NCBI GenBank assembly: GCA_903951825.1 | Contig: CAJBDJ010000032.1 | Coordinates: forward strand, 1-32,193 | Direction: 5' to 3' | DNA length: 32,193 nt | DNA from: an uncultured Pseudomonadota bacterium | GTDB lineage: Bacteria; Pseudomonadota; Gammaproteobacteria; Burkholderiales; Rhodocyclaceae | Shown here: positions 1 to 32,193 of the stretch, piece by piece | Layout: the number at the start of each line of letters is the position of its first letter | Numbering within the stretch: the stretch's first letter is position 1 | Notes under the pieces: model-generated | Databases searched by the model: none | What the model saw: only the letters and a program-made list of their open reading frames with translations | What the model was told of the DNA's origin: nothing | Position numbers and translations under genes: made by a program

Positions 1-140
1 AAAAGCCGCGAGGCTACCTTTAACTATTCATGCAACATCTTCCGCATCGGTCACGTTCAGCGCGAAATCGCGGTCACGCTTTCGTGAAACAACGGTCACG
101 CTTCGGCGAAATCACCGGTCACGATGACGCGAAATACGCA
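1..140. mobile_element. Terminus of an IS21-like insertion sequence (partial)
   Basis: The first 140 bases carry the tandem terminal repeats that I associate with IS21-family (IstA/IstB) elements. Units starting with CGGTCACG and containing GAAA(T) recur at about 48, 71, 93 and 116. The element would end near 140, where the sequence reads GAAATACGCA, so its outer end on the other strand is TGCGTATTTC. No transposase gene is visible, because the body lies left of the window. Which end this is, and the orientation of istAB, cannot be decided. The family call rests on remembered repeat architecture, not on a database match. Confidence 0.6.
48..138. repeat. Four tandem ~23-bp IS terminal repeats
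   Basis: Four imperfect units lie at 48-70, 71-92, 93-115 and 116-138, with periods of 23, 22 and 23 bp. All share CGGTCACG at the start and GAAA(T) about 16 bp later. In IS21-type elements such multiple terminal repeats are transposase-binding sites. The last unit is the one next to the host sequence. Confidence 0.75.
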
Positions 141-153
141 CCAAGGTCAAGCC

Positions 154-462
154 GTGAGCTATCGCGTGCGGTTTACAGAAGCCGCCGAGAACGACCTGAT
201 CAGGCTATATCAATTCATCTTGGCTCAAGACGATACCAATTGGGCTTTGGCGACAAGGGCACTCGACGCCATCAAGCACGCCATCCGCAGCCTGGAAGGC
301 TCACCGTTCAGCTACCGAAAAGCGGATTCGGCCAATCCCTTCCTGCGCGAACTGATCATTCCCTTCGGCGCTTCCGGCTACGTCGCGCTTTTCGAGATTG
401 AGGATGAACAGACAGTCACAATTCTGGCAGTTCGACACCAGCGTGAAGATGATTACCACTGA
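154..462 (+). CDS. ParE/RelE-family toxin, antitoxin partner destroyed
   Basis: This encodes a small (102-residue) basic protein of the ParE/RelE toxin superfamily. The N-terminus (SYRVRFTEAAENDLIRLYQF) and the C-terminal EDEQTVTILAVRHQREDDYH, with the typical strand followed by R-H-x-R, fit ParE-like plasmid-stabilisation toxins. Members act on gyrase (ParE) or on ribosome-bound mRNA (RelE), and the sequence does not show which. I chose the GTG at 154 because it overlaps a TGA (155-157) closing another frame, the usual antitoxin-to-toxin junction. An in-frame ATG at 124 lies inside the IS terminal repeat and would add ten unrelated residues. The frame that ends at 157 keeps only K-V-K-P-stop before running into the IS end, so the antitoxin gene has been removed or separated by the insertion. 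Expression of the orphan toxin is uncertain. Confidence 0.75.
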   Translation: MSYRVRFTEAAENDLIRLYQFILAQDDTNWALATRALDAIKHAIRSLEGSPFSYRKADSANPFLRELIIPFGASGYVALFEIEDEQTVTILAVRHQREDDYH

Positions 463-764
463 GACACCTGCCTGTAGACAAATCGTCTCTCCCTTTGATT
501 CATTGGCTCTCAAATACCTGACCCGCATGAACTGGTGCGCCACCCCCTCCGCGGGAAAGCTGTCGAAACAAGCCTTCGACCTGCTCAAACGCCGCCACCC
601 CGGCTCGCGCGAAGCGCAAACCACGAAATACTGGTTCAAGCCGCGCAGCTAAAACCGTAACCGCCCAGCCAGCGCGTCAGCCCCCACAAAAAAGCCCCCG
701 CCGTTTCCGACAGGGGCTTTTTCATATTGCTACGGTCAACCGGAAATTCCGGCCGAAATCAAAA
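463..764. other. Low-information intergenic stretch with a short ORF and a terminator
   Basis: These ~300 bases hold no recognisable complete gene. One open frame (524-652, plus, 42 codons from ATG) encodes a basic peptide ending in YWFKPRS. It has no convincing start signal and matches nothing I recognise, so it may be the remnant of a gene decayed next to the insertion sequence. The only clear element is the hairpin at 688-722. Confidence 0.4.
688..722. terminator. Bidirectional rho-independent terminator
   Basis: Arms AAAAAAGCCCC (688-698) and GGGGCTTTTT (713-722) form a GC stem flanked by A and T runs, so it can act on either strand. On the minus strand it lies 40 bp past the acnB stop and would end that transcript. 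On the plus strand it would insulate the toxin region. Confidence 0.8.
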
Positions 765-3353
765 TTACATTTCGACCGTCGCCGCCACTTCGACAAACTC
801 CGGAATCTGGTCGAAGTTCATATAACGATAGACGTCAGCTGCCTTGGCGTTCACCAGTTTGATCTGCTCCATGTATTCCGCAACGGTCACGATGCGGCCG
901 GCCAGGGCGCACATGGCGGCCAGTTCGGCGGAGCCGAGATAAACCTGGGTGTCGATACCGAGGCGATTGGGGAAGTTGCGGGTCGAGGTGGAAATCGCGG
1001 TGGAACCCTTGCGGATTTGCGCCTGGTTGCCCATACACAGCGAACAGCCGGGCATTTCCATGCGCGCGCCGGACTTGCCGAGGACGCCGTAGTAGCCTTC
1101 TTCGGTCAGGATCAGCGCATCCATCTTGGTCGGCGGAGCGATCCACAGACGGGTCGGGATGTCCGACTTGCCTTCGAGCACCTTACCGGCGGCACGGAAG
1201 TGGCCGATGTTGGTCATGCAGGAACCGATGAAGACTTCGTCGATCTTGGCACCGGCGACTTCGGACAGAATCTTCACATCATCGGGATCGTTCGGGCAGG
1301 CGAGGATCGGCTCGGTGACTTCGGCGAGGTCAATTTCAATCACGGCGGCGTACTGGGCGTTGGCGTCAGCCTTGAGCAACGTGCCGTTGGCGATCCAGTC
1401 TTCCATGGCGTTGATGCGGCGCTTGAGGGTGCGGGCATCGGCGTAGCCTTCGGCGATCATCCACTTCATCAGGGTGATGTTCGAACGCATGTACTCGACC
1501 ATCGGCTCCTTGTTCAGGGCGACGGCACAGGCAGCAGCCGAACGCTCGGCAGCGGCGTCGGAGAGCTCGAACGCCTGTTCGACCTTGAGATTCGGCAAGC
1601 CTTCAATTTCCAGGATACGGCCGGAGAAGACGTTTTTCTTGCCCTTTTTCTCGACCGTCAGCAGACCGGCCTTGATGGCGTAGAGCGGAATGGCATTGAC
1701 CAGGTCGCGCAGGGTAATGCCCGGTTGCATTTCGCCCTTGAAGCGGACGAGCACCGATTCCGGCATATCCAACGGCATGACGCCGGTGGCGGCGGCAAAG
1801 GCGACGAGGCCGGAGCCGGCCGGGAAGGAAATGCCAATCGGGAAGCGGGTGTGCGAGTCGCCGCCGGTGCCGACGGTATCGGGCAGCAACAAGCGGTTCA
1901 ACCAGGAGTGAATAACGCCATCGCCGGGGCGCAGCGAGACGCCACCGCGGGTGCTGATGAAGGCCGGCAGTTCACGGTGCATACGGACATCGACCAGCTT
2001 CGGATAGGCGGCTGTGTGGCAGAAGGACTGCATGACGAGGTCGGCGGAGAAGCCGAGGCAGGCCAGATCCTTCAGTTCGTCGCGGGTCATCGGGCCGGTG
2101 GTGTCTTGCGAACCGACGGTAGTCATCTTCGGCTCGCAGTAGGTACCGGGCAGGATGCCGGTGACGCCACAGGCCTTGCCGACCATTTTTTGCGCCAGCG
2201 AATAAGCCTTGCCGTCGTCAACCGGGTTTTGCGGCAGGCGGAACAGGGTGCTTTGCGGCAAACCGAGAAATTCGCGTGCCTTGGTCGTCAGACCGCGGCC
2301 GATGATCAGGGGAATCCGGCCGCCGGCGCGCACTTCGTCGAGAATAACCAGAGTCTTGAGTTGCGATTCGGCGATGGTGTTGCCGTTCTTGAGAGCCGTC
2401 ACTTTACCGGTGGCCTGATCGACTTTCAGCTCGATCTCGTCGCCCATGTCCATCTGACCGGCATCGATTTCAATCGGCAGGGCGCCGGCATCTTCCATGG
2501 TATTGAAGAAAATTGGGGCGATTTTGGAACCGAGACAAAAACCGCCAAAACGCTTGTTCGGCACAAACGGAATATCCTCGCCGGTGAACCACAGCACCGA
2601 GTTGGTGGCGGATTTGCGGGAGGAACCGGTACCGACCACGTCGCCAACATAAGCGATCAGGTTGCCTTTTTTGGCCAGGGCTTCGAGTTGCTTGATCGGG
2701 CCGCGGGCACCGGCTTCGTCCGGCTCGATACCCGGACGCGGATTTTTCAGCATGGCCAGCGCGTGCAGCGGAATGTCGGGACGCGACCAGGCGTCCGGCG
2801 CCGGCGACAGGTCGTCGGTATTGGTTTCGCCGGTGACCTTGAAAACAGTCAGCTTCTGCGAAGCCGGGACTTCCGGGCGCGAAGTAAACCACTCGGCATC
2901 GGCCCAGGATTGCATGACCGCCTTGGCGTTGGCATTGCCGGCCTTGGCCAGTTCGGCGACGTCGTGAAAGAAATCGAAAACCAGCAGGGTCTTTTTGAGA
3001 CCTTCGGCGGCGACGGCACCGACGGCGCCATCAGCCAGCAAATCAATCAGCGGCTTGACGTTGAAACCACCGAGCATGGTGCCCAGCAGTTCGGTGGCTT
3101 TTTCCTTCGAAATCAGCGCGCAGGCTTCTTCACCCTTGGCGACCTTGGCGAGAAACTCGGCTTTGACCCTGGCGGCATCATCGACACCGGCTGGCACGCG
3201 ATAGGTGATCAGCTCGACGAGGGCGGCTTCTTCACCCTTTGGCGGATTCTTCAGCAGGGCGACCAGTTCGGTGGTCTGTGGCTTGGACAGGGGCAGCGGG
3301 GGGATACCGAGGGCTGCACGCTCTGCTACATGGGCGCGATAGGCTTCAAGCAC
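765..3353 (-). CDS. acnB: Aconitate hydratase B
   Basis: AcnB is the cytoplasmic TCA-cycle aconitase that converts citrate to isocitrate; in many proteobacteria it also handles 2-methylcitrate chemistry. The protein is about 862 residues, close to the usual ~865. It has the AcnB-specific N-terminal HEAT-like domain ([20 protein letters not shown]), followed by the swivel domain and the catalytic domains. The 4Fe-4S cysteines are visible as GSCMTN and, further on, CSLCMGNQ. I chose the GTG at 3353, which has a strong AAAGGAAG ribosome-binding site just upstream. An in-frame ATG at 3449 would add 32 residues unlike the family. The gene is monocistronic: its own upstream promoter region is AT-rich, and a terminator lies beyond the stop. 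The family assignment is secure. Confidence 0.97.
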
Positions 3354-3468
3354 GGCGACTTCCTTTCGTAAGAACTTGCGTAGGAAAACAGCTATTTTAG
3401 GACTGTGGCGACGGCTGATTGGTTCGGCAAAACACAGGTTTTCAAGCAACGCCTCACAAGTCTTCTAT

Positions 3469-3496
3469 ATTATATCTTTTCTAAAAATAATTGCTA
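3469..3496 (-). promoter_or_regulatory. Probable acnB promoter
   Basis: On the minus strand a perfect TATAAT (3474-3469) follows a weak TAGCAA (3496-3491) at 16-bp spacing, inside the only AT-rich patch of the 216-bp gap between ykgJ-like and acnB. Transcription would start near 3462 and give a leader of about 110 nt. The rest of the gap (3354-3569) shows no gene. The -10 is good; the -35 is poor. Confidence 0.45.
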
Positions 3497-3569
3497 TTGA
3501 CTGACGACGGTGATTCGCGCTTTGCGGCCTTCTTGAGCAGCATCAACGGCGGCGCATCGCCGAGACAGC

Positions 3570-3902
3570 TCAGCGCTGTGCGTCATTTACCAGCCGCTCC
3601 AGCCCGCAGCGTTGGCGGGCGCGGTTGCAGGCGTCGTGCTGCGTATCGAACTCCCGGCACGGCGAAGGTCGTTGCGCATATATGCGACAACTGACCTGAC
3701 GACCGATTTCTCCGCTCAAGGCCACGCAGCGCGGCTCCCTGGCATCGGTTCCGGCCATGCGCACGAGTCTTGCCGTGAGCGGCACGGTCATTTCCGGCGG
3801 CACGCCGGTGTCCCAGGGAAAGGCGCCGCCGACCAGTTCAGCCGAATGAAAATCGACACGAAAACTCACGCAACAGGCACCGCAGGTTTGACAGACCGTC
3901 AT
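3570..3902 (-). CDS. YkgJ-family cysteine-cluster protein
   Basis: A 110-residue protein with an N-terminal C-x2-C-x2-CC cluster (MTVCQTCGACC) and further cysteines in EPRCVAL, VSCRIYAQRPSPC, DACNRARQRC. This is the pattern of the YkgJ/UPF0153 family, thought to bind zinc or an Fe-S cluster; its biochemical role is unknown. I start it at the ATG at 3902, which overlaps the trmB stop as ATGA, rather than the ATG at 3926 inside trmB. It is the last gene of the overlapping dusC-trmB-ykgJ set. The association with two tRNA-modification genes may be only operonic. No terminator is evident after it. Confidence 0.8.
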   Translation of the reverse strand: MTVCQTCGACCVSFRVDFHSAELVGGAFPWDTGVPPEMTVPLTARLVRMAGTDAREPRCVALSGEIGRQVSCRIYAQRPSPCREFDTQHDACNRARQRCGLERLVNDAQR

Positions 3903-4564
3903 CGTAAATCGACCCGGCAGCGCCACAACAAATGCCCGGAAGCGAGATATTTTTGCTCGAAGGGCGTCATCGGGTCGTCGGTTTCATAGGCTTCGACAAG
4001 CACCGTCTGGCCGCTCAATTGCGTCAGCGCCAAGGCCATTTCTTCTATGTAAATCGGCCAGTTGCTGCGGCATTCGAGTTTGCCACCCAAGGCCAGCCAG
4101 CTCGGAAAAACCGCATGGCCGTGCCAGCGCCGCGCCAGATGGCCGATTTTCGGCCACGGATTCGGGTAAAGGTTGTAATGGCGGGCAAGTTTGACGCCAC
4201 GCGCTACCAGCAGTCGCCAGAAATCGACGAGGTCGGCGCGAACCAGAACGGCGTTAGCCGGCAGCGGCAGGGGCTTGCCGCGATTGATGCGGTCAAGCGA
4301 CTGATCGACGCCAATAACGAAATGCTCGGGGAAACGCTCGGCGAGGCGCCGGGTGCTCCAGCCAACGCCGCAACCGGCATCGAGAATCAGCGGCGCGGCT
4401 GGCTGCCGCTTCTCGTAACTCGACATCACCGCGCTAAAGGCCTCAAGGTTGTAATCCGCCATCGGCTTGCGAAAGGGGTGCGCGATGTGGCGCTGCACCA
4501 AGGCACTCAGATCGCCATGCGGCGCGCTCTGCGCACTGCTGATCAGGCGTGAATTCCCGCTCAT
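3899..4564 (-). CDS. TrmB-like tRNA (guanine-N7)-methyltransferase
   Basis: A 221-residue class I SAM-dependent methyltransferase. The SAM-binding loop is LILDAGCGVGWSTRRLAERF (residues ~59-78), with the acidic IGVDQS strand after it. The later NLYPNPWPK motif (131-139) and DDPMTPFEQKYLASGH (196-211) correspond to the DPWPK and TxFE motifs of TrmB, which makes m7G46 in tRNA variable loops. The match is to a TrmB-like branch rather than the classical enzyme: NPWPK replaces DPWPK, and the basic stretch that follows is different. It overlaps dusC upstream (ATGA at 4561-4564) and ykgJ-like downstream, so translation is coupled. The neighbouring dihydrouridine synthase supports a tRNA-modification role. 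Substrate position is inferred. Confidence 0.75.
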   Translation of the reverse strand: MSGNSRLISSAQSAPHGDLSALVQRHIAHPFRKPMADYNLEAFSAVMSSYEKRQPAAPLILDAGCGVGWSTRRLAERFPEHFVIGVDQSLDRINRGKPLPLPANAVLVRADLVDFWRLLVARGVKLARHYNLYPNPWPKIGHLARRWHGHAVFPSWLALGGKLECRSNWPIYIEEMALALTQLSGQTVLVEAYETDDPMTPFEQKYLASGHLLWRCRVDLR

Positions 4565-5523
4565 GCGACGACGACCGGCAAGCCGTCAAGAACACCCGCC
4601 TCGACAAGTAGCGCATCAATCGCCACCGCCTCGCTGAGCGGGCGCACGCGCTGATAGAGGGTTTCCGCTTGCGGATAATTGCGCCGCAGCAAGGCCAGCC
4701 ACTGCTTGAGGCGCCCGCCGGCGTGTGCCGCCACAACCTGGCGGCGCACGCCCAGCCAGTAGGCGGCAAGCCCCTCATTGATTTCAGCCCAGCCACCCAC
4801 TGCATCGCCGCGCACGCGGCGGGCGAGCAGCGGGTCGGCAATCGCCCCGCGCCCGAGCATGATGTCGGCACAACCGGTTTCCTGCTGGCAACGGGCAAAG
4901 TCTGCCAGCGTCCACACTTCGCCGTTGGCAATCAGCGGGATAGTCAGCGCGGCGCGCACCGTGGCTATCCAATCCCAACGCGCCGGCGGGCGGTAGCCAT
5001 CGAGCTTGGTACGGCCATGGACGATCAACTCGTCAATGCCGGCAGCCTGCAAAGCCTGCGCACAATCGACCGCGCGGCTGGTGTCGTTGATCCCGAGGCG
5101 CATTTTTGCCGTAAACGGCGTGCTGAGCGAAACCACTGCACGCACCGCGCTGGCGATCTGGTAGAGCAACTCCGGCTCGCCAAGGAGTGCCGCGCCGCCG
5201 CGATGACGATTGACCGTTGGTGCCGGGCAACCAAAATTCAGATCGACCCCTGCCGGCTTCAAGCTCATCAGACGACGCGCGTTCTCGGCCATCAAGTACG
5301 GATCGGAGCCAAGCAACTGCACGCGCATCGGCGTTCCCGCCGCAGTCACGCCGCCATTGAGCAATTCCGGGCAAATGCGCTCGAAGGTCTTGGCCGGCAA
5401 AACATTCCCCGAAACCCGGACAAATTCGCAAATACCCCAGTCGTAACCGCCAATGCGCGTCAACACCCCGCGCAACAACGCGTCGGCGAGACCCTCCATC
5501 GGAGCAAGCAAAATGCGGGACAT
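4561..5523 (-). CDS. dusC: tRNA-dihydrouridine synthase (DusC type)
   Basis: An FMN-dependent enzyme that reduces uridine to dihydrouridine in tRNA; DusC acts on U16. The N-terminus MSRILLAPMEGLADALLR is typical of DusC, whereas DusA and DusB begin differently. The catalytic cysteine is C99 in DLNFGCPAPTVNRHRGG. The flavin/phosphate-binding KMRLG (~140) and VHGRTK motifs, followed by IANGEVWT and IMLGRGAIADP, are intact. Length is 320 residues, as expected. I chose the ATG at 5523; an upstream in-frame start at 5595 would overlap the divergent PIN gene and add a low-complexity basic leader. It is the first gene of the dusC-trmB-ykgJ overlap operon. Confidence 0.9.
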   Translation of the reverse strand: MSRILLAPMEGLADALLRGVLTRIGGYDWGICEFVRVSGNVLPAKTFERICPELLNGGVTAAGTPMRVQLLGSDPYLMAENARRLMSLKPAGVDLNFGCPAPTVNRHRGGAALLGEPELLYQIASAVRAVVSLSTPFTAKMRLGINDTSRAVDCAQALQAAGIDELIVHGRTKLDGYRPPARWDWIATVRAALTIPLIANGEVWTLADFARCQQETGCADIMLGRGAIADPLLARRVRGDAVGGWAEINEGLAAYWLGVRRQVVAAHAGGRLKQWLALLRRNYPQAETLYQRVRPLSEAVAIDALLVEAGVLDGLPVVVA

Positions 5524-5556
5524 GCGGCGTTCGGGGCGGCGTTGAAGAGCGGCAAT

Positions 5557-5562
5557 TATAAT
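5557..5562 (+). promoter_or_regulatory. Candidate -10 element directly before the PIN gene
   Basis: A perfect TATAAT ends 7 bases before the ATG at 5570. If used, transcription would begin at or next to the start codon, giving a leaderless or near-leaderless mRNA. No convincing -35 hexamer is present at 16-18 bp, and no ribosome-binding site precedes the ATG. Confidence 0.35.
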
Positions 5563-5569
5563 CGTTCCC

Positions 5570-6040
5570 ATGCTCCGCCTCGTTCTCGATACCAACGTCG
5601 TTCTCGACCTCTACCATTGGGCGAATAGCGATGCCGTGCCGATCATGGCGGCACTGGAAGCCGGGCAAATCACCTGCTTCGCCGACGCCAGCACACTCGA
5701 CGAGCTGCAACGGGTACTCACCTACCCACAGCTAAAAATGACGGCAGAAATGAGGATCGAGCGTTATCAGCGCTATTGCAATCTGGTTCAGCTGGTTGCC
5801 GCCGGACAGGCACCGCCGCTGCCGCGCTGCAAAGACCGCGACGACCAGAAATTTCTCGAACTCGCCGCCCGCTGCGCAGCGAACATTCTGGTCAGCAAAG
5901 ACAAGGCCTTACTCAAACTGCGCGGGCGGACGATGCTGGGATTTCAGATAATGAAGCCGGCAGCGGCTTCATTAATCATCGGATTGCAGCCTGCTGGCGA
6001 CCAGGCGCATCGGGAAAGCCAAGCCACACTCATTCTGTGA
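5570..6040 (+). CDS. PIN-domain protein, putative toxin component
   Basis: A 156-residue protein with a PIN ribonuclease fold. The N-terminus LRLVLDTNVVLDLYHW carries the first metal-binding Asp (D7). E45 (STLDELQRVL) and the CKDRDDQKFLELA segment (D89/D91) supply further acidic residues, and ILVSKDKALL (D111) is the last conserved site. This pattern matches the COG1569 'putative toxin-antitoxin component' group. PIN toxins cleave RNA, but the target here is unknown. No small antitoxin gene is adjacent: dusC diverges upstream and the next gene downstream is an amidohydrolase. It may therefore be solitary or have a non-toxin role. The C-terminal ~25 residues after FQIMKP are not part of the domain. 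Confidence 0.75.
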   Translation: MLRLVLDTNVVLDLYHWANSDAVPIMAALEAGQITCFADASTLDELQRVLTYPQLKMTAEMRIERYQRYCNLVQLVAAGQAPPLPRCKDRDDQKFLELAARCAANILVSKDKALLKLRGRTMLGFQIMKPAAASLIIGLQPAGDQAHRESQATLIL

Positions 6041-6098
6041 CAGCCATGCTCCTGAAATTCGGCTGATGTTTGCGGAGGCGCAACTGCAATTTTCAGCG

Positions 6099-6121
6099 CA
6101 CCCCGTTCAAAGAAAGGGGTG
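6099..6121. repeat. Small inverted repeat upstream of the amidohydrolase
   Basis: CACCCC (6099-6104) and GGGGTG (6116-6121) form a 6-bp stem with an 11-nt loop in the 136-bp gap between the PIN gene and the amidohydrolase. No T run follows, so it is a weak terminator candidate and could equally be part of a leader or operator. Confidence 0.3.
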
Positions 6122-6176
6122 AGAGACTTATCATCGCCCCACCCCAACATCCATGTTTGCCGGAGATTTGCAACTT

Positions 6177-8027
6177 ATGACGAACTCCCCCCTGTTCCTC
6201 GCCCGAATTGCGCTACTCGCCTTTGCCGGCTGCTTCATTGTGTTTCCGGCTGCTGCCAGCCCTCCAGTCACGGCCGATGCGATTTACCTGGGCGGCGATA
6301 TTGTCACGGTCAACGAACTGCAGCCCGGCGCCGAAGCGCTGGCGATCCGCAAGGGACGAATCATCGCTGTCGGATACCGCGATGAAGTGATGAAATTTCA
6401 AGGGAAAAACACCGTCATCAACGACTTGCAAGGTAAATCGCTGTTGCCGGGCTTTATTGACCCACATGGACACGTCTTCAACACCGGGATTCAGGCGGTG
6501 TCTGCAAACCTCTTGCCAAGACCCGATGGCGAAGTGAATGACCTAGATGAACTTCTGGCCAGGCTCAAATTATGGGCGGCCCAAAATCAGAAAATCACCC
6601 AAAAATATGGATGGATCATCGGCTTTGGCTATGACGACGCCCAGCTTAGGGAGCATCGCCATCCGACACGCGATGATCTTGACAAGATTTCACCTGACAT
6701 TCCAATTGTCATTGTTCATCAGTCCGGGCATATGGGTGTGATGAACTCCCGAGCATTGGCAATCGCCGGCATCAATAGCGCCTCCAAGGACGTCCAGGGC
6801 GGTTTGATTCGACGCCGTTTCGGGAGCAATGAGCCGAATGGCATTCTGGAAGAAGCGGCGTTTTTTGGCCCCTTATTCACTCTTCTGGGCAAACTGAGTC
6901 CAGATGCCAATCAAGCCGTGTTTGCTGCCGGCGTCAATCTCTACAAGCGCTTCGGATACACCACCGCTCAGGAAGGACGGGCTTCGGCCATTTCGGTGGC
7001 ATCAATGCAGACCGTCGCAAAAGCCGGAAAACTCGATATTGATGTCGTGGCCTATCCTGATATGACGGTCGCCCCCCACATCATCAAGGCGCCCTTGTGG
7101 TCGAAAAATTATCACCGCCATTTTCGTATCGGCGGCGCAAAATTAAGCCTTGATGGCTCACCGCAAGGCAAGACGGCATGGCTGACGCAGCCTTATTACG
7201 AGGCTCCCGAAGGGCAAACAGCTGATTACAAAGGGTATGCCCAATTCAAGGATGAGCAAGTCAATGACTTCATCGACCAGGCCTTCAAAAAACACTGGCA
7301 AATTCTGGCGCACGTCAATGGCGATGCCGCCATTGACCAGTTCATCAACGCTGTCCGCTTGGCCGAAAAGAAATATGGAAAGGCGGATCGGCGCCCGGTG
7401 GCCATCCATGGACAAACGACACGTCTGGATCAAATCGAAGCGTTCAAACAGCTGGGCATCATTCCATCGCTCTTCCCGATGCATACCTTTTACTGGGGTG
7501 ACTGGCACAACGACTCGGTATTGGGTCCCGAGCGCGCCGCCAATATTTCGCCGACCGGATGGGCGATTGATCGCAACATGGTATTCACTTCTCATCACGA
7601 TGCACCGGTCGCCATGCCTGATGCCATGCGGGTGATCGGTGCCACCGTCACGAGAGTTACACGGAGCGGCAAGGTGCTGGGGCCTGAACATCGAACCTCG
7701 CCTTTGACGGCGATTAAATCCCATACCTTGTGGTCGGCCTACCAGCACTTCGAGGAAAAATCGAAAGGTTCGCTTGAAGTTGGCAAGCTCGCCGATCTGG
7801 TGATCGTCGACAAAAATCCACTGAACATTGATCCGCTGGAAATCGCCAATATTCAAGTGCTGGAAACCATCAAGGAAGGCAAAACCGTTTATCGCCGCCA
7901 TTCAGGCCAGGCCAAACCGGCAGGCCTCTCCAGTTGCACTGAATCAGCGGCGTGCTTCAAGCTGGCCAGTTACACCCTCGGCAAAGCGGGTTGGATGCAT
8001 TCACACGAGCACGAGCACGAGCACTAA
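6177..8027 (+). CDS. Exported amidohydrolase family protein (YtcJ-like)
   Basis: A metal-dependent hydrolase of the amidohydrolase superfamily, Amidohydro_3/YtcJ type. The N-terminal region has a hydrophobic signal segment (LARIALLAFAGCFIVFPAAA), so the enzyme is probably periplasmic; a lipobox reading (FAGC) is poor. The beta-sandwich part (IYLGGDIVTVNE, ALAIRKGRIIAVG) is followed by the metal-binding GFIDPHGHVF, by HQSGHMGVMNS and ILAHVNGDAAID, and by a C-terminal LADLVIVDKNPL. The protein ends with histidines alternating with glutamates (HSHEHEHEHEH), a likely metal-binding tail. I prefer the ATG at 6177, preceded by GGAG (6162-6165), over the ATG at 6153, which has no such site. Base composition is somewhat less GC-rich than its neighbours, suggesting a different history. 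The substrate is unknown. Confidence 0.85.
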   Translation: MTNSPLFLARIALLAFAGCFIVFPAAASPPVTADAIYLGGDIVTVNELQPGAEALAIRKGRIIAVGYRDEVMKFQGKNTVINDLQGKSLLPGFIDPHGHVFNTGIQAVSANLLPRPDGEVNDLDELLARLKLWAAQNQKITQKYGWIIGFGYDDAQLREHRHPTRDDLDKISPDIPIVIVHQSGHMGVMNSRALAIAGINSASKDVQGGLIRRRFGSNEPNGILEEAAFFGPLFTLLGKLSPDANQAVFAAGVNLYKRFGYTTAQEGRASAISVASMQTVAKAGKLDIDVVAYPDMTVAPHIIKAPLWSKNYHRHFRIGGAKLSLDGSPQGKTAWLTQPYYEAPEGQTADYKGYAQFKDEQVNDFIDQAFKKHWQILAHVNGDAAIDQFINAVRLAEKKYGKADRRPVAIHGQTTRLDQIEAFKQLGIIPSLFPMHTFYWGDWHNDSVLGPERAANISPTGWAIDRNMVFTSHHDAPVAMPDAMRVIGATVTRVTRSGKVLGPEHRTSPLTAIKSHTLWSAYQHFEEKSKGSLEVGKLADLVIVDKNPLNIDPLEIANIQVLETIKEGKTVYRRHSGQAKPAGLSSCTESAACFKLASYTLGKAGWMHSHEHEHEH

Positions 8028-8049
8028 TCGCTACAGATTGAGCCAGAAG

Positions 8050-8072
8050 CGGCGCTACGGCCGGCGCCGTTT
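8050..8072. terminator. Weak hairpin between convergent genes
   Basis: CGGCGC (8050-8055) and GCGCCG (8064-8069) form a GC stem followed by only three Ts, within the 78-bp gap between the amidohydrolase and yaaA. It could end the plus-strand transcript, but the U tract is short. Confidence 0.35.
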
Positions 8073-8105
8073 GACGAGGCACGAGCGCAACGTCGGTGAT
8101 TCACC

Positions 8106-8879
8106 CTATTCCTGACGCCGCCGGAACACCCATCGTTTTTCATCAGACAGCGACGCTTCGAATGCGTAGCCGTCGTCGTCAAAATCCTTCAACCCTTCCG
8201 GCTCGCTCAGGCGATTGAGCGTTGCAAAGCGCGCCATCAGGCCACGAGCGCGTTTGGCGTAGAAGCTGATGATCTTGTATTTGCCGCCTTTCCAGTCCTC
8301 GAACACCGGCTGGATCAACTGGCCGTTGATCTTGCGCCCGACGGCCGCCTTGAAATATTCCTCAGAAGCGAGGTTGACCGCCACCGGGCGCGCCATTGCG
8401 GCGAGTTCATCATTGATCGCGGCGAGCAATTGTTCACCCCAGAACGCATAGAGATCCTTGCCGGCCGGATTGGCGAATGGTGTACCCATTTCCAGCCGGT
8501 AGGGCTGCATCAGGTCGAGCGGCTTGAGAATGCCGTAAAGGCCGGAGAGGATGCGCAGCTGTTTTTGCGCAAAGGCGAGGTCATCGGCGCTCAAGGTCTT
8601 GGCGGCCAGCCCGTCGTACACATCGCCATCAAAAGCCAGCACTGACTGTTTGGCGTTTTCCGGGGTGAAGGGCAGCGACCAGTCGGCGTAGCGACCGAAA
8701 TTCAATTGCGCCAGCGGGTCGGAGAGATCCATCAACTGGGCAATTTCAGCCGGCGACAGTTTGCGCAGCTGGCTGATCAGCGCTTCCGACTGCGCCAAAA
8801 ATGCCGGCTGGGTGAACGTGGCAACGTGCGGCGGCGTTTTGAAATCAAGCGATTTGGCGGGAGAGAGGAAGATCAGCAT
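8106..8879 (-). CDS. yaaA: Peroxide-stress protein YaaA
   Basis: A 257-residue protein of the YaaA/UPF0246 (DUF328) family, matching the family length. It opens with [13 protein letters not shown], the family signature, and keeps [48 protein letters not shown] and the C-terminal [16 protein letters not shown]. In E. coli YaaA limits intracellular iron and DNA damage during peroxide stress and is induced by OxyR. No OxyR site was identified here. I chose the ATG at 8879 because it begins the conserved domain; earlier in-frame ATGs (8897, 8996) add unrelated sequence. It diverges from the DUF2863 gene across a perfect palindrome. Confidence 0.93.
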
Positions 8880-8908
8880 GGTTTCAATTTTGTGCATTGC
8901 GATGCGGC

Positions 8909-8931
8909 GAATTTTACCGCTGGTAAAATTC
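8909..8931. promoter_or_regulatory. Perfect 10-bp palindrome with symmetrical TAAAAT elements
   Basis: GAATTTTACC (8909-8918), spacer GCT, GGTAAAATTC (8922-8931). Each arm contains TAAAAT read outward: 8924-8929 on the plus strand toward the DUF2863 gene and 8916-8911 on the minus strand toward yaaA. The palindrome may therefore be two overlapping divergent -10 elements, an operator, or both. -35 matches on either side are weak. Confidence 0.5.
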
Positions 8932-8956
8932 AACCTTTGAATTTTCTGGACACCCC

Positions 8957-10129
8957 ATGAAACGTACCCGCTTTGGCTCGCGCGACCGACTTTCACGCGA
9001 CGCGGCTGAACTCCAGCGCCTGGCCACCGGACTCGCCGATTCCGGCGGCAAACTGGAAGACCTCTATTGGGAGAACCAGCTTGCCGAGATCGTGGACAGC
9101 CTGCTCAAAAATGGTGCTGAAGACGACATCAATACCGCCCTGGATCGCCTTTTCGAGGCCAATCCGCGCGCCCATGACGAACTCGCCGACATGGTCGAAT
9201 CGCGCGCCGAAGCCGGGCGCACCGAGTTCAAGGGGCAGGCTTTCGATATTCAATTATTTGCCGCACCGGTACTTGCCTGGTCGCGCTTCTCGATTCCCGC
9301 CGGCGCGCTCCCCGCAGCGACTGTCGCCGCTTTGACCGCGCATCTCGGCGCCCATGTCTTCGGTGCCGATGTCCGGGTGGCGCTGGCCAATTACCTGTTC
9401 AGCCCGGATCAGTTGCCGCGCAGTTTTTGCGATACCTGGCAACTAACCCAGGCGCTTGGCGAGGCCACGCTGGCCGGCCGTCACCTCGCGGTCGACCACG
9501 ACGGCATGCCGGAAACCAATCGTTTTTTGTCCGACGTGCGTTATCTCGTCGGCAGTATTGCCGTACCGCACGGCCAACCCATGTTTCGCTGGAATGAAAA
9601 AGACGGCAACAAGGAAACCGCGCTCAAGGACTGGATCAAGCAAGGCAGCCCCAATCTCGAGCCGTTGCTCACCGGCTGTGCCTGGCAACCGCTGTTGCCC
9701 GATGCTTACCACGCCGGCTGCCGCAACGCCGACCGCCTGTCGCGCCCCTACTCGCTGAAGGCCTCGGTGGCTTTTCTGCAAACCATGCTCGGCCTCATGC
9801 CGGCCAATATACGCGCCGTCGTCGGCCCCTGTTACGACCGCCGGATGGAGGAATACCGCATCGGACTGGGCGCCCGCGACAGCGACGACACCTTGCACGG
9901 CATCGTCTGGCCGCTGCTCGGCGCGGAGGATGAAGCCACCGATGCAGCCAGCGAAATCGAGGCCGTTTTGCGCGAGGCCGGAGTTCAGGATGTGGTTTTT
10001 CTCGACCATCATTTTCCGCTGGAATTCTGCGACGACTGCGGTGCGCCGCTCTTCCCCAATCACGAGGCTGAACTGGTACACGCCGAAATGCCCGAGCCGG
10101 TCAGCACCAACTCGCAAGCCCTGCATTGA
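8957..10129 (+). CDS. DUF2863 family protein of unknown function
   Basis: A 390-residue cytoplasmic protein beginning [21 protein letters not shown] recognise it as the DUF2863 family, found mainly in betaproteobacteria and without a known function. Visible features are an acidic helical N-terminal third, an [19 protein letters not shown] core strand region, and a C-terminal CDDCG motif (C358/C361) that could hold a metal as half of a zinc knuckle. No signal peptide or membrane segment is present. It sits just before bioA (27-bp gap) on the same strand but shows no link to biotin synthesis. It is divergently arranged with yaaA, so shared regulation is possible. Confidence 0.75.
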
Positions 10130-10156
10130 TGAAGCGCGCAGCGCCACTCCTGCGCG

Positions 10157-11500
10157 ATGATTGAGCGCTCCAATGGCGACTGGCTGCGGCGCAGCCAGGC
10201 CGCCGTCTGGCACCCGTGCACGCAAATGCGCCAGCACGACGATAGCGCGTCGCCGGCGCACCTGCCGCTGCTGCCGATCGCCCGCGGCAAAGGCGCCTGG
10301 CTCTACGATTTTGACGGCCGACGCTACCTCGACGGGATCAGTTCGTGGTGGACCAATCTCTTCGGCCATGCCAATCCACGCATCAACGCCGCCTTGCGCG
10401 AGCAGCTCGAAACGCTTGAGCACGTCATGCTGGCCGGCTTCACGCACCCACCGGTGATCGAGCTTTCCGAACGTTTATCGGCGCTGACCGGGGGCAACCT
10501 GGGGCACGCTTTTTATGCCTCGGACGGCGCTTCGGCAACCGAAATCGCCTTGAAAATGAGCTTTCATTACTGGCGCAATCTCGGTCGTCCGCAAAAATCC
10601 GGGTTTCTCTGCCTTGCCGGCAGCTACCACGGTGAAACGGTCGGCGCCCTGGCGGTGACCGACCTGGCCATTTTCAAGGACGCCTACGCGCCGCTCTTGC
10701 GCACGGCAACGGTCATGCCGACGCCCGACGCCCGTCTCGCCGGCGCCGGCGAAACGCCGGTCGACGTCGCTCGCCGCGCGGCCGCCGCGCTCGCCAGCCA
10801 TCTCGAAGAGCACGCCACGAAAATCGCCGCCCTGATCGTCGAACCGCTGGTGCAAGGCGCCGCCGGCATGGCGATGTACGACCCGGAGTACCTGCGCCTG
10901 GCACGCGCCCTCTGCGACCGCCACGAAGTACACCTGATCTGCGACGAAATCGCCGTCGGCTGCGGCCGCACCGGCACCTTTTTCGCCCATGAACAGGCCG
11001 CCATTCGCCCTGATCTGATGTGTCTCTCGAAAGGCATTTCCGGTGGCTATCTGCCGCTCTCCGTCGTTCTCAGCAGCGACACCATTTACAACGCCTTTCT
11101 CGACGACAGCGTTGCCCGCGCCTTCCTGCATTCGCACTCCTATACCGGCAACCCACTGGCCTGCCGGGCGGCGCTGGCGACGCTCGATATCTTTGCAGAA
11201 GACGATGTGCTGGCGGTCAACCGCCGGAAATCGGCAAAAATCGCCGCGGCCCTCGCCCCCCTCGCCGCCCACCCGCAGGTTCGCCATTTGCGTCAGCGCG
11301 GCATGATTGCGGCCTTTGACGTGGTCACCGACGACGCCTGGTTTTCGCGCAAGTTTTACCGTGCCGCACTGGCTCGGGAGGCGCTCGTCCGGCCGCTTGG
11401 CAACACCATTTACCTGATGCCGCCGTACATTGTCAGCGATGATGAAATCACCCATCTGGCGAATGCCGTCAGTGGCGCACTGGCCGAGGCGCTGGCTTGA
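10157..11500 (+). CDS. bioA: Adenosylmethionine-8-amino-7-oxononanoate aminotransferase
   Basis: BioA is a PLP-dependent class III aminotransferase that converts 8-amino-7-oxononanoate (KAPA) to 7,8-diaminopelargonate with S-adenosylmethionine as amino donor. The 447-residue length fits. The N-terminal AVWHPCTQM is a BioA signature, followed by DGISSWWTNLFGHANP. The PLP-contacting ICDEIAVGCGRTG carries D263, and the Schiff-base lysine is K292 in LSKGISGGYLP. LHSHSYTGNPLACRAAL completes the family pattern. It is the first gene of the bio cluster. The start ATG is at 10157. Confidence 0.95.
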   Translation: MIERSNGDWLRRSQAAVWHPCTQMRQHDDSASPAHLPLLPIARGKGAWLYDFDGRRYLDGISSWWTNLFGHANPRINAALREQLETLEHVMLAGFTHPPVIELSERLSALTGGNLGHAFYASDGASATEIALKMSFHYWRNLGRPQKSGFLCLAGSYHGETVGALAVTDLAIFKDAYAPLLRTATVMPTPDARLAGAGETPVDVARRAAAALASHLEEHATKIAALIVEPLVQGAAGMAMYDPEYLRLARALCDRHEVHLICDEIAVGCGRTGTFFAHEQAAIRPDLMCLSKGISGGYLPLSVVLSSDTIYNAFLDDSVARAFLHSHSYTGNPLACRAALATLDIFAEDDVLAVNRRKSAKIAAALAPLAAHPQVRHLRQRGMIAAFDVVTDDAWFSRKFYRAALAREALVRPLGNTIYLMPPYIVSDDEITHLANAVSGALAEALA

Positions 11501-11662
11501 ACGGCGGGCAAGGTCGATGGCCGCAGCCGGCGCGCCGTCAAAATGCTTTTATGCATCGAGACACGAGAAAAAACCGGCGGCAGACGATACTATGACAAGT
11601 GCGCTGCGCTCGCCGCCAACACCGCAGCGGGACTCCCTCCACGACTTTCGACGGACACCACG

Positions 11663-12805
11663 ATGGACTACAAGCCTTTTGTTTTTCTCGCCTCAGCCGA
11701 CCGCGACTTTGTTTTGCGGGTCAAGGATGCGTTGACCGCGCACGTCGACCTCAACATTTTCCACAGCGCCGCCGATTGTCAGGCCGCCCTCGCCCGTCAG
11801 CAGCCGCACGCGCTGATCATCGACAGCAGCCTCGCCGATGGCGACGGCTACGCCCTGCACCGGGCAATTCGCGATGACTTCGACACCTCCGACGTCTACC
11901 AGTTACTGCTCTGCAGCGAAGCCGAAGCCGGGCGCGAAAACATGGTTGCCGACGATTTTTTGTGCAAGCCGCTGTCTGATACGACCTTTCTGCAAAAAAT
12001 CGCCCTGCTCAAGAAAATGCTCGAAAGCCGCCAGCGTGCCGGCGAGCAGATGGCCTATGCGCAAAGTGTCGCGATGACCGCCATGTCGAGCATGGGCGAG
12101 CTCGGCGTGGTCATGGAATTCATGTCTAAAAGTTTCTCCTGCCGCAGCATCCAGTCGGTCGGCGAACTCGCGCTGAGCGCCATCAAGCGCTACGACCTCG
12201 ACAGCATCATTTATTTTTCGTGGGATGGAGAAAGCTACATCGCCCGCACGGGCGGCGGCGATGTCGAGCCCGAAGATCGCGAGCACATCCTGCAATTGCG
12301 CCCGCTCGGCCGCCTGCTCGAAATCAACGGGCAACTGGTGATCAATTTTGAACACACCTCAATCCTGATCAAGCAACTGCCGGATGACAGCGCCCTCTGC
12401 GGGCGCCTGCGCGACAACATCGCCATGCTCTGCGAAGGCGTCGATGCGCGCGTTACCGGCCTTCTGATGGAGCAGGACAACCTGCTCAAACAGCAGGGTA
12501 TCCGCTATGCCGTCAACGAAATCCGCGATTCCGTCGCCAATCTTCACCAACGCCAGCTCGCCTACCTCGTTGCCGGACGCGCGATGATCGGCGAGGTCAC
12601 CGACGATTTTGAAGAGACCTTCTTTCACCTCAACCTGGTACCGGAAGTTGAAAACCTGCTGATCAGCCAGCTCGTCACACTGCGCCAACGCCTCGCCGAA
12701 CTCTGGTCGCAGCCGGGCGAAGTCGAAGCCAAACTGCAAAGCGTGGTGACGGCACTGGAAGTGCTCGCCGGCGATGTTTCGGCGGCCGATCCCAGAGCCC
12801 ATTGA
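11663..12805 (+). CDS. Receiver-like protein with a C-terminal GAF-like region, within the bio operon
   Basis: A 380-residue protein with an N-terminal response-regulator-like domain (1-120). LIIDSSLADGDGY places the phosphoacceptor at D54 and FLCKP the conserved lysine at K102. The acidic pair expected near residues 8-13 is reduced (ASADRD), so phosphorylation may be weak or absent. A linker (AMTAMSSMGELGVVMEF) leads to a 150-residue region (~150-290) that I read as GAF-like, then a helical coiled-coil tail with no DNA-binding or enzymatic motif. The ATG at 11663 begins the receiver strand; an upstream start at 11543 adds a non-domain leader. Its place between bioA and bioF is odd, as it has no known role in biotin synthesis. 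Its function is not assigned. Confidence 0.75.
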   Translation: MDYKPFVFLASADRDFVLRVKDALTAHVDLNIFHSAADCQAALARQQPHALIIDSSLADGDGYALHRAIRDDFDTSDVYQLLLCSEAEAGRENMVADDFLCKPLSDTTFLQKIALLKKMLESRQRAGEQMAYAQSVAMTAMSSMGELGVVMEFMSKSFSCRSIQSVGELALSAIKRYDLDSIIYFSWDGESYIARTGGGDVEPEDREHILQLRPLGRLLEINGQLVINFEHTSILIKQLPDDSALCGRLRDNIAMLCEGVDARVTGLLMEQDNLLKQQGIRYAVNEIRDSVANLHQRQLAYLVAGRAMIGEVTDDFEETFFHLNLVPEVENLLISQLVTLRQRLAELWSQPGEVEAKLQSVVTALEVLAGDVSAADPRAH

Positions 12806-12874
12806 ATTCTCGACCAGGGCACCGCCGGTTATTGAAAGACTGGCTCGACCAAACGCTGCCGGAAACACCGCACC

Positions 12875-14038
12875 ATGATTGAAACTCGTCTGACCGCCGA
12901 ATTGAAGGCACTCGCCGACGCCGGCCTCAGCCGCCGCCGGCGCATCCTTGAGAGCCCTTGCGGACGTCGGGTGACGGTCGACGGCGAAAATCTGCTGAAT
13001 TTTGCCAGCAACGATTACCTCGGCCTCGCCGGCCATGCGGAAATCGCCCAGGCGCTTGCTGCTGGCGCCATCAAGTGGGGCGCCGGCAGCGGTGCGTCGC
13101 ATCTGGTCAGCGGCCACCAGTCGCCGCATGAGGCGCTGGAAAAGGAAATCGCCGCGTTGACCGGCTTTCCCCGCGCACTCACCTTCTCGACCGGCTACCT
13201 GGCCAATCTCGCCGTCACCCCGACGCTTGCCGGACGCGGCGCGGCGGTGTTCGCCGACAAGCTCAACCACGCCTCGCTGATCGATGCCATGCAACTGGCC
13301 AAGGCGCAAGGTGCCGAAGTTCGTCGCTACCCGCACAACGACATGGCGGCGCTGGAGTCGATGCTCGCCGGCACTGCGGCGCCGACCAAACTGATCGTCA
13401 GCGATGCCGTTTTCAGCATGGATGGCGATCTGGCGCCGCTGCCCGCGCTTTTCGCCCTAGCCGAACGCTACGATGCCTGGCTGATCATCGACGATGCGCA
13501 TGGATTCGGCGTCCTCGGCGCGCACGGCGCAGGCAGCCTCGCCCACTTCAACCTGCCGCCCTCGCCGCGCATTGTGCTGATGGGCACGCTGGGCAAGGCC
13601 GCCGGGGTCGGCGGTGCCTTTGTCGCCGGCTCGCACAGCAGCATCGATTACTTGCTGCAAAAAGGCCGCAGCTATATTTTCACCACCGCCCAACCGCCGG
13701 CACTGGCCTGCGCCCTGTCAAAAAGCCTGCAACTGATTGCCGAGGGCGATGCCCGGCGCGCCCATTTAATGGCTCGAATCGCCCAACTGCGCGACGGATT
13801 GAGCCATTTGCCGCAGCCCTTGCTCCCCTCGATAACGGCTATTCAGCCGCTCATCGTCGGCGACAACGACGCCGCTGTTCAACTCTCGCAGGCACTCTGG
13901 GAACGTCGCCTGTGGCTGCCGGCCATCCGCCCGCCGACGGTTCCTCCCGGCACCGCGCGTTTGCGCATTTCGCTTTCGGCGGCGCACACGGAAGCCGATA
14001 TCGACGCGCTGATCAGCGCCCTGCACGCCCTGACATGA
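12875..14038 (+). CDS. bioF: 8-amino-7-oxononanoate synthase
   Basis: BioF condenses pimeloyl-ACP (or -CoA) with alanine to form KAPA, using PLP. The 387-residue protein has the alpha-oxoamine synthase pattern: NFASNDYLGLAGH, GSGASHLVSGH, then FSTGYLANLAV. Further on are the PLP-binding IIDDAHGFGVLG (D207, H209) and the Schiff-base lysine K241 in LMGTLGKAAGVGGAFV. Its stop overlaps the bioH start (ATGA at 14035-14038), so the two are translationally coupled. Confidence 0.95.
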   Translation: MIETRLTAELKALADAGLSRRRRILESPCGRRVTVDGENLLNFASNDYLGLAGHAEIAQALAAGAIKWGAGSGASHLVSGHQSPHEALEKEIAALTGFPRALTFSTGYLANLAVTPTLAGRGAAVFADKLNHASLIDAMQLAKAQGAEVRRYPHNDMAALESMLAGTAAPTKLIVSDAVFSMDGDLAPLPALFALAERYDAWLIIDDAHGFGVLGAHGAGSLAHFNLPPSPRIVLMGTLGKAAGVGGAFVAGSHSSIDYLLQKGRSYIFTTAQPPALACALSKSLQLIAEGDARRAHLMARIAQLRDGLSHLPQPLLPSITAIQPLIVGDNDAAVQLSQALWERRLWLPAIRPPTVPPGTARLRISLSAAHTEADIDALISALHALT

Positions 14039-14748
14039 ATACCCGGCTGCTCTGCCTGCCCGGCTGGTGTCTCGGGCGCGGCCCGCTGCAGGCGACGGTA
14101 GATGCCGTTAACGGGCAATTCATTGACCTTCCCGGCTACCGCGAAACACCGCTGATTGACGATTTTGAGGCCGCCGCCGAGAGCATCGCCAGCCGCCTGC
14201 CCGCCGCGACGGTTTTGCTCGGCTGGTCGCTCGGCGCCCAACTGGCGATCGCCATCGCCGCCCGCGCCCCTGAAAAAATCGCCAAACTGGTGCTCGTCGC
14301 CGCCACCGCCTCCTTCATCCAGCGCGACGGCTGGCCGCACGCCATGCCGCCCGAGCTGCTCGCCGACTTCAGCGCCGGCGTTGCCAACGATGTCGAAGCC
14401 ATGCTGCCGCGCTTTGTCGGTGGTTTCAATCGCGGCGACGCGCACGCCAAGGCAGTCACCCTGAGCTTGCTTAAACAGGCCGATCCGCGCCCACCGGCAA
14501 CGACGCTGGCCAGCGGCCTGGCCTGGTTGCGCGACGTTGATCTGCGTCAGAGGGCGCCCCGCATCAAAGCTGCGACCCTGCTCATCCACGGCAGTGCCGA
14601 CCCGCTGATGCCGTGCGCTGCCGCTGAAGCACTGGCAGACCTGATTCCCGCAGCGCAACTGAGCATCCTGGACGCTTGCGCGCACGCCCCGTTCATCTCT
14701 CAGCCAGCGGCATTCACTACCCGTTTGCGTCAGTTTCTTGATGAATAA
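14035..14748 (+). CDS. bioH: Pimeloyl-ACP methyl ester carboxylesterase (BioH-like)
   Basis: An alpha/beta hydrolase of 237 residues that should release pimeloyl-ACP from its methyl ester, ending the BioC/BioH pimelate pathway. The nucleophile is S65 in LLGWSLGAQLA. D189 lies in IHGSADPLMP and H217 in ACAHAPFISQP, completing the triad. The LPGWCLGRGPLQ oxyanion-loop segment is typical of BioH. I chose the ATG at 14035, which overlaps the bioF stop; the longer open frame starting at 13912 lies inside bioF. The location between bioF and bioC makes the BioH role much more likely than a generic esterase. Confidence 0.9.
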   Translation: MNTRLLCLPGWCLGRGPLQATVDAVNGQFIDLPGYRETPLIDDFEAAAESIASRLPAATVLLGWSLGAQLAIAIAARAPEKIAKLVLVAATASFIQRDGWPHAMPPELLADFSAGVANDVEAMLPRFVGGFNRGDAHAKAVTLSLLKQADPRPPATTLASGLAWLRDVDLRQRAPRIKAATLLIHGSADPLMPCAAAEALADLIPAAQLSILDACAHAPFISQPAAFTTRLRQFLDE

Positions 14749-15505
14749 CCCCCCCAAATCCCGCATCCGCCAGTCTTTCGAGCGTGCCGCCAGCACTTAC
14801 GACGGCGCCGCGACAATCCAGCGCAGCATTTGCCGGCAACTCGCCGCCAGCTTGCCGCCGACCCTCAAGCCCGACTGCGTGCTCGACGCCGGTTGCGGCA
14901 CCGGCTTCGCGCTGGATCTGTTGCGCCAGCGCTTTCCGGCGGCACGACTGATTGCCCTCGACTTTGCCCCGGCCATGCTGAGCCGTATCAGCGTGCCTGC
15001 TTGCCGCATCGGCGGCGATCTCGAACATTTACCGCTGACCGCTGCCAGCGTCGACCTCTACTGGTCGAGTCTGGCCGTCCAGTGGTGTGCGCTGCCGGTG
15101 GTTCTGGGCGAGGCGCGGCGCGTACTGCGCAGCAGCGGCCTGCTCGCCCTCGCCAGCCTCGGCCCGCAAACTTTTCACGAACTTCGGCGCGCCTTTGATG
15201 GCGTCGATGCGCATCGCCACACCTTGACATTTCATGGCGTCGATGAAATCCGTCACCTGGCACTGGCCGCCAGATGGCGTGCACTCAAAGTCGAAAACAG
15301 CCCGAAAACTGCGTATTACCGCGATTTCAAAAGTCTGCTCAAAGCCGTCAAGGCGCTCGGCGCCAACCAACTGGGCAGCGGCCGGCGCACCGCCCTGCTG
15401 AGCCGCACCGCCTTCAGCCGCGCCGAAGCCGCCTATGAATCGCAACGCACGGCGGACGGCCTGCCGCTCACCTACGACCTCGTTTTACTGACAGCCCAAG
15501 CATGA
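14741..15505 (+). CDS. bioC: Malonyl-ACP O-methyltransferase
   Basis: BioC methylates malonyl-ACP so that it can enter fatty-acid elongation and become pimeloyl-ACP methyl ester. The 254-residue protein begins MNNPPKSRIRQSFERAASTY, the BioC N-terminal signature. It has the SAM-binding VLDAGCGTGFALDLL (~45-60) and ALDFAPAMLSRI, then GDLEHLPL and the BioC-type LASLGPQTFHELRRAF. I chose the ATG at 14741; a TTG one codon earlier is less likely. The start overlaps bioH by 8 bases, and the stop overlaps the bioD start. Confidence 0.93.
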   Translation: MNNPPKSRIRQSFERAASTYDGAATIQRSICRQLAASLPPTLKPDCVLDAGCGTGFALDLLRQRFPAARLIALDFAPAMLSRISVPACRIGGDLEHLPLTAASVDLYWSSLAVQWCALPVVLGEARRVLRSSGLLALASLGPQTFHELRRAFDGVDAHRHTLTFHGVDEIRHLALAARWRALKVENSPKTAYYRDFKSLLKAVKALGANQLGSGRRTALLSRTAFSRAEAAYESQRTADGLPLTYDLVLLTAQA

Positions 15506-16176
15506 GCTACAGCTATTTTTTAACCGGCACCGACACCGCCGTCGGCAAAACCTTCATTACCTGCGCCCTGCTCCACGCCGCCCGCCAGCGCGGCCTGCGG
15601 GCGGCGGCGCTCAAGCCGGTGGCAGCCGGCACCGATGCCGCCGGCCACAACGAGGATGTCGAGCAAATCCGCGCTGCGAGCACTATCGTGCTGCCCGCTT
15701 CAATCATCAATCCTTATTGTTTTTCAGCCGCTGTCGCGCCGCACATTGCCGCCGCGGAAGAAAACATCAGCATTGATTTCGGACGCATTGTCGCCGCCTG
15801 CGGCGTCGCCGCCAGCCAGACCGATTTGCTGGTCGTCGAGGGTGTAGGCGGATTTTGCGTGCCTTTGGGAGCCGATGGCGACAGTGCCGATCTCGCGGTT
15901 TTGCTCGGCCTGCCGGTGATTCTGGTCGTCGGCATGCGCCTTGGTTGCATCAACCATGCCCTGCTCACAGCCGAAGCCATCGGCCGGCGCAAGCTGAAGA
16001 TTGCCGGCTGGGTGGCCAACCGGATCGATCCCTCAATGCCGCGCCTGGAAGAAAACCTGGCGGTTCTGAACAGCCGCTTGCCGGCACCGCTACTCGGTGT
16101 CGTTCCCTTTGACGCCGCCGCCGATAGTTCCCGCGCCGCGACTTATCTCGATCTACCCGCCGATTTCGCCTTGTAA
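15502..16176 (+). CDS. bioD: ATP-dependent dethiobiotin synthetase
   Basis: BioD closes the ureido ring of dethiobiotin from 7,8-diaminopelargonate, CO2 and ATP. The 224-residue protein carries the P-loop TGTDTAVGKTF at residues 8-18. LKPVAAG and VEGVGGFCVPLG are the substrate- and Mg-binding segments, and GWVANRIDP the nucleotide-base contact region. It overlaps bioC through ATGA (15502-15505). It is the last bio gene visible; bioB is not in the window. Its 3' end overlaps the convergent HPt gene by 24 bp, so no terminator separates the two operons. Confidence 0.95.
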   Translation: MSYSYFLTGTDTAVGKTFITCALLHAARQRGLRAAALKPVAAGTDAAGHNEDVEQIRAASTIVLPASIINPYCFSAAVAPHIAAAEENISIDFGRIVAACGVAASQTDLLVVEGVGGFCVPLGADGDSADLAVLLGLPVILVVGMRLGCINHALLTAEAIGRRKLKIAGWVANRIDPSMPRLEENLAVLNSRLPAPLLGVVPFDAAADSSRAATYLDLPADFAL

Positions 16177-16497
16177 AACGACGGCGATTTCGCTCATGCG
16201 GGCTTGCAGTTCGGCGATTGCCGCTTCTGCATCGCGCATGTCGCCTTCCTTGAGGCGACTTTCCAGAGCAAAGGCCATGGCCGCCCCATCCTCGTCGGCA
16301 AAAGTCGCCAACAAACCCTTGACCGTATGCACTTCACGCAACAGACCGGAAGCGTCTTCGGCCGCCAGGGCGCTATCCAGAGCCGAACAATTGTTGTCGA
16401 CATCCTGTAAATACATGTCGATCATCATGGCGAGAATTTCTTCGTCATCGCCAAGCCGTTCGAGAATCACCGGTCTGTTCAAACTATAGGCAAGCAT
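16153..16497 (-). CDS. Stand-alone histidine phosphotransfer (HPt) protein
   Basis: A 114-residue all-helical protein with the HPt motif HTVKGLLATF, phospho-accepting histidine H57 and the usual K-G after it. HPt proteins relay phosphoryl groups between the receiver of a hybrid kinase and a separate response regulator. The gene starts 9 bp after the hybrid-kinase stop, with AGAGGAC as ribosome-binding site, so it belongs to the same transcript. It supplies the module that the 1044-residue kinase lacks. Its 3' end runs 24 bp into the convergent bioD. Confidence 0.88.
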   Translation of the reverse strand: MLAYSLNRPVILERLGDDEEILAMMIDMYLQDVDNNCSALDSALAAEDASGLLREVHTVKGLLATFADEDGAAMAFALESRLKEGDMRDAEAAIAELQARMSEIAVVLQGEIGG

Positions 16498-16506
16498 TTT
16501 GTCCTC

Positions 16507-19500
16507 TCACGCCGAGGTCGGCGGCTGTTTCCTGAGTTCCACACTGGCAGCAATCGCGGCCAGCAATTCTTCTATCCGGATCGGCTTCGATACATAGCCG
16601 TCCATTCCTGCAGCGAGGCATAACTCGCGGTCGCCGGCGAGGGCATTGGCCGTCATCGCGACAATCGGCACCCGCGGCCCCTCTCCTTCACGCTGACGAA
16701 TCATTTTGGTCGCCGCCAGGCCATCCATCACCGGCATTTGCAAATCCATCAGAATGAGGTCGAAATCCGCAGCTGTCGACATTTTTACCGCTTCTTCACC
16801 GTTGACCGCAAGTTCCACCTGATGCCCCTGCTTGCGCAACAGGATCAAGGCCAGCTTCTGATTGACCAGATTGTCCTCGACCAGCAGTATTTTCAATACG
16901 ACGCGCGACTCTTCAAGCATATGCCGCGTTACCAGCGGCTGCACAACGCGTTCGCGCTGACCAAGAATAACCCCGATCGCCTCGCACAATTCTTCTTCCA
17001 GCAAAGGCTTGGTCAGATAGGCGCCGACTCCGAGTTCGCGGCACCGCTGCGCATCGCCGCGCAAACCCGCCGCAGAAATCATCATCACCGTTCCGGTCGC
17101 CGGCACCTCGCCGCGATAAAGCATTTCGGCGACCTCGAAGCCACTCAATCCGGGCATTGCGGAATCCAGCAGCAACAAGCGATAGGAGTGACCATCAGCG
17201 GCCGCTGAACGCAGTGCATCAAGCGCTGCCTCTCCGCCGTCCACCGCCGTCACCGCCGCTCCCCGGCGGCTGAGCGCCGTTACCAGCATGTTGCGGTTGG
17301 CCGCCACATCGTCGGCAACCAGAACGCGGCAACCGTGCAGGCTGATTGGCGGCGAGAGCGGCGCTTGCTCGGCGGCCATGCCGACGACAATCGTGACGTG
17401 GAAGCGACTGCCGCGACCCAGCTCGCTGTTGACCCAAATCCGTCCTCCCATCAGAGCCGCCAGTTTGCCACAGATGGTGAGGCCGAGACCGGTGCCGCCA
17501 AAGCGCCGGGAGACCGAGGAATCGGCCTGCGAAAAGGCATCGAAAATGCTCTGCAGCTTGTCTGGAGAAATGCCGATACCGGAATCGCTGACCGTGAAAT
17601 GCAGCACGCTGCGCGTTGCCTCAAGCGACTCGACGGACACCTGCAAATCGACATGCCCATGCTCGGTGAACTTGATCGCGTTGCCGAGCAGGTTGATCAG
17701 TATCTGGCGCAAGCGGCTGGGGTCGCCATTAACCCACGCCGGAACATCGGGATCAATGTTCAGAACCAGCTCCAGTCCCTTTTCCTCGCAACGCATGGCA
17801 AGCGGCTTCAAGGTATCGCGCAGGACATTGGGAAGGCGAAAATCAATCTGCTCCATGGCCATCTTGCCGGCTTCGATTTTGGAGAAGTCGAGAATGTCGT
17901 TGATCAGTACCAGCAGAGCATCGGCGGATGAGCGAACCATTTCCAGGTATTGCCGCTGGTCGGCGTCAAGGTCGGTGTCGAGCGCCAGTGAGGTCATGCC
18001 GATAATGCCGTTCATTGGCGTGCGGATTTCATGGCTCATGTTGGCCAGGAATTCGCTCTTGGCGCGGTTCGCCTGCTCGGCGCTCTCCTTGGCCTGAGAG
18101 AGCTCGGCGGCGGCCAGTTTGCGCTCGGTGACATCGTAAAAAATCCACAGGTGTCCGCGGCATTCTTCGGGCTGTGGATCGAACGCCGAGTCGTAAATCG
18201 GCACATATTCAAACTCAAGCATACGTCCGCTTTGCAGGGTGGCTTCATGATTTTTCGAGTGCTTGCCAGCCTCCAGAATGTCGCGCATCTGCTGCATGAA
18301 GCCATTGCCATCGAGCAATTTATCCCAACACGCTGCGAGCGCTTCGAGAGAGGGCAGGCCGACGGCATCCATTGACCCGTCAGCAACCTCAAACAGCCTG
18401 AAAAATGCCTGATTGGCCATGACCAACAGGTGATTTTCGTCTTCGACAATGATCCCAGACTGCATGCTTTCAATCAGTGCCGATAACCTTGAACTGGTCG
18501 ATAACAAAAATTCTTCATCATTCTTGCGCGTTGTGATGTCCTGGAAGGCGGCCACCGTACCGACAAATTTTTCGCCCTCGAAGAGCGGCACCGAAACCAC
18601 GGAAATCGGGAAAATCCGCCCATCCTTGCAGGTAAAGCAATCAATCTCTGAGCGAAAAACGTGGCCGGCGGCCACCGGCGCATGCATCGAACATTCTTGA
18701 TGGCTGACGCGCAATCCCGAGGCGGTCTGAAAATGAATCGTCTCATGCAGATCGCGCCCAAGCAGTTCATTACGTGCCCAGCCAAGCAGGCGTTGCGCCT
18801 CGGCATTAACAAAAGTGCAGCGTCCTTCGGCATCAGCGGCAATGACCCCTTCACCCAGGGCATCGGTCAGACTCTTGAGGAAACGGTTTTGCTCACCAAT
18901 ACGCTCCTCCTGTTGCTTGAGACGCAACGAAGCGCGATTGAGGGCTGCGACGAGGCCGCTGATTTCAGTATTGCCTGAATAATCGGGCAACGCCTCGCCA
19001 CGCCGCTGATCGAGCGCGGCGGCAAAATCGGCAGCGCGCGCCAACACCCTGAGCGGTCGCGCCAGCAAAAGCAGCAAGAGCGTCACTGCCAGAACAATCG
19101 CAAGACCCGCCGCCACCATGCTGTCTTCCCACATATGGCGGCGCGTCTCGTGCAACCCGGCAAAACTGACCTCAAGACGCACCCAGCCGGATTGGCCGAT
19201 CAGCGGCTTCCAGATGGCGAGAACTTCGCTGGCGCCGGAGGAGGAGCGTTGAAGCCAGCGGCCGTCAGTCGGCGGCGCCGAGAGCCGGGTATCGCTTTTT
19301 TCAGCAAAAACCTGGCCGTCGCCAGCCTTGCGCACGCCGGCCAGCAATTTACCCTCGTCATTGAGGACGTGCAGTGCCGCCACTTCCGGGTCACTCGCCA
19401 ATTCGGCGAGAACTTCTTCGAGACCGGCACGATCCGTAATTGCCCGGCCCGCAGCCATCACCGCCACACCGCGAGCCAGCGCTTCGCCCTGGTGGAGCAG

Positions 19501-19641
19501 CATGGATTCACCGAAGCCGGACTGTTCTTCAACGGTATAAGCCGTATAGCCAACGACAATCAGTGCAAAGAGCAGCGAGACAGCCAGTGCAATCTGGTGA
19601 CTGAGGCGCCGCGGGAAAATCGAATATCTGCGCATGATCAT
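16507..19641 (-). CDS. Hybrid sensor histidine kinase, two PAS and two receiver domains
   Basis: A 1044-residue inner-membrane kinase. Membrane segments at ~15-36 and ~175-195 flank a ~135-residue periplasmic sensor, followed by a HAMP-like linker (to ~240). PAS domains lie at ~255-375 and ~385-505. The dimerisation motif FLANMSHEIRTPMNGI carries H537; the catalytic domain has the N box (ILINLLGNAIKF), SDSGIGI and FGGTGLGL. Receiver 1 (LVADDVAANRNM, D826) and receiver 2 (LLVEDNLVNQKL, D966, VSKP) end the protein. The layout resembles BarA, but the HPt is separate and encoded next. The ATG at 19641 directly abuts the TAA of the HD-GYP gene, which implies coupling. The first PAS contains C-x(n)-C pairs (ECSMH, CFTC), which may be coincidental. 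The signal is unknown. Confidence 0.93.
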   Translation of the reverse strand: MIMRRYSIFPRRLSHQIALAVSLLFALIVVGYTAYTVEEQSGFGESMLLHQGEALARGVAVMAAGRAITDRAGLEEVLAELASDPEVAALHVLNDEGKLLAGVRKAGDGQVFAEKSDTRLSAPPTDGRWLQRSSSGASEVLAIWKPLIGQSGWVRLEVSFAGLHETRRHMWEDSMVAAGLAIVLAVTLLLLLLARPLRVLARAADFAAALDQRRGEALPDYSGNTEISGLVAALNRASLRLKQQEERIGEQNRFLKSLTDALGEGVIAADAEGRCTFVNAEAQRLLGWARNELLGRDLHETIHFQTASGLRVSHQECSMHAPVAAGHVFRSEIDCFTCKDGRIFPISVVSVPLFEGEKFVGTVAAFQDITTRKNDEEFLLSTSSRLSALIESMQSGIIVEDENHLLVMANQAFFRLFEVADGSMDAVGLPSLEALAACWDKLLDGNGFMQQMRDILEAGKHSKNHEATLQSGRMLEFEYVPIYDSAFDPQPEECRGHLWIFYDVTERKLAAAELSQAKESAEQANRAKSEFLANMSHEIRTPMNGIIGMTSLALDTDLDADQRQYLEMVRSSADALLVLINDILDFSKIEAGKMAMEQIDFRLPNVLRDTLKPLAMRCEEKGLELVLNIDPDVPAWVNGDPSRLRQILINLLGNAIKFTEHGHVDLQVSVESLEATRSVLHFTVSDSGIGISPDKLQSIFDAFSQADSSVSRRFGGTGLGLTICGKLAALMGGRIWVNSELGRGSRFHVTIVVGMAAEQAPLSPPISLHGCRVLVADDVAANRNMLVTALSRRGAAVTAVDGGEAALDALRSAAADGHSYRLLLLDSAMPGLSGFEVAEMLYRGEVPATGTVMMISAAGLRGDAQRCRELGVGAYLTKPLLEEELCEAIGVILGQRERVVQPLVTRHMLEESRVVLKILLVEDNLVNQKLALILLRKQGHQVELAVNGEEAVKMSTAADFDLILMDLQMPVMDGLAATKMIRQREGEGPRVPIVAMTANALAGDRELCLAAGMDGYVSKPIRIEELLAAIAASVELRKQPPTSA

Positions 19642-20694
19642 TTACAGGAGAGGCACTACTACGTCCTGAAAGCGCTGACGTTTCTCGACCACCTCATCCC
19701 AGCCGGCCAGAAACGCATCAACACACAATGGATCGAAGCGTTTGCCGCGCCCGTCCTCAAGAAAAGCCACCGCATCCTCAAGCGACCAGGCCTTTTTGTA
19801 GGGGCGCTCCGACGTCAGCGCATCAAAGACATCGGCAACCGAAACAATACGACCAAAAATCGGAATCGCCGAGCCGGCAACTTGATTCGGATAACCGGTA
19901 CCGTCATATTTTTCATGGTGGGTAAGGGCAATTTCGGCGCCGGCACTGATGATTTCCGAACGACTTCCGGCGAGCAACTCATAACCGAGACGGGCGTGTT
20001 TTTTCATGATTTCAAATTCGTCCGTTGTCAGCTTGCCGGCCTTGAGCAGAATGCCATCGGGGATGCCGATCTTGCCGACGTCGTGCATCGGCGCCGCTTC
20101 AAGAATCAGGCGCTGCTGCCGCTCGTCAAGCCCGAGGTTGCGTGCAATGATTTGCGAATAGTGAGCCATTCGCTGAATATGCGCGCCGGTTTCCGGATCA
20201 CGAAATTCAGCCGCGCGCGAAATGCGGAAAATCAGCTCCTTTTCACGATCGCGGATATCGGCGGTTCGCGCGGCAACTTCGGCCTCAAGATGGACGGCGC
20301 GGTTGGCGAGGTGTTTCTGGGCAGTGCGCAGCGACAGCATGTTGCGCGTACGCGCCGAAAACTCGGCGCGATCAATCGGCTTGTTGAGAAAATCGTTGGC
20401 GCCACCGATCAGCGCGTCGTAGCGAACATCCTTCTGGTCACTGGCGGTGACCATCAGCAGCGGAATTTCGTTACGCCCATGCAGGGCGCGGAAGGCGGTG
20501 ATGAACTGCAGACCATCCATCACCGGCATCATGTAATCGACAATCACCAGATCCGGAACATTGTCCTTGCACCATTCGAGTGCTCTGAGCGGATCGGCGA
20601 AAAGCACCGGATCGCAGCCACCGAGCTTCTGCACCAGCGCCTTGATCAAGGTCAGGTTGATTTCACTGTCATCAATGATAAGTACGCTATGCAT
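19642..20694 (-). CDS. Response regulator with HD-GYP c-di-GMP phosphodiesterase domain
   Basis: A 350-residue RpfG-like protein. The receiver domain (1-125) has LIIDDSEIN, phosphoacceptor D53 in IVDYMMPVMDG and K105 in LNKP. A short coiled-coil linker (~125-150) leads to the HD-GYP domain. That domain shows AAEFRDPETGAHIQRMAHYS, the HD pair H204-D205 in APMHDVGKIGIPD, and the THHEKYDGTGYP segment with an intact GYP. All metal ligands I can recognise are present, so it should hydrolyse c-di-GMP when activated. It is the first gene of an operon with the hybrid kinase and HPt and diverges from yciB over about 50 bp. Confidence 0.93.
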   Translation of the reverse strand: MHSVLIIDDSEINLTLIKALVQKLGGCDPVLFADPLRALEWCKDNVPDLVIVDYMMPVMDGLQFITAFRALHGRNEIPLLMVTASDQKDVRYDALIGGANDFLNKPIDRAEFSARTRNMLSLRTAQKHLANRAVHLEAEVAARTADIRDREKELIFRISRAAEFRDPETGAHIQRMAHYSQIIARNLGLDERQQRLILEAAPMHDVGKIGIPDGILLKAGKLTTDEFEIMKKHARLGYELLAGSRSEIISAGAEIALTHHEKYDGTGYPNQVAGSAIPIFGRIVSVADVFDALTSERPYKKAWSLEDAVAFLEDGRGKRFDPLCVDAFLAGWDEVVEKRQRFQDVVVPLL

Positions 20695-20707
20695 GGTTTT
20701 CGCGAAC

Positions 20708-20736
20708 TTCAGAAGACAAAGCCGGAAGTATATAAT
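20708..20736 (+). promoter_or_regulatory. Promoter of yciB-yciI-bolA
   Basis: TTCAGA (20708-20713) and a perfect TATAAT (20731-20736) with 17-bp spacing. The -10 ends 8 bases before the yciB ATG, so transcription would start within a base or two of the start codon, giving a very short or absent leader. Confidence 0.6.
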
Positions 20737-20744
20737 GCTTCACC

Positions 20745-21353
20745 ATGAAACTGCTTTTCGACCTCTTCCCTGTCATCTTTTTCTTTGTCACCTTCAAGTA
20801 CGCCGAGAAGAGTCCCGAGCTTGCGGCAAACTGGGTCTCCTCGCTGACCGGCCTTGCTGCGGTTGACCCCAAAATCGCCCCGATTCTCTTGGCAACAGTG
20901 GTTGTCATCGTCGCCACCATCGCCCAGATTGCCTGGGTCGCCGCTCGCCACCGCAAGGTTGACAAGATGCTTTGGGTAAGTCTCGTTCTGGTCGTCGTTT
21001 TTGGCGGCATGACGCTGGTTTTCCGCGATGAATCCTTCATCAAATGGAAGCCGACCATCCTTTACTGGGCTTTTGCCGGCAGCATGGGGTTTGCCGCGCT
21101 GTTCATGAAAAAGAACGCCATTAAAGCCATGCTTGGCGAGCAATTGAACTTGCCCGATCCGCTTTGGGTCAAGGTCAATGTGTCATGGATCACTTTTTTT
21201 GTGGTGATGGGCATTCTTAATTTGCTGGTGGCTTTCAACTTCCCAACCGACATCTGGGTCAATTTCAAGCTTTTTGGCGGCATGGGGTTGATGCTCGTGT
21301 TTGTTGTTATTCAAGGCATGTTGCTGGCCAAATACGTTGAGGAAAAACCGTGA
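20745..21353 (+). CDS. yciB: Inner-membrane septation protein YciB (IspA family)
   Basis: A 202-residue polytopic membrane protein that starts [20 protein letters not shown], the signature of the YciB/intracellular septation protein A family. Roughly six hydrophobic segments are visible: residues ~3-18, 44-66, 76-94, 103-120, 140-160 and 172-195. Family members interact with cell-division and cell-elongation proteins and affect envelope integrity; the molecular function is not firmly known. The stop overlaps the yciI start (TGATG). The yciB-yciI-bolA order is common in betaproteobacteria. A strong -10 lies unusually close to the ATG, with no ribosome-binding site between. Confidence 0.93.
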
Positions 21354-21655
21354 TGCTCTACGCCATCATTGCTGAAGACCGTCCTGCCTCGCTCGCCCAG
21401 CGCATGGCCGCGCGCCCGGCACACCTCGCCCGCCTGCAGGCACTCCAGGCCGAGGCGCGCCTGATTCTCGCCGGCCCCTGCCCGGCCGTCGACTCCGCCG
21501 ACCCAGGGCCGGCCGGCTTTTCGGGGAGCATCATCGTCGCCGAGTTCGATTCGCTGGCGAGCGCCACAAGCTGGGCCGATGCCGACCCATACGTTGCGGC
21601 GGGCGTCTACGAAAAAGTTACCGTTAAGCCTTTCAAGAAGGTTTTTCCGGCATGA
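21353..21655 (+). CDS. yciI: YciI-family protein
   Basis: A 100-residue ferredoxin-like-fold protein of the YciI family. The sequence begins [20 protein letters not shown] and keeps [30 protein letters not shown], and the C-terminal [20 protein letters not shown], all family signatures. Conserved His and Asp suggest an active site, but the reaction is unknown (related domains act as dehalogenase-like or muconolactone-isomerase-like enzymes). I chose the ATG at 21353, overlapping the yciB stop. Its own stop overlaps bolA. Confidence 0.93.
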
Positions 21656-21918
21656 GCACAGAAATCGTCGAGCAATTGCGCGAGCGTCTGGCCACCTTGC
21701 AGCCCATCAAAATGGTCATTGCAGACGAGTCACATCGGCACGCCGGGCACGCCGGCGCGCGCGACGGCGGCCACTACCATCTGGAGATCGTTGCTGCGGT
21801 TTTCAGTGGTCGGACGACGGTGGCTCGTCATCGTCTGATTTATGATGCGGCCGGCGATCTGATGCGCTGCGGCATTCACGCTCTGAGCATCCGTGCATTC
21901 GCCCCCGGCGAAGTATAA
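21652..21918 (+). CDS. bolA: BolA family protein
   Basis: An 88-residue BolA-type protein: [13 protein letters not shown] followed by [15 protein letters not shown] and [13 protein letters not shown], ending IHALSIRAF. Histidines H28, H30 and H76 are positioned like the metal/cluster ligands used in BolA-monothiol glutaredoxin 2Fe-2S complexes. Roles in iron homeostasis and envelope stress are known for the family. The start ATGA overlaps yciI, and the gene precedes a periplasmic foldase. A TATAAT at 21914-21919 overlaps its stop and may serve that gene. Confidence 0.9.
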
Positions 21919-21919
21919 T
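21914..21919 (+). promoter_or_regulatory. Possible -10 element before the parvulin gene
   Basis: TATAAT spans the last codons and stop of bolA, 35 bp before the parvulin ATG. No good -35 is seen at normal spacing. The gene may instead be read through from yciB. Confidence 0.3.
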
Positions 21920-21954
21920 TTTTTCGTTTTCACCTCTCATTCAAGGAATCGTCC

Positions 21955-22743
21955 ATGTTGAAGCTTTCCCGTCTGGCCTCGCTGCTGGTCGCCACCGCCA
22001 TCGTCTCTGCCCCCGCTTTTGCCCAGAACAAGGCAGCTTTTGCGACGGTCAACGGTCAGGCCATCCCGCAATTTGTGTATAACGCCTTTGTTGCCGAGCA
22101 AAAGGCTCAGGGGGCACCGGATTCACCCGAACTGAAAAACGCCGTCAAAGAAGAACTGGTTCGCCGCGAAATTCTGGTTCAGGAGGCCCGCAAAAAAGGC
22201 CTCGACAAAAAGCCGGAAATGCAGGGGCAAATGGAACTGGCCAAGCAGGCCGTCCTGATCCGCGCCTTCCTCGGTGACTATGTCAAGGCGCATCCGATCA
22301 GCGATGCCCAGCTTAAATCCGAGTACGAAGCAATTTCCGCCAAACAGGGCAGCACCGAATACAAGGCTCGCCACGTTCTTGTCGAGAAAGAAGACGATGC
22401 CAAAGCGATCATCGGTAAACTGGGCAAAGGCGAGAAATTCTCCGAACTCGCCAAACAGTCAAAAGACCCCGGCTCCAAAGACAACGGTGGCGAACTCGGC
22501 TGGAGCGCTCCCGGCGCCTTTGTCAAACCGTTTGGCGACGCACTGGCTCAGCTGAAAAAAGGGGAGTACACCAAAACGCCGGTTAAAACCGACTTTGGCT
22601 ACCATGTGATTCAGCTCGACGACTCGCGTCCCCTGACGCCGCCACCGTTTGAGCAGGTCAAGCCGCAGCTTCAACAGCGCGCCGCCCAACAGCAGGTTGA
22701 ACAATTGGTCAACGATCTGCGCGCCAAGGCCAAAGTCAACTGA
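21955..22743 (+). CDS. Periplasmic parvulin-type peptidyl-prolyl isomerase
   Basis: A 262-residue secreted foldase. A cleavable signal peptide (residues 1-23, ending APAFA before QNKAAF) directs it to the periplasm. A SurA/PrsA-like N-terminal helical region (~28-125) carries VNGQAIPQFVYNAF and is followed by a rotamase domain (~136-225) with ARHVLVEKEDDAKAII, DNGGELGW and GYHVIQLDD. A helical tail rich in Q closes the protein. Such proteins help outer-membrane protein folding. The ribosome-binding site AAGGAA lies 7-8 bp before the ATG. A strong terminator follows the stop. Confidence 0.92.
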   Translation: MLKLSRLASLLVATAIVSAPAFAQNKAAFATVNGQAIPQFVYNAFVAEQKAQGAPDSPELKNAVKEELVRREILVQEARKKGLDKKPEMQGQMELAKQAVLIRAFLGDYVKAHPISDAQLKSEYEAISAKQGSTEYKARHVLVEKEDDAKAIIGKLGKGEKFSELAKQSKDPGSKDNGGELGWSAPGAFVKPFGDALAQLKKGEYTKTPVKTDFGYHVIQLDDSRPLTPPPFEQVKPQLQQRAAQQQVEQLVNDLRAKAKVN

Positions 22744-22762
22744 TTTTTGAGCAGATCACCTT

Positions 22763-22788
22763 GCCCACCTTGCGGTGGGCTTTTTTTT
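22763..22788 (+). terminator. Rho-independent terminator
   Basis: A perfect 7-bp stem GCCCACC / GGTGGGC with a TTGC loop is followed by eight Ts (22781-22788). It ends the yciB-yciI-bolA-parvulin transcription unit 20 bp after the last stop. Confidence 0.93.
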
Positions 22789-22819
22789 GGCTAACAAAAC
22801 ACACCGAGGCGGATCCGAC

Positions 22820-23761
22820 CTACAACTGGTATTCCGCCCCACCACCTTGCATCGCCAGATCAACCGCGTGCCGGCTCAGGTGGGGGGCAAAGCGCTCGAT
22901 AAAGTCATAGTCACAACGGCGCAGATAAGTTCCCCGGCGCAAGGCCAGGCGCGTCGTATTCGACTCGAAGAGATGTTCCGCCGGGAGTGCCTGCAAACCG
23001 GCATCGCGCTGCGCATCGTAGGCTAGCGCTGAAATGATCCCCAGCCCGAGTCCGAGACCGACATAGGTTTTGATCACGTCAGCATCCAGGGCGGTCAGCA
23101 CGACGTTGGGGATTGCGGCGATTCGCTCAAAAGCCTGATTGATATGCGAACGCCCGGAAAACGCCGTATCGTAGGTAATCAGCGGCCACTTGACCAGCTC
23201 GCTCAATGCCAAGGGCTGCTCTTTGAGAATCGGGTGCCCGTCCGGAGCAATGACGCAGTGGCTCCACTGGCGTACCGGCAGCGTCACCAGTTGCGGATAG
23301 CGATCCAGCGCTTCCGTGGCGATGCCGAGATCGGCGTTGCCATTGACTACCCATTCGGCGATCTGCGTCGGGTTGCCCTGGTGCAGCTCCAGCTTGACGC
23401 CGGGGTGCCGGTTGATGAAGTCTCGTACGACCAAAGGCAAGGCATAGCGCGCCTGGGTGTGCGTGACGGCGAGAACGAGACGCCCAGCGCTGCCGCTGGC
23501 GAACTCGGCACTCGCCCGCTTGAGATTCTCCGCCTCACGCAAAATTTGCTCGGCACTGGCCAAAATGGCTTTTCCCGGCTCGGTGACGCCGGTAAAGCGC
23601 TTGCCACTGCGCTCGAAAATGGTCACACCCAGTTCATCTTCCAGCAATTTGACCTGCTTCGAAATGCCGGGCTGCGAGGTAAATAAGGTTTCAGCAGCTT
23701 CCGAGACATTGAGTCCCTGGCGCTGGATTTCCAGGATGTAACGCAATTGCTGGAGTTTCAT
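22820..23761 (-). CDS. cysB: LysR-type regulator CysB
   Basis: CysB activates sulfate-assimilation genes when the inducer (O- or N-acetylserine) is bound. The 313-residue protein begins MKLQQLRYILEIQRQGLNVS, the CysB/Cbl-type N-terminus, followed by the helix-turn-helix with LFTSQPGISKQVKLLEDELG. The co-inducer domain contains VTHTQARYALP, DLGIATEALDRYPQLVTLPV and ITYDTAFSGRSHINQAF, all CysB-like. It diverges from a TSUP transporter followed by cysI and cysH, the expected targets. The 82-bp AT-rich intergenic region is the likely CysB-binding site and autoregulatory region. Confidence 0.92.
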   Translation of the reverse strand: MKLQQLRYILEIQRQGLNVSEAAETLFTSQPGISKQVKLLEDELGVTIFERSGKRFTGVTEPGKAILASAEQILREAENLKRASAEFASGSAGRLVLAVTHTQARYALPLVVRDFINRHPGVKLELHQGNPTQIAEWVVNGNADLGIATEALDRYPQLVTLPVRQWSHCVIAPDGHPILKEQPLALSELVKWPLITYDTAFSGRSHINQAFERIAAIPNVVLTALDADVIKTYVGLGLGLGIISALAYDAQRDAGLQALPAEHLFESNTTRLALRRGTYLRRCDYDFIERFAPHLSRHAVDLAMQGGGAEYQL

Positions 23762-23843
23762 GGCAGCACTTAATAACTTGAAGATATAACAATCTAACTC
23801 AATATTCTTTTTAATTCAAACTGGCGCTGCTACGATGCCGGCC
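23762..23843. promoter_or_regulatory. Divergent control region between cysB and the sulfur-assimilation genes
   Basis: An AT-rich block in otherwise GC-rich DNA. On the plus strand TTGAAG (23778-23783) and TATTCT (23803-23808) at 19-bp spacing are a plausible weak, activator-dependent promoter. CysB binding here is inferred from gene arrangement; no clear site consensus was recognised. Confidence 0.45.
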
Positions 23844-24620
23844 ATGGATATTTTTTACACACTTTCCGGGTTTGCCGTTGGCGCCATCGTCGGACTGACC
23901 GGCGTCGGCGGCGGCTCGTTAATGACTCCGCTGCTCGTGCTGGTTTTTGGTGTGCCGCCCGCTACTGCCGTCGGCACCGATTTGCTTTACGCCGCACTGA
24001 CCAAGGCCGGCGGCACCGTCGCCCATGGCCAAAAAGGTCATATTGACTGGCAGATTACCGGCCGCCTGGCGCTCGGCAGCATCCCGGCCGCCGCCATCAC
24101 GCTCTACGCACTCTCGCAACTACCGAGGGGAAGCAATTTCCTCGCCGCACTGATTTCACACGGCCTCGGCTTTGCACTGGTTTTAACGGCGATTGCCATT
24201 CTTTTCGGTCGCAAGTTGCGCGACTACGCTGCCAGGCACGATGACTCAAGCGTCCGCCACCAGCATTTGGGCAAAATCACGATTGCAGTCGGTGCCGTTC
24301 TTGGCGTACTGGTGACCATTTCATCGGTGGGCGCCGGGGCGCTTGGCGTGGCAGCGCTGTTCTTTCTCTACCCCAAGCTGGCGACAGTCAAAATTGTCGG
24401 CTCCGATGTCGCCCACGCCGTCCCCCTGACCCTGGTAGCCGGCCTCGGCCACTGGCTGCTCGGCGGCGTCGACTGGGCGCTGCTGGGCGCCTTGCTGCTC
24501 GGCTCGCTGCCCGGCATCTGGCTCGGTACGCAAGTCTCGGCAAAAATTCCCGAACACGTTTTACGCCGCCTGCTGGCTTCCATGCTGGTCATTATTGGCG
24601 GCAAATTGATCATCGCCTGA
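23844..24620 (+). CDS. TSUP (TauE/SafE) family membrane transporter
   Basis: A 258-residue multi-spanning protein of the sulfite-exporter TauE/SafE family. The characteristic GxTGVGGGSLMTPLL (residues ~18-32) is near the N-terminus, and the related second-half motif SSVGAGALGVAALFFLYP lies at ~155. Several hydrophobic segments alternate with short loops. Family members move sulfite, sulfonates or other organic anions. Its place directly before cysI in a cysB-controlled cluster suggests sulfate or sulfite transport; the substrate and direction are inferred. An ATG three codons earlier (23835) is also possible. It is 9 bp from cysI, so the two are co-transcribed. Confidence 0.85.
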   Translation: MDIFYTLSGFAVGAIVGLTGVGGGSLMTPLLVLVFGVPPATAVGTDLLYAALTKAGGTVAHGQKGHIDWQITGRLALGSIPAAAITLYALSQLPRGSNFLAALISHGLGFALVLTAIAILFGRKLRDYAARHDDSSVRHQHLGKITIAVGAVLGVLVTISSVGAGALGVAALFFLYPKLATVKIVGSDVAHAVPLTLVAGLGHWLLGGVDWALLGALLLGSLPGIWLGTQVSAKIPEHVLRRLLASMLVIIGGKLIIA

Positions 24621-24629
24621 GGAAATCCC

Positions 24630-26303
24630 ATGTACCAATACGATGCCATCGACACCCAACTCGTCAACGAGCGCGTTGCGCAATTCCGTGACCAGGTCAG
24701 GCGCTGGAAATCCGGCGAGCTGACCGATGACGAATTCCGCCCGCTGCGCCTGCAAAACGGCCTCTATCTTCAGCGCCATGCGCCGATGCTGCGCATTGCC
24801 GTGCCTTACGGCATGATGAATTCGACGCAACTGCGGAAGCTGGCTTTAATTGCCCGGACTTACGATAAAGGCTATGGCCACTTCACAACCCGCCAGAACA
24901 TACAGTTCAACTGGCCAAAAATCGAGGACGTACCGGAAATTCTCGCTCACCTCGCCGAGGTTGAAATGCATGCCATCCAGACCTCGGGCAATTGCATCCG
25001 CAACATCACCACCGATCAGTTCGCCGGCATTGCCGCCGACGAGGTGATCGATCCGCGGCCGCTGGCCGAAATTCTCCGCCAGTGGAGTACCTTCCACCCG
25101 GAATTTTCCTTTTTGCCGCGCAAATTCAAGATCGCCATTTCCGGCACCCGCGAAGATCGGGCGCTGACCTGGTTTCACGACATCGGCCTGCATCTCCAGG
25201 AACGTGACGGTGAAACCGGTTTCCGCGTGCTGGTGGGCGGCGGTCTCGGACGGACGCCGATTCGCGGCCAAATACTGCGCGAATTCCTGCCCTGGCAGCA
25301 CCTGCTGACCTACTGCGAGGCAATTTTGCGCGTCTATAACCTTGAGGGTCGGCGCGACAATGCCTACAAGGCGCGGATCAAGATACTGGTGCAGGCGCTT
25401 GGAATTGAAGCCTTCGCCGAGCGGGTTGAAGCCGAATGGGAACAACTCAAGGATGGCCCGGCGACCATCACGCAAGCGGAGTTCGAGCGTGTCGCCGCGC
25501 ACTTTGGCAAACCAGCTTACGAGGCCGTGGTGGACTTCGCCCCGACAGCAGAAAAAGGCTTCAAAAACTGGCTTGACCGCAACACTTCGGCTCACCAGCG
25601 CCCCGGCTACGTCGCGCTGACGCTATCGCTGAAAAAGCACGGCGTCGCGCCCGGCGATATCAGCGCCGAGCAAATGGAGATCATTGCCGATCTCGCCGAC
25701 CAGTACAGCTTCGGCGAACTGCGCATCAGCCATGAACAAAATGTGATTCTTGCCGACGTCAAGCAATCCGACCTCCCGGCGATATGGAAAATCGCCAGGG
25801 AAAATGGCCTGGCAACTCCCAACCTCGGCTTGCTGACCGGCATCATCTGCTGCCCCGGCGGCGACTTTTGCGACCTTGCCAATGCTCGTTCGCTACCCGT
25901 CGCCAGCGCCATTCAGGAGCGTTTCGACGATCTCGATTATCTCTTCGACATCGGCGACCTCGAGCTCAACATTTCCGGCTGCATCAACGCCTGCGGCCAT
26001 CACCATGTCGGCCACATCGGCGTTCTTGGCGTCGACAAGAATGATGCCGAGTTCTATCAAGTCACGCTCGGCGGCCGCCAGGGCAATCAGGCGCAAGTCG
26101 GCAAGGTCATCGGTCCTGCTTTCTCGGCCGCCGAAATGCCCGACACCATCGCCAGGATCATCGATGTTTACCTCGCCCAGCGGCACGCCGACGAGGTTTT
26201 CATCGATACCTTCGATCGCATCGGCATCACCCCGTTCAAGGAGCACGTCTACGCGGCGCGCACCCAAGTCAACAAAAAACAGTCATTGCTGGAGGCCGCC
26301 TGA
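24630..26303 (+). CDS. cysI: Assimilatory sulfite reductase hemoprotein (nitrite/sulfite reductase family)
   Basis: A siroheme and 4Fe-4S enzyme that reduces sulfite to sulfide. The 557-residue protein has two ferredoxin-like half-domains: GYGHFTTRQNIQFNWPK with the HAIQTSGNCIRNIT motif in the first, and SFGELRISHEQNVILADV in the second. The cluster/siroheme cysteines are C408 and C414 (CCPGGDFCDLA) and C451 and C455 (SGCINACGHHHVGHIG). No flavoprotein partner (cysJ) is adjacent, so electrons probably come from ferredoxin or another donor. It overlaps the DUF934 gene by one base and shares the cluster with cysH and cysB, which favours sulfite over nitrite as substrate. Confidence 0.9.
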   Translation: MYQYDAIDTQLVNERVAQFRDQVRRWKSGELTDDEFRPLRLQNGLYLQRHAPMLRIAVPYGMMNSTQLRKLALIARTYDKGYGHFTTRQNIQFNWPKIEDVPEILAHLAEVEMHAIQTSGNCIRNITTDQFAGIAADEVIDPRPLAEILRQWSTFHPEFSFLPRKFKIAISGTREDRALTWFHDIGLHLQERDGETGFRVLVGGGLGRTPIRGQILREFLPWQHLLTYCEAILRVYNLEGRRDNAYKARIKILVQALGIEAFAERVEAEWEQLKDGPATITQAEFERVAAHFGKPAYEAVVDFAPTAEKGFKNWLDRNTSAHQRPGYVALTLSLKKHGVAPGDISAEQMEIIADLADQYSFGELRISHEQNVILADVKQSDLPAIWKIARENGLATPNLGLLTGIICCPGGDFCDLANARSLPVASAIQERFDDLDYLFDIGDLELNISGCINACGHHHVGHIGVLGVDKNDAEFYQVTLGGRQGNQAQVGKVIGPAFSAAEMPDTIARIIDVYLAQRHADEVFIDTFDRIGITPFKEHVYAARTQVNKKQSLLEAA

Positions 26304-26815
26304 TGGCACAACTGATCAAAAACCAGACGACCACCGTCGACGCCTGGAAAACCCTTGAAGTCGGCAGCGATGAAACGCCTGAAACGCTTGCCTTGCCGCC
26401 CGGCGACATTATTTTCCCCCTCGCCGTGTGGCAAGCACGACGCGCAGAAATCATCGCCGGACATAAACGCATCGGCCTCTTTCTGCACGCCGGCGACCCC
26501 TTGACCGCGATTGCCGGCGATCTTGATTACTTCATCGTTATCGCCATTGATTTCCCCAAATTTGTCGATGGCCGCGCCTATTCGATGGCCAGCCTGCTGC
26601 GCCAGCGCTACCACTACGAGGGGGAATTGCGCGCCGTCGGCGATGTCCTGCACGACCAGTTGTTTTACATGCAGCGCGTCGGCTTCGATAGCTACGCCCT
26701 GAAAGACGGCAAAAATGCGGCCTTCGCCGCAGGCAGCGGCTTCACTCCGTTTTCCGACAGTTACCAAAGCGCCAGCGACCAGCCGCAACCGCATTTTCGC
26801 CGTCGCCCCGCCTGA
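26303..26815 (+). CDS. DUF934 family protein, sulfite-reductase associated
   Basis: A 170-residue cytoplasmic protein of the DUF934 family. Its biochemical function is unknown, but it is routinely encoded next to ferredoxin-type sulfite reductases. Visible conserved segments are LPPGDIIFPLAVWQARR, DPLTAIAGDLDYFIVIAIDF and the signature GRAYSMASLLRQRYHYEGELRAVGDVLHDQLFYMQRVGFDSYAL. Its ATG overlaps the cysI stop (TGATG), implying coupled synthesis and a possible physical partnership. There are no cysteines, so it is not itself an Fe-S carrier. Confidence 0.85.
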   Translation: MAQLIKNQTTTVDAWKTLEVGSDETPETLALPPGDIIFPLAVWQARRAEIIAGHKRIGLFLHAGDPLTAIAGDLDYFIVIAIDFPKFVDGRAYSMASLLRQRYHYEGELRAVGDVLHDQLFYMQRVGFDSYALKDGKNAAFAAGSGFTPFSDSYQSASDQPQPHFRRRPA

Positions 26816-26824
26816 GTCCGCTCG

Positions 26825-27544
26825 ATGAACCCCCAACTGCTCAAGATCACCCCCGACCTGGCGGTCAGCGTCGCTACCCGCAGCGCCGCCGCCAGCGCGC
26901 TGCTCGCCGAAATCGCCACCACCTGGAGCCCGGCAAGCTTCGCCAACAGCCTCGGTGCCGAAGATATGGTGCTGACCGACCTGATCCTCAAAGCGCGCCT
27001 GCCGATTAATATCTTCAGCCTCGATACCGGTCGCTTGCCGGCCGAAACCTATGCCTTGATGGCCGCCGTCGAAAAACATTACCAACAGCCGCTGACCATC
27101 TTCTTCCCGCACGCTGAAGACGTTGAGTTTTATGTGCGTCACCACGGCATCAACGCCTTTTACGAATCGGTCAGCTTGCGCAAGGCCTGCTGCGCGATGC
27201 GCAAAGTCGCGCCACTCAAACGCGCCCTGGTTGGCAAACGTGCCTGGATTACCGGAATGCGCGCCGAGCAGGCGGCAACACGAGGCAATCTGGCGATCCA
27301 CGAATACGACGAAAGCAACCGTCTGGAAAAATTCAACCCGCTCGCCGAATGGTCGGAGAAAGAAATCTGGGCCTATCTGCTGCAGCATGAAGTGCCGTAT
27401 AACGCACTGCACAAAAACTTCTACCCCAGCATCGGCTGCGCACCGTGCACACGCGCCGTTTCGCCCGGCGAAGATATCCGTTCGGGGCGCTGGTGGTGGG
27501 AAGCCCCCCAATTTAAGGAATGCGGGCTCCACAGCAAGGCCTGA
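26825..27544 (+). CDS. cysH: Adenylylsulfate (APS) reductase, 4Fe-4S type
   Basis: CysH reduces activated sulfate to sulfite using thioredoxin or glutaredoxin. The 239-residue protein has the SLGAEDMVLTDLI nucleotide-binding region, SLDTGRLPAETY, and the catalytic ECGLH (C233) near the C-terminus. C122-C123 (RKACCAMRK) and C205-x2-C208 (GCAPCTR) form the two cysteine pairs that hold a 4Fe-4S cluster. These mark the APS-using branch rather than the PAPS-only E. coli type. It lies 9 bp after the DUF934 gene. The sulfate-activating genes (cysD, cysN) are not in the window. Confidence 0.93.
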   Translation: MNPQLLKITPDLAVSVATRSAAASALLAEIATTWSPASFANSLGAEDMVLTDLILKARLPINIFSLDTGRLPAETYALMAAVEKHYQQPLTIFFPHAEDVEFYVRHHGINAFYESVSLRKACCAMRKVAPLKRALVGKRAWITGMRAEQAATRGNLAIHEYDESNRLEKFNPLAEWSEKEIWAYLLQHEVPYNALHKNFYPSIGCAPCTRAVSPGEDIRSGRWWWEAPQFKECGLHSKA

Positions 27545-27567
27545 ATCAATAAATTTTCACAAAAATC

Positions 27568-27592
27568 CACTTTGCTGCATTGCAACAAAGTG
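27568..27592. promoter_or_regulatory. 25-bp palindromic operator candidate (PhaR-like)
   Basis: Arms CACTTTGCTGCA (27568-27579) and TGCAACAAAGTG (27581-27592) around a single T pair at 11 of 12 positions. The core reads CTGC-ATT-GCA, like the CTGC-N3/4-GCAG type of site reported for PhaR, the repressor of polyhydroxyalkanoate genes. It overlaps the candidate promoter of the fused acetate kinase gene, which fits a repressor site. That the site exists is clear; the regulator is inferred. Confidence 0.6.
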
Positions 27593-27599
27593 ATAGTCT
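27572..27599 (+). promoter_or_regulatory. Candidate promoter of the cNMP-AckA-PduL gene
   Basis: TTGCTG (27572-27577) and an extended TGA-TAGTCT (-10 at 27594-27599) are separated by 16 bp. The palindrome covers the -35 and the spacer. The leader would be about 30 nt, with GCGAGAA as a weak ribosome-binding site before the ATG at 27636. Confidence 0.4.
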
Positions 27600-27635
27600 C
27601 TCGCCCAATAAAATCAAATTTAAGCGAGAACCAGC

Positions 27636-29960
27636 ATGAGTGAAATTGACCTGAAACGTTTCTTTCTGGAGAACGTTCGCCTGTTCGAGAGCTTCTCGTC
27701 CGACAAGGTTGAAGAAATCGTCATCCGATCGCGGCTGGCCACCTACGAAGGCAACGAGGCAATTCTCGAAACCGGCGATGAAGGCCGTTCAATCGGCGTC
27801 GTCATCAGCGGCCACGCCGAAGTTTCCATGAGCGACAACACCGGCACGCGCAACGTCATCACCCAGCTTGAGTCGGGCGATGTTTTCGGCGTCATGTCCC
27901 TGCTCACCGGCGACCGCATCATTGCCGACGTGATCGCCGGCAACCGCTGCTTTGTCCTGATGATTCCGCAAGAAGTCTTCAACACACATATCCTGACCAA
28001 CGCCAAGGCCGTCGGTTATCTTTCGCGCCTGCTTGCCGAACGCACCCGGGCGATGTCGATTGACCTGATCACCGCCCAGGCGCAGGCCGCCGCCAAGTCC
28101 GACGACCCCTACGCGCTGTCGCTCAACACCAACACCCCGGGCAAGGTCGTCGTCATCAACGTCGGCCTCAGCCAGATTCACTTCGGCATTTACGATACGC
28201 ATGACATGGGTGCCGATGTCCACGGCATTATCGACAACTCAGCCGAGGCCGTGGTTCGCGTAACGGTCATGGTCGGGCCGCGCATCAAGGTGGTTGAGCG
28301 CCCGCACTTCGCACTCGGCGAATTGTTCAAGGTGATGCAGGAATCCGTCGTCCTGCTCGGCGAAGCCTTTACCTTCCACCCCAGCGACGTCAATGCCATT
28401 GGCCACCGCGTCGTCCATGGCGGCAGCAAGTTTTCCAGCTCGGTCGTCATTACCCCGGCGGTCATCGCCGATATCGAAGCCTTGTCGATCTTTGCCCCGC
28501 TGCACAACCCGGTAAATGTCGAGGGCATCCGTATTGCGATGCAGCAATTCCCGCACATTCCGCACGTTGCCGTCTTCGACACCGCCTTTCACCAAACACT
28601 ACCGCCCTACGCCTACCTTTACGGCCTGCCTTACGACCTTTACAAACAGGACGGAATTCGCCGCTACGGCTTTCATGGCACCTCGCACCGTTACGTTTCA
28701 CTGAAATCAGCCGAAGTGCTCAAGCGCCCGCTGGGTGAGCTGGAGATTGTCTCCTGCCACCTCGGTATCGGTGCCTCGCTCTGCGCCATCGATCATGGCC
28801 GTTCGGTCGACACCAGCATGGGCATGACACCGACCGATGGCCTGATCATGCCCAGTCGTTCCGGCAGCATTGATCCGGCAGTAATGATTCACCTGCTGCA
28901 AAACCACGGCATGTCGCCCGAGCAACTCTCCAACCTGATCAATACCGCCAGCGGCCTCAAGGGCATTTCCGGTATTTCAGACGACATTCACGACATCGAA
29001 GAAGCGGCCAACGACGGCCATCACCGCGCCCTGCTGGCGCACAAGGCTTTTTGCTACCAAGTACGCAAGAACATCGGCGCTTACGTGGCGGCGATGGGCG
29101 GCATCGACGTTCTCGCCTTTACCGGCGACATCGGCGAAACCAGCGCCGCCGTGCGCAGCCTCGCCTGCCAGGGGCTCGGCTACATGGGCATCAAGCTCGA
29201 CGAGGAAAAGAACCGCAACCTCGCTTCGCTGACCTCGCACGCGATTATTTCCACCGACGATTCACCGGTCACCATCCTCGTCGTCGCCAACGATGACGAA
29301 CGCCTGGTCGCCTGGGAAACCCTGCGCGCCATCGAGCGCAACGAAATCTTCAGTTCAATCAAGGGAAGCCAGGAAATTGCGCCGATCCCCGTTGAAATCT
29401 CGGCACATCACGTTCATCTCTCGCAAGAGGACGTCGACAAGCTGTTCGGCCCGGGTCATCAACTGACGCCAGAGCACGAACTGTCACAACCGGGGCAATT
29501 TGCCTGCGCTGAGAAGGTTCACCTGGTCGGCCCCAAGGGACGCATCGCCAATGTTCGCGTACTCGGCCCGACACGCAAGGAAACCCAGGTTGAAATCGCC
29601 ATGACCGAGCAATTCAAGGTCGGCATTCAACCGCCCATCCGGCAATCCGGCGACCTCGTCAACACCCCCGGAATCACCCTTGAAGGGCCTTACGGCAGCA
29701 GCAGCATCGAGCGCGGCGTGATTTGCGCCCAACGTCACATTCACATGACGCAGGAAGATGCCATGCGCCTGCGCGTGCGCGACAACTACGTCGTCCGCGT
29801 GCGGGTTGAAGGCGAGCGAGAACTGATCTTTGGCGACGTGGTGGTGCGGGTCAACCCCGCCTTCCGCCTGGCCATGCATATCGACACCGACGAAGCCAAT
29901 GCCGGCAACATCCGTAACGGGGTGCACGGCTACATCGAAGAGATTCAGAGCCGGCGTTAA
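27636..29960 (+). CDS. Fusion protein: cNMP-binding-like domain + acetate kinase + PduL phosphate acyltransferase
   Basis: A 774-residue three-part protein. Residues ~1-150 form a Crp/cNMP-binding-like beta-roll (LETGDEGRSIGVVISGHAEV, ITQLESGDVFGVMSLLTGD) with a helical tail. Residues ~168-575 are an acetate kinase: N175, R258 (GHRVVHGGSK), D315 (VFDTAFHQ), H347 (YGFHGTSHRYV) and R408 (MPSRSGSIDP) are kept. Residues ~583-760 are a full PduL with both halves and the likely zinc histidines: HHVHLS (591-596), LSQPGQFA, RHIHMT (700-705), MHIDTDEANAG (747-757). PduL would interconvert acetyl-CoA and acetyl-phosphate, and the kinase acetyl-phosphate and acetate with a phosphoryl acceptor. Oddities: the nucleotide loops of the kinase differ from the family (GLSQIH for GSSSxK, HLGIG for HLGNG, GDIGET for GGIGEN), and the cNMP pocket lacks its Glu and Arg. 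The ORF is unbroken and the domain linkers are short. Confidence 0.92.
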   Translation: MSEIDLKRFFLENVRLFESFSSDKVEEIVIRSRLATYEGNEAILETGDEGRSIGVVISGHAEVSMSDNTGTRNVITQLESGDVFGVMSLLTGDRIIADVIAGNRCFVLMIPQEVFNTHILTNAKAVGYLSRLLAERTRAMSIDLITAQAQAAAKSDDPYALSLNTNTPGKVVVINVGLSQIHFGIYDTHDMGADVHGIIDNSAEAVVRVTVMVGPRIKVVERPHFALGELFKVMQESVVLLGEAFTFHPSDVNAIGHRVVHGGSKFSSSVVITPAVIADIEALSIFAPLHNPVNVEGIRIAMQQFPHIPHVAVFDTAFHQTLPPYAYLYGLPYDLYKQDGIRRYGFHGTSHRYVSLKSAEVLKRPLGELEIVSCHLGIGASLCAIDHGRSVDTSMGMTPTDGLIMPSRSGSIDPAVMIHLLQNHGMSPEQLSNLINTASGLKGISGISDDIHDIEEAANDGHHRALLAHKAFCYQVRKNIGAYVAAMGGIDVLAFTGDIGETSAAVRSLACQGLGYMGIKLDEEKNRNLASLTSHAIISTDDSPVTILVVANDDERLVAWETLRAIERNEIFSSIKGSQEIAPIPVEISAHHVHLSQEDVDKLFGPGHQLTPEHELSQPGQFACAEKVHLVGPKGRIANVRVLGPTRKETQVEIAMTEQFKVGIQPPIRQSGDLVNTPGITLEGPYGSSSIERGVICAQRHIHMTQEDAMRLRVRDNYVVRVRVEGERELIFGDVVVRVNPAFRLAMHIDTDEANAGNIRNGVHGYIEEIQSRR

Positions 29961-29978
29961 TCATCGCCGCAGGAGGGG

Positions 29979-30008
29979 GTTTCGGCTATGATTTCGGTCT
30001 GCCGAAAC
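29979..30008. repeat. 8-bp inverted repeat between the fusion gene and hsdM
   Basis: GTTTCGGC (29979-29986) and GCCGAAAC (30001-30008) pair perfectly around a 14-nt loop, 18 bp after the fusion gene stop. No T run follows, so it is a weak terminator at best. The remaining bases up to hsdM (30009-30093) show no gene. Confidence 0.45.
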
Positions 30009-30093
30009 ACTGTTTGGTGTGCCTGATTGCTTGGGCAATAGCCAAATGTTGGGTTTCTGGCCTTAAAACGCGAGTTTTGAAAGAAATCCAATA

Positions 30094-31677
30094 ATGAACC
30101 AAGACCTGCAAAAAACACTCTGGGCGACTGCCGACAAGCTGCGTTCGAACATGGACGCGGCGGAATATAAGCACGTCGTCCTTGGTCTCATTTTCCTGAA
30201 ATACATTTCCGACGCCTTTGGCGAGCGGAAAGAGGAGTTGAGGGCCGCGTTTTCCGACACGGAGCACGAGCTTTTCCTCGGCGAGGAAGCGGAAATACGC
30301 AGCCAGATTCCCGCCCTGCTGGAAGACCGCGATTACTACACCATGGCGAATGTTTTCTGGGTGCCCGAGTCGGCACGCTGGGAGGCGATTCGCAATCAGG
30401 CCAAGCAGCCCGACATCGGCAAGCGGATTGACGATGCCCTCATCGCCATCGAGCAGGACAATCCCCGCCTGAAAGGCATACTCGACAAGCGTTTCGCCCG
30501 CACCCAGCTCGAAGACGGCAAACTCGGTGAGCTCATCGACCTCGTGTCGAGCATCGGTTTCGGTGGCAAAAACAAGGCCAAGGATGTTCTCGGCCAAGTT
30601 TATGAATACTTCCTCGGCCAGTTCGCCAGTGCCGAAGGCAAAAAAGGCGGCCAGTTCTACACGCCCGCTTCCGTGGTCAAGGTGTTGGTTGAGGTGTTGT
30701 CGCCGCACAAGGGCAAGGTTTATGACCCTTGCTGCGGCTCTGGCGGCATGTTCGTCCAGTCAGAAAAGTTCGTCGAATCGCACGGCGGCAAGTTCGGGGA
30801 CCTTTCCATCTACGGGCAGGAAGCCAATCCGACGACGTGGCGACTGGTGGCGATGAACCTCGCCATTCGCGGCATGGACTTCAATCTCGGCAAGGAACCC
30901 GCCGACACCTTCCACCGCGACCAGCATGCCGACCTGCGAGCCGATTACGTTCTCGCCAATCCACCGTTCAATATTTCAGACTGGGGTGGCGAAAAGCTCG
31001 CCTCCGACCCTCGCTGGGTGTATGGCACGCCGCCAGCGGGCAACGCCAACTATGGCTGGCTGCAACACATCCTCTGGCACCTCAAACCCACGGGCACGGC
31101 TGGCGTGGTCCTCGCCAATGGTTCCATGTCCTCGAATCAGAACAACGAGGGAGCCATTCGCAAGGCCATGGTCGAGGGCGACGTGGTGGAAGTCATGGTG
31201 ACCCTGCCGCCGCAACTGTTCTTCAACACGCAGATTCCCGCCTGCCTGTGGTTTCTCGCCAAGGACAAGACCAAGAACGGACGAAACCGCAAGGGCGAGT
31301 TTCTGTTCATCGACGCTCGCAAGGTGGGTCGCATGGAAACCCGTGTCAATCGCGTGTTCGACGATACCGACATCGACAAAATCGCCCGCACTGTCCATGC
31401 GTGGCGGCAGGATGGCGAAACCGATGCAACGTATGCCGACGAGGCGGGATTCTGCCGTTCGGTGAAACTCGACGAGATTCGAGAGCACGGCTATGTGCTC
31501 ACGGCGGGCCGCTACGTTGGCACCGAGGAAGTTGAAGATGATGACGAGGCGTTCGTCGAGAAAATGGCGACGCTGACCGCCAAGCTTGCCGACCAGATGA
31601 TAAAGGGCCGAGAGCTGGACGAGCTTATTTGCGAGAAGCTCGCCAAACTGGGCTTTCCATTGGAAATGAATAAATGA
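30094..31677 (+). CDS. hsdM: Type I restriction-modification system methyltransferase subunit
   Basis: HsdM is the N6-adenine methyltransferase subunit of type I restriction-modification complexes and works with HsdS for sequence recognition. The 527-residue protein has the N-terminal HsdM helical domain ([31 protein letters not shown]). Next come [23 protein letters not shown] motif [11 protein letters not shown] (211-220), and the catalytic NPPF (289-292) in [17 protein letters not shown]. The C-terminus is helical (to residue 527). The stop overlaps the HEPN gene (ATGA at 31674-31677). hsdS and hsdR are not in the window, so whether the system is complete cannot be said. Confidence 0.95.
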
Positions 31678-32177
31678 ACGAAAAGCTCGACCTTACCCCG
31701 CTGGGAAATGCAGTGAATCGGCTGGCAGAGGGGATTGCTCGCTATGAGACGGATATTACGGACACGCAGATTCGCGATGGACTGATTCAGCGATTCGAGT
31801 TCAGCTACGAAATCAGCCACAAGATGCTGAAACGCCACCTCGAAGCGGTATCGCCCACCCCAGAGCAGTTCGACGGCATGGCCTTTGCCGACCTCGTTCG
31901 TTCTGGCAACGAGCAAGGCTTGTTGCTTGGCGATTGGTCGAAGTGGAGAAACTATCGGGAAATGCGTAGCAAGACCAGCCACACCTACGACGAGGATATT
32001 GCCATCGAGGTCGTGCATGGGATTCCCGCGTTTCTTGAAGAGGCTCGTTATCTGCTATTGCTCCGGCCCGATGAAGTCTTAAGCGGCATACTTAACACGC
32101 CGATCCTGGAAGTAGCTCATAACGCGCTCAGGATTTTGCTCCAGCATCATCATATGAGCGCTGGTTGCGTCGCGTAA
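31674..32177 (+). CDS. HEPN-domain protein (HI0074-like), C-terminus probably replaced
   Basis: A helical protein of the HEPN/nucleotidyltransferase substrate-binding family (HI0074 type). [17 protein letters not shown] and the [10 protein letters not shown] segment, with the R-x4-H motif of HEPN RNases (R98/H103), are visible. Such genes usually precede an MNT nucleotidyltransferase and form a toxin-antitoxin pair, often inside type I restriction operons. The domain runs to about residue 130 ([11 protein letters not shown], nucleotide ~32,063). The remaining 37 residues look like read-through into unrelated DNA, because an opposing frame occupies the same bases. No MNT gene follows. The ATGA overlap with hsdM shows the pair is co-translated. 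Probably a truncated gene that is still open. Confidence 0.75.
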
Positions 32178-32193
32178 TTTGGCTTTGGTGCGA
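32079..32193 (-). CDS. C-terminal end of an unidentified minus-strand gene (runs off the window)
   Basis: On the minus strand an open frame enters from the right edge and ends with TAA at 32081-32079. Its 37 visible residues begin [13 protein letters not shown], pass through [13 protein letters not shown] and end RRVKYAA. They look like ordinary coding sequence, whereas the plus-strand HEPN tail over the same bases does not. The [12 protein letters not shown] segment is loosely like the RHxxA helix of tyrosine recombinases, but the stretch is too short to identify. It could belong to a mobile element that interrupted the restriction operon. Confidence 0.4.
   Translation of the reverse strand, partial: RTKAKLRDATSAHMMMLEQNPERVMSYFQDRRVKYAA

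Follow-up and report, generated by a model that had tools for sequence, protein, structure and literature searches.

Acetate kinase (AckA) and phosphotransacetylase are textbook enzymes, and a single gene of an uncultured member of the Rhodocyclaceae raises the question of whether a chain that joins an acetate kinase fold to a PduL-type phosphotransacylase still works as they do. The gene lies on contig CAJBDJ010000032.1, in a stretch of 32,193 nt that begins at position 1 of the contig (hereafter the window). A preliminary description of this DNA had proposed a one-chain acetate pathway, in which a complete kinase and a complete PduL pass acetyl-phosphate between them under the control of a sensor-like N-terminal domain.

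A three-domain fusion gene of the Rhodocyclaceae

The fusion gene occupies 27636..29960 on the + strand, from the ATG at 27636 to a stop codon ending at 29960, and the frame check found zero internal stops, so that the reported single unbroken 774-codon frame is confirmed. The 774-aa protein carries, from N to C terminus and in the order originally claimed, a cyclic nucleotide-binding (CNB) domain (Pfam cNMP_binding, residues 36-117, E 9e-15), an acetate kinase domain (Acetate_kinase, residues 170-559, E 9e-128) and a PduL domain (PTAC, residues 585-758, E 4e-77), each above the curated cut-off of its profile. The protein also scores 412 bits on TIGR00016 (cut-off 293), and the solved structures nearest to it are the acetate kinases 2iir, 7fj7, 1g99 and 1tuu and the PduL structure 5cuo. 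An AlphaFold2 model had a mean pLDDT of 61.4 and a pTM of 0.48, and pLDDT fell below 50 over a large part of the active-site sequence of AckA and PduL; at this confidence the domain interface and the pocket are beyond judgement from the model, and only a predicted helix was taken from it.

A sequencing or assembly artefact joining separate genes is ruled out by a family set of 110 near-full-length frames at 109 loci, representing 91 distinct proteins including that of the window. The genus was represented by 59 further genomes, of which 49 contain full-length, stop-free matches (residues 1-773 or 1-774), 9 give shorter, AckA-type matches only, and in one (G036) the fusion gene is split across two contig ends. 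These data support a genuine one-chain fusion with a PduL part that looks intact. Many Rhodocyclaceae carry the CNB-AckA-PduL fusion. Across the order, the PTAC profile was found in 5 of 300 genomes, all in this same family, and in 40 genomes from other families of the order none of the matches listed was near full length, the best (E 3e-88) covering AckA only. A recent, isolated fusion is ruled out by the long PTAC-bearing frames found family-wide and by the tree, in which all 26 rows sampled group together in a single clade (100/100) on a long stem. In the open-access literature, judged by titles and the beginnings of abstracts, we found no paper on a CNB-AckA-PduL protein.

The fusion is not unique in kind, since two-domain AckA-PduL fusions occur in other proteobacteria (L140-L144, L180 and, on a Polaromonas plasmid, L181). 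They share the AckA-PduL order, but lack the CNB domain, have normal ATP-site residues and lie in different surroundings, with a phosphoketolase-like gene adjoining L141, and ppk2 and fabI near L181. A closer homologue was found in genome G1171, from another class of the phylum (L139:145-2481), with the same three-domain order and 54% identity. It is sister to the window's clade (100/100), and no second protein of this type was encountered; among 240 genomes of its class only G1171 and one below-cut-off match were recovered. It differs from the Rhodocyclaceae proteins in that its tested nucleotide-side residues are normal.

Five neighbours of the gene were examined, with NIR_SIR, DUF934 and PAPS_reduct upstream and HsdM and NTase_sub_bind downstream, and among them, as the preliminary description had stated, there is no microcompartment gene, a difference from microcompartment PduL. 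A conserved operon partner was sought by crude clustering of neighbours at no more than 87 loci, many of which had little flanking sequence, and rejected, as no neighbour cluster recurred at more than 16 loci; the commonest were a 987-aa-frame type (16 loci), a sulfite-reductase type (16 loci) and a third (14 loci).

The PduL domain (residues 585-758; 29388..29909, + strand; Pfam and alignment) contains the Zn1 ligands H592, H594 and E653, the Zn2 ligands H701, H703 and H748, and the phosphate residues R647 and S671, with roles as given in the accessible part of PMC4784909. In the alignment these zinc and phosphate residues are invariant in all 91 distinct proteins, which bears out the earlier remark that all likely zinc histidines are present. 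Compared with PduL proper (PF06130; 5cuo), the zinc, phosphate and checked CoA residues are shared, with the exception of Lys70, while the domain differs from stand-alone PduL in forming the C-terminal part of a three-domain chain. The PduL domain is thus very probably active.

The CNB domain (residues 36-117; 27741..27986, + strand) matches PF00027 (54.8 bits against a cut-off of 27.5). Its cassette, FGVMSLLTGDRIIADV, lacks Glu and Arg at the two aligned positions that we take to be the canonical CNB pair: Glu is present in 18/91 proteins, Arg (position 95) in 0/91 and both together in 0/91. An Arg one residue before the aligned site (R94) is found in 78/91. The suggestion that this domain gates flux as a cAMP-type sensor is therefore not borne out by the cassette, with some doubt owing to R94, and the domain may bind a different ligand. 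A C-helix and a variable linker follow (residues about 123-169; 28002..28142, + strand), the helix being predicted at 123-154 in the low-confidence model, and residues 141-168 have a mean pairwise identity of 0.55, the lowest among the parts measured.

Two sides of the kinase active site

Within the acetate kinase-fold domain (residues 170-559; 28143..29312, + strand; Pfam and alignments), R258, H290, D315, H347 and R408 of the window protein correspond to R91, H123, D148, H180 and R241 of the Methanosarcina acetate kinase (MtACK), which we take to be acyl-side residues, and all five are retained in 91/91 distinct proteins of the alignment. For the nucleotide side we scored MtACK S10, S12, K14, N211, G239, R285, G331 and E384, the roles of S10, S12, K14 and E384 being partly assumed from general knowledge. 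Of the 91 family members, 84, the window protein among them, are altered at all eight positions, and the other 7 at seven; R285 is retained in 7/91 and each of the remaining positions in 0/91.

In the aligned window protein (all on the + strand), the PHOSPHATE1 motif has L178, Q180 and H182 for Ser10, Ser12 and Lys14 (28167..28181), and D554 stands for Glu384 (29295..29297). I378 replaces Asn211 in PHOSPHATE2 (28767..28769), a residue that in MtACK touches the beta-phosphate; P406 replaces Gly239 in LOOP3 (28851..28853); H452 replaces Arg285 in LOOP4 (28989..28991), which lies planar to the adenine ring; and D498 replaces Gly331 in the ADENOSINE motif (29127..29129) (PMC4390882; for the last also PMC5517563). 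These substitutions are mostly conserved, with Q at position 12 in 88/91, I or V at 211 in 88/91, P at 239 in 83/91, D at 331 in 79/91 and D at 384 in 86/91. In MtACK, single mutations at N211, G239 and G331 cripple ATP use, lowering activity about 6-200 fold (PMC4390882).

The domain is not decaying, since its dN/dS of 0.02-0.21 (12 pairs) indicates purifying selection. The preliminary description of a full AckA stands for the complete fold and fails for the nucleotide side, and its own caveat of an inactive kinase applies in part, to the rewritten nucleotide side and not to the five retained acyl-side residues. With nucleotide-side changes in all 91 members, ATP formation by the fusion chain is not to be assumed. 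Neither this rewriting, the atypical CNB cassette nor the upstream palindrome described below had been remarked upon earlier.

Relative to ATP-dependent AckA (PF00871, TIGR00016; 1tuu from Methanosarcina thermophila), the fusion is alike over residues 170-564 and identical at the acyl-phosphate and acetate residues, but has seven or eight of the eight nucleotide-side residues replaced, and its kinase domain sits between CNB and PduL. As of 2017, the Entamoeba enzyme was the only known acetate kinase using PPi/Pi (PMC5517563). Comparison with the Entamoeba histolytica enzyme (4h0o), made by published descriptions of its marks, gives a mixed result. Gly331 is replaced in both, with Gly in 0/91 fusion proteins; the Entamoeba enzyme has Gln there, and its candidate bacterial relatives in the Anaerolineaceae have Asp, as in the fusion (PMC5517563). 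Asn211 and Gly239 are also replaced in both, by different residues according to the published description (PMC4390882). In contrast, the Entamoeba-type marks of an extra Gly in PHOSPHATE2 and an Asp at 330 (PMC5517563) are lacking, as the fusion's PHOSPHATE2 loop reads HLGIGAS without the extra Gly and residue 330 is Gly in 91/91; a further difference is the rewritten PHOSPHATE1. Closing the site of MtACK at 331-332 did not confer PPi use (PMC5517563).

An upstream palindrome matching the PhaR operator

Upstream of the gene, the palindrome TTGCTGCATTGCAACAA (27572..27588, + strand), centred about 56 nt before the fusion ATG, exactly matches the PhaR operator consensus of R. eutropha (Ralstonia), YTKNTGCRNYGCANMAR, as stated in the accessible part of PMC12849132. 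This is the one exact match in the 32-kb window and one of ten in the whole genome, where a control pattern gave 1 match. Among 90 distinct upstream regions of fusion genes, 69 contain the exact operator (0.0 expected in shuffles) and 86 its core (0.55 expected), while 7 have two or more mismatches; no PhaR-type site was found in the 144 nt of sequence upstream of the G1171 homologue. Phasin genes (PF09361) lie downstream of 3 of the 10 exact genomic sites, and 6 of the 10 have no clear PHB gene adjoining. The genome that carries this operator match in the putative promoter region also has a phaR gene. Close behind the palindrome lies a weak extended -10-like element, TG-A-TAGTCT (27591..27599, + strand), a putative promoter read from the sequence and not called by a sigma-70 scan. 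Of the 69 exact-site regions, 46 have the pattern TGnTAnnnT after the operator; among the other 23, TATAAT or TATACT comes directly after it in 10, 12 have a CTATCCT-type sequence and 1 has nothing clear.

The palindrome might instead be a transcription terminator or the site of another repressor. On the minus strand it is indeed called as a terminator-like hairpin (12 pairs, T-rich tail); the region has 2 calls of this type, where shuffled sequence would give 3.2. However, the + strand has no T run after the palindrome, the 17-base consensus and the -10-like element are conserved across loci while the outer arms vary, and phasins lie behind three of the ten exact sites, which makes this alternative improbable. 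There is also precedent for a link between PhaR and acetate kinase, as expression of pta and of two ackA genes goes up when phaR is mutated in Bradyrhizobium, according to the accessible part of PMC10888616. The fusion gene shares the operator match and the PHB link with the PhaR regulon (Ralstonia phasins; Bradyrhizobium pta/ackA), and differs from its known targets in that the candidate target is a fused, altered enzyme whose regulation is predicted. Control of the fusion gene by PhaR through the predicted operator is likely on this evidence, and the exact operator match before fusion genes appears to be new here.

Possible roles of the fusion chain

We tentatively favour a PHB-linked, one-chain acyl-CoA/acyl-phosphate enzyme under PhaR whose kinase part does not use ATP/ADP normally, at somewhat below even odds for this reading as a whole. 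PhaR would bind the palindrome over the promoter and repress the gene; PHB granules would draw PhaR off, so that the enzyme would be made alongside phasins. The PduL domain, with its intact residues, would interconvert acetyl- (or propionyl-) CoA and Pi with acyl-phosphate and CoA, and the AckA domain, with its five invariant acyl-side residues, would still hold acyl-phosphate and acetate, probably working in the acetate-forming direction. Normal ATP/ADP binding would be lost, and that the kinase half is not ATP/ADP-using is fairly probable. The phosphoryl group would most likely be exchanged with a smaller or non-adenosine partner, for example Pi/PPi or polyphosphate, although that particular assignment is speculative. 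The CNB domain would serve as a structural or regulatory module, probably not reading cAMP or cGMP canonically. PHB-storing cells would thereby have a valve for their acetyl-CoA pool, recovering CoA and saving (or spending) the acyl-phosphate bond without ADP/ATP. In its most specific form, a nucleotide-independent bacterial acetate kinase-PduL that turns acetyl-CoA and Pi into acetyl-phosphate and then acetate while conserving the phosphoryl group in PPi or polyphosphate, or that in reverse draws on these to activate acetate, and is switched on by PHB through PhaR, the proposal is doubtful.

The strongest competitor, itself rather unlikely, is a pseudokinase, in which the AckA domain would transfer no phosphoryl group and would act as an acetyl-phosphate/acetate sensor or as a scaffold for PduL, the only catalytic part. 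The window protein is one of the 84/91 that have lost all eight nucleotide-side residues, those of PHOSPHATE1 and Glu384 included; the changes in PHOSPHATE1 and at E384 could leave no phosphoryl transfer, and the CNB cassette (Glu and Arg together in 0/91) also looks like part of a domain chain turned to regulation. Against this, the acyl-side catalytic residues are kept throughout, position 384 is an Asp in 86/91, the AckA-domain dN/dS is low, and His180 and Asp148 would not obviously be needed by a pure sensor. Less probable still is an ordinary bifunctional pathway, with PduL forming acetyl-phosphate and the AckA domain forming ATP through altered but working contacts. The very high acetate kinase scores agree with it, and the normal ATP site of the two-domain fusions examined and of the one three-domain homologue suggests that the ancestor very likely worked in this way; yet N211, G239 and G331, where single changes cost MtACK about 6-200 fold (PMC4390882), are replaced in 91/91, and the replacement is common to a whole clade with a long stem. 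An acyl-phosphatase, in which water is the acceptor and the chain would be a Pi-cycling thioesterase taking acyl-CoA to free acid, agrees with a retained acyl side and an altered nucleotide side, but it would waste the bond and has no positive sign in its favour, and we regard it as very unlikely.

A conserved, rewritten nucleotide site beside an otherwise intact acyl-phosphate centre amounts to a natural experiment on the choice of phosphoryl donor, and this bacterial clade offers a directly testable candidate. The PhaR signature links the fusion to PHB storage in bacteria that are common in wastewater treatment, a process built around acetate uptake, PHB and polyphosphate. Rhodocyclaceae include polyphosphate-storing bacteria, and the nucleotide-independent reading, if true, would let a single polypeptide connect the stores of carbon and phosphate without ATP. 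Acetate metabolism need not run mainly through the fusion, as the same genome has a separate AckA with an adjoining PTA_PTB match (C69). Given the high acetate kinase model score, automatic annotation would probably read acetate/propionate kinase and mislead metabolic models; the record of the Polaromonas two-domain fusion is annotated as an acetate/propionate family kinase.

A single-frame fusion and its phylogenetic spread

The gene at window 27636-29960 (+) is a single open frame of 774 codons, and its product carries three Pfam domains, each far above the cut-off: cNMP_binding (CNB, residues 36-117), Acetate_kinase (AckA, residues 170-559) and PTAC, the Pfam name of PduL (residues 585-758). 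NCBIfam is in accord (TIGR00016, 412 bits; NF011652, 264 bits), confirming the three-domain fusion reported in the preliminary description. Sulfite reductase-type, DUF934 and PAPS reductase genes lie upstream, and HsdM and an NTase_sub_bind protein are encoded downstream; the DUF934 gene (window 26303-26812), between the other two, marks a sulfate-assimilation neighbourhood. When frames from up to 87 loci, often with little flanking sequence, were crudely clustered, the two commonest neighbour clusters, one of them sulfite-reductase-like, occurred in only 16 loci each, so the fusion seems to be a stand-alone gene.

Within the genus, 49 of the 59 other genomes contain a stop-free full-length match (71-93% identity), one more (G036) has the fusion split across two contig ends, and nine have only shorter matches. 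Among the matches listed for 40 genomes of the order that belong to other families, none was near full length, and the best (E 3e-88) covered the AckA part only. In a contig scan for relatives, the best 80 of 113 related stretches bore, besides unspecific titles, the names Azonexus, Dechloromonas, Zoogloea, Thauera, Azoarcus, Parazoarcus, Propionivibrio, Rhodocyclus and Sulfuritalea. These two overlapping sources, the window's own locus counted in, yielded 110 near-full-length frames at 109 loci, representing 91 distinct family proteins including the window's (one, L085, without its first residues). One genome (G515) carries two full fusion genes in tandem (L138:5552-10504), each ~72% identical to the window protein.

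A PTAC match was present in 75 of 297 sampled genomes of the GTDB family, including the window's own genome (G000). PTAC frames of at least 777 aa, fusion-sized by length rather than domain by domain, were found at 61 places, spread over 60 genomes; a further 14 have frames of only 191-327 aa, which could not hold the fusion, and one has a fragment only. All five matching genomes in the order-level sample of 300 belong to the same family. Besides G000, the class-level sample gave six matches in 274 genomes (one below the cut-off), three being AckA-PduL frames without a CNB, one truncated by a contig end, and the phylum-level sample gave six in 398, two of them AckA-PduL fusions and one a CNB-AckA-PduL protein (G1171). 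The class of G1171 added one sub-cut-off match among 240 genomes, and two more of the 199 genomes sampled from its order matched, one of them with an AckA-PduL fusion. Because these samples show few scattered fusions, AckA-PduL joining is sporadic, and the three-domain form was met only once outside the family, in G1171. The fusion is a real, old protein. It represents a variant within known enzyme families, and AckA and PduL are joined elsewhere too.

Conservation and replacement in the three domains

PduL residues were placed by aligning the window protein to the Rhodopseudomonas PduL structure, with roles as described in PMC4784909. The ligands of Zn1 (H592, H594, E653) and Zn2 (H701, H703, H748) are identical in 91/91 family proteins, as are R647, S671, S589, Q618, Q621, R641, L643, Q651, R738 and N755; among the 17 residues checked only Lys70 differs (His in 85, Ser in 6). 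With the zinc ligands and all but one of the residues checked kept throughout, the PduL half looks alive.

Kinase residues were read from an alignment of the 91 proteins with the Methanosarcina thermophila acetate kinase (MtACK). On the acyl side, R91, H123, D148, H180 and R241 are kept in all 91, and N7 is kept in 90. Eight nucleotide-side residues are all changed in 84 proteins, and seven of the eight in the other 7: S10 (I 45, L 34, V 8), S12 (Q 88), K14 (H 78, R 13), N211 (I 74, V 14), G239 (P 83), G331 (D 79, E 7, R 3, A 1, Q 1) and E384 (D 86) are kept in none, and R285 in 7 (H 80). In MtACK, N211 and G331 touch the ATP phosphates, R285 lies planar to adenine, and single changes at N211, G239 or G331 reduce activity ~6-200 fold (PMC4390882). 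Given these replacements and mutant losses, ordinary ATP use has likely been lost. The proposed 'one-chain acetate pathway' is partly supported: the PduL residues are intact, and the nucleotide side of the kinase is rewritten. The AckA domain is no decaying relic, as its low dN/dS (0.02-0.21 in 12 pairs; CNB 0.02-0.23, PduL 0-0.15) indicates purifying selection. G000 also encodes an ordinary AckA (C69:24372-25517) with an adjacent PTA_PTB match (C69:23669-24322), and two further PTA_PTB matches, both in long frames.

According to PMC5517563, the PPi/Pi-using Entamoeba acetate kinase has Gln at the 331 position, its putative bacterial relatives have Asp at 331, an extra Gly in PHOSPHATE2 and Asp at 330, and blocking 331-332 in MtACK brought no PPi use. 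The family shares Asp at 331 with these relatives but lacks the extra Gly and Asp at 330.

The window CNB is most similar by sequence to PKA-regulator-type and CRP-type domains. Its cassette, FGVMSLLTGDRIIADV, is without Glu and Arg at the aligned positions, which we take to be those that hold the cyclic phosphate; Glu occurs there in 18/91 family proteins, Arg in none and both in none. The residue one place before the aligned Arg position is Arg in 78/91, and a one-residue slip of the loop may bring it into the Arg position, counting against loss of the cyclic-phosphate contact. Pfam found no DNA-binding domain in the chain.

Origin of the altered ATP site

Normal ATP residues were found in the two-domain fusions L140-L143, L180 and L181 (Polaromonas), in L144 over its sequenced part, in the AckA portion of L182 (Sinorhizobium) and in the three-domain protein of G1171. 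Maximum-likelihood analysis of 37 AckA domains grouped the 26 rows selected from the family in one clade (100/100), adjoined by G1171 (100/100); the clade's stem measures 0.9 changes per column. The two-domain fusions form no single group, and the program cautioned about long branches joining in other parts of the tree. The simplest order of events would be that AckA and PduL joined, CNB was added, and the ATP site was then replaced on the family stem.

Among the two-domain fusions, the one at L141:5908-7803 and L136, with normal ATP-site residues, lies beside a phosphoketolase-like gene, judged from the translated neighbour, plausibly as an acetyl-phosphate-fed pair. L181, on Polaromonas naphthalenivorans plasmid pPNAP02, is annotated only as an acetate/propionate family kinase and has ppk2, fabI and genes for a P-type ATPase and a DUF3141 protein only a few genes away. 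For L182:3998-5795, on a plasmid of Sinorhizobium meliloti RU11/001, the annotation gives the PduL end a short CDS of its own, which may point to a degraded fusion.

A predicted PhaR operator and the proposed working

Window 27572-27588 holds a predicted operator for PhaR, the PHB-storage regulator, matching exactly the palindromic Ralstonia consensus YTKNTGCRNYGCANMAR (PMC12849132). After removal of 2 frames with <120 nt upstream and 18 repeated regions from the 110, 90 distinct upstream regions remained, of which 69 have the exact consensus and 14 deviate from it at one position, 4 at two, 1 at three and 2 at four; the core TGCRNYGCA occurs in 86, against shuffle expectations of 0.0 (exact) and 0.55 (core) regions from twenty mononucleotide shuffles per region. 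The exact site starts 55-116 nt ahead of the ATG, with 62 of the 69 at 60-75 nt, and mostly lies directly before a -10-like element, a placement suggestive of a repressor. In the G515 tandem pair, the first copy's site has one mismatch, and the second copy's best has four, no real site. The regions upstream of two ackA-pduL pairs, a single PduL gene and three two-domain fusions contain neither an exact nor a core site, and the 144 nt available upstream of the G1171 gene contain none either. Separate adjoining ackA and pduL genes in another family genome (L152:5289-7082) have 0 PhaR-type sites in 300 nt upstream. In the open-access literature searched, no account was found of a CNB-AckA-PduL clade that combines a PhaR operator with a replaced ATP site.

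The 2.6-Mb G000 genome, in which phaR is present, contains 10 exact sites against 1 for a control pattern: the fusion gene's own, three ahead of the ATG of phasin genes (confirmed by PF09361) at distances of 63, 100 and 115 nt, and six near or within genes without a clear PHB link. One exact site (L177:1501-1517; G000:C74:16196) lies just ahead of an acyltransferase-like gene, with the end of an apparent acyl-CoA synthetase-type gene nearby on the opposite strand, both judged from translation. A Bradyrhizobium phaR mutant strongly induced pta and two ackA genes (PMC10888616), and Sinorhizobium PhaR is a PHB-binding regulator with a broad regulon (PMC12542648).

From the observed gene, domains, residue conservation and operator match, we infer regulation, activities, partner and direction as follows. 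In a PHB-storing cell, PhaR would leave the promoter for the granules and the fusion would be made; its PduL domain would exchange acetyl-CoA and Pi for acetyl-phosphate and CoA, and the altered AckA domain would hand the phosphoryl group on to a partner without adenosine (Pi, giving PPi, or polyphosphate). The direction would most likely be toward acetate, because MtACK changes at these positions strongly raise the acetate Km (PMC4390882) and the Entamoeba enzyme prefers the acetate-forming direction (PMC5517563). The ppk2 gene near the Polaromonas fusion is a weak hint of polyphosphate.
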